Assembly (NCBI GenBank): GCA_040755395.1
Contig: JBFMAX010000006.1
Location: forward strand, 62,001-126,000
Reading direction: 5' to 3'
Source: Nitrospirota bacterium
GTDB taxonomy: Bacteria; Nitrospirota; Nitrospiria; Nitrospirales; Nitrospiraceae
Length of the DNA: 64,000 nucleotides
Made by a program: the position numbers and the translations under genes. Shown one piece after another: positions 1 through 64,000 of the stretch (its first letter is position 1; each line of letters begins with the position of its first letter). The notes under the pieces are model-generated. The model was not told the origin of the DNA, ran no database searches, and worked only from the letters and a program-made list of their open reading frames with translations.

Positions 1-2
1 AC

Positions 3-65
3 GACACGCGGACCCGCATTCTGGAGCTCGTCAGATCGCTCCAGGCGGTCGGCCAGCCGACATGA
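3..65 (+). CDS. C-terminal end of a PilZ-like protein (partial)
   Basis: An open frame enters from the left edge and stops at TGA 63-65. Its last 20 residues (DTRTRILELVRSLQAVGQPT) resemble the C-terminus of the next gene, which has EARAQVLELVNAL in the same place. This suggests two tandem paralogues of a PilZ-type protein. Only the tail is visible, so the function is inferred from the neighbour. Confidence 0.5.
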   Translation, partial: DTRTRILELVRSLQAVGQPT

Positions 66-93
66 CCGGTTCGATCCGGCAAGGGAATCGCGC

Positions 94-612
94 ATGAAAC
101 TCACGGTGACTGTGACAGAAGCTCATCAGGGCAAAGCCCTCGATATCGACTGCGACCAGGAAACGATCACGCTCGTAGGGATCAACGGCGAGCGCCTGGG
201 GACGCTGACCTGGGAGGCCGTCATCGAGCGGATTCTCGCTTCCGATGAAGACTCACGCTTTGCGCACAGCCGAGCCCATCCGCGGGCGCCGCTGGCGATC
301 CGAGTCCGCTACACGACGCCGGAAGGAAAACAGTTCGACAGCCTCACCGGAGGTATCGGCGGGGGCGGATTGTTCATCGAGAGCAGCGCCCCGCTTCCGC
401 AGGGCACCGAATTGGCCGTGGAATTCGCGCTTCCCGACCGGCCCTGGGAGAAGCTCAAGGCCAGGGCCAAGGTCGCCTGGACCCGGAACAAGCCCGAACG
501 CTACCTGCTCTTTCCCGGCATGGGCGTGCAGTTCACGGACATCGCGCCGGAAGCCCGCGCGCAGGTCCTGGAACTCGTCAATGCGCTGAACCGGAATCGG
601 GCGCTGAGCTGA
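94..612 (+). CDS. PilZ domain protein
   Basis: This 172-residue protein has a short unassigned N-terminal half followed by a PilZ beta-barrel (about residues 60-165). PilZ domains usually bind cyclic di-GMP through an RxxxR motif and a downstream (D/N)xSxxG motif. The RxxxR is present as RAHPR just before the first strand. The second motif position reads GGIGGGG, so the acidic and serine ligands are missing while the following LFIE strand is kept. Binding may therefore be weak or lost. The start ATG follows an AAGGGAAT ribosome site. The 3' end overlaps the convergent HEAT-repeat gene by about 35 bases. Confidence 0.8.
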   Translation: MKLTVTVTEAHQGKALDIDCDQETITLVGINGERLGTLTWEAVIERILASDEDSRFAHSRAHPRAPLAIRVRYTTPEGKQFDSLTGGIGGGGLFIESSAPLPQGTELAVEFALPDRPWEKLKARAKVAWTRNKPERYLLFPGMGVQFTDIAPEARAQVLELVNALNRNRALS

Positions 613-1378
613 TCTGCTCGCTCGCCCACCTGGCCCAGCGGCGCACTCCCGCATCCGCATCGTCCGCCGCCACCTTTTCCAAGTCGGCAACGGCCGCTCG
701 GTCGCCGATCTTTCCCAGGCGAAATGCCGCTTCGGCTCGCACGCCGACGGCAGGATCGTGCAAGAGACGTTCGCGGAGCAGGGGAATCGCCCGCGAATCG
801 GCCAACTCCCCCAGCGCCGCAACCGCTCCCTGTCGAACCTCCGCATCGTCATCCCGGAGCGCCTCAACGAGAGCCGGATACGCTGGCGGCGCATCGAGCG
901 AGAGGAGCGCGTGAACGGCCGCGCGCCGCGTCGCCGCATCGGACGCTTTGAGTGCCCGAGTCAGCCGTTCGACGACGGCTTCCGTTTCTCCGATCTCGGC
1001 GATCGCTCTGGCCGCGCTGAGCCGGACCTGTTCGGAACGATCGCGCAGCCGACCGACCAGAGGCAACGAAGCCCGACCAGCCACGGCCTCCCCAAGCTGG
1101 CCAAGAGCCCAGGCGCTGGCCTGACGGACAGCGGGGTCCGGATCATTCAGCGCCTCGACCAAGGCCTCAGCGGCGCCCGATTGTCCCAGCTTTCCTAAAC
1201 CTTCCGCTGCGGTTCGTCGAACCTCGGGGTCCGCGTCCGCGAGCAGCGACGCCAGATACGAGACGATCGTATCCGGGCTGCGTGGCGGCTCATCTCCATC
1301 GCAGGCCGACAGGAGAACGAGGATGCCGATCAAGAGGAGGATGGTGGGCGAAGGAGCTTGGCGATGGATCGCACGCAA
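578..1378 (-). CDS. HEAT-repeat lipoprotein
   Basis: The 266-residue product begins with a short basic N-terminus, a hydrophobic stretch and the lipobox LSAC near residue 26, so it is probably a lipoprotein. The rest is a run of about six HEAT-like repeats of the PBS-lyase type (for example DPDPAVRQASAWALGQLG and DRSEQVRLSAARAIAEIG). Such repeats form an alpha-solenoid for protein-protein binding; no catalytic motif is visible. It lies 36 bases downstream of the long tatA on the same strand and may be cotranscribed. The partner protein is unknown. Confidence 0.8.
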   Translation of the reverse strand: MRAIHRQAPSPTILLLIGILVLLSACDGDEPPRSPDTIVSYLASLLADADPEVRRTAAEGLGKLGQSGAAEALVEALNDPDPAVRQASAWALGQLGEAVAGRASLPLVGRLRDRSEQVRLSAARAIAEIGETEAVVERLTRALKASDAATRRAAVHALLSLDAPPAYPALVEALRDDDAEVRQGAVAALGELADSRAIPLLRERLLHDPAVGVRAEAAFRLGKIGDRAAVADLEKVAADDADAGVRRWARWASEQISSAPDSGSAH

Positions 1379-1414
1379 GGGTCGCTGAAACCGGATTGGA
1401 GGATTGTTGGCTGA

Positions 1415-2260
1415 TCAGGCCGGCTTGGGGGGTTCTTCCTGCACAGCCGGCATCTGTTTGGCCGCTTCGATGGACTGCTCGATCTCTTTCTGAGCGGCGT
1501 CCATTTCGGCTTGAATGGTGCGCATCTCCGGATCGACCGTGTTGCGGACGTCGGCGACCGCCTGCCGGAACGTCCGGAGCGCATCGCCCAGTCCGGACCC
1601 GAGACTCTGCATATCCTGAGGCGAGAGTCCCCCTGATTGCGACGCCGCCTGCGCCTGCTGTGCGGCCTTCTGCTTGAGGGCCGCCTGTTGTGCCTGCACC
1701 CGAGCGACGGCCTCTTTGTTCACGATTGCGGAGGGACGCTTCGCAACCGGCTTGGGCTGCGCGCTCGGAGGCAACGGCGGATATTGCGCCCGCGCGACGG
1801 GAGGCGGAGTCGCCATCCGCTCCTCCATCGTCGGCGGCTGGTGCCCCTGAGCGCCGGCGGAGGCGGGGCTCGCCGCAGCGGGCGGCGCAGCTTGTGCCGC
1901 CTTGACAACCTTGGGTTGCGCTTCCTGGGGCCCAAGATTCGCCATAAGCGCAGCCGTGGTTCCTGGAGTCAGTTCCGGACCCGGTGTGTAGGGCGCCGTC
2001 GGCTTGGGAGCGGCGGACGCCGACTGGCTGGAGGCAACTTGCGTCTCCTCCGCCGCGGGCCTGGGTTGCGCTTGGGAGGGAAGCTGATCCGGGGGAGGCT
2101 GGATGGCTTCGGGCGGTGGAATGTCGTGTACTTCCTTTTTAAAGCCCTTGAGCGCCTTGCCCAGCCCTTCACCGATCTGCGGCAACTTGCCCGCACCGAA
2201 AATGATCAGCACGATGGCCAGAATGATGATCAGTTCGGAGAAGCCTAGGGTGCCAAACAT
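1415..2260 (-). CDS. tatA: Sec-independent translocase subunit TatA with long C-terminal extension
   Basis: Residues 1-22 form the single TatA membrane helix (MFGTLGFSELIIILAIVL). The FGAGKLP hinge and an amphipathic helix (GEGLGKALKGFKKEV, about 30-44) follow. TatA oligomers form the pore for folded twin-arginine substrates. A usual TatA is about 60-100 residues; this one has 281. Residues 48-215 are rich in Pro, Ala and Gln and probably disordered. Residues 217-238 (GSGLGDALRTFRQAVADV) closely mimic the first amphipathic helix, followed by a charged helix to about 268. No tatB or tatC lies nearby. The family is clear; the role of the extension is unknown. Confidence 0.85.
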   Translation of the reverse strand: MFGTLGFSELIIILAIVLIIFGAGKLPQIGEGLGKALKGFKKEVHDIPPPEAIQPPPDQLPSQAQPRPAAEETQVASSQSASAAPKPTAPYTPGPELTPGTTAALMANLGPQEAQPKVVKAAQAAPPAAASPASAGAQGHQPPTMEERMATPPPVARAQYPPLPPSAQPKPVAKRPSAIVNKEAVARVQAQQAALKQKAAQQAQAASQSGGLSPQDMQSLGSGLGDALRTFRQAVADVRNTVDPEMRTIQAEMDAAQKEIEQSIEAAKQMPAVQEEPPKPA

Positions 2261-2348
2261 CGCGTGGTTCCTCGCGGGTTGAGGCCTTGGGTGACTCTAG
2301 CCCGTGCTCGCAGGCGGTGTCAAGCGAGGCTCCATAAGGAGCGCTCAG

Positions 2349-2424
2349 GCTTCAGCGATCAGCGTTCAACTTCCGAAGAAGGGGAATCCGCGATCCTGAA
2401 GACTGATGGCTGAACGCTGACCGC
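2349..2424. repeat. Inverted heptamer-array element
   Basis: The right arm is built of seven-base words (CTGATGG CTGAACG CTGACCG). The left arm read on the other strand is TTGAACG CTGATCG CTGAAG. The two arms can pair into a hairpin. It fills the gap between tatA and the M24 peptidase gene and has the same architecture as the elements in the nuo operon. Confidence 0.6.
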
Positions 2425-2425
2425 A

Positions 2426-3643
2426 TCATGTGAGAATCGGTACGATCTCGGTCTGGACCGGTTGGCCGAAGACCATCGCTTCCCGGTCCGAGAGATAGAC
2501 ATCGAGCTCGCTGCGGATCCCGAATTCGCCGGCTAGGTAAATGCCCGGCTCGATGGAAAAACAGGTCCGCGGCAGGAGCCGGCGCGTGTCCTGTGTTTCC
2601 AGATTATCGATGTTCGCCCCGTTGCCGTGCACCTCTTCCCCGATGGAATGGCCTGTGCGATGCAGAAATCGCTCCCCATACCCGGCGTCGCGGATCACCC
2701 GCCGGCAGACGTCATCCACTTCCCAGCCGCAGGGGAATCTTCCCGCCGCCGCCTGGCGCTGGACGAACGACAGGGCCTCATCCCGCGCTCGCCGCACGAT
2801 CTCGAAGACTTCGCGCTGGCGGGCCGGTGCGCGGTCGCCCACGTAGCCGGTCCAGGTGATGTCGGCATAGACGGCCCCCGGTTCGGGCTGCTTCGCCCAC
2901 AGATCGATCAGCACAAGATCGCCGCGGCGGACCTCGGCCGAGCCGCTCGGTCCCGGCGTGTAGTGCGGATCGGCGCTATGCTCGTTCAGCGCCACGATCG
3001 GCGGGCTTCCCGTCACCAAGCCGTGCGTCCTCATGCGCGACAGGATGAACTGCTGCAGCGCGTACTCCGTCAACGGCGCACGTTGTGCGACGGATGTCCT
3101 GACATGGTCGAAGGCTTCGTCGACGATGCGGCGGAGCGCTTGAGCCGCGACGCGATGGGATGCCAGTTGCCGATCGTTCCAGACCGCCTCGAAGCGTTGC
3201 ACCAAGTCCGCGGAGGTCACCACCTCGACTCCGAAGCTCCGCACCAACTCGATCGTGCCGGCGTCCACCCTCGACAGATACGGAATCGCGTTCATCGGCG
3301 AGTACTGCATCGCCGCACGGCGCACCCCGCCGAGCATCTGACCGAGACGGGTTTTCTGCTCTTCCCACGACACGTAGGAAAGGGCGGTTCCCGGCAAGTG
3401 GTCCAGCACGTGCGGCTCGATCTGATGCAGCAGTTTGATCGGACTGCCGTGCGTCGGAATCCAGTAATACCAGCGGCGCGTCGCATGGGTCGCGGGATCG
3501 ACGTGCAAAACCCGGCAGGCCAGGGGGTCGCTGCCGCGGAAATCATAGAAAAGCCAGCCATCCAGCCCCGGCTGCTCCCGGAGGGCTTGTTGAATCTCAT
3601 CGACGCGTCGGCTGAGGATCGGCGACTCGCTCATCGCCGGCAT
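2426..3643 (-). CDS. M24 family metallopeptidase (Xaa-Pro aminopeptidase-like)
   Basis: The protein (405 residues from the chosen ATG) has a creatinase-like N-terminal domain and a pita-bread catalytic domain. The five expected metal ligands are visible: two Asp in LIDLWAKQ...YADITWT, His in GHSIGEEVHG, Glu in SIEPGIY and Glu in IRSELDVYL. Members cleave X-Pro bonds or related substrates in the cytoplasm, usually with two Mn or Zn ions. An upstream in-frame TTG (3670) exists, but ATG 3643 has the better ribosome site (AGGAC, 7 bases before). The exact substrate cannot be told from sequence. Confidence 0.85.
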   Translation of the reverse strand: MPAMSESPILSRRVDEIQQALREQPGLDGWLFYDFRGSDPLACRVLHVDPATHATRRWYYWIPTHGSPIKLLHQIEPHVLDHLPGTALSYVSWEEQKTRLGQMLGGVRRAAMQYSPMNAIPYLSRVDAGTIELVRSFGVEVVTSADLVQRFEAVWNDRQLASHRVAAQALRRIVDEAFDHVRTSVAQRAPLTEYALQQFILSRMRTHGLVTGSPPIVALNEHSADPHYTPGPSGSAEVRRGDLVLIDLWAKQPEPGAVYADITWTGYVGDRAPARQREVFEIVRRARDEALSFVQRQAAAGRFPCGWEVDDVCRRVIRDAGYGERFLHRTGHSIGEEVHGNGANIDNLETQDTRRLLPRTCFSIEPGIYLAGEFGIRSELDVYLSDREAMVFGQPVQTEIVPILT

Positions 3644-3748
3644 CTTATCGTCCTGTCGGAACACCGTCAATCGGCGGTGGGCGCGCAGCGACGAGCATGG
3701 TAGAATAACAGGCCGGACGGCTGGTTGCTCTTTTTATGGAGGGCGCAT

Positions 3749-4219
3749 TTGCTCCCTGATCCTTCGCTCGAACTCGCTCAATATCGCGTCACGTTCTTTT
3801 TCGGGCCGGAGCCCGTCGCCGAGCATCCGAACCGCCTGTCCTGCGTGTTCAACGTCAAGAAGCGGAGCTGGAAAGGAGGCGTGCAAGTGGCGGTCGAGAT
3901 CGGCCTGGAACAACTGGCGCGCGCGCGCCAGACACTCGGCTGGAGCCAGTGGCTGGACCGTGTCCTGGCCGGTGTTCCCGAAGATGAGCGGGAAGGGTAT
4001 GTTGCGCGCGCGGAAGACCTGTTCGCGCAAGCCCTCTGTGCCTGCAAGCTCGATCTGGCGTTGCAGGCCGGTCTCGTCCAGGAGAACCAACAAGTTCATG
4101 CTGACTCCTGGTCCCGCGAGCTGGACAGGGTCGTGGTCGCACACCAAACGGTCATCAAATCGCATATCCTGACCGAACTCGACCTTACCGAGGGGTCGAG
4201 CCTTCCCGCAGCCAATTGA
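3749..4219 (+). CDS. Conserved-looking hypothetical protein
   Basis: About 156 residues, not recognised. The chosen start is TTG 3749, because GGAGGG sits 5 bases before it; an in-frame TTG at 3725 has no such site. The protein looks soluble and alpha/beta, with a hydrophobic strand near the N-terminus (YRVTFFFGPEP), a basic segment (NVKKRSWKGGVQVAV) and an acidic helical C-terminal half. The opposite strand also has a long open frame (3734-4249), but it lacks a ribosome site and its composition is less protein-like. Divergent from the M24 peptidase gene. Confidence 0.6.
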   Translation: MLPDPSLELAQYRVTFFFGPEPVAEHPNRLSCVFNVKKRSWKGGVQVAVEIGLEQLARARQTLGWSQWLDRVLAGVPEDEREGYVARAEDLFAQALCACKLDLALQAGLVQENQQVHADSWSRELDRVVVAHQTVIKSHILTELDLTEGSSLPAAN

Positions 4220-4243
4220 TCGCTTCGTCCTGGGCGCAGGGGT

Positions 4244-4271
4244 TTGCATTCACGGTCGAATTTGTTATAAG
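4244..4271 (+). promoter_or_regulatory. Predicted sigma-70-type promoter
   Basis: TTGCAT (4244-4249) and TATAAG (4266-4271) are separated by 16 bases. They lie about 75 bases upstream of the GTG start at 4347, in the gap after the preceding gene. Position and match are good for a housekeeping promoter; there is no experimental support. Confidence 0.5.
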
Positions 4272-4346
4272 CAATGACTCGGACACAAACGCGGCTCTGC
4301 CGCGCCCAGTTTGTCGAACGTTAACCGGGAAGAGGAGGACGCGCAC

Positions 4347-4796
4347 GTGGATAATTTCCAAGTGGCACCGTTGATCGACAAGCGAAATCGATCGAGCGCT
4401 CGATGCCTCAGAATCATGGCGGTCGTCATGGTCCTCGCGATCTGCCATTTCACCCTTGAGCCCTTAGCGACCGCGCAGACCAAGGAAGAGGGAGGTACCG
4501 AATCGACCGAGTCGCAAGGCGGCCTCGGTATCGGAGCGGCCCTGCTCACGATTCCCTATGGAGTCGCCAAGGTCGTCTTCGCCTTGTGCGGCGGCATCGT
4601 CGGCGGGCTGACGTATGTCTTCACGGGAGCGGACGAGAAGGCGGCCAAGAAGGTCTGGGACACCAGCATCAGAGGTACCTACGTCATCACTCCCGATCAT
4701 CTGAAAGGGAACAAACCGGTGCGCTTCTTGGGCGTTCCCCCGGAGGAGGAAGCCGGGCCCGACTCGGCCGTACCGGAGCCGGCTCCAACCCCCTAA
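4347..4796 (+). CDS. Hypothetical membrane-associated protein
   Basis: The start is GTG 4347, preceded by GAGGAGG. The product is about 149 residues. A first hydrophobic segment (about 25-42, ending near an Ala-x-Ala at PLATAQ) may be a signal peptide or anchor. A second glycine-rich hydrophobic segment (about 60-88) follows, then a soluble tail with repeated prolines and acidic residues. The family is not recognised. Its stop codon overlaps the start of the next gene (TAATG), so the two are probably translated together. Confidence 0.65.
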   Translation: MDNFQVAPLIDKRNRSSARCLRIMAVVMVLAICHFTLEPLATAQTKEEGGTESTESQGGLGIGAALLTIPYGVAKVVFALCGGIVGGLTYVFTGADEKAAKKVWDTSIRGTYVITPDHLKGNKPVRFLGVPPEEEAGPDSAVPEPAPTP

Positions 4797-5533
4797 TGAG
4801 ACCCGTCATCGGGGTCACCCCGGATTTCAACGCGGGAGACCGGGAAGACATGGGGGGCCGGGAACCCACCTATTTTTTACGCGCCCGTTACGTACGCGCG
4901 ATCGAAGAACTGGGCGGCGTTCCGCTGATTCTCCCCCTCGCGGCCGATCCCGCCCTTCGACGCCGACTGTTCGAGAACCTCGACGGCGTGTTGCTCACCG
5001 GAAGCGGTCCCGATCTTCCTCCCTCCTTGTATGGCGAACGGCAACGTTACAAGTTCCGCGTGATGAGCCGACAGCGGTCGGAATTCGAGCTAGAGATGGC
5101 CAGACTGGCTGCCGAGCGCGCCGTGCCGTTGTTGGGCATTTGCGGCGGGATGCAAACGATCAACGTCGCCCTCGGCGGGAGCCTCTTCCAGGATATCCCG
5201 TCACAAATCCCCCGGGCTCTGCCGCATCGGCAGGCCAAGCCGGCCACGGCGCTCTCACATCCCGTCACGGTGCAACCGGGGAGTCTGCTCAGACGGATCG
5301 TCCGGCGGGATCGGATCCGGGTCAACAGTTCCCATCACCAGTCGGTCAAGCAGCTCGCACCGTCCTTGACGGCCAGCGCCGTCGCGCCGGACGGCGTCAT
5401 CGAGGCCATCGAGTCGCCGCATCATCCCTTTCTGCTGGGGTTGCAATGGCATCCGGAGTTTCTCTTCGACCGACACGACATTCACCGACGTCTCTTCCAA
5501 GCCTTTCTCAAGGCCGCCCGTGGAAAATCGTAA
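4796..5533 (+). CDS. Class-I glutamine amidotransferase-like hydrolase (peptidase C26 / PuuD-like)
   Basis: The 245-residue protein is a class-I glutamine amidotransferase fold standing alone. The nucleophile elbow GICGGMQ contains the catalytic Cys, and the His-Glu pair is in LQWHPEF near the end. The SSHHQSVKQLA segment is typical of the gamma-glutamyl-GABA hydrolase (PuuD) branch. Members split gamma-glutamyl amides in polyamine or related catabolism; the true substrate here is unknown. The ATG at 4796 overlaps the previous stop by one base. The longer frame starting at 4586 runs through the previous gene and is rejected as start. Confidence 0.85.
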   Translation: MRPVIGVTPDFNAGDREDMGGREPTYFLRARYVRAIEELGGVPLILPLAADPALRRRLFENLDGVLLTGSGPDLPPSLYGERQRYKFRVMSRQRSEFELEMARLAAERAVPLLGICGGMQTINVALGGSLFQDIPSQIPRALPHRQAKPATALSHPVTVQPGSLLRRIVRRDRIRVNSSHHQSVKQLAPSLTASAVAPDGVIEAIESPHHPFLLGLQWHPEFLFDRHDIHRRLFQAFLKAARGKS

Positions 5534-5643
5534 CCCATGTGCCGAGCCGGGCGGAGCGTTCTTCCGCCGGCAACCTGCTATACTTTTCGTCAGCGATGTC
5601 CGTCTCTTGACCCCGCTGTGTAACCGCGCGCGTCGGAGCCTAC

Positions 5644-7095
5644 GTGGCCAGTCGCCTGTTCCGGACTAAACCCATCGATCAAATCCTGGCCGACGCCGAT
5701 CATCCGGAACATCGGCTCAAGAAAACCCTGACCGTCTGGGATCTGACCGGTCTGGGCATCGGCGGCATCGTCGGAACCGGCATCTTCGTGTTGATCGGAA
5801 CCGCGATCGTCGGGGACGCCCACCGACCGGGCGCCGGACCGGGCATCATTCTCTCGTTCGTTCTGTCCGGACTCACCTGCGCGCTCGCCGCCCTCTGCTA
5901 TGCCGAGTTCGCGGCCATGATCCCTGTCTCGGGCAGCGCCTACACCTATTCCTATGCGACCCTCGGAGAGTTCCTGGCCTGGCTCACCGGTTGGAACCTG
6001 ATCCTGGAATACGGCGTCGCCTGCGTGGCCGTGGCCATCGGATGGTCCGGGTACTTCAACAACATTCTGAAATTCTGCGGGATCGAGCTGCCGCATTGGG
6101 CGACGCATGCGCCCGGCGTAGACGGAGGCGTCGTCAACTTGCCGGCCGCGATCATTGTCCTGCTCGTCACCGGGATTCTGGTGCTGGGCGTCAAGGAAAG
6201 CGCACGGGCCACCGGCTTGATCGTGCTCGTCAAATTGGCCGTGATTCTGTTTTTCATCGGGGTGGGGATCTCCGCCGTCGAGCCGGCCAACTGGACGCCC
6301 TTCATGCCCTTTGGGTTCCAGGGCGTGGGCGCCGCGGCGGCGATCGTCTTCTTTGCCTATATCGGCTTTGACGCGGTCTCGACGACGGCGGAGGAAGCCC
6401 GGAATCCTCAGCGGGACGTCCCTCTCGGGATCATCGCCTCCCTCGGCATCTGCACTCTGCTCTATATCGCAGTCGCCGCAGTCCTGACCGGGCTCATCCC
6501 CTACGAGCAGATCGATGTCCACGCGCCGGTCGCCGAGGCCTTGCGGGTGGTGGGATTCAATTGGGGCGCGGCCGTCGTCGCGACGGGTGCCGTGGCCGGC
6601 ATCACGAGTGTGCTGTTCGTCATGATGATCGGACAGATCCGGGTGTTCTTCGCCATGTCGCGGGACCGACTGTTGAGCCCGTGGCTCTCCAAAGTGCATC
6701 CGCGCTACCGCACTCCGCACCATGCCACGATCCTGACCGGAGCCGGCGTGGCCGTGCTCGCGGCGCTGGTCCCCATCGGCGACGCCGCCGACATGACCAA
6801 CATCGGGACCTTGTTTGCGTTTGTCCTCGTCTGCCTCGGGGTAATCGTCCTGCGGCGGACAAAACCCGAACAACGCCGTCCCTTCCGCATTCCGTTCATG
6901 CCGTGGATCCCTCTGCTCGGCATGGCCACCTGCCTGGGCCTCATGGCCTTCCTCCCCACGATGACCTGGATTCGATTCGTCGTGTGGACGGTGGTGGGGA
7001 TCGCGATCTATTTCGGCTACGGCATCAGGCGCAGCAGATTGGCGGACGAACCCTTGCCGGAGCAACAGGCCATCCCACAATCGGAAAGCGTATGA
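5644..7095 (+). CDS. APC-family amino acid permease
   Basis: This 483-residue inner-membrane protein has about 12-14 hydrophobic helices. Near the N-terminus it has the TM1 signature GLGIGGIVGTGIFVLIG, where the unwound helix of APC transporters binds the amino acid backbone. It also has the AYTYSYATLGEFLAW region and YIGFDAVSTTAEEARNPQRD, which are typical of the cationic amino acid transporter (YfnA/CAT) branch. The start is GTG 5644. A GGCGGA/TCCGCC hairpin lies just upstream. It probably imports amino acids by proton symport; specificity cannot be read from sequence. Confidence 0.88.
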   Translation: MASRLFRTKPIDQILADADHPEHRLKKTLTVWDLTGLGIGGIVGTGIFVLIGTAIVGDAHRPGAGPGIILSFVLSGLTCALAALCYAEFAAMIPVSGSAYTYSYATLGEFLAWLTGWNLILEYGVACVAVAIGWSGYFNNILKFCGIELPHWATHAPGVDGGVVNLPAAIIVLLVTGILVLGVKESARATGLIVLVKLAVILFFIGVGISAVEPANWTPFMPFGFQGVGAAAAIVFFAYIGFDAVSTTAEEARNPQRDVPLGIIASLGICTLLYIAVAAVLTGLIPYEQIDVHAPVAEALRVVGFNWGAAVVATGAVAGITSVLFVMMIGQIRVFFAMSRDRLLSPWLSKVHPRYRTPHHATILTGAGVAVLAALVPIGDAADMTNIGTLFAFVLVCLGVIVLRRTKPEQRRPFRIPFMPWIPLLGMATCLGLMAFLPTMTWIRFVVWTVVGIAIYFGYGIRRSRLADEPLPEQQAIPQSESV

Positions 7096-7129
7096 TGGAG
7101 AGTGAGATCCTGGTGAGGAAATCTTGTTG

Positions 7130-7555
7130 CTAGGTGGCTCCCGTCCGTGAAGCGACTGACTCAGGCACTGGAGACGTAACGACCGCTGGACTGCCGTCGG
7201 CAGGTTGAGGCGAGGGAGCCGGTGCAGGACCGGCGCTTTCTGGAGCTGCAGCCGTAGGGGGCTTCGGCGGGGCTGCAGGCTTCGGCGGCGCGGGCTTTTC
7301 GGGTTTGATCCCGCCTTCCCAGGACGGTCCCGTATACATGTCGGGAGACAACCCTTTCGCCTTCCATTTTTCTTCGAAATCGGCGGCGGCGCGGTTCGGG
7401 GTTTCGCCTACGCCGACAACATCGTTCCATGGATACGCCTTGGGACCGATCTCGCACACCCCATTCCCGCGCTTCAGATAGAGTGCGATCGGATTCCCAC
7501 GATAGGGACCCAGATAAATGTGGATACAGCCGACGTATTCGAGCAGATTGGCCAT
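7130..7555 (-). CDS. Hypothetical protein with Pro/Ala-rich tail
   Basis: The first 85 residues form a compact conserved-looking domain with the pattern YVGCIHIYLGPYRGNPIALY and two Cys. A low-complexity tail rich in Pro, Ala and Lys follows to the end (about residues 88-141). The start ATG 7555 is chosen because GAAGG lies 7 bases upstream; the in-frame ATG at 7579 has no ribosome site. It is convergent with the permease gene. Function is not recognised. Confidence 0.6.
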   Translation of the reverse strand: MANLLEYVGCIHIYLGPYRGNPIALYLKRGNGVCEIGPKAYPWNDVVGVGETPNRAAADFEEKWKAKGLSPDMYTGPSWEGGIKPEKPAPPKPAAPPKPPTAAAPESAGPAPAPSPQPADGSPAVVTSPVPESVASRTGAT

Positions 7556-7678
7556 CACCCAACCTTCGGAAAGTGCCATGATGCCATAACCGGCGCCCTT
7601 GGGCAAGAGGAGCGGGAAGGAAGAGGCGACCCATATCGTGGCGGCATCGCGCTGCGACCACGAAGGGCCTCGATCAGC

Positions 7679-7700
7679 AAAAGGGCGATGCCTTTTTTCG
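7679..7700. terminator. Possible bidirectional terminator
   Basis: AAAAGGGC and GCCTTTTTT form a short stem with one bulge and a T run on either strand. It sits just downstream of the anion transporter stop (7729, minus strand). The stem is short, so confidence is low. Confidence 0.3.
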
Positions 7701-7728
7701 TCGGGTCATGGCGTTCGTCGTGTGCTTG

Positions 7729-9240
7729 TCAGGTCAGCCCCAAGACAGGGCAGAGCAGCCTGAGCGCCGCCCAGATCATGGCGGCCCCGATCACGTCGAA
7801 GAGGAGGCCGGCGCGGATCATCTTGCCTAAAGGGACGAACCCGGTGGTGTAGATGATCGCATTGGGCGGCGTGGAGACCGGCAGGGCAAAGCCCAGGCTT
7901 GCGCCGAGCGTGGCGCCCAGCGCCGGCGGAAGCGGCGAAACGCCGGTCGCTTGGGCGATCGCGATGGCCAGGGGAACCGCCATGGTGGCTGTGACGGTGT
8001 TGGAAACCAACTCGCTGACCAGAACCGCGACCGCAATCGACACCGCCGTCAAGCTCCAGATCGTGTGACTCCCGAACAGGGAGACGAAGCCCCGGCCTAT
8101 GAAATCCGCGAGGCCGGTCTTCACCATCAGTTCGCCGAACGCCAACCCGCTCCCGAACAGGAGCAGCACATCCCATCTGATGCCTACCACGTGCTTCCAC
8201 GACAGTGTCCATTCGCCTCGCCGCAGGTCGGTTGGAAGGACGAAGAGCAGGCCGGCGGCCAGGAGGGCCACCCGCTCGCTGGGCAAGAACACCCGGACCC
8301 AGAGGGCGGCCGGATGATCCAAGCCCCCCAGCGCGATCACAAGTCCCGGGAGGATCCACAGCAGAATCGCGACACCGAACACCGTACAGGCGTTCACTTG
8401 GCCCCGCGTCCAGGGTCCGAGCGCCTGGCGGGGTCCGCTCTGTAGGGCACGGTGATTGAACACCGCCGGGAGCGCGGCGGGATGGAGCCATCCCACGACT
8501 CCCCAGGCGACCGCGAGGAGGGCGAGCGCCGACGGACCGCCTAACGCCATCCAAGTGGCGAACGAAATGGTCGTTCCGGTTTGTTCGGCGATCAGTCCGA
8601 CTCCGACCAGATTCGTCGGCGTGCCGATGACGGTGGCCATGCCGCCGGCCGTGGCGGCAAAGGACAACAGAAGCAGCAGGCCCGCCCGATCAGGGCCGCG
8701 CACGGCTTGTGCCTCCGCTCCCACTGAGGTGGTGAGGCTCAGCGCGATCGGCAACATCAACGCCGTGGCCGCGGTGTTGCTGATCCACATGGAGACGCCG
8801 GCGGTCGCGATCCCGATCATCAGAAGCAGGCGCCTGGGACCGGCCGCCCACGGCGCCGACACTAGGGCGGCGGCGAATCGTCCAGCCACCCCGTGAACGG
8901 TCATCGCCTCAGCGAGCAGCAGACCTCCGATGAGCAAAAACATAATCGGGTGGGCGTAGGGCGCGAACACGGTCCGGAAGGAGCCGAGACCGACCATAAC
9001 GCAGAGGACTGTGCCGAGCACCCCGGTGACCGGCAAGGGAATGGGTTCAACGACCCAGTACAGGACGACCCAGGTCAGAATAGCTGCCAGGACCTGGGCG
9101 TCACGCGGAAGCTCGGGAGACGGGGCGAACAAGACCAACGCCGCGACGGCAGGCCCTCCCGCGAAGGCGGCCGCACGTTTCAGGCGCGAGAAGCGCGCAT
9201 CTCGGGCGGTGTGGACTTCTTGGGTGGCGCTGTCCCGCAA
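7729..9240 (-). CDS. SLC13/DASS family anion:sodium symporter
   Basis: The 503-residue membrane protein carries both Ser-Asn-Thr motifs of the DASS family: SNTAATALMLP in the first half and SNTVTATMAVP in the second. These lie at the hairpin tips that bind sodium and carboxylate or sulfate. A second family feature is STPPNAIIYTTGFV near the C-terminus. It probably takes up dicarboxylates, sulfate or phosphate. The start codon is a TTG with a weak ribosome site, so the true start may be inside the first 30 residues. It ends close upstream of the PsiE-like gene on the same strand. Confidence 0.85.
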   Translation of the reverse strand: MRDSATQEVHTARDARFSRLKRAAAFAGGPAVAALVLFAPSPELPRDAQVLAAILTWVVLYWVVEPIPLPVTGVLGTVLCVMVGLGSFRTVFAPYAHPIMFLLIGGLLLAEAMTVHGVAGRFAAALVSAPWAAGPRRLLLMIGIATAGVSMWISNTAATALMLPIALSLTTSVGAEAQAVRGPDRAGLLLLLSFAATAGGMATVIGTPTNLVGVGLIAEQTGTTISFATWMALGGPSALALLAVAWGVVGWLHPAALPAVFNHRALQSGPRQALGPWTRGQVNACTVFGVAILLWILPGLVIALGGLDHPAALWVRVFLPSERVALLAAGLLFVLPTDLRRGEWTLSWKHVVGIRWDVLLLFGSGLAFGELMVKTGLADFIGRGFVSLFGSHTIWSLTAVSIAVAVLVSELVSNTVTATMAVPLAIAIAQATGVSPLPPALGATLGASLGFALPVSTPPNAIIYTTGFVPLGKMIRAGLLFDVIGAAMIWAALRLLCPVLGLT

Positions 9241-9259
9241 GATCCATCGCGAAAGCGGT

Positions 9260-9757
9260 TCAGCCGCCCGCCTTTTCCAGGGCGGGCGACACTAACACCG
9301 ACCGCTCGGGCCGTTTGCGCAGGATGAAGACGGCAAAGATCAGGACCATGATGACCCCGACGTTCAGGCCGACATCTAGCAGATACCGGGTAAACATTTC
9401 GGCCGTGATCTCCGGCAGATGGGCCAGTTCTGCGCTGGCGGTCAGGATTCGCCGGATGCAGGCGATGATACCGACCGCCAAATAGGGTTCCAGGAGCAGG
9501 ACATCGGTCTTCAGATAGCGGATGACGGTTCTGAACAACTCCAGCAGGATGATGACCAGCAAGAGATCGTTGAGGAGTTTGAGACCGGCCGGGTGCAGAT
9601 TCGACTGGGTGGCGCGCTGGAAAAAAACAATCCAGCTTTGGGCGAATATGAGCATGCCGAGGACGAGCAGGCTAAGTCCGGCGGTGATGTATCCCCAACT
9701 ATCTAGCCATTCCAACCACGTGAGGCTCCGTTTGATCATTTCCGTCCGATCGCGCAT
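9260..9757 (-). CDS. PsiE-like phosphate-starvation-inducible membrane protein
   Basis: The 165-residue protein has four predicted membrane helices and the PsiE-family pattern (LLVIILLELFRTVIRYL, then PYLAVGIIACIRRIL). PsiE is induced by phosphate limitation in Escherichia coli, but its molecular job is not known. ATG 9757 follows GGAGGG closely. The downstream anion transporter (about 20 bases on) could be in the same transcript, which would suit an anion-uptake role. Confidence 0.8.
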   Translation of the reverse strand: MRDRTEMIKRSLTWLEWLDSWGYITAGLSLLVLGMLIFAQSWIVFFQRATQSNLHPAGLKLLNDLLLVIILLELFRTVIRYLKTDVLLLEPYLAVGIIACIRRILTASAELAHLPEITAEMFTRYLLDVGLNVGVIMVLIFAVFILRKRPERSVLVSPALEKAGG

Positions 9758-9835
9758 AGCCCTCCGTTTCCGGGACGATGTGCCGAGGATCGCGCTGGAC
9801 GCAGGCGACCGTGTCGTCCTTCCGGCACCGTCCTC

Positions 9836-10222
9836 TTACGCGTTCCCCGGCCGCTCGAACCCCTCCGCTAGGGGCCCTCGCATCCCACCGAACTGCAGCC
9901 CTCGCACCGATGTCGTTGTCAGGGAATGCCCGCAACATCGGATTTCCTGAAAGCCCGCCCCACCGTCCATGATCATGACGCGGAGGCCGCAGGAGTCGTG
10001 GTGGAGTTTTTTCTCATCGAGCACGGTTCCCGCCTCCAAGTCGCCCCGTTTCCGGCCCATCGCCGGCGTCACTTCGGAGACCACATCCGCTTCGGTCAGT
10101 TCATGACCGCAGCAGATGATCTTCTCAAACCCCTCGCCCCCGGCCATCACCTTCACCACCAGGCCGCATCCTTCCGGGTGCCGTTTCCGTTCGTCGATGA
10201 TGTCGCCTTTTTTGACAGCCAT
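9836..10222 (-). CDS. Tandem two-domain protein with HxxxCG...CCGH motifs (putative metal-binding)
   Basis: The 128-residue protein is two copies of one ~40-residue unit. Copy 1 (about 5-42) has HPEGCGLVVKVM then IICCGHELT. Copy 2 (about 65-103) has HHDSCGLRVMIM then IRCCGHSLT. Each unit keeps a His, CGL, GG-x-GF and CCGH, which looks like a metal site with three Cys and one or two His. The GG...CCG pattern recalls the desulforedoxin-like Fe(Cys)4 domain of desulfoferrodoxin, but the CxxC half is reduced to one Cys. ATG 10222 follows AGAGG by 5 bases. It lies downstream of a UMF1 transporter on the same strand, 23 bases away. Confidence 0.7.
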   Translation of the reverse strand: MAVKKGDIIDERKRHPEGCGLVVKVMAGGEGFEKIICCGHELTEADVVSEVTPAMGRKRGDLEAGTVLDEKKLHHDSCGLRVMIMDGGAGFQEIRCCGHSLTTTSVRGLQFGGMRGPLAEGFERPGNA

Positions 10223-10245
10223 AGAGCCTCTTCGCCCCTTCCGCT

Positions 10246-11535
10246 TCAAGCCTTCGCATTCGCCGCCGCCATGCCTCGTTCCTCGTCCACGGTCCGAAAG
10301 ATCAACCAGCCGACGGCGAAAAATACCGCCATCGACAGGACCGCCCAACGCTGGCTGCCGGTCCAGGCCGTCACTTCGGCGTAGACCAGCGGGCCGATGA
10401 TCGCGGCGAACTTGCCGGCCACCGAGAAGAATCCGAAAAACTCCGCTTGCCGACCCAGCGGAGTAAACCGTCCAAGGAGGGTGCGGCTGGTCGCCTGATT
10501 GGCGCCCAAGGCCGCGCCGGCGAGAAGCCCGATCGCGTAGAATTGGCCGTGGGTGCGCACCAGCGCCGCCCCCGCCACCAGCGCGGTCCAGAGAAACAGC
10601 GTCACCGTGATGGTCCGGGCCGCGCCGATTCGATCCGCAAGGACGCCGAACAGGATGGACCCGAGTCCCGCGCTCACTTGGGTGACGAGGAAATACATAA
10701 TCAGATCGCCCGGCGTAAAGTCCAGGACTTTGTTCGCGAAGATGGCCGAGGCCACGATCACCGTGTTGATCGCATCCGTGTACACCAGGTAGGCGATCAG
10801 GTAGCGGCTGAGATCCCGGTAGTGGCCAAGCCGGCGGGCGGTCTCGCCGAGCCGGCGAAAGACCGACCGCCAGACCGCGGTCGTCGCATTCGACTGTTGC
10901 GGTTGGGCGCGTTCCCGCAGGAAGAGAAACGTCGGAATCGCCGCCACGAGAAAAAACGCGGCGGTCACCGCGAAGCTCGCGCGGTAGAGCGGCAGATTGG
11001 CCTCCACGAAGCCGCCGCGGATGAACGGATAGGCCAGCGCCAACGAAAGAAGCCCGCCGACATAACCCAGCCCCCAGCCGTAGCCGGAGATCCGGCCCAT
11101 CCGGCTGAGCGGAACCAGCTCGACCAGAAACGCGCTGCAGAAGACGAATCCTAGGTCGAAGCCGATATTGGCCAGCCCGAACAGCGTCAGCCCCAGCCCG
11201 ATATCGCCGGCTCGGACCAACGCGAGGAGCGCCGTGCAGACCACGCACAGAATTGTGGAGCCGATGAGAAAGGCCCGTTTCTTCGCCCGCTCGTCCGCCA
11301 GCGCCCCGAGCGTCGGAGAGAAGACCGCCACCACCAACATCGACGCAGCGTACCCCCAAAACCAGAGCCGTTCCGCGAGGCCTTCCGGACGCAGGTGGCC
11401 GGCGACGACTTGAACGAAATAGACGCTGTAGGCGACGGTGACGATGAGGGTCGTGAAGGAGGAATTGGCGAAATCATACATGCACCAGGCCCAGATCTCC
11501 TTCGGGCCGGCCCACTGATCAGGGGGCGTCTTCAC
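10246..11535 (-). CDS. MFS transporter, UMF1/Atg22-like
   Basis: About 429 residues with 12 hydrophobic helices. The N-terminal signature CMYDFANSSFTTLI and the later GYGWGLGYVGGLLSLAL are typical of the UMF1 branch (related to the yeast vacuolar effluxer Atg22). Substrates of bacterial members are unknown; amino acid or peptide-product efflux is a guess from the eukaryotic relative. The GTG start at 11535 overlaps the nagZ stop in a GTGA junction, which implies translational coupling. An ATG at 11604 is in frame but would overlap nagZ by 73 bases. Confidence 0.82.
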   Translation of the reverse strand: MKTPPDQWAGPKEIWAWCMYDFANSSFTTLIVTVAYSVYFVQVVAGHLRPEGLAERLWFWGYAASMLVVAVFSPTLGALADERAKKRAFLIGSTILCVVCTALLALVRAGDIGLGLTLFGLANIGFDLGFVFCSAFLVELVPLSRMGRISGYGWGLGYVGGLLSLALAYPFIRGGFVEANLPLYRASFAVTAAFFLVAAIPTFLFLRERAQPQQSNATTAVWRSVFRRLGETARRLGHYRDLSRYLIAYLVYTDAINTVIVASAIFANKVLDFTPGDLIMYFLVTQVSAGLGSILFGVLADRIGAARTITVTLFLWTALVAGAALVRTHGQFYAIGLLAGAALGANQATSRTLLGRFTPLGRQAEFFGFFSVAGKFAAIIGPLVYAEVTAWTGSQRWAVLSMAVFFAVGWLIFRTVDEERGMAAANAKA

Positions 11536-12632
11536 GCCTGTGCTTTCAGCAGCCGATCCCTCGCCTGCCGGATGGAATCCAGCAAGGCCTTGTGGGTTCG
11601 GCATCCCACGACCAGTTTGGCATCTGCGAGCGAGACGGGTTTGGAGGCCGACAAAAACCGCCGCTTGAGTCGGGCGATCCGCCCCAGCGAGATCTCAAGC
11701 CTGCTCGCCGGGATGGTCCCGTCCTCAAAGGCCCTCTCCATCGCCTGGACGGCCGCCGCAGCGCGAGCCGGGTCTTGACAGACGAGCAACATGTCGGCGC
11801 CCGCCAGAAAAGCCCGGACCGCCGCCTCTTCGATGCCGTAGTGGTCGATGATCGCGTGCATCTCCAGGTCGTCGGTCAACACGACCCCGTCGAAGCCCAT
11901 CTCTCCCCGCAACAAGGTGGTGAGGATGGTCGGGGATAACGTGGCGGGCAGTCGGGGATCCCAGGCGCGGTAGAGCACGTGCGCGGTCATGAGAGTGGCC
12001 ACGCCGTGCGCGATCGCGTGGCGGAACGGCGACAGCTCGATGTCGCGCAATCGTTCCACCGGCGCCTCGACGACCGGCAGCTCCTTGTGGGAGTCGGCCG
12101 CGGTATCGCCGTGCCCTGGGAAGTGCTTTCCGCAGGCGACGACCTTGTTGTCTTGCAGCCCGGCCACCGTCGCCTGCCCCATCTCGCAGACGGTCGTCGG
12201 GTCGGACCCGAAGGCCCGGTCCCCGATCACCGGGTTGGCCGGATTGCTGTTGACGTCCAGGACCGGCGCCATGTTCATGTTGATGCCGACGGCCCGCAAC
12301 TCGGCGGCGGTGGTCGCCGCAGCCGCGTAGGTCAGGTCGTAGGAATGGCACGCGCCCAAGACCGCACAGGGCGGAAAGATGGTGAACCCGGCCGGCAGGC
12401 GCGAAACCCGCCCGCCCTCTTGATCGATCGCGACCAGGAGCGGCGAGCCCGGCGAGAGTCGCTGCAGGTCGTTCGTCAACTGGACGATCTGATCCAGCGC
12501 CTCTAAGTTGCGCGAAAACAGAATCACCCCGCCGGGCCTGTAGTCGGTCACGAGCGACGCCACGTCCTTCGACACCGCAGTGCCGGAGAATCCCACCATG
12601 AACAGCTGGCCGATCTTTTCACGCAACGTCAT
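11532..12632 (-). CDS. nagZ: Beta-N-acetylhexosaminidase NagZ (GH3)
   Basis: The 366-residue protein is a single-domain GH3 enzyme of NagZ type. It has IDQEGGRVSRL in the substrate-binding region, the GH3 NagZ signature KHFPGHGDT with the His-Asp pair, and VLTDDLEM, which carries the catalytic Asp nucleophile. NagZ releases GlcNAc from GlcNAc-anhydro-muropeptides in the cytoplasm during peptidoglycan recycling. Coupling to the downstream UMF1 transporter gene suggests that transporter may handle a recycling product, but this is inference. Confidence 0.9.
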   Translation of the reverse strand: MTLREKIGQLFMVGFSGTAVSKDVASLVTDYRPGGVILFSRNLEALDQIVQLTNDLQRLSPGSPLLVAIDQEGGRVSRLPAGFTIFPPCAVLGACHSYDLTYAAAATTAAELRAVGINMNMAPVLDVNSNPANPVIGDRAFGSDPTTVCEMGQATVAGLQDNKVVACGKHFPGHGDTAADSHKELPVVEAPVERLRDIELSPFRHAIAHGVATLMTAHVLYRAWDPRLPATLSPTILTTLLRGEMGFDGVVLTDDLEMHAIIDHYGIEEAAVRAFLAGADMLLVCQDPARAAAAVQAMERAFEDGTIPASRLEISLGRIARLKRRFLSASKPVSLADAKLVVGCRTHKALLDSIRQARDRLLKAQA

Positions 12633-12639
12633 GGCCTAT

Positions 12640-12722
12640 GATCTGTCGATTTGTCGATCTGATGATCTGCTGAATAGCCGGAAATTCCGACCGTTCACCA
12701 AATCGACAGATCAACGGATTCC
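12640..12722. repeat. Inverted octamer-array element
   Basis: The left arm is four degenerate eight-base words (GATCTGTC GATTTGTC GATCTGAT GATCTGCT). The right arm on the other strand reads AATCCGTT GATCTGTC GATTTGGT. The arms can pair over about 14 bases. It fills the gap between nagZ and pepA. It is the eight-base counterpart of the heptamer elements elsewhere in the window. Confidence 0.6.
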
Positions 12723-12726
12723 TCGC

Positions 12727-14247
12727 TTAGAGCGACCGATCAATCAAGTACTGAATCAGGAGTCGCGTGCCGATTCCCGTCGGGCCTTTCGGAATGTATG
12801 CCCGCTCCCGCTCGCTCCAGTCGGTGCTGGCAATGTCGAGATGCACCCAGGGATAATCGCCGACGAACTTGCTGAGGAACAGGGCCGCGGTGATCATGCC
12901 CCCGCCGCGCCCCCCGATGTTTCGCATATCCGCCACGTCGCTTTTCAGTTGCTCGAAATATTCCTCCCAGAGCGGCATTTCCCACACGCGCTCTCCGGTC
13001 TTGAGCCCGGCCTTCCGCACGGACTCCTTCAGCGTCTCGTCGTTGCCGAACATGCCGATCGCGAATTGCCCCAGCGCGACCATGCACGCGCCCGTCAGGG
13101 TCGCCACGTCGATGACGGCGGCCGGCTTATAACGGGTCGCGTAGGCCAGGCCGTCGGCCAGAATGAGCCGCCCTTCCGCATCCGTGTTCTGCACCTCGAC
13201 GGTCTTGCCGGAGAGCGTCTTCACGATGTCGCCCGGCTTCATCGCGCCGCCGCCCGGCATGTTCTCCGTGGCCGGCAGAATGCCGATCACGTGGACGGGG
13301 AGGCGCAGGCGCGCGGCTGCGCGCACGGTCGCCAGCACCTCCGCGCCGCCGGTCATGTCGGCCTTCATTTGTTCCATGTTCTCCGCCGGCTTGAGCGAGA
13401 TCCCGCCGGTGTCGAACGTGATTGTCTTGCCCACGAACACGATGGGCTTCGCGTGCCGGCCGCCAGTCCCGGCGCCGCGATAGTCGAGGATGATGAACTT
13501 GGGCGGCTCGTGGCTGCCGCGCGCGACGCCCAGCAACGCCCCCATGCCCAGCTTCTCCATATCCGCGCGCTCGAGGACTTTCAGCTTCACGCCTCGTTCC
13601 CCGGCGATGATCTTCGCTTCACCCGCGATGCGCGACGGCGTCATGACGTTCGAAGGATGGTTGCAGAGATCGCGCACGAACACGGCCGCCTCGGACGTCG
13701 CGACGCCGCGCCGAATGCCTTCTTTGAGATCGTCCAGTTCCTCCGCGCGCGATGTGATGACCGTCATGCGGGCAAGGTTCTTCGCCTCCGCACGGTTCTC
13801 GCTGCGATACACGTTGAACTGATAGCTGCCGAGCACGGCGCCCTCGACCATCGCTTGAGCGATGTCGATCGCGGACGTGCGGGGCAAAGAACCCTGCGGC
13901 ACGGCCGCCGTGAAGGCGGTGGCCTTGGCCTGGCGCACGCGCTTGACGGCGCAGCCGAACGCCTGTCGGATCGTATCCAAACGCAGGTCCTTTTTCTTGC
14001 CTAAGCCGACAAGCAGCACGCGTTTGGCGGCCGCCTTGCCCGGATTATGGAACAGCACGGTTTCGTTCTGCTTGCCTTCAAACTCGCCGCTTCTCAGCAG
14101 ATCGCGCAGGCGGCCGTCGAGGGCGCGATCCACCGCGGAGGCATCGTCCTGGAACGAGGTATCGCCTTCGAAATGCGTCAGCACCACCACCTCGGCCTGC
14201 TCCGTCTCGACCCGTCCTTGCTTCGCGATCACTCGCATGATCTTCAT
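12727..14247 (-). CDS. pepA: Leucyl aminopeptidase (M17)
   Basis: The 506-residue protein has an N-terminal macro-like domain and a C-terminal catalytic domain. The M17 signature NTDAEGRL is present, with VGKTITFDTGGISLKP upstream; together they supply the two-metal site (Lys, Asp, Asp, Glu) and the catalytic Arg. PepA hexamers release N-terminal residues from peptides in the cytoplasm, and in some bacteria PepA also acts as a DNA-binding protein. Length and motifs are normal for the family. Confidence 0.93.
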   Translation of the reverse strand: MKIMRVIAKQGRVETEQAEVVVLTHFEGDTSFQDDASAVDRALDGRLRDLLRSGEFEGKQNETVLFHNPGKAAAKRVLLVGLGKKKDLRLDTIRQAFGCAVKRVRQAKATAFTAAVPQGSLPRTSAIDIAQAMVEGAVLGSYQFNVYRSENRAEAKNLARMTVITSRAEELDDLKEGIRRGVATSEAAVFVRDLCNHPSNVMTPSRIAGEAKIIAGERGVKLKVLERADMEKLGMGALLGVARGSHEPPKFIILDYRGAGTGGRHAKPIVFVGKTITFDTGGISLKPAENMEQMKADMTGGAEVLATVRAAARLRLPVHVIGILPATENMPGGGAMKPGDIVKTLSGKTVEVQNTDAEGRLILADGLAYATRYKPAAVIDVATLTGACMVALGQFAIGMFGNDETLKESVRKAGLKTGERVWEMPLWEEYFEQLKSDVADMRNIGGRGGGMITAALFLSKFVGDYPWVHLDIASTDWSERERAYIPKGPTGIGTRLLIQYLIDRSL

Positions 14248-14320
14248 TCCGTCTCCTTGCTCGCGGACAAGCCGCCGGCTATCGGCTCTCAGCCCGACGC
14301 CGACGGCTGGGGCTTCCCGC

Positions 14321-14968
14321 TCATACCCCTCTCATATCGGGCGCCCAGATGTACTTGTGGAGTTGAACCTGAAAGCGAACGGGCAACCGGTCCGCCAGGA
14401 TCCACTCGGCGAGTTGGCGGAGGTCCAACTCGCCGAAGACCGGGCTGAACAGCACAGGGCACCGGTCGGCGAGTTCGTATCGCCGGAGGATCGTCTTGGC
14501 CCACTCATAATCGGCCCGATCCTTGAGCACGAACTTCGCTTCATCCTTAGCGGTCAACCGGGCGAGATTCTCCCAGCACATGCGCTCCGTCATGCCGCTG
14601 CCCGGACATTTGATGTCGAGAATGACATGGGCCCGCTTGTCGACCGGCGAAATGTCGATCGCGCCGCTGGTCTCCAGCAATACGTCGTAGCCTTCTGCAC
14701 AGAGCCGCTCGATCAGCGCGTAGGCTTCCGGCTGGTGCAGCGGCTCACCGCCCGTGACCTCGACCAACCGGCAACCGAGCGCCCCAACTTTCGCCAGCAC
14801 GTCGTCCAGGGACATCTCGACGCCGCCGTAAAAGGCATAGGCCGTGTCGCACCAGACGCACCGCAGCGGACAGCCGGTCAACCGCACGAACGCGCAGGGC
14901 CGGCCCGCATGGGTGGATTCTCCTTGAATGCTATGGAAAATTTCCGTCACGCGCAGCATTTCAACCAA
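14321..14968 (-). CDS. queE: 7-carboxy-7-deazaguanine synthase QueE (radical SAM)
   Basis: The 215-residue protein has the radical-SAM cysteines as CPLRCVWC (CxxxCxxC), the GGEP SAM-binding motif and the short QueE layout. QueE converts 6-carboxy-tetrahydropterin to 7-carboxy-7-deazaguanine, on the way to queuosine or deazaguanine DNA bases. TTG 14968 is 5 bases after GAAGG; an ATG lies 9 bases downstream. No other que gene is in the window. Confidence 0.9.
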   Translation of the reverse strand: MVEMLRVTEIFHSIQGESTHAGRPCAFVRLTGCPLRCVWCDTAYAFYGGVEMSLDDVLAKVGALGCRLVEVTGGEPLHQPEAYALIERLCAEGYDVLLETSGAIDISPVDKRAHVILDIKCPGSGMTERMCWENLARLTAKDEAKFVLKDRADYEWAKTILRRYELADRCPVLFSPVFGELDLRQLAEWILADRLPVRFQVQLHKYIWAPDMRGV

Positions 14969-14972
14969 TGCG

Positions 14973-15072
14973 CCTTCAGTCGTTAGCCATCAGCGGTCTG
15001 CCATGAAAAGCATGTGCACGGACGCTTCCTTCTGTCCGAGAACTGAACGCTGACAACCGACCGCTGAGAGCT
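14973..15072. repeat. Inverted heptamer-array element
   Basis: The right arm reads CTGAACG CTGACAA CCGACCG CTGAGAG. The left arm on the other strand reads CTGATGG CTAACGA CTGAAGG. It shares words with the element at 2349-2424. It fills the gap between the HAD phosphatase gene and queE. Confidence 0.5.
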
Positions 15073-15082
15073 ATTGTCTCAT

Positions 15083-15733
15083 TTATTCCCATCGCACGAT
15101 CGGCCATCCATGGCGGCGGGCGATCCGGGCCATCCCTCTGATCGGGTTCACGACCATCGGATGGCCGACCGCCCGCAGCGCCTCCACATCTCCCGGACTG
15201 TCTCCATAGGCGTAGCACTCGCCCAAATCAAGCCCGTTCTGCCGCGCAAAGGCCGCCATCAACCGCCGTTTCCCGTCGCCGTAGGGAAGCGGGGCCACGA
15301 GCCGGCCGGTGAACCCGGCCACCGTCCGTTCCGGCCTGGCCGCCAAAACCGCCTTCACCGCTAAGAAAGCGGCCAGCGGCTGGATCAAAAAATCGAGAGA
15401 GCCCGTGATGAGCACGATCTCGTGCCCCTCGCGGCGATGGGCGTCGAGTTTGGCCAACCCGTCGACGGACAGAAACGGGAGGACCTCCGCCCGGCAGAAC
15501 GCCTCCGCTAACGATTCCATCTCGGCCGGGTGCTTGCCGGTAAGATAGAGCTTCCGTTCCCGAAGGGGCTGCAGGGAGACCGGGGGAACGTGACGCAGCC
15601 ACCACCACAGGCTTGCGCCGGCTTCCCGCCAGCCGACGACCCCGGTCCTCCACAGGTAGCGAAAAAACCGTACTTCGCTGGGTGTTCCGGGCAGCAGGGT
15701 ATTGTCCACGTCGAAGAACGCGGCGATCTTCAC
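15083..15733 (-). CDS. HAD-superfamily hydrolase, subfamily IB
   Basis: About 216 residues from GTG 15733. Motif I is FDVDNTLLP (nucleophile and general acid Asp), motif II ITGS, and motif IV YGDSPGDVE with its metal-binding Asp pair. A helical cap lies between motifs I and II. The SerB-like subfamily IB hydrolyses small phosphate esters such as phosphoserine; the substrate here is not known. The longer open frame to 16021 runs back through the tRNA-Leu gene and is not used. Confidence 0.82.
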   Translation of the reverse strand: MKIAAFFDVDNTLLPGTPSEVRFFRYLWRTGVVGWREAGASLWWWLRHVPPVSLQPLRERKLYLTGKHPAEMESLAEAFCRAEVLPFLSVDGLAKLDAHRREGHEIVLITGSLDFLIQPLAAFLAVKAVLAARPERTVAGFTGRLVAPLPYGDGKRRLMAAFARQNGLDLGECYAYGDSPGDVEALRAVGHPMVVNPIRGMARIARRHGWPIVRWE

Positions 15734-15862
15734 TGTCCGACGACCGGTTGTGGAAGTCTGAAACGAGGCGAGCACCTGATCCCCGGCGCGGTTGTGATGC
15801 GCGGTCGCACTGGACGCCGACGGCTCTCTGAGCGGCGCCGATTCTACCGGACAGGCGGTTGA

Positions 15863-15892
15863 TTGACAAGCATTTTGGCCCACTTCTATAAT
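15863..15892 (+). promoter_or_regulatory. Promoter of tRNA-Leu(GAG)
   Basis: A perfect TTGACA (15863-15868) and a perfect TATAAT (15887-15892) are 18 bases apart. The tRNA begins 10 bases after the -10 box, so transcription would start at or just before the mature 5' end. Confidence 0.85.
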
Positions 15893-15901
15893 CCGCCCAG
15901 C

Positions 15902-15986
<85 letters not shown>

Positions 15987-16240
15987 ACCCTCCCTCTTCC
16001 CGGTTTCTTCATGGGCCGCAATCCTCAGTGTTCGCCTACCGGTGGACGGATTCCATCCCGTCGCAGGAAACGATTTCGATTCGGACGGCTGTTCTCAAGC
16101 CCCTGTTCCTTTGAGCGATCTTCGTAGCCGCACAGCCATGCGCCGCAGGCAAAGGCACCGGCCAGACGGTCTGGTATCCTGGTTGAGACCTCGCGGCTTG
16201 TTTCGTCGTCCTATCAACATCTCAACCGGAGTCACCCAGC

Positions 16241-17032
16241 ATGTCTGATACCCCGCCCGCCGACCGCCGCCTGTACAATTTACGTGAGCTGAGCTTGCGG
16301 AACATCACTCAGTGCAGCGCCGTGCTTCGCACCCTGGGCGTCGGCGCGTCGAGCCTGGAGGAAGTCGCCGGACGTGTCGTCCGGTATTTCTACGAGCACA
16401 TGGGTTTCTCGCCGTCGCCCGAGCCGGCCTGCGCGCTCGTGCGATTTTTCAAAACCCATCCCTTCGGCTCACTCGATGAAGAAAGCCGGCGCTACGTCGT
16501 CGGTCTGCTGGGCCGTCAACCCGACACCCCTTCCATGAAGTGCTTGACCCTGATGGCTTCGGCGGGCCTGCGACCGGAATGGAACGACCGGACGCAGTCC
16601 AAGCGTTACAAGGCGATCCCGATTACCGGCGATCGGTTTTCCATGCAGTTCCCGATGTTTTCCCAACTTTTGACGCAATTTGGAGTCTCCGTCGATGCGC
16701 TGCTGCCCAGCGGCCATGAGCTGCTCGTGGATGAGCACGAGAAGAGTTACAACGTCTTTTTCGTTCCCCGGGCGGCGGGCAGCCCGTATGTGCCGGTTCA
16801 GCAGGAGTTCGTCTTGTGCTACGGGATTCAATCCGTGGTGGGATTCGGCGGGCTCTTGCCCTCGGGAAATCTGTTCGCCGTCATTCTGTTCACCAGAGTG
16901 GAGATTCCCCGGGAGGCGGCGGAACTCTTCCGGACGCTGGCGCTGGCCGTGAAGCTGGCGGTCCTGCCGTTCGATGGAGACCGGGTGTTCGCGCCGGGCG
17001 CAGGGACCCGGACGCAGGAGAGCGCGCCATGA
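16241..17032 (+). CDS. Hypothetical sensor-associated protein upstream of a PAS kinase
   Basis: The 263-residue soluble protein is not firmly recognised. The last third (about 195-245, with [20 protein letters not shown]) resembles the edge of a GAF-like domain. The N-terminal part has helices and a conserved-looking [10 protein letters not shown] segment. The stop overlaps the start of the kinase gene as ATGA, so they are translationally coupled. A regulatory or ligand-sensing partner for the kinase is the best guess. Confidence 0.6.
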
Positions 17033-19434
17033 ACCCGAACGGAGCAGTCGGCGAGTCGGAAAAACTGTTGGCCCGGGTGTCGGCTCTCGAGCAGTTGTTG
17101 GGAGTGCACGAAGCGCTCGTCATCCGGCAGGCGGAACGTCTCGAATCCGCCCTGGATCGACTCAAGGCCCAGGCCGATGTCTTGAGCGCCGTGGTCGCAG
17201 GCACGGACCCTTCGGCGGGACCGGAATTCTTTCGTTCCCTGGTGTACCACCTCGCCACGGCGGCACAGGTCCGGTACGCGCTGGTCGGCGAGCTGCTGCC
17301 CGGAGGGAAGGAACGAATCCGAACCCTGGCGGTCTGGGCCGGAGGCCGTTTTGTCGACAACTTCGAATACGACTTGGCAGGAACGCCGTGCGCCCAGGTC
17401 TTGCGCGAGCGCCTTTGTTATGTCCCCAGCGGGTTCCAACAGCGGTTCCCCGCTTTCACGTTGTCCGCCGGCGTGAACGCGGAGGCGTATTGCGGCGCCC
17501 TGCTGGCGAACGCGGCAGGCCAGCCTTTGGGCGTGCTCAGCCTGCTCCACGACGAGCCCATCCGGACGCCATTCGACCTGGCGCACATTGTCACGTTGTT
17601 CGCAACCCGCGCCGGGGCCGAGTTGGGTCGCCGGCGGGTGGAGGAACGGACCCAAGCCATTCTCCAGATCGCACTGGATGGCTTTTGTGAACTCGACCGG
17701 GAGGGCAACATCGCGGAGGTCAACGAGGCGTTTGGCCGGTTGACCGGCTATAGCCGGGATGAGTTGCTCGCCATGAACATTCATGACCTGGAGGTCGCCG
17801 AGGAGCTTCATGAAGTGTCGCGCTCGATCCAACGGATCATGCAATCCGGCGGGGACCGCTTCGAAACATGCCTTCGGCGTCAAGACGGCTCGCAGGTCGA
17901 CGTCGACGTCAGCATCCGATACCTCGACCAGGACGGCGGCCGGTTCTTCTGCTTCCTACGCGACATCACCGAGCGCAAACAGCTTGAGGCGGCTCTGCGG
18001 GACAGCGTGGAGCGATTCGATCTGGCCGTGCGCGGCTCCCAAGACGGGCTGTGGGACGGCCACAAGGCGCCCGACCTTCCCTGGTACGATCCCCAAACTC
18101 CGCTGTGGTGGTCTCCGCGCGTCAGGGACATGCTTGGCTATGAGGAGCATGAATTCCCCAACGTCCTGGGGAGTTGGACGCCGCTGCTGCATCCTGAGGA
18201 TCGCGACCGGGTCTTCGCGGCGCTGTTCGACCACATCGAACGCCGGATGCCCTACGACGTGGAGTATCGACTTCGCACGAAGGCGGGAGGCTATCGCTGG
18301 TTCCGTGCCAAGGGCCAGGCGATCTGGGACGAGGCCGGGAACGTGCTCCGCATGTCCGGTTCCTTGAGCGACATCACGGACCGCAAGGAGGCGGAAGAAG
18401 AGTTGCGGGTGACCAATAGCATGCTGACCGCGCTCGTCCGCTCCTCGCCGATGGCGATCGTGATCATCGACCTGCAGGGAAAGGTGAAGCTGTGGAACCC
18501 CGCCGCGGAGCGGATCTTCGGCTGGCGAGAGGAAGAAGCCGTCGGCCGCACGCTTCCCTTCGTCCCGCCGGACAAACGCGAAGAACACCTCGCATTGCGC
18601 GAACGCGTCTTGAGAGACGAATCGTTCGCCGGACTGGAGGTCATCCGCCGAAGAAAGAATGGCACGTTGATCCACGCCGAACTGTCGACCGCTCTCCTGC
18701 GCGACGACAAGGGCCGACCGTACGCGATTCTGGGTCTCCTGGCCGACATCAGCGAACGCAAGAGGGCGGAAGAGAAACTCCGTCAGCGCGAACGCGATCT
18801 GCGAAAGGCGCTGGAAGAGCGGCAGCGGCTCAGCCAGGACTTGCACGACGACATTCTGCAATCGCTGTACGCCGTCGGCCTGAACCTGGAAGCCTGCAAG
18901 CCTCTGCAGAAACAAGACCCCCGACGAGCCGGAAAGACGCTGGAGCGGGCCGTCGCCCAGCTCAACGCCGTCATGCGTGAGATCCGCTCGTTCATCGCCG
19001 GTCTCGACACCGAATCGGCCATGAGCCACGAACTCCCGACGGCCTTGCGGACGATGGTCCAGACCCTCGGAGGCCCGCATTCGACGCGCTTCCGCGTGTC
19101 CATCGACCCGGCGGCGACCGCCAGCGTTCCCGAGGACTGGCGCGGGCACCTGTTGAATGTCGCGAAAGAAGCCGTCAGCAATTGCCTCCGCCACGCCCGC
19201 GCCGACCGAGGCAGTCTCTCGCTCCGTGTCTTGAAGGACTGCGTGCGCCTCACGGTGCAGGACAACGGGATCGGGTTCGATCCGCTGAAGGCGACCGGCG
19301 TCGGTCATGGGCTGGCCAACATGGCCGCCCGCGCCGAGCGGCTCGGCGGCAAGTTCGCCGTGCTGTCGAAACCGAGGCAAGGAACCCGCGTAATTTTCGA
19401 GATCCCGAAAGACGCTCCCTATGCCGAGCCTTAA
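17029..19434 (+). CDS. GAF/PAS sensor histidine kinase (NarX-type, HisKA_3)
   Basis: The 801-residue protein has, in order: a short coiled coil (1-50), a GAF domain (about 60-205), three PAS domains each closed by a PAC-like end (DITERK, DITDRK and DISERK), a HisKA_3 dimerisation domain with LSQDLHDDILQSL (phospho-His near 605) and a HATPase domain (NVAKEAVSNCLRHA, DNGIGFD, GHGLANM). No membrane helix is seen, so it senses a cytoplasmic signal. HisKA_3 kinases pair with NarL/LuxR regulators, and one follows directly. The start ATG 17029 is fixed by the ATGA overlap. Confidence 0.88.
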   Translation: MNPNGAVGESEKLLARVSALEQLLGVHEALVIRQAERLESALDRLKAQADVLSAVVAGTDPSAGPEFFRSLVYHLATAAQVRYALVGELLPGGKERIRTLAVWAGGRFVDNFEYDLAGTPCAQVLRERLCYVPSGFQQRFPAFTLSAGVNAEAYCGALLANAAGQPLGVLSLLHDEPIRTPFDLAHIVTLFATRAGAELGRRRVEERTQAILQIALDGFCELDREGNIAEVNEAFGRLTGYSRDELLAMNIHDLEVAEELHEVSRSIQRIMQSGGDRFETCLRRQDGSQVDVDVSIRYLDQDGGRFFCFLRDITERKQLEAALRDSVERFDLAVRGSQDGLWDGHKAPDLPWYDPQTPLWWSPRVRDMLGYEEHEFPNVLGSWTPLLHPEDRDRVFAALFDHIERRMPYDVEYRLRTKAGGYRWFRAKGQAIWDEAGNVLRMSGSLSDITDRKEAEEELRVTNSMLTALVRSSPMAIVIIDLQGKVKLWNPAAERIFGWREEEAVGRTLPFVPPDKREEHLALRERVLRDESFAGLEVIRRRKNGTLIHAELSTALLRDDKGRPYAILGLLADISERKRAEEKLRQRERDLRKALEERQRLSQDLHDDILQSLYAVGLNLEACKPLQKQDPRRAGKTLERAVAQLNAVMREIRSFIAGLDTESAMSHELPTALRTMVQTLGGPHSTRFRVSIDPAATASVPEDWRGHLLNVAKEAVSNCLRHARADRGSLSLRVLKDCVRLTVQDNGIGFDPLKATGVGHGLANMAARAERLGGKFAVLSKPRQGTRVIFEIPKDAPYAEP

Positions 19435-20080
19435 GATGAAGCCGATTCGGCTGATGCTGGTCGACGACCATGAGGTCGTCCGCATCGGCCTGCGCACGGT
19501 GCTCAGCCGTCACCGGGGCATCAGCGTCGTGGGCGAAGCTATGGCCATGACCGAGGCGGTGCGCGAAGCCCTGCGCCTGAAACCCGACGTGATTCTGATG
19601 GACGCCCGCTTGCAGGATGGCTCCGGTGTCGAAGCCTGTCGCGAGATCCTTTCCGCCTGCCCCTCGACGCGTATCGTGTTTCTGACCTCGTACGCGGACG
19701 ACGATTCGGTCCTCGCCGCGATACTGGCCGGCGCCCAGGGTTATCTGCTCAAGGAGATCGACTCGGCTGCGCTGATCCGGGCTATTCGGAACATCGCCCA
19801 GGGACGGTCCATTCTGGATCCGTCGATGGCGCAGCGCGCGCTCGCCTGGATCAAAGGCTTGGGAACCGCCGACACGACCGCGAAAGGAGACCCGCTCTCG
19901 GCGCAGGAGGAACGGGTCCTGGCGCTTGTCGCCCAAGGAAAAACCAACAAAGAGATCGCCGCCGCGTTGGGCCTGAGCGACAAGACGGTCAAGAATTATC
20001 TTGCCAACGTGTTTCAGAAGCTCCGGGTCACGCGACGGGCCCAAGCCGCGGCGTTCTTTGTCAAGCGGCAAGGACGATAG
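19421..20080 (+). CDS. NarL/LuxR-family response regulator
   Basis: About 219 residues: a receiver domain (VDDHEVVRIGL; phospho-acceptor Asp in VILMDARLQDGSG; the switch Lys in YLLKEID) and a C-terminal LuxR helix-turn-helix (LSAQEERVLALVAQGKTNKEI, then LSDKTVKNYL). It is the obvious partner of the kinase just upstream and probably activates unlinked or downstream promoters. ATG 19421 overlaps the kinase end by 14 bases; ATG 19436, 2 bases after the kinase stop, is an equally possible start. Confidence 0.88.
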   Translation: MPSLKMKPIRLMLVDDHEVVRIGLRTVLSRHRGISVVGEAMAMTEAVREALRLKPDVILMDARLQDGSGVEACREILSACPSTRIVFLTSYADDDSVLAAILAGAQGYLLKEIDSAALIRAIRNIAQGRSILDPSMAQRALAWIKGLGTADTTAKGDPLSAQEERVLALVAQGKTNKEIAAALGLSDKTVKNYLANVFQKLRVTRRAQAAAFFVKRQGR

Positions 20081-20166
20081 AACGGTCCGGTCCGCAACGT
20101 CCCCAATTGAGCAGGCCGTCGCCGGCTGGGAATCGAAGGCTAGACTTTGGACGAGAGGAGGGCATC

Positions 20167-20538
20167 ATGCCGTCCGTGCTCGTCGTAGACGACGAGGACC
20201 CAATCCGGAGCATGATCCGGCGGACGCTGGAAGAGGCCGGTTACGAAGTGCACGAAGCCCGCGACGGGAAGGAAGGTCTGCACCGATACCGCTGCTGTCC
20301 GGCCGACCTCGTGATCATGGACATTCTGATGCCGGATCAGGACGGGCTGGAGAGCATCGTCTCGCTCCGCCGGGAGTTTCCGTCTTCCAAGATCATCGCC
20401 ATCACCGGCGGGAGCGACATGATCGGGATTCTGAACCATCTGGACGTCGCGCAAATGTTGGGGGCCAGGAGGACGCTGCACAAACCGTTCGACATGCAGG
20501 CGCTCCTTGAAGCGGTTCGCGCCGAACTCCGGACCTAA
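20167..20538 (+). CDS. Single-domain response regulator (CheY-like)
   Basis: The 123-residue protein is a lone receiver. It has VVDDEDPIRSM (acidic pocket), the phospho-acceptor Asp in LVIMDILMPDQDG, Thr in IIAITGG and the conserved Lys in LHKPFD. It has no output domain, so it probably passes phosphate to or interacts with another protein. ATG 20167 has a strong ribosome site (GAGAGGAGGG). It follows the NarL-type regulator by 86 bases and may be in the same operon. Confidence 0.85.
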   Translation: MPSVLVVDDEDPIRSMIRRTLEEAGYEVHEARDGKEGLHRYRCCPADLVIMDILMPDQDGLESIVSLRREFPSSKIIAITGGSDMIGILNHLDVAQMLGARRTLHKPFDMQALLEAVRAELRT

Positions 20539-20720
20539 CGACCCTTTTCCGGGTCGCCCCTTCGTTCTTGTTGCTTCCCTCCTCGTCGGCCCGAGCCGGG
20601 GTTGACTTCGCTCCGCGATCCCTTCACACTGCTTGCGAAAACCGCGGGTAGCCGGCGGCAAACAGTTTCGAGCTATTCGCTCTTCTCCAAACCGAGCGCT
20701 GACCACCCGACCCCCCGGAA

Positions 20721-21161
20721 ATGTGGCCTCTCCGACTCAACGCCCTGTTCGGCAGCCTCGTGGTCGCCGTCGGGTTTTGGCTGATCTGGGGTGCGTTGCC
20801 TCTCGCATGGACCGCCGCGCTGGTGCTCGCGGCTCTCGGATTCCTGCTGTGGCGCGGCCGTACGATCGGCGAAATCTGGGCTTGGTCCACGCTGCTCCTG
20901 GGCTTTGAGAGCCTGGCGTGGCCGATCGCCACGATGATTCAGGTCCGATTGACGACGACGGACCCCACGAACGAGCAGATGGGAGCGATGTTGACGGCGA
21001 TCCTCTTCGGGCTCTTCTCGTCCATCTTCTGGATCACCTTCGCCTACGGACTGTTCAAGCGAGCGGGAACCCGCGGCGGGAACGGCGGTGTTCTCTCCGG
21101 CAAACCCGGAGATCGCCAGGCCGCCGGGCCGTCTCAGTCGAAGGGAACTCGTCCTTCATAG
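20721..21161 (+). CDS. Hypothetical membrane protein
   Basis: The 146-residue protein has four predicted membrane helices within residues 8-115 and a polar, Gly/Ser-rich tail. No family motif was recognised. It ends 6 bases inside the convergent priA gene. The upstream gap holds partial words of the heptamer repeat type (GCTATTC GCTCTTC). Confidence 0.6.
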   Translation: MWPLRLNALFGSLVVAVGFWLIWGALPLAWTAALVLAALGFLLWRGRTIGEIWAWSTLLLGFESLAWPIATMIQVRLTTTDPTNEQMGAMLTAILFGLFSSIFWITFAYGLFKRAGTRGGNGGVLSGKPGDRQAAGPSQSKGTRPS

Positions 21162-23528
21162 AGCCTCGACGGGATCGACGTCCACCTCGAATTTCAGATC
21201 CTTCGATGTCCTCTCCCCTTCGACCCGCTCGAGCGTTGCGGCGACAAGGGCGCGTGCGATCTCGCGGTCGGTCGATTTCACCAGCAGTTGCCAGCGATAC
21301 CGCCCGCGGACTTTGGCGACCGGCGCCGGAACCGGACCCAGCACGCTCACCCCCTCGGTCTTCCGTTGAATGCACGCCAGGCTTTCGGCAGGCGCCGGGA
21401 CCGTCACGCCATGAGCGGACTGTCGCCCGACCCGCCGCACCTGCTCTCTCAACAATTCCGCCCATCGGACCGCCGACGTCTCCACCCGTTCGGCGTTCCT
21501 GCCGGACACTCTCAAGCCGATGAGATGATAAAAGGGTGGATAGCCGAGGGCCTCGCGCATGGCCAGCTCCGTCTTGCCAAACATCTGGAAATCCCGATCG
21601 ACGACCGCGGCGACGGCATGGTGGGTCGGCAAATACGTCTGCAGGACGACTCGGCCGCCGGCGTCGTCTGGCCACGCCAACCCCATCGCGTCGAGCAAGG
21701 CGTGATAGGTCCGTTCGGCGGCGCGAAAGTCCGGCAGGTGCAATCCGGCGTCCGCGTACGGCACACCGACGAATCCGAACAGTGGGGGCGGTCCGAGCTG
21801 AAACAGCAATTGCGTCCCGATGATCAGGTCCAGCTCTCCGGCCCCGAGCAAGTGCCGGACCGCTCCCACCTGCGAGGCATGCCGGATCACGTCCCGGTCG
21901 AGGCGCGCGATCCTGGCCTTCGGGAAGAAACGTCTGACGTCGTCCTCCAGGCGTTCGGTGCCGAACCCGACCGGCTCGATCCTCGCGGCCCGGCAGGAGG
22001 CGCAGGTGTCGGGAAGCGCCACGGACGCCCCGCAGTACGGGCAGACCAAGCGGCCGATCCGGCGGTAATAGGCGAGCGCCACGCTGCATTGTCCGCACCG
22101 CGGGACGCTCCCGCAATCGCGACAGGTGAGAGCCCGCGCATACCCTTTGCGGTTGAGAAACAGCGCGACTCTGTTCCGTTGAGCCAGCGCGCGGTCGATA
22201 CCTTCGACCATCGGCGGCGACAGGAGTGTGCCGGACGGATACGTCCGGAGATCGACCAGTTCCACCCTCGGCTGACCTGGAGCTTCGAGTGCGAGGTAGA
22301 GCGCGCCTCCGTCGCGCTTAATCGCCTGCATGGTCTCCAACGACGGATGGGACGAGCCGAGCACGAGCAGCGCGCGACCCCGGCCGGCGCGGGTCCAGGC
22401 CACGTCCCGCGCGTGGTAGCGGGGCTCCTGCTCCTCCTTGAGCGAGGCGTCTTCTTCTCCGTCGATCCAGACCAGCCCCGGGGATGAGACCGGCGCAAAG
22501 ACCGCCGACCTCGTGCCGATCACGACGCTCGCCGTGCCTTCGCGAATCCTCCGCCAGCCCTCGGCCCGGACCGCTGCGGGCAGCCCGCTATGGACCAGAA
22601 CGACCCGATCTCCCCAGCGAGACTTCGCCTGATGCGCGACCTGCCTGGCCCGGAGCACCTCTCCCGTGACCACCAGGACAGCGCGCCGGCGCGCCAGCAT
22701 CGCTTCCGCGACCCGCATCAGACAAGCGAAGCGATATTCCGGAGGCGCATGGAGGAGAACCGCAGAATGCCGGGGAGGATCGCACAAACCGATCAGCCGA
22801 TCGAGCGGTGAGGGCGCTTCCGGCGAGAGATCCTGGGGATCGAGTCTCCGAGCGATCGGTCGTGGATCGAGATCGTCTATCTCGTCGGCGACGGCCGCCT
22901 GTCGCCTGGTCCCCGCCTCCGGACCATGTTGGTCGGCGTCCTGTTTGCGCACCCAGCCCTTTCGCGTGATTCTCCTCAACGCCCGCCTCAACGACGTCCC
23001 TGCGGCCTTCCGCAATGAGGCTTCGGTCAATCCTTTCGCTCGTCGGGCAAGCCGACGCAGGAGTTCCTGATCCGCGGCGGAGAGGCGTTCCTCGCCGCTC
23101 AACGCCCGACGTCCGGCTTCAGTCAATACGTACTTGGCCTCTCGACGTTTCGGTTGGGTCGGCGGGAGCACCAACCTCACACACTGGCCCCAGGGCGCGA
23201 GATAGCGCTCGGCGATCAGGCGGGATAACTCCAGCAATTCGGGACTAAGCTCATCGCCCTTGTTGTCGAGCAGTGATCGGATCTCGCGGAGCCGTTTCAA
23301 CGCGGACTCCGCCGACGGTCGGTCAGTCACCGCGACCACGACGCCTTGCAGGGTACTGCGCCCGAAGGGAACGAGCACTCGACTTCCTACCTGGGTACGG
23401 TTTTGTAGGCGGGCCGGAATGAGATAGGTGAATGTCCGCGCCACGTGTCGAGGGATGATGACCTCAGCATAGAGGGGCGGAACGGGAACCGGTGTTTCTG
23501 ACTGCGGAGCGGACACGCCGTCGGGCAT
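21156..23528 (-). CDS. priA: Primosomal protein N' (PriA) lacking ATPase motifs
   Basis: The 790-residue protein has the PriA 3'-DNA-binding domain (about 18-120), a winged-helix region, a RecA-like domain with IGTRSAVFAP, the eight zinc-binding cysteines (four CxxC pairs, about 480-530) and the C-terminal half. PriA reloads DnaB at stalled forks. The Walker A site, usually GxTGSGKT, reads LLHAPPEYRFACL (258-270), and the DEEH box reads DGEED (356-360). It therefore probably cannot hydrolyse ATP but may still load the replisome, as inferred for actinobacterial PriA. Frame and length are otherwise intact. Confidence 0.88.
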   Translation of the reverse strand: MPDGVSAPQSETPVPVPPLYAEVIIPRHVARTFTYLIPARLQNRTQVGSRVLVPFGRSTLQGVVVAVTDRPSAESALKRLREIRSLLDNKGDELSPELLELSRLIAERYLAPWGQCVRLVLPPTQPKRREAKYVLTEAGRRALSGEERLSAADQELLRRLARRAKGLTEASLRKAAGTSLRRALRRITRKGWVRKQDADQHGPEAGTRRQAAVADEIDDLDPRPIARRLDPQDLSPEAPSPLDRLIGLCDPPRHSAVLLHAPPEYRFACLMRVAEAMLARRRAVLVVTGEVLRARQVAHQAKSRWGDRVVLVHSGLPAAVRAEGWRRIREGTASVVIGTRSAVFAPVSSPGLVWIDGEEDASLKEEQEPRYHARDVAWTRAGRGRALLVLGSSHPSLETMQAIKRDGGALYLALEAPGQPRVELVDLRTYPSGTLLSPPMVEGIDRALAQRNRVALFLNRKGYARALTCRDCGSVPRCGQCSVALAYYRRIGRLVCPYCGASVALPDTCASCRAARIEPVGFGTERLEDDVRRFFPKARIARLDRDVIRHASQVGAVRHLLGAGELDLIIGTQLLFQLGPPPLFGFVGVPYADAGLHLPDFRAAERTYHALLDAMGLAWPDDAGGRVVLQTYLPTHHAVAAVVDRDFQMFGKTELAMREALGYPPFYHLIGLRVSGRNAERVETSAVRWAELLREQVRRVGRQSAHGVTVPAPAESLACIQRKTEGVSVLGPVPAPVAKVRGRYRWQLLVKSTDREIARALVAATLERVEGERTSKDLKFEVDVDPVEAL

Positions 23529-23668
23529 GCGGCATTCTAGCAGGCTCCTCAGACGCGGAACAATGAAAGGAACGCGGACCGGTCGTGCGGCGAAGCCGCT
23601 GTCAGAACAGATTCACAACGTCCGGAGCGGCGAAGGCGCTGACGAGGGCGACGGAAGGAGCCACTCGA

Positions 23669-25228
23669 CTACGGCTGGGGCAGCGCGGGATCAGACGGCT
23701 GATCAGGATGAGGCGCAGGGGCATCTTGGGTCGGCGGAACGGTCACGTCGGATCCGCTCGCCTCTCCCGCGGGAGCGGCTTGCCCGGTTGGCGGAGTTGC
23801 GGGGTCAGTGGGAGCCTGGCTGCTCGGCTGCGGCGGTGCGTCTGGAGCATCGGAGACCGACGACGAGGCTCCCAGGCGGGAAAAACTATAGCCTGCCTCG
23901 CTGGCCGACGACTGCTCCGGCGCACGCCCTGGTTCATTCTGGGAGGGTTCCGAAGAATAGAGAACGATTTCGATCCGCCGGTTCTTCCGCCGGCCTTCCT
24001 CGGTCGCATTGCTCGCGACCGGCTTCGTGTCGCCATACCCGACCGCCGACAACTGCGCCGAGTCGATGCCGCCCTTTTCGATCAAATATCGCACGACGAA
24101 GGACGCCCGCGCCTTGGACAGTTCCCAGTTGGTCGGATACTTGGCCTTGAGCGATGGGCCGATCTCCACGTTGTCCGCATGACCCTCGACTCGGATATGC
24201 TTGTCGGTCACGGTCTGGAGATAGTCGGCGATCTGCTCGAGGATTTTCATCCCGCCGGGCTTGACCGTGACCTCTCCCGATTCATATTCCAACTGATCGA
24301 CTAGCTCATCCAGGTTGATCAACGTGCGGCTCCCGACCTGCTGGAGCTGAATCTTGTCCCTTCCGGCAGCAGGAACCGATTCGTCGGGCTTCTTCGCCTC
24401 AATCTCCGGTTGCAACTGTTCCGGAAGCAGCAGACCTCCGGCCGACCCGCCGAGGTCGGAACCTTTCCACCGAAAGCGATCGCCTCGCAGGATGGGCGCC
24501 GTGGCCCGCGTCAACAAACCCGTCGCCGTGCCATCCTCGAGCGCCAAGACTTTCACTTCTCCCAGGGTGCGCCGCGGAAGCCCTGAGCCGGTTCTGAAGA
24601 CTTCGAGCCGGTCTCCGATCCTGAGTCCGTCAAGCCGCCCTTTGTCCAGGTACACCAAGTTCCGTTGACCGATCAAGAACTGATTCGTCTGGAGTTCGAC
24701 AATCATGCCTTCGGTCTCACCGAAGCTACCAGCCTCTGGCGCTGTCTCTTCCTGAGGCGGCGGTGCGAATCGCATGACCCCGTCGCCCGGTGAAATAGCC
24801 GCGTACGGCCGGATGACGTGAGCGATGATGAGTTCGTGGTCGACCTGAATGACTCGGACGACTCCCAATACATTGGTCAGGAACCCCAGGTAGCGACCGG
24901 TCGCCGGATGAAAGACCTTCCGGATGCGTCTGTACACGGTGTACAAGTCGCCGACCGCTGCTTCTCCGGGGCCGGTCAACCGCAAATAGACGGTATCGCT
25001 TCCCCCGACGAGCATGCGATTGCCGGTTGTCTGGTTGTCTCCTGTCAGGGAGTTGACGACCCCGTCCATGGGAGTCGTTTCGCGAATGTACCCTGCGGAA
25101 AATCTCAGGGCAGCCTCACCAAGCCTGACACTCTGGGCATCTTGAGCTTGAGCCGGGGTATCGATCGATCCGCCGAGGACCGCGCAGATCAGAAGAGCCG
25201 ACAAGATTCCGGACGGTGGAGTGCGCAT
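23669..25228 (-). CDS. OmpA-family peptidoglycan-associated protein
   Basis: The 519-residue protein begins with a signal peptide (cleavage after AQAQ, about residue 29). The middle part has beta-rich repeats with LysM-like or SH3-like character (TVYRRIRKVFHP, RNLVYLDKGRLDGLRIGDRLEVF). An OmpA/MotB domain follows (about 320-435: RVEGHADN, NWELSKARA, GYGDTKPVASN, NRRIEI). The last 75 residues are Pro/Ala/Ser-rich. OmpA domains bind peptidoglycan non-covalently, so it probably links the envelope layers. It is an outer-membrane or periplasmic protein. Confidence 0.85.
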   Translation of the reverse strand: MRTPPSGILSALLICAVLGGSIDTPAQAQDAQSVRLGEAALRFSAGYIRETTPMDGVVNSLTGDNQTTGNRMLVGGSDTVYLRLTGPGEAAVGDLYTVYRRIRKVFHPATGRYLGFLTNVLGVVRVIQVDHELIIAHVIRPYAAISPGDGVMRFAPPPQEETAPEAGSFGETEGMIVELQTNQFLIGQRNLVYLDKGRLDGLRIGDRLEVFRTGSGLPRRTLGEVKVLALEDGTATGLLTRATAPILRGDRFRWKGSDLGGSAGGLLLPEQLQPEIEAKKPDESVPAAGRDKIQLQQVGSRTLINLDELVDQLEYESGEVTVKPGGMKILEQIADYLQTVTDKHIRVEGHADNVEIGPSLKAKYPTNWELSKARASFVVRYLIEKGGIDSAQLSAVGYGDTKPVASNATEEGRRKNRRIEIVLYSSEPSQNEPGRAPEQSSASEAGYSFSRLGASSSVSDAPDAPPQPSSQAPTDPATPPTGQAAPAGEASGSDVTVPPTQDAPAPHPDQPSDPALPQP

Positions 25229-25336
25229 CGGGGTCGTCCAAGATCAAGATGTTGACTTGCCAACCATAGCAAACCATACTGGGTTGTCAAGCGATTTCAG
25301 GGCCTTGAGAGTGCACCGCACCTGGAGTGTTCTCCC

Positions 25337-25528
25337 ATGCCAAACCGATCGCGATCGCCCGAGCGGAAAAGTCAAAGCCCCGCCCCGCCGGGCCGTCGCC
25401 GAATCGACACCCAAATTCACCGTAGGAAGAAGATCAAGGCGTTGTCCGCCCTCGAAACCGAATGGGATGCGCGGTCCGGCAATCCTCCCTTGGGGCTTCG
25501 CATGGCTTCCGACAAGATGAAGAAGTAA
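25337..25528 (+). CDS. Small basic hypothetical protein
   Basis: A 63-residue, very basic open frame (MPNRSRSPERKSQSP at the start and RRKKIKALSALETEWD in the middle). ATG 25337 follows GGAG at about 9 bases. The composition is nucleic-acid-binding-like, but no family is recognised. It stands alone between the divergent OmpA-family gene and the nuo operon, so it could be a real small gene or a chance frame. Confidence 0.45.
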   Translation: MPNRSRSPERKSQSPAPPGRRRIDTQIHRRKKIKALSALETEWDARSGNPPLGLRMASDKMKK

Positions 25529-25629
25529 GCTCAGGCATTGAGTTCTTCCTCCGACTTGATCGCCTTTTCTCGTTTCCAGGACGGTTGGAACGGTGAGCCT
25601 TCGGGTTTGGTAGGGCTTTCGGAGGGCCC

Positions 25630-25659
25630 TTGCTAGGTCCTTTGTTCTCTTGCTATTGC
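25630..25659 (+). promoter_or_regulatory. Weak candidate promoter of the nuo operon
   Basis: TTGCTA (25630-25635) and TATTGC (25654-25659) are 18 bases apart, 65 bases before the nuoA start. The -10 match is poor. It is the best sigma-70-like pair seen in this gap. Confidence 0.25.
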
Positions 25660-25723
25660 AATTCGGCGGGGTCTAAGATTTTTGATGTTCTTTTCAAGTC
25701 AAAGTCTTGAGAGAGCGGTTCCT

Positions 25724-26107
25724 ATGACCGGCGCCGAGCTTCTGCTGGATTATTTGACGCGATACTTTCCGATTCTTTTGTTTGTCGTGATCGCGCTGGC
25801 CTTCGGCGTGGTGACTCTCCTCGTGAGTTACCTGGTCCAGCCAAAATACCCGGAACCGGAAAAACTCAGCCCGTACGAATGTGGCAGCGAACCGTTTTCC
25901 GACGCGCGAATGCCGTTCCCGGTCCGCTATTACATCTTCGCGATGCTCTTTGTCATTTTCGACATCGAAGTCATCTTTCTGTATCCCTGGGCCGTGGTGT
26001 TCGACAAGATCGGACTGATCGGACTGGTCGAGATGTTGATTTTCATCGGCTTGTTCCTGGTCGCCTATGTGTATGCATGGAAAAAAGGCGCGCTGGAATG
26101 GGACTAG
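25724..26107 (+). CDS. nuoA: NADH-quinone oxidoreductase subunit A
   Basis: 127 residues with three membrane helices. The family signature YECGSEP is in the first loop and FVIFDIEVIFLYPW is in the second helix with its conserved acidic residues. NuoA is part of the membrane arm at the quinone site, where it contacts NuoH and NuoJ. ATG 25724 gives the normal length; an in-frame ATG at 25682 would add 14 non-conserved residues. It is the first gene of the nuo operon. Confidence 0.93.
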   Translation: MTGAELLLDYLTRYFPILLFVVIALAFGVVTLLVSYLVQPKYPEPEKLSPYECGSEPFSDARMPFPVRYYIFAMLFVIFDIEVIFLYPWAVVFDKIGLIGLVEMLIFIGLFLVAYVYAWKKGALEWD

Positions 26108-26108
26108 T

Positions 26109-26192
26109 TCCGTGAGGGGTGAAGGGTTAGGCGCAAGAGGTTCAGAGGAACTTGTTCCGTTCGCCTCACGCCCCACGTTTCACGCCTAACGA
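26109..26192. repeat. Inverted heptamer-array element between nuoA and nuoB
   Basis: The left arm reads CCGTGAG GGGTGAA GGGTTAG GCG. The right arm reads CGCCTCA CGCCCCA CGTTTCA CGCCTAA CG. The arms are imperfect inverted repeats with a strict seven-base period. The element starts 2 bases after the nuoA stop and ends just before the nuoB ribosome site (GAGG). Confidence 0.85.
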
Positions 26193-26199
26193 GGTTACC

Positions 26200-26715
26200 A
26201 TGGGGTTGATTCAGATCGGACGGCATGAAAAGGACGGCAATCTCGACGTCATCACGACGACGGTCGAGAAGGCGGTGAACTGGGCGCGGAAGGGCTCGCT
26301 CTGGCCCATGACGTTCGGACTCGCCTGCTGCGCCATTGAAATGATCGCCGCCGTCTCCTCGCGCTACGACATGGACCGCTACGGGGCCGGCGTCTTTCGG
26401 GCCTCGCCGCGACAGTCCGATCTCATGATCGTGGCCGGCACGGTCTGCCGGCGCATGGCGCCGGTCATCCGGAAGATCTATGATCAGATGCCGGAACCCA
26501 AGTATGTGATCGCGATGGGGTCCTGCGCCACATCCGGCAATATCTACGACAGCTACAGCGTGGTGCAGGGGGTGGATCGCTTCGTGCCGGTGGACATCTA
26601 CGTCCCCGGCTGCCCGCCGACCCCTGAAGCGCTCTTCGACGGCATTCTCAAGCTGCAAGAGCGCATCATGCAGCGGCGGGTGTTTACGAAACAACCGGAA
26701 CAGGTCAAAACATAA
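26200..26715 (+). CDS. nuoB: NADH-quinone oxidoreductase subunit B
   Basis: 171 residues, hydrophilic. It binds the N2 [4Fe-4S] cluster, the last electron carrier before quinone. The ligand motifs are visible: tandem cysteines in GLACCAIEM, Cys in MGSCATSG and Cys in [14 protein letters not shown] 26200 is chosen; the upstream in-frame extension would read through the repeat element. Confidence 0.95.
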
Positions 26716-26723
26716 TTTTGACT

Positions 26724-26829
26724 GTGGGATTATGCGATGAATGAATAACCGGGGCTGAGCGCAGCCGGCGGTTCAGGATACGCACCTATTATCGGACTAT
26801 TCCACATTCCTAATTCATAATTCCTAATT
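26724..26829. repeat. Inverted heptamer-array element between nuoB and nuoC
   Basis: The right arm is AT-rich and strictly seven-base periodic: ATTCCAC ATTCCTA ATTCATA ATTCCTA ATT. The left arm (from GTGGGATTATGCGATGAATG) is a degenerate inverse. The words differ completely from the nuoA/nuoB element, but the layout is the same. It stands out as a low-GC island in a high-GC operon. Confidence 0.75.
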
Positions 26830-26842
26830 GTCGGTGTCACGC

Positions 26843-27334
26843 ATGCATCCTCTGGCTCAGAGAATCCAGGACGCTTTCCCCGATGGCTTCGTGACGGCCG
26901 TCGAGTGGCGGGGCGATCTGGCCGTCACCGTCAAGCGGGAGGCCTTGCATCAAGTGGCGCAATTTCTTCACGACGATCCGGCAATGGATTTCGACTATAT
27001 CGTCCACGTGAGCTCGGTGGACTGGCCGGACGACGAAGAGCGCTTCGAGGTGGTGTACGAGTTCTATTCGCTGAGGAAGCGCCACCGGATCAGGTTGAAG
27101 ACACGGGTCCCCGAATCGGATTGCATCGTGGACTCCTTGACCGATATCTGGAAAGGCGCCGACTTCATGGAACGCGAGGTCTACGACATGATGGGAATCC
27201 GGTTTAGAAACCATCCCGATCTTCGTCGTATCCTCATGCCTGACGATTACCCGGAAGGGTATCCGCTCAGGAAGGATTTCCCCTTGCGCGGCAAGGGCTG
27301 GCGCGACACGTTCGAGTTTTTGAAAGAAACCTAG
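26843..27334 (+). CDS. nuoC: NADH-quinone oxidoreductase subunit C
   Basis: About 163 residues. The signature region is DIWKGADFMEREVYDMMGIRF (about residues 106-126), followed by HPDLRRILMPDDYPEGYPLRKDFP. NuoC is part of the connecting module next to NuoD and NuoB. It is a separate gene here, not fused to nuoD. ATG 26843 is chosen; a TTG at 26828 is in frame but lies in the repeat. The stop codon TAG (27332-27334) is shared with the first bases of the next repeat element. Confidence 0.93.
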   Translation: MHPLAQRIQDAFPDGFVTAVEWRGDLAVTVKREALHQVAQFLHDDPAMDFDYIVHVSSVDWPDDEERFEVVYEFYSLRKRHRIRLKTRVPESDCIVDSLTDIWKGADFMEREVYDMMGIRFRNHPDLRRILMPDDYPEGYPLRKDFPLRGKGWRDTFEFLKET

Positions 27335-27394
27335 CGAATAGCTGACCGCGAACAGCTTCGAGCTATTCGCTGTCAGCTACTTGCTGCTCGCTAC
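27333..27394. repeat. Inverted heptamer-array element between nuoC and nuoD
   Basis: The left arm reads AGCGAAT AGCTGAC CGCGAAC AGC. After a TTCGA turn the right arm reads GCTATTC GCTGTCA GCTACTT GCTGCTC GCTA. It occupies the whole gap: the nuoC stop lies in its first bases and the nuoD ribosome site follows its last base. Confidence 0.85.
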
Positions 27395-27399
27395 GAAGG

Positions 27400-28644
27400 A
27401 TGAAACTCGAAGATCAACGGACAACCGTCTATAGGGTCGATCCCGAACATCCGGAGAGCGCCACGCTTCCGACGCTCCGGACGGAAGAGCTGCTCCTGAA
27501 CATGGGGCCCCAGCACCCCAGTACGCACGGGGTGCTGAAAGTGATTTTGGAGCTGGAAGGGGAACGGATCGTCAAGTCGACGCCGGTCATGGGGTTCCTC
27601 CATCGGGGGGTCGAGAAGCTGGCCGAGGAAGGGACCTACCACCAATTCATCCCTCACACCGACCGGCTCGATTACGTCTGCGCCATGTACAACAACTTCG
27701 CCTACTGCCGGGCGGTCGAAAAGCTGATGAACATCACCGTCCCGGAACGCGCCGAGTACCTGCGCACGATCGTGGCGGAAGTCCAACGGATCATCGGCCA
27801 CCAGTTCTGGCTGGGCACTCAGGCGCTCGACATCGGCGCCATGACCGTCTTCTTTTATTGTTTCCGCGACCGCGAGATCCTGCTGGATTGGTTCGACGAG
27901 CTGTGCGGGGCCAGGCTGACCACGAGTTGGTACCGCATCGGCGGGGTGGAGCGCGATTTCACCCCCTCGCTCATCGACAAGCTTCGGAAGTTCCTGGATT
28001 ATTTTCCGCCCAAGATCGACGAGTATGTCGTGTTCCTGGAAAAAAACCGCATCTGGCTCGCGCGCACCAAAGGCGTGGCGGTGATCTCCGCCGAGGACGC
28101 GGTGAACTTCGGGCTCAGCGGCCCCACGCTCCGCGGGTCGGGCGTGGATTATGACCTGCGCAAATACGAACCCTATGCCGCCTATCCCCGTTGCGAGTTT
28201 AGCGTTCCGGTCGGCAAGAACGGCGATACGTACGACCGGTACTGGATCCGCGTCCGGGAGATGTACGAAAGCGTCAAGATCATCCGGCAATGTCTGGATC
28301 AGATGCCCGACGGGCCGATCATGGCGGACGTGCCGAGCGTGACGCTGCCGCCGAAAAACCGGGTCTTCACCAATCTCGAGTCCATGATCCAGCAATTCAA
28401 GCTCTTCTCGCAGGGGTTCAACGCCCCTCCGGGCGAGATTTATTGCGGCACGGAGGCCCACAAGGGCGAGTTGGGGTTCTACATCGTGAGCACCGGCGGA
28501 GGGAAGCCCTATCGCCTGAAAATCCGCGCTCCCTCGTTCATCCACATGGGCGCGTTCGACCACATGTCGCGAGGCTACATGATTGCGGATGCGGTGACGA
28601 TCTTCGGGACCTACGATATCGTCATGGGAGAATGCGATCGGTGA
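27400..28644 (+). CDS. nuoD: NADH-quinone oxidoreductase subunit D
   Basis: 414 residues of the 49-kDa subunit. MGPQHPSTHGVLKV carries the quinone-site His, and HTDRLDYVCAM carries the neighbouring conserved Tyr. The C-terminus ends with DIVMGECDR. NuoD forms the quinone cavity with NuoB and NuoH and descends from the NiFe-hydrogenase large subunit; the nickel cysteines are absent, as normal. GAAGG lies directly before ATG. Confidence 0.95.
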   Translation: MKLEDQRTTVYRVDPEHPESATLPTLRTEELLLNMGPQHPSTHGVLKVILELEGERIVKSTPVMGFLHRGVEKLAEEGTYHQFIPHTDRLDYVCAMYNNFAYCRAVEKLMNITVPERAEYLRTIVAEVQRIIGHQFWLGTQALDIGAMTVFFYCFRDREILLDWFDELCGARLTTSWYRIGGVERDFTPSLIDKLRKFLDYFPPKIDEYVVFLEKNRIWLARTKGVAVISAEDAVNFGLSGPTLRGSGVDYDLRKYEPYAAYPRCEFSVPVGKNGDTYDRYWIRVREMYESVKIIRQCLDQMPDGPIMADVPSVTLPPKNRVFTNLESMIQQFKLFSQGFNAPPGEIYCGTEAHKGELGFYIVSTGGGKPYRLKIRAPSFIHMGAFDHMSRGYMIADAVTIFGTYDIVMGECDR

Positions 28645-28651
28645 GGAAACA

Positions 28652-28743
28652 CGTCAATGGTCACCCGTCATTCGTCTATCGGGGAATGAGAGCCCCGCAA
28701 CTCTTCCTTTCACTGTGGACGAATGCCCAATGACGATTGACGC
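28652..28743. repeat. Inverted heptamer-array element between nuoD and nuoG
   Basis: The left arm reads GTCAATG GTCACCC GTCATTC GTC. The right arm on the other strand reads CGTCAAT CGTCATT GGGCATT C. It has a seven-base period and an inverted layout with a set of words not used in the neighbouring elements. Confidence 0.8.
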
Positions 28744-28758
28744 TGGACGGAGAGAACT

Positions 28759-31470
28759 ATGGCATTGAAACCGGCGACCAATCCTGAAGTCGAAGCGGCG
28801 ACGATCGAATTGACGATCGACGGCCAGGCCGTCACGGCCAAAGACGGAGTCTCCTTGTACGACGTCATCTCCAGCACGGGCAAGATCATTCCCGCCATGT
28901 GCTATCACTACACTTTCGACCCGTTCGGTTCGTGCGGCATGTGTTTGGTGATGCAGGAGGGCAAGAAAGCGCCCGTCCGGTCCTGCACGGCCAAGGCGAC
29001 GGCCGGCATGGTCATCCGCACGGAAGGGGAGGATTTGTTCCTGGCCAGGAAAAAGGCGGTCGAGAAGCATCTCTCGGTCCATCCTCTGGATTGCCCGGTC
29101 TGCGACGCGGACGGTCATTGCGAACTGCAGGACATGGCCTTTCTCCACGGCGTGACGAACCTCGCCAACGCCAAGCAGAAGTTCATCCCGGAAGACACGC
29201 GCAGCCTGGTCCTGGACTTCAACATGAACCGCTGCATCGCCTGCGCCGAGTGCATCAACGTCTGCAAGGACGTGCTGATGATCGATGCGCTGCAGTTCAT
29301 GAAGAAGGGCGGCTTCAACCAGGTGGTGGCCAAAGGCGACCTCCCGCTCTCCTGCGAATTCTGCGGAGACTGCCTCGCGGTCTGCCCCGTGGGGGCGATC
29401 ACGAACAAATACTCCAAGTATCTCTACAAGCCCTGGCAGATGAAGAAGACCATGACCACCTGCAACTACTGCGGGGACGGCTGCCAGATGTATCTGGAGA
29501 CCAAGGATTCGGAAGTCATCCGCGTGACCTCGCCGCTGTCCTGGAAAAACAAGTGGGGCGACCGCGCGGAGACCGCCAAGGGCCACGGCGGGTTGTGCGT
29601 CCGGGGCCGGTTCGGATTTCAGTACCTCGACAGCGAGACCCGGTTGACACAGCCGCTCGTCCGCAAGGCCAATCGGCTAGTGGAAACGCCCTGGCTCGAG
29701 ACCATGTCCGCGCTCGTGAGCCGCCTGGCCGACATCAAGGCGATGCACGGCCCGCAGGCGGTGGCCGGCCTGATCACGGCCCGCTGCACGAACGAAGAGC
29801 TCTATCTGTTCCAGAAGCTCATGCGGGCGGCGATCGGCACCAACCAGCTCGACAGCAGCGCGCGCTACGGGCACCTCAACTTCGTCCACGCCGCCCGGCG
29901 CGCGCTCGGCGTCGGGCGGATGCCGAACGATTGGGAAGACATCACCAAGGCGAAAGCGATTCTGTTGGTCGGCAGCAACATCACTGAAACCAATCCGCTC
30001 ACGGCCGTACGCGTGAAGGAGTCGATTCGGGTCTACAAGTCGCAGGTCATCGTCGTGGACTCGGCCAATACCAACATCGCCAAGCTGGCTTCTCATCCCC
30101 TGCTGGTCAAGCCGGGTACCGAGGGGCTGTTCATCGACGGGTTGGTCAAGTCGGTCATCGACCAGGATCTGGTCGACGAAGACGCGACGAGCCCGTATCC
30201 GGAGGCGTTCGCGGCGCTCAAAGAGGCGGCCGCCGGGATTTCGCTCGAACAGACCGCCGACCGCACCGGCATCGCAGTCGAACAGATCCGCGAAGCCGCG
30301 TCGATCTTCGCGGAAGCGCCGCGGGCCATCGCCCTTTGCGCGGAGGGTATCGTGCGGCGGCCGAACGGGTACCAGAACGTGCTCAAGCTGATCGATCTCG
30401 CCTGGGTCACCGGCAAACTCGGTCGGCCCGGATGCGGCGTGGGCACGCTCACCGAGGAAATCAACGAGCAAGGCGCGGTGGATATGGGTGCGGCTCCGGA
30501 GTTTTTGCCCGGCCAAGCCCGCTTCGACGACCCGGCCGCGCGCGAGCGGTTCGCCAAGGCCTGGGACGCGACGCTGCCCGCCGTCGGAACGGGAGCGACC
30601 CTCATGGACATCCTGGTTCGCTGCCGGAGCGGGCAGATCAAGGCGCTGTACCTCGTCGGCGAGAACCCGCTCGCGACGCTGCCCGCGTCCGTCGACGTGA
30701 GAACCGCGCTGGACCGGCTCGACTTGCTGATCTGCCAGGACCCTTTCCTGACCGAGACCGGGCAACTCGCCCACTTTGTGCTGCCGGCGTGCACCTACGC
30801 GGAGAAGGAAGGGACCTTCACCAACCTCGAAGGGAAGGTCCTGCGCGTGCGGCAGGCGATGGACCCTCTCGGCGAGAGCGTGCCCGACTGGCACATCATG
30901 ACGGCGATCGCGAACGGGCTGGGCTGCCAGTGGGACTACGAGTCCGCGCAGGATATCCAGAACGAGATCATGAAACTGCTGCCGGGGTATTACAACCTGG
31001 GCCAACCACGGAAGATCAGTCCCAAGCCGGAAGCTTCCTATCTCTCGAACGGCTATGCGGCCGAGGTCAGGAGTCGTTATTCGGCAAGCGGCAAGCGGCA
31101 AGCGGGGGCGGAGAACGGCCATCGGTTCGGTTTGACGATAGGGCAGGTCCTCTACCACTCCGGCAAGCTGTCCACCCGGGCGTCCGGACTGATCAAGGTC
31201 GCCCCCAATACGGGGCGGCTCCAGATGAACCCGCAAGACCTGGAGCGACTCGGGCTCGGAGAGCACGCGAAGGTCAGAGTCACTTCGGAACGGGGATCGG
31301 TGGAACTGGGCGTGGAGGCGGATCCGGCCATCATGCCGGGCGCCTGCTTTTTCCCGGAGCATTTCAACCAGCCCCCGGTCAAGGATTTGATGCCGGTCGA
31401 GGCTGACCCGACCACCGGAGTTCCGTCCTTCAAGTTCACGTGGGTCAATATTGAAAAGGTCGGCGGTTGA
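28759..31470 (+). CDS. nuoG: NADH-quinone oxidoreductase subunit G
   Basis: 903 residues. An N-terminal [2Fe-2S] ferredoxin domain (SCGMCLVMQEG; N1b), the His-Cys cluster (HPLDCPVCDADGHC; N5), and two [4Fe-4S] sites (CIACAECINVC and CEFCGDCLAVCP) are seen. A further CNYCGDGC plus CVRGRFG matches the extra N7 cluster. A molybdopterin-oxidoreductase-like domain without visible cofactor function fills about 230-900. NuoG normally receives electrons from NuoF/NuoE, but neither gene is here, so the electron donor is open. A local insertion near residue 775 (SASGKRQAG) looks repeat-derived (GGCAAGC words). Confidence 0.93.
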   Translation: MALKPATNPEVEAATIELTIDGQAVTAKDGVSLYDVISSTGKIIPAMCYHYTFDPFGSCGMCLVMQEGKKAPVRSCTAKATAGMVIRTEGEDLFLARKKAVEKHLSVHPLDCPVCDADGHCELQDMAFLHGVTNLANAKQKFIPEDTRSLVLDFNMNRCIACAECINVCKDVLMIDALQFMKKGGFNQVVAKGDLPLSCEFCGDCLAVCPVGAITNKYSKYLYKPWQMKKTMTTCNYCGDGCQMYLETKDSEVIRVTSPLSWKNKWGDRAETAKGHGGLCVRGRFGFQYLDSETRLTQPLVRKANRLVETPWLETMSALVSRLADIKAMHGPQAVAGLITARCTNEELYLFQKLMRAAIGTNQLDSSARYGHLNFVHAARRALGVGRMPNDWEDITKAKAILLVGSNITETNPLTAVRVKESIRVYKSQVIVVDSANTNIAKLASHPLLVKPGTEGLFIDGLVKSVIDQDLVDEDATSPYPEAFAALKEAAAGISLEQTADRTGIAVEQIREAASIFAEAPRAIALCAEGIVRRPNGYQNVLKLIDLAWVTGKLGRPGCGVGTLTEEINEQGAVDMGAAPEFLPGQARFDDPAARERFAKAWDATLPAVGTGATLMDILVRCRSGQIKALYLVGENPLATLPASVDVRTALDRLDLLICQDPFLTETGQLAHFVLPACTYAEKEGTFTNLEGKVLRVRQAMDPLGESVPDWHIMTAIANGLGCQWDYESAQDIQNEIMKLLPGYYNLGQPRKISPKPEASYLSNGYAAEVRSRYSASGKRQAGAENGHRFGLTIGQVLYHSGKLSTRASGLIKVAPNTGRLQMNPQDLERLGLGEHAKVRVTSERGSVELGVEADPAIMPGACFFPEHFNQPPVKDLMPVEADPTTGVPSFKFTWVNIEKVGG

Positions 31471-31520
31471 GAGTAAGCTCTGCCGACTTGACCCAGCCGC
31501 AGTCCTGAGTGGAGAGCAAG

Positions 31521-32108
31521 ATGAGCGTCGGCGTCCTCGCGAAAAAAGTGCTCCAGGCCGCGTTGTTTTACGAGATCTGGGATGCGATGAAGGTGACGTT
31601 CAAGCACATGTTCCACCGCCCCATCACGTTCCAGTATCCCCGGGAGCATCGGACCATCCCCGACACGCATCGGGGCACGCTCGGACTGTTGCGGTACGAC
31701 GACGGACAGGAACGTTGCGTCGGCTGCGATCTGTGCGAAGCCGCCTGTCCCTCTCATTGCATCAAGGTCATCAGCGCGGAAGACAAGACCCGCCCGCTTC
31801 AGCGATACGCCAGCGAGTTCTATATCGATATCACCAAGTGCGTGTTCTGCGGCTATTGCGTGGAGGCCTGTCCGGTCAACGCCCTAGCCATGACCAAGAT
31901 GTACGAATACTCCACCCACGACAAACGCCAACTGCTGTTCGACAAGAAGCGGCTCTACGAGATCGGCGAGCGCCATCTCGCTGACGCCAAGAAATATTTG
32001 CAAGCGCACAACCAGGAAAAGGACGACGAGTGGAGCCGTGAATACCGATACTTTTTCCCCCAGTCGGTTCTCAAGCCCACGCAGCCGCCGCCTAAACATC
32101 TGAGCTGA
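31521..32108 (+). CDS. nuoI: NADH-quinone oxidoreductase subunit I
   Basis: About 195 residues with two ferredoxin-type [4Fe-4S] sites, CVGCDLCEAACP and CVFCGYCVEACP (N6a/N6b of the TYKY subunit). An N-terminal amphipathic stretch lies against the membrane arm. ATG 31521 follows GGAGAGCAAG. It comes only 50 bases after nuoG; nuoH, which usually sits between G and I, is missing. Confidence 0.95.
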   Translation: MSVGVLAKKVLQAALFYEIWDAMKVTFKHMFHRPITFQYPREHRTIPDTHRGTLGLLRYDDGQERCVGCDLCEAACPSHCIKVISAEDKTRPLQRYASEFYIDITKCVFCGYCVEACPVNALAMTKMYEYSTHDKRQLLFDKKRLYEIGERHLADAKKYLQAHNQEKDDEWSREYRYFFPQSVLKPTQPPPKHLS

Positions 32109-32118
32109 TCCAACCTGC

Positions 32119-32661
32119 ATGGTCCCGGTCTTTTTCGCCTACTTCTCCCTGGTGAGCATCGCAGCGGGGATTTTGACCGTTGCGTTGAAGAACCCTGTCC
32201 ACTGCGGGCTCGCCTTGCTGACGCTGCTGTTGCACGTCGCCGGCCTGTTCGTCCTGCTCAACGCCGAATTTCTCTTCGCGGTGCAGATCATCGTGTACGC
32301 CGGCGCGATCCTGGTGCTCTACCTCTTTGTGTTGATGTTGCTCAATTTGAAAACGGAAGAGCGGTACTTTCATACCCGCTACGCGCTGATCCTTTTCGCC
32401 GCCGTCGCCATCGCTGGCGAGTTGCTGCTCCTGGTGCTCCGATCGCCGTTCGGCGGATCGAAGGGCGATGCGCCAGCGGAGGTAGTTCTCCGAGACGGCG
32501 CGAGCTATGCCGTCGGCATCAAGATGTTCAGCGACTATCTTTTGCCCTTCGAGATCGTCGGAGTTTTTCTGCTGGGGGCCATCATCGGCGCGATCGTCCT
32601 CGCCAAGACCCCCTCGACAGCGGACGCGGAAGGTCGTGAGGGGATAAGGCGTGAGGCGTGA
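32119..32661 (+). CDS. nuoJ: NADH-quinone oxidoreductase subunit J
   Basis: 180 residues with five membrane helices. The conserved VYAGAILVLYLFVLMLLNL (about 56-74) is the TM3 pi-bulge region thought to couple quinone reduction to pumping. The last 12 or so residues (EGREGIRREA) are encoded by the left arm of a heptamer repeat, which also supplies the stop codon. Confidence 0.93.
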   Translation: MVPVFFAYFSLVSIAAGILTVALKNPVHCGLALLTLLLHVAGLFVLLNAEFLFAVQIIVYAGAILVLYLFVLMLLNLKTEERYFHTRYALILFAAVAIAGELLLLVLRSPFGGSKGDAPAEVVLRDGASYAVGIKMFSDYLLPFEIVGVFLLGAIIGAIVLAKTPSTADAEGREGIRREA

Positions 32662-32743
32662 GGAGTTGAGAGTCGGAGAAAGGCGGGCACATGCGGCTGG
32701 CTTCGGGGTTTCGCCTCACCCCTGACGCCTTACGCCTAACGGG
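32633..32743. repeat. Inverted heptamer-array element overlapping the nuoJ end
   Basis: The left arm reads CGTGAGG GGATAAG GCGTGAG GCGTGAG. The right arm reads CGCCTCA CCCCTGA CGCCTTA CGCCTAA CGGG. It uses the same word family as the nuoA/nuoB, nuoM and nuoM2 elements. The left arm lies inside nuoJ, and the right arm ends 2 bases before the nuoK start. Confidence 0.85.
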
Positions 32744-32745
32744 TT

Positions 32746-33048
32746 ATGGTGCCTCTGAGCGCATACGTGGCCGTCAGCGCGATCCTGTTCGCTACCGGGT
32801 TGATCGGCGTGTTGATCCGCCGGAACTTCATCATCGTCCTGATGGCGGTGGAGATCATGCTGAACGCGGCGAACATCAACCTCGTCGCCTTCTCGCATTA
32901 CCTGGAATCCATGGCCGGCCAGATCGTCGCCCTCTTTGTCATCGCCATTGCGGCGGGAGAAGCGGCCGTCGGCCTGGCCATCATCATCGTCGTGTTCCGA
33001 GGCAAGATTTCGACCAACGTGGACGAAATGGCCCTCTTGAAGTGGTAA
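32746..33048 (+). CDS. nuoK: NADH-quinone oxidoreductase subunit K
   Basis: 100 residues, three membrane helices, MrpC-like. The conserved Glu of the second helix is in MAVEIMLNAANINLVAF, and the third-helix Glu is in AAGEAAVGLAI; these belong to the fourth proton channel. The stop is 1 base before the nuoL start, so translation is probably coupled. Confidence 0.95.
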   Translation: MVPLSAYVAVSAILFATGLIGVLIRRNFIIVLMAVEIMLNAANINLVAFSHYLESMAGQIVALFVIAIAAGEAAVGLAIIIVVFRGKISTNVDEMALLKW

Positions 33049-33049
33049 C

Positions 33050-35047
33050 GTGTTCGAGCTGCTGGTCGTTCTGATTCCGCTCTTCCCGCTGACGGCCGTG
33101 ATCCTGAACGGCCTGCTCGGCCACCGCTATTCCCACGAGGCCGCGCACAAACTCGCCTGGGGCTCGGTCGGGCTGTCGTTTCTCTGCGCGATCGGCGTCT
33201 TCGCCGACACGCTGAAGTCCGGCGGCGCCACCCGCGAGGTGACGGCCTATCAATGGATCTTCGGCGGCGACCTGACGATCAATCTGGCTTTCCTGATCGA
33301 TCCGCTGACCTGCATCATGCTGCTGGTCGTGACCGGCGTGGGCTTCCTCATCCACATCTATTCGGTCGGGTACATGCACGGCGAGGAAGGATTCACGCGC
33401 TTCTTCACCTACATGAACCTCTTCATGGTCTCCATGTTGCTGTTGGTGATGGGCAACAACTATGCGGTGCTGTTCATCGGGTGGGAAGGCGTCGGGCTCT
33501 GTTCCTACCTGCTGATCGGCTACTATTACGACCGCGTGTCGGCCGCCAAGGCGGCGACCAAAGCCTTCGTCGTCAATCGGATCGGCGATGCCGGCTTCCT
33601 GCTGGCGATCTTCCTGGTCTTCGTCAATTTCAAAACCCTCGATTACACCAAGGTCTTCGCGCAGGTCGGGTCGCTCACGCCCGAGACCGCCACCGCGATC
33701 GCGCTCTGTCTGCTCATCGGCGCCGTCGGCAAATCGGCGCAGATTCCGCTCTATACCTGGCTGCCCGACGCGATGGAAGGCCCGACGCCGGTCAGCGCGC
33801 TGATCCATGCCGCCACGATGGTCACCGCCGGCGTCTATATGATCGTCCGCAATCACGCGATCTACGACCTTTCGCCGGTCGCGATGACGACGGTGGCGTG
33901 GGTCGGCGGCGGGACGGCGCTGTTCGCCGCGACGATCGGACTGGTGCAGACCGACATCAAGCGCGTGTTGGCCTATTCGACCGTCAGCCAGCTCGGATAC
34001 ATGTTTTTGGGCTGCGGCATCGGGGCGTACACCGCCGCTATTTTCCACCTGATGACCCATGCGTTCTTCAAGGCCCTACTGTTTCTCTCCGCCGGCTCGG
34101 TGATCCACGCCCTGGGCGGCGAACAGGACATCCGCAAGATGGGCGGTCTCAAATCGAAAATCCCCTGGACGCACCGGCTGTTCCTGATCGGAACCTTGGC
34201 CATCGCCGGCATCTTTCCCCTGGCCGGGTTCTGGAGCAAGGACGAGATCATGGCCCACGCGTTCACGCACCAGGACTATGCGTTGTACGCGATGGCCGCG
34301 CTGGGCGCCTTCCTCACGGCGTTCTATATGTTCCGCCTGACCTACCTTACGTTCTACGGCGAGTCGCGGGTGGATCACCACACAGCCGAGCACATCCATG
34401 AGGCTCCGCCCGTGATGATCGGGCCCCTGGTCGTGCTGGCGGCGCTCTCGGTCGTCGGCGGCTTCCCCGGCGTTCCGCCGGAGAGCGGCTGGTTCCATCA
34501 TTTTCTCCGGCCCGTCGCCGCGGCCGCCGGAGACACCCATGAACCGAGCGTCGGGGTGGTGCTGACGTTGATGGGCGTCGCCACCGTGATCGCGCTGGCG
34601 GGGTGGGGGTTCGCCCATTATCTGTACAGCGTCCGTCCGGGGACGGCGGACGTGTGGGCCGCGCGCATGCCCGTGGCCTACGGGACGCTGCTGAACAAAT
34701 ATTATGTCGACGAGATCTACGACGCGCTGTTCGTCGAACCGACGAAACGCCTGGGGGTGCTGTTGGACTGGTTCGACCGGACCGTGATCGACGGGGTCGT
34801 CCGCGCGGTCGGCCGGCTCACGGAAACCGGCTCGGCCGTCAGCACCTGGTTCGAGAAGCATGTCATCTACGGGGTCCTGAACGTCATCGGCTACGCCAAT
34901 CACTTGGCCGCCCGGTCCTGGCGCAGGCTCCAGAGCGGCATGGTCCATCACTACGCGGCCATCATCGTCGCGGGGCTGTTCATCCTGGTCCATCTCCTGC
35001 TGCTCTGGTGGACCGGCTCGTCTCCCATCGGGATCGCGTTGCGGTAG
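33050..35047 (+). CDS. nuoL: NADH-quinone oxidoreductase subunit L
   Basis: 665 residues, an Mrp-antiporter-like subunit with about 16 helices and the long lateral helix near the C-terminus. Key residues are visible: the TM5 Glu in FIGWEGVGLCSYLLIG, the TM7 Lys in GAVGKSAQIPLYTWLPDAMEGP, and the His/Lys axis around ALIHAATMVTAGVYM. The start is GTG 33050. It is longer than the 613-residue E. coli protein. A longer lateral helix is expected if it must span two NuoM subunits; this is inference that needs alignment. Confidence 0.94.
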   Translation: MFELLVVLIPLFPLTAVILNGLLGHRYSHEAAHKLAWGSVGLSFLCAIGVFADTLKSGGATREVTAYQWIFGGDLTINLAFLIDPLTCIMLLVVTGVGFLIHIYSVGYMHGEEGFTRFFTYMNLFMVSMLLLVMGNNYAVLFIGWEGVGLCSYLLIGYYYDRVSAAKAATKAFVVNRIGDAGFLLAIFLVFVNFKTLDYTKVFAQVGSLTPETATAIALCLLIGAVGKSAQIPLYTWLPDAMEGPTPVSALIHAATMVTAGVYMIVRNHAIYDLSPVAMTTVAWVGGGTALFAATIGLVQTDIKRVLAYSTVSQLGYMFLGCGIGAYTAAIFHLMTHAFFKALLFLSAGSVIHALGGEQDIRKMGGLKSKIPWTHRLFLIGTLAIAGIFPLAGFWSKDEIMAHAFTHQDYALYAMAALGAFLTAFYMFRLTYLTFYGESRVDHHTAEHIHEAPPVMIGPLVVLAALSVVGGFPGVPPESGWFHHFLRPVAAAAGDTHEPSVGVVLTLMGVATVIALAGWGFAHYLYSVRPGTADVWAARMPVAYGTLLNKYYVDEIYDALFVEPTKRLGVLLDWFDRTVIDGVVRAVGRLTETGSAVSTWFEKHVIYGVLNVIGYANHLAARSWRRLQSGMVHHYAAIIVAGLFILVHLLLLWWTGSSPIGIALR

Positions 35048-35069
35048 AGCGCGTAAAGGGCATCACGCG

Positions 35070-36704
35070 ATGTTGGAAGAATTCGGCGCAGGGTTCCCCA
35101 TCCTCTCCTGTCTGCTCTTCCTCCCGCTGCTGGGCGCGGTGGCGCTGTGGTTTCTGGAGGACGAGGATTTGGTGAAAGTCACGGCGCTGGCGGTGGCGCT
35201 GCTGGAGCTGGCGCTCGCCGCGTTCGTGCTCCTGCGCTTCGTGCCGGAGTCGGCGGCCATGCAGTTCACGGAGCGGGCGCGGTGGATTCCTCCGTTGGGG
35301 ATCAGCTACCACCTGGCGGTGGACGGCATCAGCGTGCTGTTCGTCGGCCTCACGGCGTTCCTGACCGTGCTGATCGTGATCTATTCCTGGGATACGGTCC
35401 GGCATCAAGCGAAGTTGTACCTGATGGCGTTGCTGGGACTCGAGACCACGATCATGGGGGTCTTCGTCTCGATCGACCTGATCCTGTTTTTCGTCTTTTG
35501 GGAGCTCATGCTGATCCCCAGCTACTTCCTGATCAAGCTCTGGGGAGGCGGGCCGGAACGGCACTACGCGGCGTTGAAGTACGTCCTGTACACGCTGCTG
35601 GGCAGTGTCTTCATGTTGGTGGGGTTCGCCCTGCTCGACATCAATTACCACCGGTGGGCGGTCACGCATCATGTCGAGCCGTCTTATTCGTTCGATCTGC
35701 TCGAGCTGCTCACGGTGCCGGTGCCGGTCGATCAACAGCTTGTGATCTTCTGGCTGATCTTCCTGGGCCTGGCCTTCAAGGCCCCGGTGTTCCCGTTCCA
35801 TACCTGGCTGCCCGACGCTCTGCTCGAGGGACCGATCGGGATGGCCGTGGTGCTCGCCGGGCTGAAACTCGGGACCTACGGGTTCTTGCGTTTCAGCATC
35901 CCGCTGCTGCCGGAAGCTTCGAAGAACGAAGTGGTCGTGACGGTCGTGATGGCGCTGGCTCTCGCCGGGATCCTCTACGGCGCGATCATGGCCTTGATCC
36001 AGCCGGACTTTCGCCGGCTCCTGGCCTTCAGCAGCATCAGCCACCTGGGCTTCTGCGTGGTCGGTCTGTTTGCCCTGAACTTTCAGGGGCTCCAGGGTAG
36101 CCTGCTCACGATGATCAATCTCGGCTTCAGCACCGCCGGCTTGTTCTTCCTCGCCGGCTTCCTGTACGTGAGACGGCACAGCACGCAACTCTCCGTGTTG
36201 GGCGGAGGGCTGGCCAGGCAAGTGCCGCTGCTCGCCACGTTCCTGCTCATCATCGGCCTGGCTTCCATCGGATTGCCCGGGACGAACGGGTTCGTCGGCG
36301 AGTTTCTGATCCTCCTGGGGGCGTTCAAAGCCAAATGGGTGTACGGGGCCATCGCGGTGACCGGAGTCATTTTCGGGGCGGCCTATTTCCTGTGGTACTA
36401 CGAGCGGTCGATGATGGGCCCTCTGACGAAGGGGCCGGGACAGGCGATGCCCGATCTGCACGCGCGGGAGATCGCCATCGCGGTCTCGCTGTGCGTCATG
36501 ATCCTCTGGATCGGGCTCTATCCTTCCCCGTTCCTGCGGATGATGAACGGATCGGTCCAGGCGTTGGTGGACAGGCTGGAACGGGGCGCGACGGCGGGAC
36601 AACCGGTAGGCGTGAGGGGTGAGGCGTTAGGCGAAGTGGAGCTATCCTCTCGCACTGCATCCCCTCACGCTTCACGTTTCACGCTTCACGGGACTTGGAG
36701 ATGA
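35070..36704 (+). CDS. nuoM: NADH-quinone oxidoreductase subunit M, first copy
   Basis: 544 residues, antiporter-like. It has the full central axis: Glu145 in FVFWELMLIPSY (TM5), Lys237 in GLAFKAPVFPFHTWLPDA (TM7) and Lys266 in VLAGLKLGTYG (TM8), matching E. coli E144, K234 and K265. The last ~40 residues (from GQPVGVRGEA to FTLHGTWR) are encoded by a heptamer repeat and are not conserved sequence. The stop overlaps the next nuoM start (ATGA). Confidence 0.94.
   Translation: MLEEFGAGFPILSCLLFLPLLGAVALWFLEDEDLVKVTALAVALLELALAAFVLLRFVPESAAMQFTERARWIPPLGISYHLAVDGISVLFVGLTAFLTVLIVIYSWDTVRHQAKLYLMALLGLETTIMGVFVSIDLILFFVFWELMLIPSYFLIKLWGGGPERHYAALKYVLYTLLGSVFMLVGFALLDINYHRWAVTHHVEPSYSFDLLELLTVPVPVDQQLVIFWLIFLGLAFKAPVFPFHTWLPDALLEGPIGMAVVLAGLKLGTYGFLRFSIPLLPEASKNEVVVTVVMALALAGILYGAIMALIQPDFRRLLAFSSISHLGFCVVGLFALNFQGLQGSLLTMINLGFSTAGLFFLAGFLYVRRHSTQLSVLGGGLARQVPLLATFLLIIGLASIGLPGTNGFVGEFLILLGAFKAKWVYGAIAVTGVIFGAAYFLWYYERSMMGPLTKGPGQAMPDLHAREIAIAVSLCVMILWIGLYPSPFLRMMNGSVQALVDRLERGATAGQPVGVRGEALGEVELSSRTASPHASRFTLHGTWR
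36608..36692. repeat. Inverted heptamer-array element inside the nuoM 3' end
   Basis: The left arm reads GCGTGAG GGGTGAG GCGTTAG GCG. The right arm reads CCCCTCA CGCTTCA CGTTTCA CGCTTCA CGGG. It is fully inside the open frame of the first nuoM and encodes its tail (SPHASRFTLHG). Confidence 0.88.
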
Positions 36705-38422
36705 GCGACTCCACGCTGCTCTACATTTTATTCGCGCCCTTCGTCGGGTCCATCGTGCTGGTGTTCGTCTCGAACCGGCAGGCGCTCTTGGTGCGCGGGA
36801 TCGCCGCTGTCTCGGCCGGAATCTCGCTGATCGCCTCGTTTTACCTCTTCTACGCGTACGACCCCGTCAAAGGCGGGTTCCAATTCCTCTGGCGGTACGA
36901 ATGGTCCACACAGCTCGGCGTGTCGCTCTACCTCGGCGTGGACGGCATCGGCACCCCGCTGGTCCTGGCTTCCTCCATTCTGCTGTTCGCCGGCATCTTC
37001 GTCTCCTGGCACATCAAGGACCGCACCAAGGAGTTCTACATCTCGCTCCTGATCTTGGCCGCGGCGACGATCGGCGTCTTCATGTCGCTGGACCTCTTCT
37101 TCCTCTATTTCTTCTATGAGATGTCCGTGATTCCCATGTACCTCCTGCTCGGCATCTGGGGGAGCCACACGAAGGGCTATCTGGAGATGACCGACCCCGA
37201 GGGGATCAAGAAACGGGACTCCGTCGGCTTCATCTTCAATTTCGCCTCGAACAGCAAGGAATACGCGGCGATGAAGCTGGTGCTGTTCCTCTCGGCCGGC
37301 GCCGTCGTCGCCCTCATGGGGATCCTCCTCATCTACAAGTTCTCCGGTCTGAACACGTTCGACATTCTGGTGCTGCGCGAACAGGCGAAATTCACCGGGC
37401 TGCTGGCGGACATCATCTGGCTCCTGATTTTCTTCGGCTTCGCCTCCATCGCCCCGATCTGGCCGCTGCACTCCTGGTCGCCGGTCGGGCACGCCGCCGC
37501 GCCCGCCGCCACGAGCATGTTGCACGCCGGCGTGCTGATGAAGCTGGGGCACTTCTCGATCATCCGGGTGGCGTTCGAGATTCTGCCGGAGACGACGCAG
37601 GAGCTGATGCCGATCGCCGCGGTGCTCTGCGTCTTCAGCATCATCTACGGCGGCTTCGTGGCCTTCTACGCGAAGGACACCAAGTACGTGATCGGCTACT
37701 CCAGTTCCAGCCATATGGGGTACGTGTTCCTCGGGATGGCGGCGCTGGACTACATCAGCCTGACCGGCGCGGTGCTGTACATGTTCGCCCACGCCTTGGC
37801 GACCGGCATGCTCTTCGCCATGGCCGGCTGGGTGTACGACCAGACCCACTCGCGGGACATCCCCTCGCTGGGCGGACTGGTCAACCGCATGCCCTTCGTC
37901 GCGGGCTGTTTCATCGTGGCCTGCATGGCCTCGATCGGCATGCCGGGCACGGTGAACTTCATCGCCGAAATCATGATCATCGTCGGCAGTTGGAACAAGT
38001 ACCCGCTGCAGGTCATCATCGCCGTGGTCGGCATCGTGCTGACGATGGCCTATCTCTTCCGGATGATGCGCGGGGTCTTCTACGGGCCGATGTCGCAACA
38101 CTACAGCCACGCCCACGACGCGGTGGCGACCGTCGACCGGCTGCCACTGCTCCTGATGATCGCCTGCAGCATCGGCTTCGGCATTTTCCCCGGACATTTT
38201 TATTCGGTGATCCGGTCCGGCGTCGATCCGTTGGTCGCGCGCATCACCCAGGTGGTGCCGATCGCATCAGTAGACCGTGAAGCGGGGCACCCATTGCGCT
38301 CTGCAGAGCAATGGGTCCCGGTGAAGCGTGAAGCGAACGCGGCGGCCGCGCTGACCCTGCCGACCGTCGCTTCCAATGACGCCTCACGCCTCACGCCTCA
38401 CGCCTCACGAGGAAAAGAGTGA
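36701..38422 (+). CDS. nuoM: NADH-quinone oxidoreductase subunit M, second copy (NuoM2)
   Basis: 573 residues, antiporter-like, clearly diverged from the first NuoM. Glu140 (YFFYEMSVIPMY, TM5) and Lys281 (AGVLMKLGHF, TM8) are kept. At the TM7 position the motif reads FASIAPIWPLHSW, so Ile250 stands where Lys is expected, and the usual LPDAH is SPVGH. There is an insertion of about 30 residues after TM5 (TKGYLEMTDPEG region). The last ~50 residues (from VDREAGHPL) are repeat-encoded. ATG 36701 overlaps the previous stop (ATGA). It belongs to the extended 2M complex I. Confidence 0.92.
   Translation: MSDSTLLYILFAPFVGSIVLVFVSNRQALLVRGIAAVSAGISLIASFYLFYAYDPVKGGFQFLWRYEWSTQLGVSLYLGVDGIGTPLVLASSILLFAGIFVSWHIKDRTKEFYISLLILAAATIGVFMSLDLFFLYFFYEMSVIPMYLLLGIWGSHTKGYLEMTDPEGIKKRDSVGFIFNFASNSKEYAAMKLVLFLSAGAVVALMGILLIYKFSGLNTFDILVLREQAKFTGLLADIIWLLIFFGFASIAPIWPLHSWSPVGHAAAPAATSMLHAGVLMKLGHFSIIRVAFEILPETTQELMPIAAVLCVFSIIYGGFVAFYAKDTKYVIGYSSSSHMGYVFLGMAALDYISLTGAVLYMFAHALATGMLFAMAGWVYDQTHSRDIPSLGGLVNRMPFVAGCFIVACMASIGMPGTVNFIAEIMIIVGSWNKYPLQVIIAVVGIVLTMAYLFRMMRGVFYGPMSQHYSHAHDAVATVDRLPLLLMIACSIGFGIFPGHFYSVIRSGVDPLVARITQVVPIASVDREAGHPLRSAEQWVPVKREANAAAALTLPTVASNDASRLTPHASRGKE
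38274..38412. repeat. Heptamer-array element with nested hairpin inside the nuoM2 3' end
   Basis: The right arm has four perfect copies of CGCCTCA followed by CGAGG. The left arm has CGTGAAGC words (GTGAAGC GTGAAGC GAACG). Between the left-arm words sits a near-perfect hairpin CCCATTGC...GCAATGGG (38290-38315). All of it lies in the nuoM2 reading frame and encodes the tail ASRLTPHASRGKE. Confidence 0.88.
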
Positions 38423-39915
38423 CGTTCAATCTCACCATGACTGGGTCCGATCTCCTGCTGCTCCTGCCGGAGATCTTCCTCACGTTCTGGCTGTGCGTCG
38501 TGCTGAGCGTGGACTTTGCTCTGCCGAAACTCCCGAAGGAGCAACTGGCCTACCTGAGCATCGGGGGACTGGTGCTGACCTTGGGGTGTCTCGCCTGGTT
38601 CGATCTGTCGGGGGTCTCGGGCACGCTCTTCAACCGGATGTTCGTCGTGGACCGGATGGCCTTGTTCTTCAAGATGTTCATCGTCGGCGCGACGGTGCTG
38701 GTCATTCTGGCTTCGATCGACTACGTCCGGCGGTTTCGGTTTTTCAAAGGTGAATACTACTTCCTGGTCCTGATGTCGGCGCTGGGCATGATGTTCATGG
38801 CTTCCGCCAATGACCTGCTCTCCGTCTTCATCACGCTGGAATTTTCGACCTTCGGGTTCTACGTGCTGGTGGCGTACCTGCGCGATGACATGGCCTCGAA
38901 CGAGGCGGGGCTCAAATTCTTCATCCTCGGCGTGTTCGCCGCCGGGCTCCTGGCCTACGGGATCAGCCTGGTGTACGGAGAAACCGGCAAGATCGTCTTC
39001 GCCGACATGACCGCCGCGTCCGCCACCCCGGGACTGGCGATCGGGTTCCTGCTGATCTTCGCCGCGCTGGGCTTCAAGATCGGCGCGGTTCCGTTCCATG
39101 CCTGGATTCCGGACACGTACCACGGAGCGCCGACGCCGGTCACGGCGTTCCTCTCGATCGCGCCCAAGGGCGCAGCCTTCGCGATTCTGATCCGCATGTT
39201 CTTCGTGGCGCTCGCGACGTTCAAGCCGACCTGGGTGCTGCTGCTCGTCGGCGCCTCGATCCTGTCCATGACGTACGGCAACATCGTGGCCATCGCGCAG
39301 CGGAACATCAAACGCCTGCTGGCCTACTCCGGTATCGCGCAGATCGGGAACGTGCTTATCGGGTTGGCCGCGGGCACCAAGATGGGCAGCGACGCCATTC
39401 TCTTCTACCTGCTGACCTATCTGTTCGCCAACCTCGGCGCCTTCGCGGTCGTGATCGCGGTGGGGAATTTCATCGGCAGCGACGAGATCGACGATTACAA
39501 CGGCCTCAATCGCCGGTCGCCGTTCCTGGCATTCGCGATGCTGATCTTCCTGCTCTCCCTCGCGGGGGTGCCGCCGCTCGCGGGCTTCATCGGCAAGCTC
39601 TACATCTTCGTGGCGGCCATTCAGGAAGGGCTCTACACGCTGATCATCGTCGGCCTGGTGAACATCGTGATTTCCATGTACTACTACCTGGTCGTCGTCA
39701 AGAAGATGTACATCCATGAGCCGACGGATCCCTCGCCCCTGAGCGTCTCCGGACCGATGAGGGCCGTGGTCTACGTGGGGCTGGCGGGCACGCTGATCCT
39801 GGGCATCTACCCTCAACCGTTCATCGACTGGGTGGTCGCCGCCACCCTCATGTTCTCCAACCTCGCCGGCCCATCGGCCTCGGTCGCGCCCCCGCTCCCT
39901 CCGTTCGGCGGCTGA
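38419..39915 (+). CDS. nuoN: NADH-quinone oxidoreductase subunit N
   Basis: 498 residues, antiporter-like with 14 helices. Key residues: the TM5 Glu in FITLEFSTFGFYVLVAY, the TM7 Lys in LGFKIGAVPFHAWIPDTYHGAP and the TM8 Lys in FLSIAPKGAAFAI. GTG 38419 overlaps the nuoM2 stop (GTGA). It is the last gene of the operon. Confidence 0.94.
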   Translation: MTFNLTMTGSDLLLLLPEIFLTFWLCVVLSVDFALPKLPKEQLAYLSIGGLVLTLGCLAWFDLSGVSGTLFNRMFVVDRMALFFKMFIVGATVLVILASIDYVRRFRFFKGEYYFLVLMSALGMMFMASANDLLSVFITLEFSTFGFYVLVAYLRDDMASNEAGLKFFILGVFAAGLLAYGISLVYGETGKIVFADMTAASATPGLAIGFLLIFAALGFKIGAVPFHAWIPDTYHGAPTPVTAFLSIAPKGAAFAILIRMFFVALATFKPTWVLLLVGASILSMTYGNIVAIAQRNIKRLLAYSGIAQIGNVLIGLAAGTKMGSDAILFYLLTYLFANLGAFAVVIAVGNFIGSDEIDDYNGLNRRSPFLAFAMLIFLLSLAGVPPLAGFIGKLYIFVAAIQEGLYTLIIVGLVNIVISMYYYLVVVKKMYIHEPTDPSPLSVSGPMRAVVYVGLAGTLILGIYPQPFIDWVVAATLMFSNLAGPSASVAPPLPPFGG

Positions 39916-40056
39916 TCCGCCGTCGTGCGGCGCCGTCCGCCGACACCGCCCGGTCCGAACCGACGCAAATAATCCTTGCAGCGTTCGAGGAAGCGGCGGT
40001 ACAGTCCTTTCCATCACCAGGAGCCTCGATCGCCGGATCAGGTCACCGGTTTGCCC

Positions 40057-41556
40057 ATGTGTCCGACGGACGACATCGACCGTGAGCGGCCGCCCCAAGC
40101 CGGTCAGCCGGAACTTCTCCCTGCCTTCGACCAACCCGCGCCGGCCTCGACGACAGGCGCGAAATCCCCTTGGCTCCGCTGGTTTCAGAACTGGCCCATC
40201 GAGCGTCGCATCCTGGCGGGATTCGGGCTGGTGTTCGCCGGCGTCCTGGTCATCACCGCCGTGTCGTATCGCAACACCAACACGCTCATCCGGAACAGCC
40301 GCCTGGATGCCCGCAGCCACGCGTTCCTGGAGCTCCTCGACGGGGTCGCCGCCACCCTCGACGACGCAGAGAATGGTCATCGCCGGTTCCTGGTCACCGG
40401 CGAAAGCGCCTATTTGGCTCTGTACCAGAACGCCGTGGACCGTTCGCCCGAGTACCTTCGTTACCTCCGGGAGATGACCGCCGACGCCCCGACGCAGCAG
40501 AGCCGGGTGAACTTCCTCGAAGGCCTGATCAAGAAGCAACTGGAGGCGGAGGCCGCCGCCATCGAACTGCGGAAACGGAAGGGTTTCGAGGGGGTCAGAC
40601 AAATGGCGCTCGAAGGGGCGGCCAAGCGCGAACTGGCGGCGGCCCACGGCGTCATCGCGGAAATGGCCAACGAGGAGAACCGCGCGCTTCGCCACCGCGT
40701 CGCGGAATCGGCGGAGAGCACGCGCAGCACGATTCTCCTGCTGGGAGCGGGGACGCTGCTGCAGTTCGTCCTGCTGGCCTCGGTGTACTACCTGATCCGG
40801 CACGACATCACCGAGCGCAAGCGCGTCGCGGCCGAGCTGCGGCGGCGCGGCGAACTGCTGGAGGCCGCGAACAAGGAGTTGGAGGCGTTCAGCTATTCTG
40901 TGTCGCACGACCTGCGGGCCCCGCTCCGCCATATCGACGGCTACGCCGCCCTGCTGGAGAAGAGCGCCGGCCCGGCCCTCGATGACAAGGCCCGCCGGTA
41001 CCTCCAAACGATCTCGGAATCGGCCAAGCAGATGGGGCAATTGATCGACGATCTGCTGATCTTCTCGCGCATGGGCCGGACGGAAATGCTGCGCACAAAG
41101 GTCAATCTGGACCAGTTGGTGAAGAACGTCCTGCATGATTTGCGGCATGACTTGCAAGGACGGGCGATCTCCTGGACAATTGGGCCGCTGCCGCAGGTGC
41201 AAGGCGATCCGTCGATGCTCCGGCAGGTATTGGTGAATCTGATCGGCAACGCGATCAAGTTCACCGGCACGCGCCCGCTGGCTAAGATCGAGATCGGATG
41301 CGACCGCAGCCGCCCCGACGAAGTCGTGATCTTCGTGCGGGACAACGGCGTCGGCTTCGACATGCAATACGCGGGCAAGCTGTTCGGCGTGTTCCAGCGG
41401 CTGCACCGGGCCGAAGAATTCGAAGGGACCGGCATCGGGCTCGCCAATGTCCGGCGGATCATCCACCGGCACGGCGGCAGGACTTGGGCCGAAGGCGAAC
41501 CGGACAAGGGCGCGACGTTCTACTTCTCCCTGCCGACTACGAGGGCTTCCGCATGA
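40057..41556 (+). CDS. Membrane sensor histidine kinase with CHASE3-like domain
   Basis: About 500 residues. One membrane helix ([22 protein letters not shown]) is followed by a helical periplasmic CHASE3-like domain (about 65-230), a second membrane helix ([20 protein letters not shown]), a short coiled coil, HisKA ([18 protein letters not shown], phospho-His) and HATPase ([30 protein letters not shown]). The layout is typical of phytochrome-type HWE-like or Rcp1-partnered kinases. An in-frame TTG at 39976 is possible, but ATG 40057 gives a compact N-terminus. The stop overlaps the next start (ATGA). Confidence 0.85.
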
Positions 41557-42008
41557 CCGCCGGGAAACCGATCGTACTGGCCGAGGACAATCCCCGGGAC
41601 GCGGAGCTCGCGCTGGCCGCCATGGAAGAACACCATCTCGCCGACAAGGTCGTCGTCTGCCGGGACGGCGCCGAAGTGCTGGATTACCTCTATTGCCGAG
41701 GGCGGTACAAGACGCGCCTGCAAGGCAATCCCGCGGTCGTGTTCCTGGACCTCAAGATGCCCAAAGTGGACGGGCTCGAAGTGCTGCGCACCATCAAGGC
41801 CGACGCCCGGCTCCGGCCGATCCCGGTGGTGATGCTGACGTCCTCGAGGGAGGAGCGCGACCTCGCCCAAAGCTACGCCCTGGGGGCGAACGCCTACGTC
41901 GTCAAACCGGTCGAGTTTCAGCAGTTCCTCAAGGCGGTGAAAGAATCGGGCATGTTCTGGGGGCTGATCAACGAACCTCCGCCGGAGGGAGCCGGGGCCG
42001 CGCTGTAG
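41553..42008 (+). CDS. Response regulator receiver protein (Rcp1-like)
   Basis: A 151-residue stand-alone receiver: acidic pair in [12 protein letters not shown], phospho-acceptor Asp in [17 protein letters not shown], Thr/Ser in MLTSS and Lys in YVVKPVEF. It resembles Rcp1-type receivers that pair with the kinase class just upstream. It is coupled to the kinase by an ATGA overlap. Confidence 0.87.
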
Positions 42009-42032
42009 GACCGTCGCGGCACGGAGAGCAGC

Positions 42033-43655
42033 ATGAAGACACCGTTGCGCGTGCTGCAGCTCGAAGACAACCCGACCGACGCCGAACTGATTACGGCGAC
42101 GCTGGCAGAGGGCGGGATTCCCTGCGAAGCCGACCGCGTCGAAACCCGGGCCGACTTTCTGGCCGCTCTGAAACGCGGCGGCTACGACATGATTCTTGCC
42201 GACTATTCCTTGCCGTCCTTCGACGGCATCTCCGCTTTGGCCATCGCCCGCGAGCTTCGGCCCGACATCCCCTTCATTTTCGTCTCCGCCACCCTCGGCG
42301 AAGAACTGGCCATCGACACGATGCTCCGCGGTGCGACCGATTACATCCTGAAACAGAGACTCGCCCGGCTCGTGCCGTCGGTCCAGCGCGCCCTCCGCGA
42401 GGTGGACGAGCGAATGGAACGCAAGCGAGCCGAGGAAGCCCTGCGGCAGAGCGAACGGCAGTTCCGCCAGGCGCAAAAAATGGAAGCCGTCGGGCGGCTG
42501 GCCGGAGGGTTGGCGCACGATTTCAACAACCTCCTGACCGTCATCATGGGTTACAGCCAGGTGCTGCTTGCCGAGTTGGGACCGGAGCATCCATTGCGGG
42601 CCCAGATCGAGGAGACCCAAAAGGCCGGCGAACGGGCCGCCACCTTGATCCGTCAACTGCTGGCCTTCAGCCGCAAGCAGGCGCTCGAGCCGAAAGTGCT
42701 GAGCCTCAACAGCGTCGTGCAGAACCTGGACAGCATGTTGCGCCGCCTGATCGGCGAGGACATTGAACTCGTCATCGTCGTCGATCCGGACGAAGGCCGG
42801 GTCAAGGCCGACCAAGGCCAGCTCGAACAGGTCGTGATGAATCTGGTCGTCAACGCCCGCGACGCCATGCCCCGCGGGGGCAAGCTGACGATCGAGATCT
42901 CGCAGACCACGCTCGTCCGGATTCCGATGCATCACCTGCGGCCCTTGCCGCCCGGCTCGTACATGAAACTGTCCGTCCGCGACACCGGCTGCGGCATGGA
43001 CGCGGACACGCTGTCCCACATCTTCGAACCGTTCTTCACGACCAAAGAGGAAGGCAAGGGCACGGGACTGGGGCTTTCCACCGTGTTCGGCATCGTCACG
43101 CAAAGCGGCGGCGGGATCGACGTCTGGAGCGAAGTAGGGAAGGGGACGACGTTCGACATCTATCTCCCGAAGGTCGAATCCGAAGCCGAGACCGCCCAGA
43201 CCGTCTCGTCTCCCGAACAGGTGTCGCGAGGCACCGAGACGATTCTGCTGGTGGAAGACGAGCCGAGCGTGCGGGACGTCATCCGGGAGGAGTTGCGGAA
43301 ATGCGGCTACCGGGTGCTCGAGGCCAAGAACGGGGTCGAGGCCTGCCTGCTCGCCACGCAACAGACGGGATTCATTCATCTGCTGCTGACCGATGTCGTG
43401 ATGCCGGCCATGAGCGGACGGGAGCTGGCGCACCATCTGCTGACGATCAAGCCGGATCTGAAAGTGCTGTTCATGTCCGGCTATCTCGACGACGTCGGGG
43501 TCGGCTCCGGGATGGACGAGCGCAGGACGGCGTTCCTCCAGAAGCCCTTCACGCCCGAGGTGTTGGCGAGAACCGTTCGGGACCTGTTGGACGGCAAATC
43601 CGGACCCGGGCGCAACGGCGCCGGCGAGCATCTGGCGGCCCACACAAAGACCTGA
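42033..43655 (+). CDS. Hybrid histidine kinase (REC-HisKA-HATPase-REC)
   Basis: 540 residues. The N-terminal receiver (1-125) has Asp in [13 protein letters not shown]. The HisKA has [14 protein letters not shown] with the phospho-His (about 165), and the HATPase has [18 protein letters not shown] and GTGLGLSTV. The C-terminal receiver (about 400-520) has [11 protein letters not shown], Asp in [13 protein letters not shown] and Lys in [10 protein letters not shown]. It is cytoplasmic and probably takes phosphate or a signal from the receiver encoded just upstream, making a three-protein relay with the CHASE3 kinase. Confidence 0.87.
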
Positions 43656-43726
43656 CCCTCCTCTCTTCCATCCGTCCGCCGGCGGGCGCTTCCGAACGCA
43701 TCCTCCCCGTCCCCGCGCCGGGCCGA

Positions 43727-43756
43727 TTGACGCTCCTCCGTATGGCTCTCTATACT
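43727..43756 (+). promoter_or_regulatory. Predicted sigma-70-type promoter
   Basis: TTGACG (43727-43732) and TATACT (43751-43756) with an 18-base spacer, about 87 bases before the start of the phosphodiester glycosidase gene. Confidence 0.6.
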
Positions 43757-43842
43757 GCCGTTCGACGGTCCCGGCGGGAGTCTTTCCGGACGTGCCGCAC
43801 CCGCCACAGAGCCGATCGGCCCGCGGCGGCCGGAGAAGCCAG

Positions 43843-44778
43843 ATGCGACGGCGCAGCGATCACGGTCCCTTCCATTCAAGCCGGTCAGGTTCCGCCCGAC
43901 TCCTTTCTGTCATTCTGCTGATCCTCTTCGGGTACGCGGGTTCTCCCGACTCCGCCCCCGCCCAGAGCATCCAATGGAATCCATTGGCCGACGGCTTGGC
44001 GGTGACCTTGTGGCGCCCGGCGCCGGCCTGCCAGGACGTGCCCGCGCTGCTTATGGTGCAGATCGATCCGGAACGATTCGAGTTCTCGATCTACCAGTTT
44101 CACGACGAAGGGCTCGCCGCGCCGCTGACGATTCAGGAATGGCAGCGTCGGACCGGCGCCCACGTCCTGTTCAACGCCGGCCTGTTCCGAGAGGACTACT
44201 CGTATCTGGGCCTGCTGATGAAGGAAGGGCGGATCCTCGGCGCCAAGCGGCACCATTCCTGGCAAGCCCTCTTCGTCGCCGAACCGGTCGTCCCGGGCCT
44301 CCGGAAGGCCCGGGTGCTCGATCTGGCTTTCGAGCCGTTCCACGAAGAGAATCCCTCGTACCGAGAGGCGGCCCAGTCGCTGATGCTGCTGGATCGCACG
44401 GGGAAGCCGCGGGTGCGCCAGACGGGGAAACGGGCCCAACAGACGGTGGTAGCGGAAGACGGGGAGGGACGGATCCTGGTCATCAAGACTGCGGAGGCCG
44501 TCACGCTGCACGGGTTGGCTGAGTGTCTGCGGAGCGGTTTTCCCGCGATCCGTCAGGCCATGGCGATGGACGGCGGGTCGTCCTCCGACGTGTTCATCCG
44601 GACCGATCTCCTGCCGAGCCGGAGCGCAGAGGGCGGACAGCCGGATTGGCGGGACATCGTGAACGGGAATGTGTCCAGACATGTCCCGTTGCCTGCCGTT
44701 ATCGGCGCGAAACCCCGCCGGGACGCGGCGCGCCCGGAATCGGACAAGACCGCACCGGGCCGGACCTCGCGGCGCTAA
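43843..44778 (+). CDS. Phosphodiester glycosidase family protein (DUF2233/NAGPA-like)
   Basis: About 311 residues from ATG 43843, which has GGAG 8 bases upstream; an in-frame GTG at 43792 lacks a site. A signal peptide or anchor (LLSVILLILFGYAGSP) is followed by the NAGPA-like domain with FNAGLFREDYSYLGLLM and the family signature AMAMDGGSSSDVFI (about 240-255). Family members cleave GlcNAc-phosphodiesters or related bonds in the envelope. It is probably periplasmic; the substrate is unknown. Confidence 0.82.
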   Translation: MRRRSDHGPFHSSRSGSARLLSVILLILFGYAGSPDSAPAQSIQWNPLADGLAVTLWRPAPACQDVPALLMVQIDPERFEFSIYQFHDEGLAAPLTIQEWQRRTGAHVLFNAGLFREDYSYLGLLMKEGRILGAKRHHSWQALFVAEPVVPGLRKARVLDLAFEPFHEENPSYREAAQSLMLLDRTGKPRVRQTGKRAQQTVVAEDGEGRILVIKTAEAVTLHGLAECLRSGFPAIRQAMAMDGGSSSDVFIRTDLLPSRSAEGGQPDWRDIVNGNVSRHVPLPAVIGAKPRRDAARPESDKTAPGRTSRR

Positions 44779-45203
44779 CGACGGGGCGGTTCGACGGGAT
44801 ATCCGGCTTCCAGCCAGGCGTTCATGCTGCCCTTGACGTTGTAGGCGTGGCGGTACCCCAGATCCGCCAGCGTTTCGGCCGCGATATGGCTGCGGCGTCC
44901 GGACTGGCAGTAGACCACGATGTGGTCGTCCGGTTTAGCGCCGATCTCGCGATGGCGGGCTTTGATCTCGCGGAAATCGATGTTCCGGTCCGTTCCCGGA
45001 ATGACTCCGGTGGCGTGTTCTTCCGGCGACCGGACATCGATCAAGAAAAAGCCTTTCTGGGCCAACGACGGCGCCTTGTTCAACCCGGCCCGCAGTTGTT
45101 GGACGGTCAGCACGTAAGAATGATAGGCCGGCACGCCGCTCGCGCCGGTCAGCACGAAGAGCAGCGCAAGGCTGCCCCACACAAGATATCGACGGTAGGC
45201 CAT
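44775..45203 (-). CDS. Membrane-anchored rhodanese-like protein
   Basis: 142 residues from ATG 45203, which has a strong AAGGAGGAAGG site. An N-terminal signal anchor (about 7-27) is followed by one rhodanese domain with FFLIDVRSPEEH and the active-site loop YCQSGRRS, where Cys carries persulfide. Single-domain periplasmic rhodaneses handle sulfane sulfur. The end overlaps the convergent glycosidase gene by 4 bases. Confidence 0.85.
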   Translation of the reverse strand: MAYRRYLVWGSLALLFVLTGASGVPAYHSYVLTVQQLRAGLNKAPSLAQKGFFLIDVRSPEEHATGVIPGTDRNIDFREIKARHREIGAKPDDHIVVYCQSGRRSHIAAETLADLGYRHAYNVKGSMNAWLEAGYPVEPPRR

Positions 45204-45289
45204 GGTCCTTCCTCCTTGTAACCGAGAAGGTCCGTGCAGAGACATGTCGCGTCGGGCAGGAGACGAACAGCACTTATGATAGGAGCCCC

Positions 45290-45601
45290 ATGAAAGGCTG
45301 GTCAAGAGCCGTCGCGCTGGCGTGTTTGCTGACCCTGGGCGGCTGCGCGGACGGCGCCAAGGTGGTGCAGGAAACCGAGACCGGCGGGATCGTGGTGTAT
45401 CCGTTCAAAGGCGAGCAGGGTCACCTGGTGTCACCCTTCCGGCGGGACGCGCTCCAACTGATCGCGCAGCGCTGCGGTAGCCAGTATACGATCGTCCGGG
45501 AAGGAGAGGCGAAGGGGCGAAGCCGGGTGTCAAGCGTGATGGGAGGAGCGGAAGAGGTGGTCCACGAACGCCGCTGGGGAATCCAGTTTCAATGCAAATG
45601 A
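45290..45601 (+). CDS. Hypothetical lipoprotein
   Basis: 103 residues with a signal peptide ending in the lipobox LGGC (about residue 19). The mature part is small and has two further Cys (ARCG-like RCG and the C-terminal CK). No known family. ATG 45290 follows TAGGAG. Divergent from the rhodanese gene. Confidence 0.65.
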   Translation: MKGWSRAVALACLLTLGGCADGAKVVQETETGGIVVYPFKGEQGHLVSPFRRDALQLIAQRCGSQYTIVREGEAKGRSRVSSVMGGAEEVVHERRWGIQFQCK

Positions 45602-45684
45602 AGGCGGAGCCCCGCCGAGTCAGGCCCTGGCCCACATTGTTCATGACGGTTCGTGACGAAACCGCCAAGACCCCACGCGTTGGA

Positions 45685-45709
45685 CCCATTGCACGAGAAG
45701 AGCAATGGG
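45685..45709. repeat. CCCATTGC/GCAATGGG hairpin
   Basis: Eight-base perfect arms around a 9-base loop, downstream of the lipoprotein gene. The same hairpin occurs at 38290-38315 and 48174-48208. The following 140 bases hold a diverged copy of the larger palindromic repeat seen at 49644 (GGATGTTGAGGCTGCGAGG). Confidence 0.65.
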
Positions 45710-45851
45710 CACCCCCGCGGGGAGCCCCGAGAGGCCGAGGCATACTTGAAACAGGATGTTGAGGCTGCGAGGGGCGAGCCCGCCCGGCTGGTCGCTGCCA
45801 GTCGCGGCCAGCCTTGTCGCAGCGGCGTATCGGCGGTTGCAGGAGAAGCGG

Positions 45852-46451
45852 TCATGAATAGTGTGGGCTGGCCGCCGCGTGGGCTTTCTCGTGCCGGCGC
45901 ATCAGATCCTCGATGGTCAACAGGCTGAACAGCGTCACGCTCTGCCGTTCGACGTTCGCCTGTCCGTCCTGCTCCTTCCGGTCCACGATGACCAAGGCGT
46001 AGCGGACGTCGAGCCCGGCCTCGCGGGCCGCAGCGACGGCTTTGAGCAGCGATCCGCCGCTGGTGAGCACGTCGTCCACGATCAAGGCCCGATCGCCCGC
46101 CTGGACGGCCCCTTCGATCAACTTCCCCAGACCGTGATCCTTCGGCTGCTTGCGGACGACGAAGGTCCGCCAGTCCCTCCGTGGCGTCGCGCGAAAGCCG
46201 TAATCGGAGATGGTCGTTGCGATCGAAATGGCGCCCAGCTCCAGACCGCCGATGCAGTCGAACTCCAAATCCTTGAGGAGGTCCCATGCCGCCTGCGCCA
46301 CCAACGCCCGGGGGCCGGGGTGGGCCATGAGGACTCGGCAATCCACATAAAACGGACTGGTCAGGCCGGAGGCCAGCTTGAAGCCGCCGTGGGGGTCCCA
46401 CTTGAACGACCGGGTCGCAATAAACGCGTCCGCCAGCTCATCTCGTAACAT
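45852..46451 (-). CDS. pyrE: Orotate phosphoribosyltransferase
   Basis: 199 residues. The PRPP-binding motif is RALIVDDVLTSGGS, and FKLASGLTSPFYVDCR near the N-terminus is the orotate-side signature. PyrE makes orotidine monophosphate from orotate and PRPP in pyrimidine synthesis. Length and motifs are normal. Confidence 0.93.
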   Translation of the reverse strand: MLRDELADAFIATRSFKWDPHGGFKLASGLTSPFYVDCRVLMAHPGPRALVAQAAWDLLKDLEFDCIGGLELGAISIATTISDYGFRATPRRDWRTFVVRKQPKDHGLGKLIEGAVQAGDRALIVDDVLTSGGSLLKAVAAAREAGLDVRYALVIVDRKEQDGQANVERQSVTLFSLLTIEDLMRRHEKAHAAASPHYS

Positions 46452-46569
46452 AGTCGTTCCTCCGCTCGTCCTGCGCGCCGCCCGTGTTCATGGGACGGGG
46501 CGGCCGATTCTACACGCTTCGCCGCTCAAAACACATCCGCTTTTCGCCGGCCGTCCGTCTCGCCGCCGC

Positions 46570-47091
46570 CTACGTTCCCCCAAACCCCTTGACCTGGGTC
46601 GCCAGCATGCCGGCGACCAAGTCGAGATCGAAGGGCCAGGCGTAGCGAAAGACCACGCCGGGATGCGTTCGCCGAAGGTGGTCGATCGTCTGCGGAATCT
46701 CAATTTCGGCGTGGGACCCTCCGGGCGTCAGCATGGAGGAGATCACCGTGATCTCCCTGGCTCCTTCTTTGAGGAGCTCGTCGACCGCCTCCTCCAGCGT
46801 CGGCGCGCAATACTCATTGTAGGCGATGCGGAACAGGCTCCCCTCCAGCAGCGGCTCGAGCCGCGCGGCCAGGGCTTCGAGACCGGCCTTATAAGGATCG
46901 TTCGAGCTCGTCCGTGGCCACCGGCGAATCCGGCAATCCAAGTCCGCTTCCTCCGCCGTCGGTGCCCCGCCGGCCGCCCGCCGCTGCGCTTCCAGGCGCT
47001 TCAGTTTCATCACCAGCTCGTACGGACAATCCTTCGGAATGCCGCCGTGGCCGATCAAGATCACTCCTCGGTTGCTTTGCCGCATCCCCAC
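46570..47091 (-). CDS. CbiX/SirB-like chelatase-family protein
   Basis: 173 residues. GVILIGHGG at the N-terminus carries the catalytic-type His, and GGSHAEIEIPQTI carries a second conserved His and Glu; both are typical of the CbiX/SirB family, which inserts Co or Fe into sirohydrochlorin. A 40-residue insertion (AQRRAAGGAPTAEEAD region) sits between them. It may be a chelatase or a CbiX-like protein of other function; no tetrapyrrole gene is adjacent. Confidence 0.75.
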   Translation of the reverse strand: MGMRQSNRGVILIGHGGIPKDCPYELVMKLKRLEAQRRAAGGAPTAEEADLDCRIRRWPRTSSNDPYKAGLEALAARLEPLLEGSLFRIAYNEYCAPTLEEAVDELLKEGAREITVISSMLTPGGSHAEIEIPQTIDHLRRTHPGVVFRYAWPFDLDLVAGMLATQVKGFGGT

Positions 47092-47122
47092 TCTCCTTTT
47101 TACGGATCCGTTGCGCCAAGGA

Positions 47123-48097
47123 TCAGACGTGATTGCGCAGCATGAACTCCTTGGGATGAGGATTCAGATACACCTGATTCCGAAGGGCTGCCACGTTATA
47201 GGCCCGGACATAATGTTTTAGGAGCGTGATCGGCACCACCAGCGGCACCAGCCCGCGGTGATAATCCTCGATGACGTCACGCAACTCTTCCCTTTCGCTG
47301 GCCTTCAGCAGACCCATCATATGGCTGGCGATGCGGCGGAGAACGCTCGCGTGCTTGTAAACCGTAGCTGTGGTCTTCAACGCCTCCATGATCCCCGCAC
47401 CGTACCGCCGGGCCAAGTCGAGTGGTCGATACCGATGGGCGTTCGCCATGAGACGCCCGAGGCGCTGAAAGTGCTCGCGGCTGTGCGCCAGCAACAGATA
47501 CTGATGGACCGTGTGAAAATCCACGATGGCTTGGCGCGTGACGCGCTTCTTGAGGAGGTCGCGCCAGCGTCGATAGCAGAACACCCGTTCGATGAAGTGT
47601 TCGCGAAGCACAGGATCGCACAATCGGCCCTCTTCCTCCACCGGGATCAGCGGGAAACGCTGCACGAACGCGCGCGCAAACAGCCCGACGCCCTTGAGGC
47701 TGGGGATCCCTTGAGAATTGAAGACGCGTACTCGCTCGACGCCGCAACTGGGCGAATCCTTCTTGAAGACGAATCCCGAGAGGTCCAACGCCTCCAGTTC
47801 GCGGACCCGCTCCTCCGAGAAGCGCGCCATCTCCTCCGTCCGATCGCAGGCGGAGTGCACCGTCAGGAGCCGCGGGTGCCGTGGATTGCCGACCAGCCGC
47901 ATCGCCTCCCGCGGAACACCGAAGCCGGCTTCCACTTCCGGGCAGACCGGCACCCATTCCACGAACCGCCCGAGCACCTCGACCACGAAGCTGTCCCGCT
48001 TGTGCCCGCCATCGTAACGGACGTGGTCGCCGAGCAGGCAGCGACTGACGCCGAGGCGAATCGGCCTGCTGGCAGCTTCGCAAGTCTCGTCGAGCAT
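47123..48097 (-). CDS. DUF523/DUF1722 family protein (YbgA-like)
   Basis: About 324 residues from ATG 48097. An N-terminal DUF523 domain (about 12-160) has CLLGDHVRYDGGHKRD and KKDSPSCGVERVRVF, with conserved cysteines that could bind a metal. A C-terminal DUF1722 (YbgA) domain (about 190-310) has FHTVHQYLLLAHS and PLDLARRYG. The family is often near photolyase or DNA-stress genes, but its role is unknown. The frame continues upstream to 48358 without a good start. Confidence 0.82.
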   Translation of the reverse strand: MLDETCEAASRPIRLGVSRCLLGDHVRYDGGHKRDSFVVEVLGRFVEWVPVCPEVEAGFGVPREAMRLVGNPRHPRLLTVHSACDRTEEMARFSEERVRELEALDLSGFVFKKDSPSCGVERVRVFNSQGIPSLKGVGLFARAFVQRFPLIPVEEEGRLCDPVLREHFIERVFCYRRWRDLLKKRVTRQAIVDFHTVHQYLLLAHSREHFQRLGRLMANAHRYRPLDLARRYGAGIMEALKTTATVYKHASVLRRIASHMMGLLKASEREELRDVIEDYHRGLVPLVVPITLLKHYVRAYNVAALRNQVYLNPHPKEFMLRNHV

Positions 48098-48173
48098 ACG
48101 TCGCGGTTTTATCAGATGCCAACCGGTGCGTGCACCGCGCGAGTCTGCATGACGCACGAAGGCATCATCTGCC

Positions 48174-48208
48174 TGGGCCCATTGCAACAGCGATGGGCAA
48201 TGGGCCCA
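48174..48208. repeat. CCCATTGC/GCAATGGG hairpin
   Basis: A perfect 12-base inverted repeat (TGGGCCCATTGC/GCAATGGGCCCA) with an 11-base loop, third copy of this hairpin in the window. It lies just upstream of the DUF523 gene. Confidence 0.7.
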
Positions 48209-48257
48209 AGCCACGGGTGGAATGCGCGAATCCTCCTGAATCGAGGAACTGATGGTC

Positions 48258-48400
48258 TCCCACCTGGGGGAAGGTAAGGGTCTTGATCCCTCTCTTCTCC
48301 TCGCCCCCATTGGGGGAGAAGCTGCGGTGAGGGGGTTCTTTTCGGATACCACCCTCACCTGTCTCCTCTCCCTCCCGCGCGAGGGAGAGGATCCTTTCGG
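48258..48400. repeat. CCCTCACC-type intergenic palindrome
   Basis: GCGGTGAGGGGG pairs with CCACCCTCACC, and CCTCTCCCTC pairs with GAGGGAGAGG further out. It is the widespread 'CCCTCACC...CTCTCCC' type of bacterial intergenic repeat. Together with the hairpin at 48174 it accounts for most of the 48098-48454 gap, which holds no gene I can support. Confidence 0.55.
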
Positions 48401-48454
48401 GAACCGGGGAAAGGCATTTTGCCGAGAGAAATATGTTCGGATCAGGGTTAACTC

Positions 48455-49393
48455 TCATGCCGCGGGTCGGGCGGATACCGCCGGCCCGAGGATCGCCTGC
48501 AGGGCCGGCTCCAGTGACGGATAGCGGAATCGGTACCCGCCTTGTTGCGCCACCTCGGGCAGGACGCGCTGCCCCGTCGTGAGCACCGTGCCGAGCTCGC
48601 CCAACGCCAGGCGCAGCACCCGCTCGGGCACCGGCAACCAGGAGGGTCGGCGCAGCACCCGGCCCAACGTGGCGCAGAACTCCCGCATCGTCACCGCGCC
48701 CGGAGCGACCGCATTGACCGGACTGCTCACCGCCGGCGCGGCCAACACCCATTCCATGATTCCGATAAGGTCTTGCCGGTGGATCCAGGATACCCATTGG
48801 GTCCCCGGCCCGATCGGCCCGCCGATGAAGGCGCGGAACGGCGGCAGCATTTTCGGGAGAGCCCCGCCGTCCTTCTCCAACACCATGCCGAAGCGCAAAC
48901 AGACGACGCGGGCCCCGGCTTGCTGCGCCGACATCGCCTCCCGTTCCCAGGCCACGCACAGCTCGGCCAGAAACCCCGTTCCCGGCGGGTCATGCTCCTG
49001 CAAGGGACGGTCGTCACGGGGGCCATAGTAGCCGACGCCGGACGCGGAAAGGAACATGCGGGGGCGGGCGGAGGCTCGCCCGAGGGCCTGTGCCAGCAGT
49101 CGCGTGGGGGCGATGCGGCTCTCGTAGATCATCCGCTTGCGCTCGGCCGTCCATCGCGCCTCGGCAATCGAAGCCCCCGCCAGGTTGATCACCGCATCGG
49201 CCGCTTCCAACTCCCGTTCCCAGGGACCCGCCGTCACCCCGTCCCACTCGACGACCCTGACAGACGGGTCGAGGCCCAACTCGCCCTCTCCGGCCCGACG
49301 AGACAGCACCACGACATCATGGCCTTCAGCGGCCAACGCCCGGCACAATGCCCGACCGATAAAGCCGGTTCCGCCGGTGATCACGATCTTCAT
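48455..49393 (-). CDS. TIGR01777 family epimerase (SDR39U1/YfcH-like)
   Basis: 312 residues. GGTGFIGRAL is the NAD(P)-binding motif, and SASGVGYYG is the family's variant of the active-site region; FVSWIHRQDL-like VSWIHRQDLIGI follows. A C-terminal DUF1731 part (about 265-310: LPEVAQQGGYRFRYPSLEPAL) is present. Substrate unknown; related to SulA-like proteins by name only. Confidence 0.88.
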   Translation of the reverse strand: MKIVITGGTGFIGRALCRALAAEGHDVVVLSRRAGEGELGLDPSVRVVEWDGVTAGPWERELEAADAVINLAGASIAEARWTAERKRMIYESRIAPTRLLAQALGRASARPRMFLSASGVGYYGPRDDRPLQEHDPPGTGFLAELCVAWEREAMSAQQAGARVVCLRFGMVLEKDGGALPKMLPPFRAFIGGPIGPGTQWVSWIHRQDLIGIMEWVLAAPAVSSPVNAVAPGAVTMREFCATLGRVLRRPSWLPVPERVLRLALGELGTVLTTGQRVLPEVAQQGGYRFRYPSLEPALQAILGPAVSARPAA

Positions 49394-49643
49394 GGGTTCC
49401 TCCTCAGAGTGCGCGGCAATCGAGGGACACAGGCTATCGGGTCGGAGGGGTCAGATCAAGGGGAGGCAGGCCACAGGTACCTGAGCCTTTATCCTTGCCG
49501 AGAAGACAGCGACCTGCTGTGGAATGTCGTTAGCAGCCAAGCCTTGCGTGGAGACCGCTTACTGAGCAGGTTGTCGAAAAACTATTGCGGCGCCATCGAA
49601 CCGCAAGACCTCGGCAGATGACAACCAGGATCAGCATAGCCGG

Positions 49644-49845
49644 CAGGATGTTGAAAAAGGCCGTCGCACCCGCTAGGCGGGTACCCAGGCCGCAGCGAGC
49701 GAGGAGGCGAGGCGTACTCGCGGCACCCGTTGCTCTTCTTGCTGCAACAGGTCCAAGACGTTGAGCCTCGGAGCATCAGCTCCATTGTGCTACAAGAGCA
49801 CTGGGTACCCCCAACAAAGCTGGCGGACTTTTTCAACGGCCTGTT
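49644..49845. repeat. Composite ~200-bp palindromic repeat element
   Basis: The ends are inverted repeats: CAGGATGTTGAAAAAGGCCG at the left and CGGACTTTTTCAACGGCCTG at the right. GAGGCGAGGCGTAC and ACGTTGAGCCTCGG pair inside. The inner part also holds a diverged CATTGTGC...GCACTGGG hairpin. It encodes no protein and resembles mobile REP/MITE-like elements. With the remaining unexplained bases it fills the gap 49394-49843. Confidence 0.65.
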
Positions 49846-50071
49846 AGTGTTTGGAGCCCGCCGAGGTCACGGATCGCTCGAACGACACCGCCCCGTCAAC
49901 CAGCACGAACAAGGCAACCAGCCCGAGCAGGGCTCCTCCGGTAAACCAGCCGAGCGGCGACAATTTCCACGTGTGATCCGTGATTCCGGCCAACACCCCG
50001 ATCACTCCGCACAGAAACGCGACGCCCGCGCCGATTCGGGCGATGGTGGTCCGCTTGAGGCCTGGTCCCAT
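49844..50071 (-). CDS. Small two-helix membrane protein
   Basis: 75 residues from ATG 50071, which has a strong AGGAGGTG ribosome site. Two hydrophobic helices (AGVAFLCGVIGVLAG and WFTGGALLGLVALFVLV) are joined by a short loop. No family recognised. The longer frame to 50212 has no good start. Confidence 0.6.
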   Translation of the reverse strand: MGPGLKRTTIARIGAGVAFLCGVIGVLAGITDHTWKLSPLGWFTGGALLGLVALFVLVDGAVSFERSVTSAGSKH

Positions 50072-50320
50072 GGGGCACCTCCTGTGGTGATGATCCGACT
50101 CAACGGTCAACGCAAAGGGTACCGGACGCCTTGTTCCGACACGCGCTCGCGCAGGGCGAGCTTGTACCAGGGCGCCACGCATCACCGCTTCTCCGGCCAT
50201 GAAGCAAGCCACGCGCGCTGCGTCGGTCGCGTGTGTCCACCGGCCCGGCTCCTGTGGCCGGGAGTGTACGCTCTGGGGCTCGGGGATTCAATGAAAGGTT
50301 CGTGACGCCTTTGCTCACCC

Positions 50321-51244
50321 TCAGACGTTTACGGAAGGTATCTCTCCCAGCATGACTTGCCCAGACTGCGGGGGCATGTCATCTGCATAGGTCTTCCAGA
50401 ACAGAATGGGTTCCCTCATCTCATTCCTATCGATGCGATTTGTATCTACGATGATCACAAAGTCTCGATCTTTTCCGTTGGTAAGCTCCCATTCATCTTC
50501 TGGGAAAATGACACGCCCGATCGCGGTCAATGGATTCTCGAACCATTGATTCCCAAACAAACGGGAAGGGATTTCGACGCCGTGTTGCTTATCAAAACCC
50601 TTCACGGCTTTGGATACTGTCCTTGGCACGGTGAAAACTGCCTTGATGTCATGAGCTGACACTGACCCCTTATTAAGAAGTGAGATGCTCAGGGCGTATT
50701 CGCATACGGTTCCTTCTCGACCTATGAATCTTCGTAAGAAGGTGGGGACGATAAGGGGATGTTTCACGCGATTCATGACATCCCGGATCTCATGGTCTTC
50801 CATCGGAACAGATTCAAAATTGAACCGCTTGTAGTACCTCTTGTCTCCCGCCTGATGAGCCGTCTGCCCCTGTGGAACGCCTACAACATATGCGACCTTC
50901 CCGGGAGCGGAAGTGGTGAGTGGTACCGGATTGATATGGAGTCCAGTCAATCGTGGACGGACCCGTCCGTTGATCACTTGCTCAAGCCACTCCTTTGTAA
51001 TCTGCGACGGATCGATCCCATCCAACCTCCGGGGCACATACCCTTCTTCCACCATGCCATAGACAATCACGCCGCCAGCACCGTTCGCCAAAGCCGAAAC
51101 GTCCTTGCTGATTTCATTCTTCGCTCTGTCGTTGGCAGTGAGGGCGTCACCGCTCTTGTATTCGAGATCGATTCTCTCCTCTACTCCATTCTGAATTAGC
51201 GAGAGTAGATCCTGCTCCATCCATTCCGATGCGGACTTTTCCAT
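50321..51244 (-). CDS. AlbA_2 (Schlafen-type) domain protein
   Basis: About 307 residues from ATG 51244. An AlbA_2/AAA_4 Schlafen-like domain (about 10-150) is recognised from RIDLEYKSGDAL, KDVSALANGAGGVIVYGM and AGDKRYYKRFNFES. The rest is beta-rich and unknown. This domain is common in regulators and defence genes next to type I restriction systems, and here it is the last gene of the hsd/abiE island. No lesion is seen. Confidence 0.7.
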   Translation of the reverse strand: MEKSASEWMEQDLLSLIQNGVEERIDLEYKSGDALTANDRAKNEISKDVSALANGAGGVIVYGMVEEGYVPRRLDGIDPSQITKEWLEQVINGRVRPRLTGLHINPVPLTTSAPGKVAYVVGVPQGQTAHQAGDKRYYKRFNFESVPMEDHEIRDVMNRVKHPLIVPTFLRRFIGREGTVCEYALSISLLNKGSVSAHDIKAVFTVPRTVSKAVKGFDKQHGVEIPSRLFGNQWFENPLTAIGRVIFPEDEWELTNGKDRDFVIIVDTNRIDRNEMREPILFWKTYADDMPPQSGQVMLGEIPSVNV

Positions 51245-51406
51245 AAGGTCGCCACCTTCTTTGTCGTCCGTGGTCACCGAAATCCTGTGGGCAAGAGCAT
51301 ATATGCCATGCCCCGTTAACAGGCGAAGCATGCCAGCACACCGGTCAAGCAAGGCGCCGCACGGATCGTTGTGGCCCCCCTTTCCCTTGCGGGCGCGGCC
51401 ATGACA

Positions 51407-54400
51407 CTATGCCGCGAGCAGATCGTACCCGCTCGCGCTCCGCTGCCAGACGTAGTCATAAACACGTCCAGCGACCGCTTCGGTCTCCTCGTCTGTGAAC
51501 GGAGGACGAGGCAGCGTTTGCCAGAGGTGATCGAGGATAAACACTTTCACCTCGGCCTGGGTGGCGGTGTTCTGCGTCCAGTCGTGCATGGGGCGAAGCA
51601 ACTCGCGCAAAGACGGGAGCAGGGCCTTGCTTGCCTGCTTGAGTCTCTCACGATCCGCCCTGCTGATATTATCTTTGAACAACAGGTCAAACAGCGCTAA
51701 TTCGTCGTCGCTGAGCCCCTCCTCCGCAGCACGCCGTTGTTCCGCATCGAGGCTCTGTGCAAGCGCGACGAGCTTCGCAAAGGTCTCTTCAACGGTCACA
51801 CGATCCTTTTCGCGATTGTAGTCTGCAATGATCTCCTGATACTTTTTATAATAGTCCATCCGCATCGGGTTCCTGGCGAGCATCTGCGCCAGCCTTTTCT
51901 CGACCACGTCGCGAATGTCTTGGAGGGCGGCGTGCTTGCGCCGGACCTTGCCGGCAAACTCATCCCGGAGCCTGCCGAAATCGATCCGGCTTAGGTCCAC
52001 TGTGAGCCCCTCGGCGTGATCTTCGCCGGGTGCCTGAGCCCTGATGGCCTCATTAACGATGCGATGGAGTTCCTTCAACACCTCAGTGACATCCGCGGTG
52101 TCGCGCCTCTCCTGCAACTTCTTGTAAATCGCCTCGATGTTGTCGTGGCGTTCCGCGTAGGCGAGGGCACTCGGCTCCATGAGCAATGCCTTGAATCGGG
52201 CAAAGACCTGTCGCGCCATAATCTCGAAGCGTCGTTTCACTTCGTCTGAGGTATAGAGTGCACCCACGGCATCCCGCAGTGCTTCGATACGCGCGAACCC
52301 GGTTGCACCGTGAAGCCGGCCTGGATCGAACCCCAGTCCTCTGAGATGGTTTTCCGCCGCCTCCAGCGCCTGCGCCAAGAACGCCACCAACTCTTCGATC
52401 GGGGCCACGATGGCCTCGCCTCCATCAGCATGCTCCTCGTCACCGACAGCGTACTGCGCCAGCGCTTCGCGCAAGCTCTTGAGCATCCCGTTGTAGTCGA
52501 CAATGACGCCGCACTCCTTGCTGGGATACACCCGATTGGCGCGGGCGATGGCCTGCATGAGGGTATGAGCCTTCATCGGCTTGTCGATATACAGAGTCCC
52601 GAGACATTCCACGTCAAACCCGGTCAGCCACATGGCGCAGACGACGGCGATGCGAAACGGATGCTGGGGGTCTTTGAAGGCGTCATCCACCGCCACCCGC
52701 TTGCCGTCGGACGTCTGGAAGCCGGTCTTCATCACGACACGATGCGGGATGATATCGAAGCCCCACTTTTGGAAGTCGCGGACCTCGTTCTGCGCTTCGC
52801 TAATGACGATCTCGATGATGGTGCTCTCCATCCACTGAGCCTGCCCGCGCAACGACTCAAGCTTCTTGGCGAGATGCTCCCGCGTGTCAGGGCCGCTGGC
52901 AGCGGCCAATTCCGCTTCTGTGATGGGAATCAGGGTCTTGACCTGCGCAAGCTTCGCCTGCCAGCGCGGCTCAATGCGCTGGAACATCCGCGCGCAGGTA
53001 ATCTTGTCGATTCACACGAGCATTGACTTGCCGGTCTGCCAGCGTGTGCTGCAGTGCTCGACGAAGTCATCAGCCAACTTATCCAGTCGATCGTCAGCCG
53101 TGATGACCTCATAGTCCTGCCCGAGGAGGTGCTCCAACAGCGCGGTCTGATCCGGATCAAGCTCTGCCTCCTCGATCTTTGCCGCAATCCGATCGTTCAA
53201 ATCGAGCCGGGCGATGCCCAGCTTCTCGCCCCGATTCTCGTACACAAGCTTGACCGTGGACTGATCCTCCTCGGACCGTTTGAAGTCATACCGGGAGATG
53301 TAATCGCCGAAGATGCGCCTGGTCAGTTCGTCATGCTTGAATAGCGGAGTCCCGGTGAAGCCGATGAACGCGGCGTTGGGCAGAGCGAGCCGCATATTGC
53401 GCGCGAACTTCCCAGCCTGGGTTCGGTGCGCCTCGTCCGAGATCACAATGATGTCGTCACGCTCGCTGTAAGGCTCGGTGACAGGTTGGTTGAACTTGTG
53501 GATCAGGCTGAAGATGAACCGGTGGTTGCCGCGCAAGAGTTCCTGAAGTTCCTTCCCTGAACTGGCCCGCGGCGTCTTCTCATCTGCCACTCCGCAACAG
53601 ACGAACGCCCGCCAAATCTGGTCGTCCAGATCCTCCCGATCGGTCATGAGTAGGAAGGTAAAGTTGCCGGGCACGACGCGACGCACCTTTTCGGCGAAGA
53701 ACGCCATCGAGTAGGACTTCCCGCTCCCCTGGGTGTGCCAGAACACCCCCAACCGCCCGAGATCAGGGTGCGCCCGCTTGACCAAAGGGAGTTCATGGTC
53801 TTCGGCATGGTTGGAGGCCACCCGTGAGGCATAGGCCGATTCGGCTGGAGGCCCCTCCGCAGCCTTGAGCAAGTCCGGCTTCGGGATGCGGTACTCGATG
53901 ACACGCTCTCGAAGGGGAATGGTCCGCTTGAGCTCCTCCTGTCGAAGGACGGACGCAACCGCATTATTCACTCCAAGCAACTGTTGGTTGCGAGCTACAA
54001 TCTTCCGCGTACCGCCGGGCCGGCTGTCGTCGAACAGAATGAAATTCTCGACGAGGTCGAGCAGCCGCTCCTTGGCCAGCATCCCTTCCAGGAGCGTCTG
54101 AGCATCCACGCGACCCTTTTCATTCTCCGAGTTGCGCTTCCACTCGACGAAGTGCTCCCACTTGCTGGTGATCGAGCCATAGCGGGCGCGATCCCCATTG
54201 CTCACCACAAGGAACGCGTTATGGTGGAAGGCGTGGGCGATGCTGTGCTCGCTCAGGTAGTCCGTGAGATTGTCGTCGAGCCCGGCGCGAATGGTTCGGT
54301 AGACCGCCTTCAGCTCGATGAAGACCAGCGGCAGGCCGTTGACGAAGCACACCAAGTCCGCTCGCCGATTGTAGTGGGGCACCCGCACGCCCTGGATTTT

Positions 54401-54817
54401 CAACTCGCGTACGGCGAGGAAGCGGTTACTAGCAGCCTGCCGGAAGTCGATCACCTGGGCGTGCGCATGGCGGGTTTCACCGGAAGCCTCGCGCCACTCG
54501 ACCGGGACGCCACCGCGAATGAAGCCGTAGAACTCCCGGTTGTGCTGCAAGAGCGAGCGCGCGAAGTCGATGCGCCTGAGCCTCTCGATCGCTTGCTCGC
54601 GGGCTGATGGCGGCAGGTCGGGATTGAGCCGTTCAAGCGCCGCGCGCAAATCACGCACGAGCACCACATCGCGTTCCGACATGCGCCCCAGCGTGCCCTC
54701 CGGTCCGAACGTCTCTTCGTTATAAGCATAGACACTCTCCCAGCCGAGGCGGTCGTGCAGGTAGCCTGCGAACGTTTGCTGGACCAGTCGATCCTCACTG
54801 TTGATGTCGGTGATCAT
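51407..54817 (-). pseudogene. hsdR: Type I restriction enzyme subunit R, interrupted by in-frame TGA
   Basis: The full frame would give about 1136 residues. The nuclease motif (RRADLVCFVNGLPLVFIELK, PD-(D/E)xK type), Walker A (THTQGSGKS-like HTQGSGKSYSM), DEAH (ISDEAHRTQAG) and FTGTPLF are intact. At codon 602 (53012-53014) a TGA stands in GKSMLV*IDKIT, where the family usually has Cys. The reading frame continues without shift to 51407. Both halves would be separate proteins unless TGA is read through. The start ATG 54817 overlaps the abiEii stop (ATGA). Confidence 0.85.
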
Positions 54818-55689
54818 CGGCGGACACTCAACTGGTTCGCCATTTGAGCCACGATTCCGAAGGCTCTGTCCAAATCGAACGCCCTAAAGTCTTCGGTTCG
54901 TAAAACCGGCCGCAGTTGAGGTTCAACTTGTTGCCTCAGTGCGGACAACCGGCTTGCCGAGACATCGACCGGATCGTTACCGAGGATCTGTATTTTGTCA
55001 TGCACCAGCGCGACCAGCTCGGTATTGTCCGGCTTCAGGCCCAGGGTCCGAACGGCGTAGTCCAAATCGAAGAAGTCACGCAACGCAGGTTCCCGGCGGG
55101 ACAAAGCCGCCCGGAACTTTTCGGCAAACGCTTCGATCTTGGAAATGCATCGCACCGGCTTGACGGGAACAAGCTGTTCGCGAGACACAGGATCGAGAAG
55201 AATCGTCTTGGCTTGGCCATCGACAGGCGGCAGCACCAGAGGCTCCCGAAGACCCACCTCGATCTTGATCGTCTCGTCTCGTCCCCCAAGGGACGAGGCA
55301 TACCCGATGACCGCATTATATTGCGTCGAGTTATTCGCGCCAGTCAGCGGTTCGACCACACGCACAAAGGGAAACTGATCCGGAAGCGCGGCGACGAAGT
55401 CCTTCAGTCTCTTCGCCCGCGCGCTTCTCGCCGATCGAGGCGCATCCACCGGCATGGGAATGACGAAGTCCAAATCTTCGCTCATGCGATAGAAATCGGC
55501 ATACACCTTTGCGAGGCAGGTGCCGCCCTTGAACACGAGGCCGTCGTGGGTCGCAGTCAAAGCCTCCAGTAGCACCGTGCAGACATAATCCTTCTCGATC
55601 AGACGCTCAGGAAAACCATGGTGCTGGCTGGTGAAACCAAGCGCTTCACGAAACAGCTCGATTGGCGTGAAGAGATCTGGCATGGACAT
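54814..55689 (-). CDS. AbiEii-type nucleotidyltransferase toxin
   Basis: About 291 residues. GLVFKGGTCLAK and MSEDLDFVI form the nucleotidyltransferase site of the AbiEii/AbiGii family; a later KIEVGLREP and AEKFRAAL segment completes the fold. AbiEii toxins act with an AbiEi antitoxin; family members transfer NMPs onto tRNA or other targets. The ATG at 55689 overlaps the abiEi stop (TGATG), and its end overlaps hsdR (ATGA), so the three are tightly coupled. Confidence 0.85.
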   Translation of the reverse strand: MSMPDLFTPIELFREALGFTSQHHGFPERLIEKDYVCTVLLEALTATHDGLVFKGGTCLAKVYADFYRMSEDLDFVIPMPVDAPRSARSARAKRLKDFVAALPDQFPFVRVVEPLTGANNSTQYNAVIGYASSLGGRDETIKIEVGLREPLVLPPVDGQAKTILLDPVSREQLVPVKPVRCISKIEAFAEKFRAALSRREPALRDFFDLDYAVRTLGLKPDNTELVALVHDKIQILGNDPVDVSASRLSALRQQVEPQLRPVLRTEDFRAFDLDRAFGIVAQMANQLSVRR

Positions 55690-56489
55690 CACATCCGGTC
55701 GTTCATCACCACGCCCCAGCGCGGATTCACGGTGCCCCGTTTTGGCTTTCGTGGATTCCATGGGATGGGACTGCTCGTTCGCGTCAGAGCCCGTTCCAGC
55801 TTGCGCAACAATTTTTCCTCGACGCCTTCCCGTTCCAGCAGGGCACCCATCCTTCGGATCGTCCCTTTATCGCCGTAGCGCAGGGTGCACGCCACCAACT
55901 CCGCCGCGCTGATCCGCCGGGCCTTCAACTCCCGACGAATCCACGCATACCCGCGCGGGATGCCGTTAAAGCGAGACCAGTCATACACGGCATCGACCAA
56001 CGACCGAACCCGCGAAGAATAGACCGCGGTCTCTCCGTCTGGCGCCGGCACTGTCGTCGTGTCACCAAGCCGCTCATCGGCCACCTTGATCAAGGTCATG
56101 TCGACTGCGCCGATTTTCCAGTCCCCCGATATCCGGTTGTTATACGCATACAGTCGGACGGGAACCTGCTCATCAAAACCGTAATAATTGAAAGCATTGG
56201 GCCCGGAGAGTTGGTATCGCCCCTTGCGTTCTTTCATCAGTGTGTTCAAGGCCAGCACTTCGTTCGGACTCCATTTGCCGCCGAGCGGCAGTTTTCGTGG
56301 CACGAGATACAGCCCGCGTTGAACGCGGGCAATCCACCCGGCTTTGGCCAGCCGACTGAGCAGATTGCGCTCGCGCGGCGCGGACAAATGCAGTGGTCGC
56401 ACCAATTCACCCGCCCGGACGGTCGTTTGTCCCCGCATCTGAACATACGCAAACAGGAGCCGTTCGATCTCTCCCAAGCCCTTTTTCAT
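55689..56489 (-). CDS. AbiEi-type antitoxin / transcriptional regulator
   Basis: 266 residues. An N-terminal winged helix (about 20-62: LHLSAPRERNLLSRLAKAGW) is followed by the AbiEi C-terminal domain (YNNRISGDWKIGAVDMTLIKV, ERLGD). AbiEi binds its own promoter and neutralises the toxin. It is intact and directly upstream of abiEii. The candidate promoter lies immediately before its start codon. Confidence 0.82.
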   Translation of the reverse strand: MKKGLGEIERLLFAYVQMRGQTTVRAGELVRPLHLSAPRERNLLSRLAKAGWIARVQRGLYLVPRKLPLGGKWSPNEVLALNTLMKERKGRYQLSGPNAFNYYGFDEQVPVRLYAYNNRISGDWKIGAVDMTLIKVADERLGDTTTVPAPDGETAVYSSRVRSLVDAVYDWSRFNGIPRGYAWIRRELKARRISAAELVACTLRYGDKGTIRRMGALLEREGVEEKLLRKLERALTRTSSPIPWNPRKPKRGTVNPRWGVVMNDRM

Positions 56490-56495
56490 GGCTGC

Positions 56496-56524
56496 ACTGT
56501 ATATATGGGTAAATCGCCTGTCAA
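56496..56524 (-). promoter_or_regulatory. Promoter of abiEi (possibly leaderless transcript)
   Basis: On the minus strand TTGACA (56524-56519) is followed after 17 bases by TACAGT (56501-56496). The start codon of abiEi begins about 6 bases after the -10 box, so the transcript would have almost no leader. It lies between hsdS and abiEi. Confidence 0.6.
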
Positions 56525-56554
56525 GCGACTATCGATGAAATAGTATGCGAGGCC

Positions 56555-57744
56555 TTAGACAGGCATCTCCCCACTCATCAGGCGCGGCAACAGGAGGTCA
56601 CGGGCGGCGCGGAGCCGCACGTTCTGAAGCCGATGAATATGAGACTGAGAGAGGAGTGGCTCCGCTAGTTCGTTGAATGTTCCAAGAAGCGCGGACCGTG
56701 GAACAAGAATTTCGGCCCGCTCAAAATCACTTGCAACGACAGCCGGATAGGCAGCACCGCGAGCATGGTTCTCCAGGTATCCAACAAAAGCATCTGTGGT
56801 CGTCGCTTGGAGCAAGTAGGCCGTCGGAACTGTAGAGGGTGTTAGGACGGCGAACCCTGTTGAGGCGATCAGATTGGGTGCTGGCTGCCAGATGACCGCG
56901 TAAGACCTGCGGTTTGGCCGAACGCACGACCAGATGATGTCGCCGTGCTGAACGACTCGGCGCGCACGGCTTGGCGCGTCCCTGAAGTCGTAGCGCGTCG
57001 TCTCGTTGATCGAACCCGGCGTGACCGAGGAGATATCTATATACTCGATCTCACCATCAAACGAGGCGGGAAGCGATTCTCTTTGATCTCGGCGACTTCT
57101 GCGAGCCGCTTTTCCCCCCACCCCTCCGGCACGCCGTTGATGATGCGGGTGTGTTCGTGGCCGGGGAAGCGGAGGCGGACAAACCACTCGCGATAGAGCT
57201 GCCGCGCCGCCTCCTCCAACAGCGCCATCCGCCGCCGGTTGTTCTCGATCAGGTCGTCGTAGGCGGACAGGATGTCGGCGATGCGACGCTGGTCTTCGAG
57301 GGAAGGGAACGCAATCTCTACCTTGGCAAGCTTTTCCCGAGGAAGGTGCTTGATCGTCGCACCAGTAAGGAGGGGCGTGAACGCCCCTCGCCTACCCAGA
57401 TGAAGAAAGGAGTAATATAGGAAGCGATTGTCAAGGCAGTCATGAGGACGAATGCGATGGAGCGCTTTCTGGATCATCATTCCTGGCACAGCGTCTTTCC
57501 ACAATGCACAGCGCCCCGGTTCTCCACCTTCGCACATGACGATATCGCCGTATTTCAAACCGTACCGGTCCATCTCGTCATGTTCGAACCGCATCTCACG
57601 AAGACCTTCCAAATCGAACTCACCCCAGCGCACGTTGATGTTGGCAAGGTAAGGGAGGGATTCTCCTTTGTTTTTCTTTTCGTCCAACATCTTTCCCAAG
57701 CGGAAGTCCGCAACTTCAGCTAAAGGTTTCGTCGTCCACTTCAT
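56555..57744 (-). pseudogene. hsdS: Type I restriction specificity subunit S, frameshifted
   Basis: Frame 1 starts at ATG 57744 (MKWTTKPLAEVADFRLG) and gives the first target-recognition domain and the central conserved helices (QRRIADILSAYDDLIENN, then QLYREWFVRLRFPG). At an AAA run (minus strand, 57082-57084) one base seems to be missing: frame 1 ends shortly after, and the second recognition domain continues in another frame (SLPASFDGEIEYIDISSV onward) to 56555. The start overlaps the hsdM stop (ATGA). Confidence 0.82.
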
Positions 57745-59886
57745 GCCCCTAGTTCCTCGAAGTTCTCCTGAATCTTCGCCGCCAATTCCGCTGCTTCCTT
57801 GTTCAGATCGGCCAGTTCGGTGTGAATGTCGCGTAGGGTCTGCTCGAAGTCGAAGTCCTCGTCCTGCTCCGGTGGGGCAACACCCACATAGCGGCCGGGC
57901 GTGAGGCTCCAGTCGGCGGCCTCGATCTCCTTGCAATCAACCAACTTGACCAGTCCCGGCACAGCTTGCAACTCAGCCTTGGGAAAGCGGTCCTGAAGTC
58001 ACACGGTCTGCCGGTGGAAGTAGATGGCGCGCTTCATCTGCTCGACTGCGACCTTGCGCTCTTCATCGAGCTGCTTCACGAGCTTGGCCGCGGCGCGGCG
58101 GTCGCAGGACATCCCCTCACCCCGATCCTGTTCCCCGTTGCCGGGGGCGAGGGATACTTCTGAGGCGAGATCGGCGATGCGCGCAGCAAGCTTGTAGAGT
58201 AAATCCACCTGCTTGATGAGGTCGTGCAGTGCCACGGCGATGTGATCGAACGCTTGACGCGCGGCGTGCTTCTTCTCGTTCTTGTCCGGCAGCGCCTTGG
58301 CGTATCTCTGGCTGAACGCCTGCTGGCCGGCGAGGACCTTCTTCCGGTCGGTCTTGTACAGATTGGCTGCCTCGCGCAGTTCGCCGACTGCATCCGCAAA
58401 CGCCCGCTTTTTGACTGCTTCGAGCTCAGTATGCGTCGAGATGACCTCGTTGAGCCGGTCGAACCGGCCTTGCAGGTCTCTGAGCCTGGCTTCGAAGGCA
58501 TCGAGCTTGGCGGGAACCTGGTCGCTTTCCTCGCACAGGTGCCTGAGGTACTCCTTCACCAGTGAGAGAAAGCGCCTGTGCTGGCCTCGGTAAAGCCAGA
58601 CAATGGCGGCGAGGTTCATCATCTGCTCGGGCGAGAAGTCGTAAATCTTCCGGGTTACTTTCCGGTAGACGTTCCGGGCGTCAAATCATCAGCACCTTGT
58701 CCTTGCGGTCGGCGGGCTTGCCCCGGTCGAAGAACCACAGCTCGCAGGGTACGGTGCGGGTGTAGAAGAAATTGGAGCGGATCGAGATCATCACGTCCAC
58801 ATCCCCCGTCTCGACAATCTTTTTCCGCACCTCCTTCTCGCCGTGACCGGCGCTGGACGCTTGGGAAGACATGACGAAGCCGGCGCGGCCCTTGCTGTTC
58901 AAATAGCTCCAGAAGTAGGAGATCCAGAGGTAGTTGCCGTTGCTGACCTTCTTCTGCTTATTCACGCCCGGCAGGCCGAAAGGCAGACGCCGGTCACCCT
59001 TGATGCGTTCGGCGTCCACCAAATCCACGTTGAAGGGTGGATTGGCCATCACGAAGTCGCATTTGCCGACGAGCGTGAAGGGGTCGTCATAGTACGTGAT
59101 CGCTTCGCTCGCGATCTTGCCCTCCAGCCCGTGAACCGCGAGATTCATGATTGCCAGATGGGTTGTATCCCGATTCTTCTCATGGCCATAGAAAACGACT
59201 TTCTTCGCCGTGTCGCCGCCCTCCTGTTCGATGAAATGGCTCAATTGGACGAACATGCCACCCGAACCGCAGGCTGGGTCGAATACGATACCGTGGTCGG
59301 GTTCGATCACATTGACGATCATCTGGACCAGCGAAGGCGGAGTAAAAAACTCCCCGTTATCGTGCGCTTTCTGGACGGAGAACTTGGCAAGGAAGTACTC
59401 ATAGATGCGGCCAAACACGTCGCCTGACGCCTGCCTGATCTGCTCACTGTTGAATAGCCGCATCAAATCTTCGAGGACCTTGGCTTCGAAGATGCCATAG
59501 TCTTTCGGCAACACACCGGCAAGAGGCTGGAATCCGTTTTCGATCGCGGTCATCGCCTCGGTGACGAGCTTCGGCAGGTCGCTACCTCTGGTGGTCGCTT
59601 GCTCCATGATCCAGTCGTAGCGGGCCTTCTCAGGCAGGTAGAGCGCACGACGCGCCAGGTAGTCTTCAGGCCGTACCTTACGTTTGGGCATCCTGCCGGC
59701 GGCTTGGTCTTCTTCGATTTGCCGGGTTGCCGCTTGGAAGCGGTTCGCCGCATGCCGCAAGAAAATCACACCCAGCACGGGCATGAAGTAATCGCTGGAG
59801 GTGAGCTTGGAGTTGGCGCGGAGATTGTCCGCCGCCTCCCAGAGATCGGATTCGAGCTTTTCGATGTCGTTGAAAGTGACGGTCAT
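57741..59886 (-). pseudogene. hsdM: Type I modification methylase subunit M, two lesions
   Basis: The N-terminal part (401 residues, from ATG 59886) has the SAM motif FDPACGSGGMF and the catalytic NPPF motif (NPPFNVDLVD). After KVLMI an extra T in a TTT run (near 58683-58685) shifts the frame; removing it continues as DARNVYRKVTRKIYDFSPEQ. The next part runs to a TGA at 57999-58001 (HRQTV*LQDRF), where Trp (TGG) is expected. The C-terminal part then stays in that frame to 57741. The enzyme cannot be made whole as written. Confidence 0.85.
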
Positions 59887-59898
59887 ACTGCGTTCTAT

Positions 59899-60057
59899 CT
59901 AGGCTTGGAGGACCATCCTAACCCCTGAGACTTCCTTGTCGGCGTACTCCACCGTGACCAAGTCGAGCCGGCACTCTGTCCCGCCATGAAACGATTCGAT
60001 CGCGCTGATAATGCTGCGGCGGTCGCGAACCGTCGCCAACATACCGACGCGTGGAAG
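59899..60057 (-). pseudogene. Possible remnant of a helicase N-terminus
   Basis: A fragment reading LPRVGMLATVRDRRSI, then FHGGTECRLDLVTVEYAD, resembles the N-terminus of SNF2-type helicases such as the DISARM protein DrmD. After KEVSG the similarity is lost and a stop follows. It is short and has no own start signal. The match is from memory of the family, so confidence is low. Confidence 0.35.
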
Positions 60058-60669
60058 TGCGGTGACCTGAGGGCGTGCATTCCGGCTACTTCGCGAGTCA
60101 CTATCGCGCCAAATGACTTCGCCCTGAGCGGCGCTCAGTTTACCGGAAATCGCACGCTGACTCGATACCCCGTTTGAGGAATTACCAGGATTTCTTCGTT
60201 CTCGGTCATGCGCCTGGAGTGTAAGAAAAGGCGGACAAGAAAATGGGAGGTTCATACGTCTGAGGGTGAGGAGCGCGAGGGACTCAATTCTCCTGAGAAG
60301 ACTGTTCCTCAGAAATCAGGAGTTGGGCTTTCGAGGGCCAATAGAAGTTCTGTATCGAAGAACGGTGCCCGGCGGTGGCTCGCGCCGAGCACACGCGTGA
60401 AAACGCGAGAATGCTCAGCGGAAGGTTCTATCCAGTCGCCAGGAGCCATGGCAAGGGACCGGGGCGAGCAAGGCACTGTTTAGGATGAGAAAAGCTTCAT
60501 CCACTGGAGGTGCTTATCCGCCGACGACAATTACGAAAAGGCGATGAAGAGTCGGCGGTACGCGCCACGCCGCCTGGCCACTACAGAAAAGGAAGCTGCC
60601 TCAGGTGTTTCCCGTGGGTTCCAGATACGGCACACCGAAAAATAGCCCACGGTAGGAGCGAGCTTTGTT
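60058..60669. other. Gene-poor region between tRNA-Leu(CAG) and the hsd island
   Basis: No convincing gene. A 24-codon minus-strand frame (60209-60135) starts with MTENEEILVIPQ. Small open frames on the plus strand (such as 60208-60483) are basic and without a ribosome site. The region has a different look from its surroundings and may be debris of an integration event at the tRNA. Confidence 0.4.
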
Positions 60670-60756
60670 TGGTGCCGAAGCCGGGATTTGAACCCGGACA
60701 CCCTTGCGGGCGCTAGACCCTGAATCTAGTGCGTCTGCCAGTTCCGCCACTTCGGC
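60670..60756 (-). tRNA. tRNA-Leu (anticodon CAG)
   Basis: 87 bases on the minus strand. Acceptor arm GCCGAAG/CTTCGGC with encoded CCA, anticodon stem CTAGA/TCTAG around TTCAGGG (anticodon CAG), a long variable arm and T loop TTCAAAT. Its 3' end faces the defence island, as expected for an integration site. Confidence 0.95.
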
Positions 60757-60799
60757 ACGCTGTCGGGGAGGGGATTATCCCGAATTCGCGGACGCGGCG

Positions 60800-62284
60800 T
60801 CAAGCGGACGACGGCTGCGCTTGCCGTCCCCAGCGAATCATCTCATCCGACGCCGTCCAACAGCCGGCGGCGGCGATGTCGCGGGTATCGCCGCTCAAAA
60901 TGATGCGCTCGCGGACCAGTCCGGCGGCGGCGAGCAGGAAGGCGCCGGGAATCCAGGGCGCTTCATCGGCCAGCAGCACGTCGAAGCGCACGCGACCGAA
61001 GAGCGGATCCGCCACGACGCGCGCGGCGGTCGTGGCGACGAGACGGCGGTTCTGAATAAAGGCCTGGCGGTTGGTGCCTTCTTCCGCCGCCAGCAGTTCC
61101 CTGATCTTCTTGGTGCCCCCGAGCCGTTTGACCTCCGCCTTGAGCTCCTCGAACTCGGGCCGGAGGTCTTTCGGCACGGCCGCTTCCGGCGCCAGTTCCT
61201 CGATCCGGCGCTTGGCGACGTCGATCTCGCGCCGGAGGCCTTGCGCCTGCTGGTCATAGAGCTTGCGGTATTCGGCCAACGATTCGAGATTTTTCCCGAC
61301 GGCCTGCATCCCCAGTCGTTTCCAGATCGGGAGCGACTCGTAGGCCGAGACCGTCGCATCGATCTCTTTGATCTTGTCCTGCAATTCGGTGAGCTGCGTC
61401 AGCAGGCGCCATTCCAGCAGTTTGACTTCGTCCAGATCCCGCTGCTTCTGCGCCTTGTAGGCCAGGAGCGGACTGAGATCCCGGAAGCGTTCGTATTTTT
61501 TGCGCAGCGCCGCCTTGTCGGCCCTCGACTTGGCATAGAACTGGTGCATCTGCGCTTCAAAGCCGAGTTCCTGGAGCGCGATGCCGGCGACCTCGCGTTC
61601 GAGCGGCAATTCATACCGGCACAGGTGGCTCCTGTAGGGGAGCCCGGCTCCTTTCATCGCCCTGGCGATCAGGCCGAACACCTGGTCCGCCGCGGCGTGG
61701 CTCGGGCTGACGAGGAGCAGGCGTTTGTTCAGGCGGACCAACTCGACCGCCAGCGCGGCGAGTCTCTGCCGGCGGGCGGTCACCTCTTCGGTCCAGATGG
61801 TCGTGAGGACGGAGGCGGACGCGGTGGGAAGCGGCGTCTGTCCGTTCGCCGGCTGACCCGGCGCCAGCCAAGGCAACAACCGCTCCGCTGCGCCGAGCGT
61901 GTAGGTATCGGCCTTGGCCGCCATGTCGGCCAGGCGGCGAGAGGCGGTCTCGAGAAAGCCCGAGGCATCGGGAACCAGCGTCGCGGAAGACACGACTTGG
62001 CCCAAGCCGTCGAATGTCTGCACCAACAGCCGATTCCCGCGATACCCCAGCACGATGCCTTCGGTCGGCTCGGCCTCATCCGGCGGAATAATCGTGACGG
62101 GCCAATCTTCAGCCAGGGCCGTGGCCTGGGCGGACTCGAACTCATACAAGGAGAGGTTGCCCGCCGTGGCGCACAACCGGCCGTTCGCGAGGGACACCGG
62201 GGCGTCCCATCCCTTGGTCGCGGCTCGCGCCCGTTCCCTCTCGAGCTTGGCAGCAAAGTCGTCGAGCAGTTCCCGGACCTTCAT
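60800..62284 (-). CDS. SF1-helicase-like protein with degenerate Walker A and coiled-coil insert
   Basis: About 494 residues from ATG 62284. GQPANGQT (143-150) occupies the Walker A place but has Gln for Lys. LVSPSHAAADQV (191-202) is motif Ia of the Upf1/DNA2-like SF1 family. A long charged helical insert (about 230-410) follows, then ADEAPWIPGAFL (Walker B-like DEA, 439-450) and LSGDTRDI (motif III-like). The second RecA domain is missing. Length and K-to-Q change suggest a protein that binds nucleic acid or partners without hydrolysing ATP. Function unknown. Confidence 0.65.
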   Translation of the reverse strand: MKVRELLDDFAAKLERERARAATKGWDAPVSLANGRLCATAGNLSLYEFESAQATALAEDWPVTIIPPDEAEPTEGIVLGYRGNRLLVQTFDGLGQVVSSATLVPDASGFLETASRRLADMAAKADTYTLGAAERLLPWLAPGQPANGQTPLPTASASVLTTIWTEEVTARRQRLAALAVELVRLNKRLLLVSPSHAAADQVFGLIARAMKGAGLPYRSHLCRYELPLEREVAGIALQELGFEAQMHQFYAKSRADKAALRKKYERFRDLSPLLAYKAQKQRDLDEVKLLEWRLLTQLTELQDKIKEIDATVSAYESLPIWKRLGMQAVGKNLESLAEYRKLYDQQAQGLRREIDVAKRRIEELAPEAAVPKDLRPEFEELKAEVKRLGGTKKIRELLAAEEGTNRQAFIQNRRLVATTAARVVADPLFGRVRFDVLLADEAPWIPGAFLLAAAGLVRERIILSGDTRDIAAAGCWTASDEMIRWGRQAQPSSA

Positions 62285-62460
62285 GCGGGCATGTCCCCCT
62301 CTGAATCCGCCGTATCTTAATGATGTGCCGACTGACCTGTCCAGGTGGGCCGAGCGGCGAAGATCATGCACCGCGCGCCGTGGTGCGGGCGGCGGCAACG
62401 ATCGAAAGAGAACATGAGATTTCTACACGCGGCTTGACATCATCACGCGCCATTCGCGAA

Positions 62461-62489
62461 TTGACTTTTCGTCGTCCGGTCAGTATTCT
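62461..62489 (+). promoter_or_regulatory. Promoter of rplI
   Basis: TTGACT (62461-62466) and TATTCT (62484-62489) with a 17-base spacer, 31 bases before the rplI start. A clear sigma-70-like pair. Confidence 0.65.
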
Positions 62490-62520
62490 TTTTCTCTTTC
62501 CAACAGAAGGAGTTAGGGTC

Positions 62521-62991
62521 ATGAAAGTGATTCTCCAGGAAACGCTCGAAGGGATCGGCCATCTGGGCGACCTGATCGATGTCTCGGACGGATTTGCGCG
62601 CAATTATCTCTTGCCGCGCCGGAAGGCGCTCGAGGCGAACAGCCGCAACATCAAGGCCTTTGAACATGCGAAACGCATGATGGCGGAAAAGGCGAAGAAA
62701 GAGAGACTGGAGATCGAAGCGTTGGCGAAAAAGATCTCCGCCGTCTCGCTCACCGTCACCGCACAGGTCGGCAAGGACGACAAGATGTTCGGGTCCGTGA
62801 CCGCGAAAGATCTCGCGGAGGGCTTGGCCGAACAGGGCTTCACCGTCGACCGCCGGAAAATCCAATTGGCCCAGCCGATCAAGGAGCTCGGCACATTCAC
62901 CGTTCCCGTGAAGCTGCCGCGCGACATCACCGCCAGCGTGACCGTTCAAGTCGTGAAAAAGCAGGAGCCGGAGGCTTCCGCCAAGGAGTAA
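62521..62991 (+). CDS. rplI: 50S ribosomal protein L9
   Basis: 156 residues. The N-terminal signature VILQETLEGIGHLGDLIDVSDGFARNYLLPR (quoted in parts: VILQETLEGIGHLG and GFARNYLLPR), a long connecting helix and the C-terminal domain with GSVT and DRRKIQL are present. ATG 62521 follows AAGGAG. Confidence 0.96.
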   Translation: MKVILQETLEGIGHLGDLIDVSDGFARNYLLPRRKALEANSRNIKAFEHAKRMMAEKAKKERLEIEALAKKISAVSLTVTAQVGKDDKMFGSVTAKDLAEGLAEQGFTVDRRKIQLAQPIKELGTFTVPVKLPRDITASVTVQVVKKQEPEASAKE

Positions 62992-63069
62992 GCCGGGGAC
63001 CCGCCCGGGAGCGATTCACCGTGACACACCGGATCACCGAGACAGCCAAGAAAGGGGCGGAGGCGCGAC

Positions 63070-64000
<931 letters not shown>

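Follow-up and report, generated by a model that had tools for sequence, protein, structure and literature searches.

A NuoM lineage without the TM7 lysine in 2M complex I of Nitrospirota, and a TM8 histidine that may replace it

Can an antiporter-like module of complex I that has no lysine in TM7 still move protons? The question is raised by a cluster of nuo genes in a window of 64,000 nt (the whole stretch of DNA analysed here) from a Nitrospirota bacterium. The pair formed by the TM7 lysine and the TM5 glutamate is central to most published models coupling quinone chemistry to pumping. Mutation of this lysine in NuoL, NuoM (K234) and NuoN of E. coli results in loss of function (PMC3046159), and PMC7419157 calls it both essential and absolutely conserved. 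NuoM2, the second of the two NuoM subunits encoded in the window, is devoid of it, and this is relevant to the proposal that an extra proton is moved by 2M complexes. The genes concerned are the following.

25682..33048, + strand: remainder of the 2M cluster, nuoA, B, C, D, G, I, J and K
28759..31470, + strand: nuoG, enlarged (903 aa)
33050..35047, + strand: nuoL
35070..36704, + strand: nuoM1, TM7 Lys237 present
36701..38422, + strand: nuoM2, the extra NuoM of 2M complex I, without TM7 lysine (573 aa, start ATG at 36701)
38419..39915, + strand: nuoN, TM7 lysine present

The nuoA and nuoB genes were assigned by sequence motif, without profile scan. No nuoE, nuoF or nuoH was found in the 2M cluster, and the two NuoH-like genes of the genome (contigs C1 and C4) are both located outside it. 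The lateral helix region of this NuoL is about 26 residues longer than in the canonical NuoL that the genome also encodes. The cluster thus combines the marks of a 2M complex I, namely a nuo cluster with two nuoM genes, a longer NuoL lateral helix and the absence of nuoH, the last of which is reported for clade 3 2M complexes (PMC6606698). It is a 2M complex I of the 'clade 3' kind. The gene order is L-M1-M2-N, which by analogy suggests that NuoM2 may be located beside NuoN in the membrane arm. Homologues of nuoM2 are present throughout the family, the order and much of the class.

The NuoM2 product scores 420 bits with TIGR01972 (NCBIfam NDH_I_M, curated cut-off 263.8) and also matches PF00361. 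The missing TM7 lysine therefore leaves NuoM2 inside NDH_I_M, as scored by the curated model, although this functional hallmark of NuoM is absent. The positions of interest in nuoM2 are listed below.

37118..37120, + strand: Glu140, TM5 ion-pair carboxylate (E. coli E144), kept
37166..37252, + strand: residues 156-184, a TM5-TM6 insert some 27 residues long, conserved in 2M NuoM2
37448..37450, + strand: Ile250, codon ATC, at the TM7 lysine position (E. coli NuoM K234)
37523..37525, + strand: His275, ionizable residue of the TM8 channel helix, in the register of NuoL His254
37541..37543, + strand: Lys281, TM8 middle lysine (E. coli K265), invariant
37550..37552, + strand: His284, TM8, found in 2M NuoM2 only (130/132; Ala, Thr or Gly elsewhere)
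37712..37714, + strand: His338 (E. coli H322), invariant
37790..37792, + strand: His364 (E. coli H348), replaced by Asp in six deep-branching NuoM2
37967..37969, + strand: Glu423, TM12 distal glutamate (E. coli E407), kept

Ile250 stands within FASIAPIWPLHSW, while its NuoM1 counterpart Lys237 stands within FKAPVFPFHTW. The open reading frame, its coordinates and this difference between the two subunits, all noted in a first sequence-only reading, were confirmed by the ATC codon and by the alignments. Ile250 aligned on the TM7 lysine both in pairwise comparisons with Paracoccus, cyanobacterial and plant NuoM and in multiple alignments with NuoM, NuoN and NuoL of E. coli. A shifted alignment that would bring another lysine or histidine to the TM7 site, which that reading had named as a way in which it could be wrong, appeared in none of them; the neighbouring residues are S, A, P, I/L and W. 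Another candidate was sought in TM6. In NuoL, an arginine or lysine of TM6 is the partner of the TM5 glutamate. No such residue was seen in NuoM2, K192 being a general lysine of the family.

The replacement is fixed. Position 250 is isoleucine in 130/130 NuoM2 sequences, 118 of them distinct, and the TM7 lysine is present in all 128 NuoM1 sequences of the shared comparison set. Locus L139 was left out of the NuoM2 count, since the NuoM encoded there belongs to another complex, with one NuoM; its residue at the TM7 site is leucine. The isoleucine codon varies among the distinct sequences (ATC in 89, ATT in 28), and the ATC of the window is two base changes away from AAA or AAG. The median pairwise dN/dS of nuoM2 is 0.069, below the 0.105 of nuoM1 (Nei-Gojobori type, pairs with dS of 0.15-1.5 that are not independent of each other), and purifying selection on nuoM2 is strong. 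Given the uniform isoleucine, the synonymous codons and the low dN/dS, Ile250 is held by selection and does not reflect decay. The same observations, together with a source genome rated as 100% complete and the phylogeny described below, leave a negligible probability that the missing lysine is a sequencing error or the product of relaxed selection on a decaying duplicate. An error in one assembly, which had been considered at the outset, is excluded by the 130 sequences, and the other early proviso, that most 2M complexes might keep the lysine, is false within the Nitrospiria 2M group.

The rest of the channel is intact. Glu140, Lys281, His338 and Glu423 are essentially invariant across the NuoM2 set, so that the TM5 glutamate, TM8 lysine, His322-type residue and TM12 glutamate typical of NuoM are all in place; the conservation of Glu140 and Lys281, already noticed in the single sequence, holds for the whole group. 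An AlphaFold2 model of NuoM2, built with 88 window and Nitrospira sequences, has a mean pLDDT of 80.7; the value approaches or exceeds 90 in most of the core helices. In this model TM7 is broken at residues 249-254 (helices 233-248 and 255-266) and TM12 at 413-417 (helices 398-412 and 418-430). The break in TM7 indicates that the half-helix architecture would be retained. NuoM chains of the PDB superpose on the model with Z of about 51 and rmsd of 1.6-1.9 over about 490 residues, and the predicted fold is antiporter-like, with both helices broken. The corresponding model of NuoM1 is of moderate confidence only in the TM7-TM8 region.

In isolated modules, the proton path has been described as running from the TM8 lysine through a histidine to the TM12 glutamate (PMC11496545). 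The pair of TM5 glutamate and TM7 lysine acts there as an electrostatic modulator, about 14 A from the path in Nqo13, and its opening lowers the barrier (PMC11496545). Compared with this published scheme, NuoM2 keeps the path and the TM5 glutamate, has no TM7 lysine and possesses a histidine in TM8. As the published path is intact, the missing lysine argues for altered gating and is no direct evidence against pumping. Conservation of the Lys281-His338-Glu423 path makes proton translocation by NuoM2 the most likely outcome. The sequence-only reading had proposed that the extra module may not pump by the usual route, or uses another residue. For the second part there is a candidate, His275.

NuoM2 could nevertheless act as a passive spacer, or as a lateral relay, lengthening the arm and passing on the electrostatic signal while no proton crosses the membrane at this module. 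The residue missing from this extra module is, after all, the one whose mutation in E. coli NuoM abolishes function (PMC3046159). We regard this as unlikely in view of the near invariance of Lys281, His338, Glu423 and Glu140 and of the low dN/dS. It also fits poorly with the occurrence of this type of NuoM as the only NuoM of certain complexes, as seen below.

The candidate residue came from a screen of all positions where conserved ionizable residues differ between NuoM with and without the TM7 lysine. A single channel-helix position, that of His275, separates both groups completely: it is histidine in 23/23 rows without the lysine, and leucine (with one phenylalanine) in the 46 rows of lysine-bearing NuoM and NuoM1, none of which has histidine. 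In a larger set of sequences the histidine was present in 132/132. The search for a compensating lysine or histidine in TM7 or TM8, suggested with the original observation, thus yielded a TM8 histidine that marks the whole lysine-less clade. R480 is likewise common to the lysine-less rows; it lies much further down the sequence, close to the C-terminal helices.

His275 lies 16 residues past a conserved tryptophan and 14 ahead of a conserved arginine, and these distances are identical, without gap, for His254 of NuoL; the register is ungapped in one alignment, and two other alignments place a one-column gap there. In E. coli NuoL, His254 is a switch, one conformation of which points towards the Lys-Glu pair (PMC13358369). 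The H-x5-K spacing on TM8 is found in NuoM2 and in rhizobial MrpA-like subunits, while NuoL has the histidine alone. NuoM2 therefore shares the TM8 register of the NuoL/MrpA-type histidine switch and has no TM7 lysine as its partner. With Ile250 in this place it is not a NuoL/MrpA-type subunit, and may resemble one in its working at the His275 point only.

This likeness also allows a change in ion selectivity to be considered, for example the use of Na+ through a half-channel like that of MrpA and NuoL. The H-x5-K pattern common to NuoM2 and MrpA-like subunits would agree with it, as would the view of some authors that NuoL and MrpA are Na+ channels (PMC4938563). Since no cation site has been identified and the TM12 glutamate of NuoM type is retained, we consider it very improbable.

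To what lineage does NuoM2 belong? A tree was computed from 45 antiporter-like subunits after removal of the TM7-TM8 columns (residues 244-292); it contains long branches, of which the tree program warns. NuoM2 groups with NuoM and not with NuoN or NuoL (support of the all-NuoM branch 100/100). Within NuoM it is placed with the NuoM of contig C16 of genome G181 (locus L159) and three Bacteroidales NuoM, from Bacteroides finegoldii, Phocaeicola and Prevotella plasmid records, with support 100/97. NuoM1 is placed among ordinary NuoM. An origin of NuoM2 as a duplicate of NuoM1 was rejected: a tree with both as sisters has a p-AU of 8e-15. On this phylogeny, the two NuoM subunits of the 2M complex come from separate NuoM lineages, so that the 2M arm was not built by duplication of NuoM1.

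The state of the TM7 lysine on the tree is explained by one change. The lysine-less NuoM of G181 and of the three gut Bacteroidales, with leucine at the TM7 site, are the sole NuoM of their complexes. The Prevotella operon contains nuoA, B, C, H, I, J, K, L, M and N, and the cluster of G181, a genome of the same class as ours, contains L, M and N plus a NuoG-like gene. The loss is thus not confined to the extra 2M module, contrary to the first interpretation. Because one-NuoM members of the clade also have no TM7 lysine, the simplest reading is that the loss is older than the 2M arrangement. The Bacteroidales sample consists of three sequences, and a wider extent in Bacteroidota is what we infer from them. 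Within Nitrospirota but outside the class Nitrospiria, the best 20 loci found with a Bacteroides NuoM query all retain the lysine, and a scan of viral contigs found no relatives of the lysine-less clade. Since lysine loss and histidine gain fall on one branch, their association is a single event and does not have the weight of a statistical test.

We propose the following sequence of events. In an old NuoM lineage the TM7 lysine, partner of the TM5 glutamate, would have been exchanged once for isoleucine or leucine, and TM8 would have gained a histidine six residues ahead of its lysine. NuoM2 most likely still moves one proton per cycle via Lys281, His338 and Glu423. His275 most likely faces Glu140 and would take over the part that the missing lysine plays elsewhere in gating and coupling. 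In our opinion the best explanation, with about an even chance of being right, is that NuoM2 pumps via Lys281-His338-Glu423 with a histidine-based gate in place of the Lys-Glu ion pair. Against it speak the loss of function on K234 mutation in E. coli (PMC3046159) and a rhizobial-type MrpD2, described below, that has neither the TM7 lysine nor this histidine. The broader statement, that a widespread NuoM lineage including the sole NuoM of some complexes I pumps with no TM7 lysine and with a TM8 histidine gate, seems quite possible, if slightly short of an even chance.

Another reading requires no replacement at all. Glu140 would contact Lys281 directly and the pair would be permanently open, mimicking E123Q, giving a faster and leakier module. 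An open pair would lower the barrier on the path from the TM8 lysine to the TM12 glutamate (PMC11496545), and the rhizobial-type MrpD2 has asparagine at the TM7 site without the TM8 histidine, so that the TM7 lysine may be dispensable without compensation by histidine. It has also been proposed that the Nitrospira 2M complex runs in reverse towards ferredoxin (PMC6606698), and a leakier module could suit reverse electron transport consuming proton motive force. This reading leaves unexplained why the TM8 histidine arose with the loss and was then retained in every member, and we find it rather improbable.

The missing TM7 lysine is not mentioned in the accessible parts of the open 2M literature (PMC6606698, PMC7117926, PMC12342949, PMC9040806), and neither are the TM8 histidine and the separate origin of NuoM2; the founding study (Chadwick 2018) is outside this scope. 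If this lineage pumps without the TM7 lysine, the Lys-Glu ion pair would not be obligatory for coupling in complex I. The existence of a conserved lysine-less clade with a TM8 histidine at the NuoL switch position makes the role of this pair testable on natural proteins.

Comparison with known systems places NuoM2 as follows. With canonical NuoM, ND4 and Nqo13 it has in common the predicted fold with broken TM7, the TM5 glutamate, the TM8 lysine, the His322-type residue and the TM12 glutamate; unlike them, it has isoleucine for the TM7 lysine, an extra TM8 histidine and the TM5-TM6 insert, which NuoM1 does not have either. With the histidine switch of NuoL and MrpA it shares the register of the TM8 histidine (His254 in E. 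coli NuoL), but those subunits retain the TM7 lysine, and TM12 of NuoM2 has glutamate, not lysine. The single NuoM of G181 and of the Bacteroidales (B. finegoldii, Phocaeicola, Prevotella) belong to the same clade and have leucine at the TM7 site; their TM8 SMLHAGVLMKLG is identical to that of NuoM2, whereas the insert and His284 are absent. Like the Nitrospira 2M complex I termed 'clade 3', for which PMC6606698 cites Chadwick et al. (2018), our cluster has an adjacent nuoM pair, a longer NuoL lateral helix, a larger NuoG and neither nuoE, nuoF nor nuoH. Finally, Complex_I_3 of Ca. Manganitrophaceae is a five-pump type in which MrpD1 and MrpD2 replace NuoL (PMC9040806). Loci L124-L130 share all or part of this layout (MrpD1, MrpD2, M1, M2, N). 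Their NuoM2 has the TM7 isoleucine, most of the deeper hybrids having in addition lysine at position 280 (Lys-Lys on TM8) and aspartate at 364, and the MrpD2 examined in them has asparagine at the TM7 site. Two of the five modules of such complexes are thus without the TM7 lysine.

According to the alignment, the oddities of this 2M complex I, which carries two nuoM genes, extend to NuoM1. At residues 265-266 of this protein (gene 35070-36704, forward strand), 119 of the 128 NuoM1 aligned lack two residues that other NuoM have in the segment preceding the TM8 lysine. Leucine replaces histidine at the position of E. coli H348 (NuoM1 residue 351), again in 119/128. With this shortened segment and the substituted histidine, NuoM1 of the Nitrospirales 2M complex is unusual too.

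No nuoH was found in the nuo cluster of the window (25682-39915). The genome encodes only two NuoH-like genes, on contigs C1 and C4, both outside this cluster. The NuoH of the 2M complex may be borrowed from canonical complex I.

Some nuo genes carry heptamer repeats, (TCACGYN)n, at the 3' end:
32650-32661, heptamer repeat
36665-36690, heptamer repeat
38379-38409, heptamer repeat

A whole-genome search with the three-unit pattern gave 78 places, and its reversed control gave none. At 38270-38341, the C-terminal tail of NuoM2, of low confidence in the AF2 model, is partly encoded by a dispersed REP-like palindrome with 13 additional partial matches elsewhere in the genome.

Besides a cluster of the 2M/MrpD type, genome G181, of the same class, has one for a one-NuoM complex I whose NuoM lacks the TM7 lysine:
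L159 (NuoM locus of G181):7643-9244, reverse strand, lysine-less NuoM

NuoM2 itself contains a conserved insert:
37166-37252, about 27 residues between TM5 and TM6, GSHTKGYLEMTDPEG..RDSVGFIFNF

Sequence comparison places this insert in 2M NuoM2; it is absent from the one-NuoM lysine-less relatives (the G181 protein and three Bacteroidales), and is possibly a contact peculiar to the four-pump arm.
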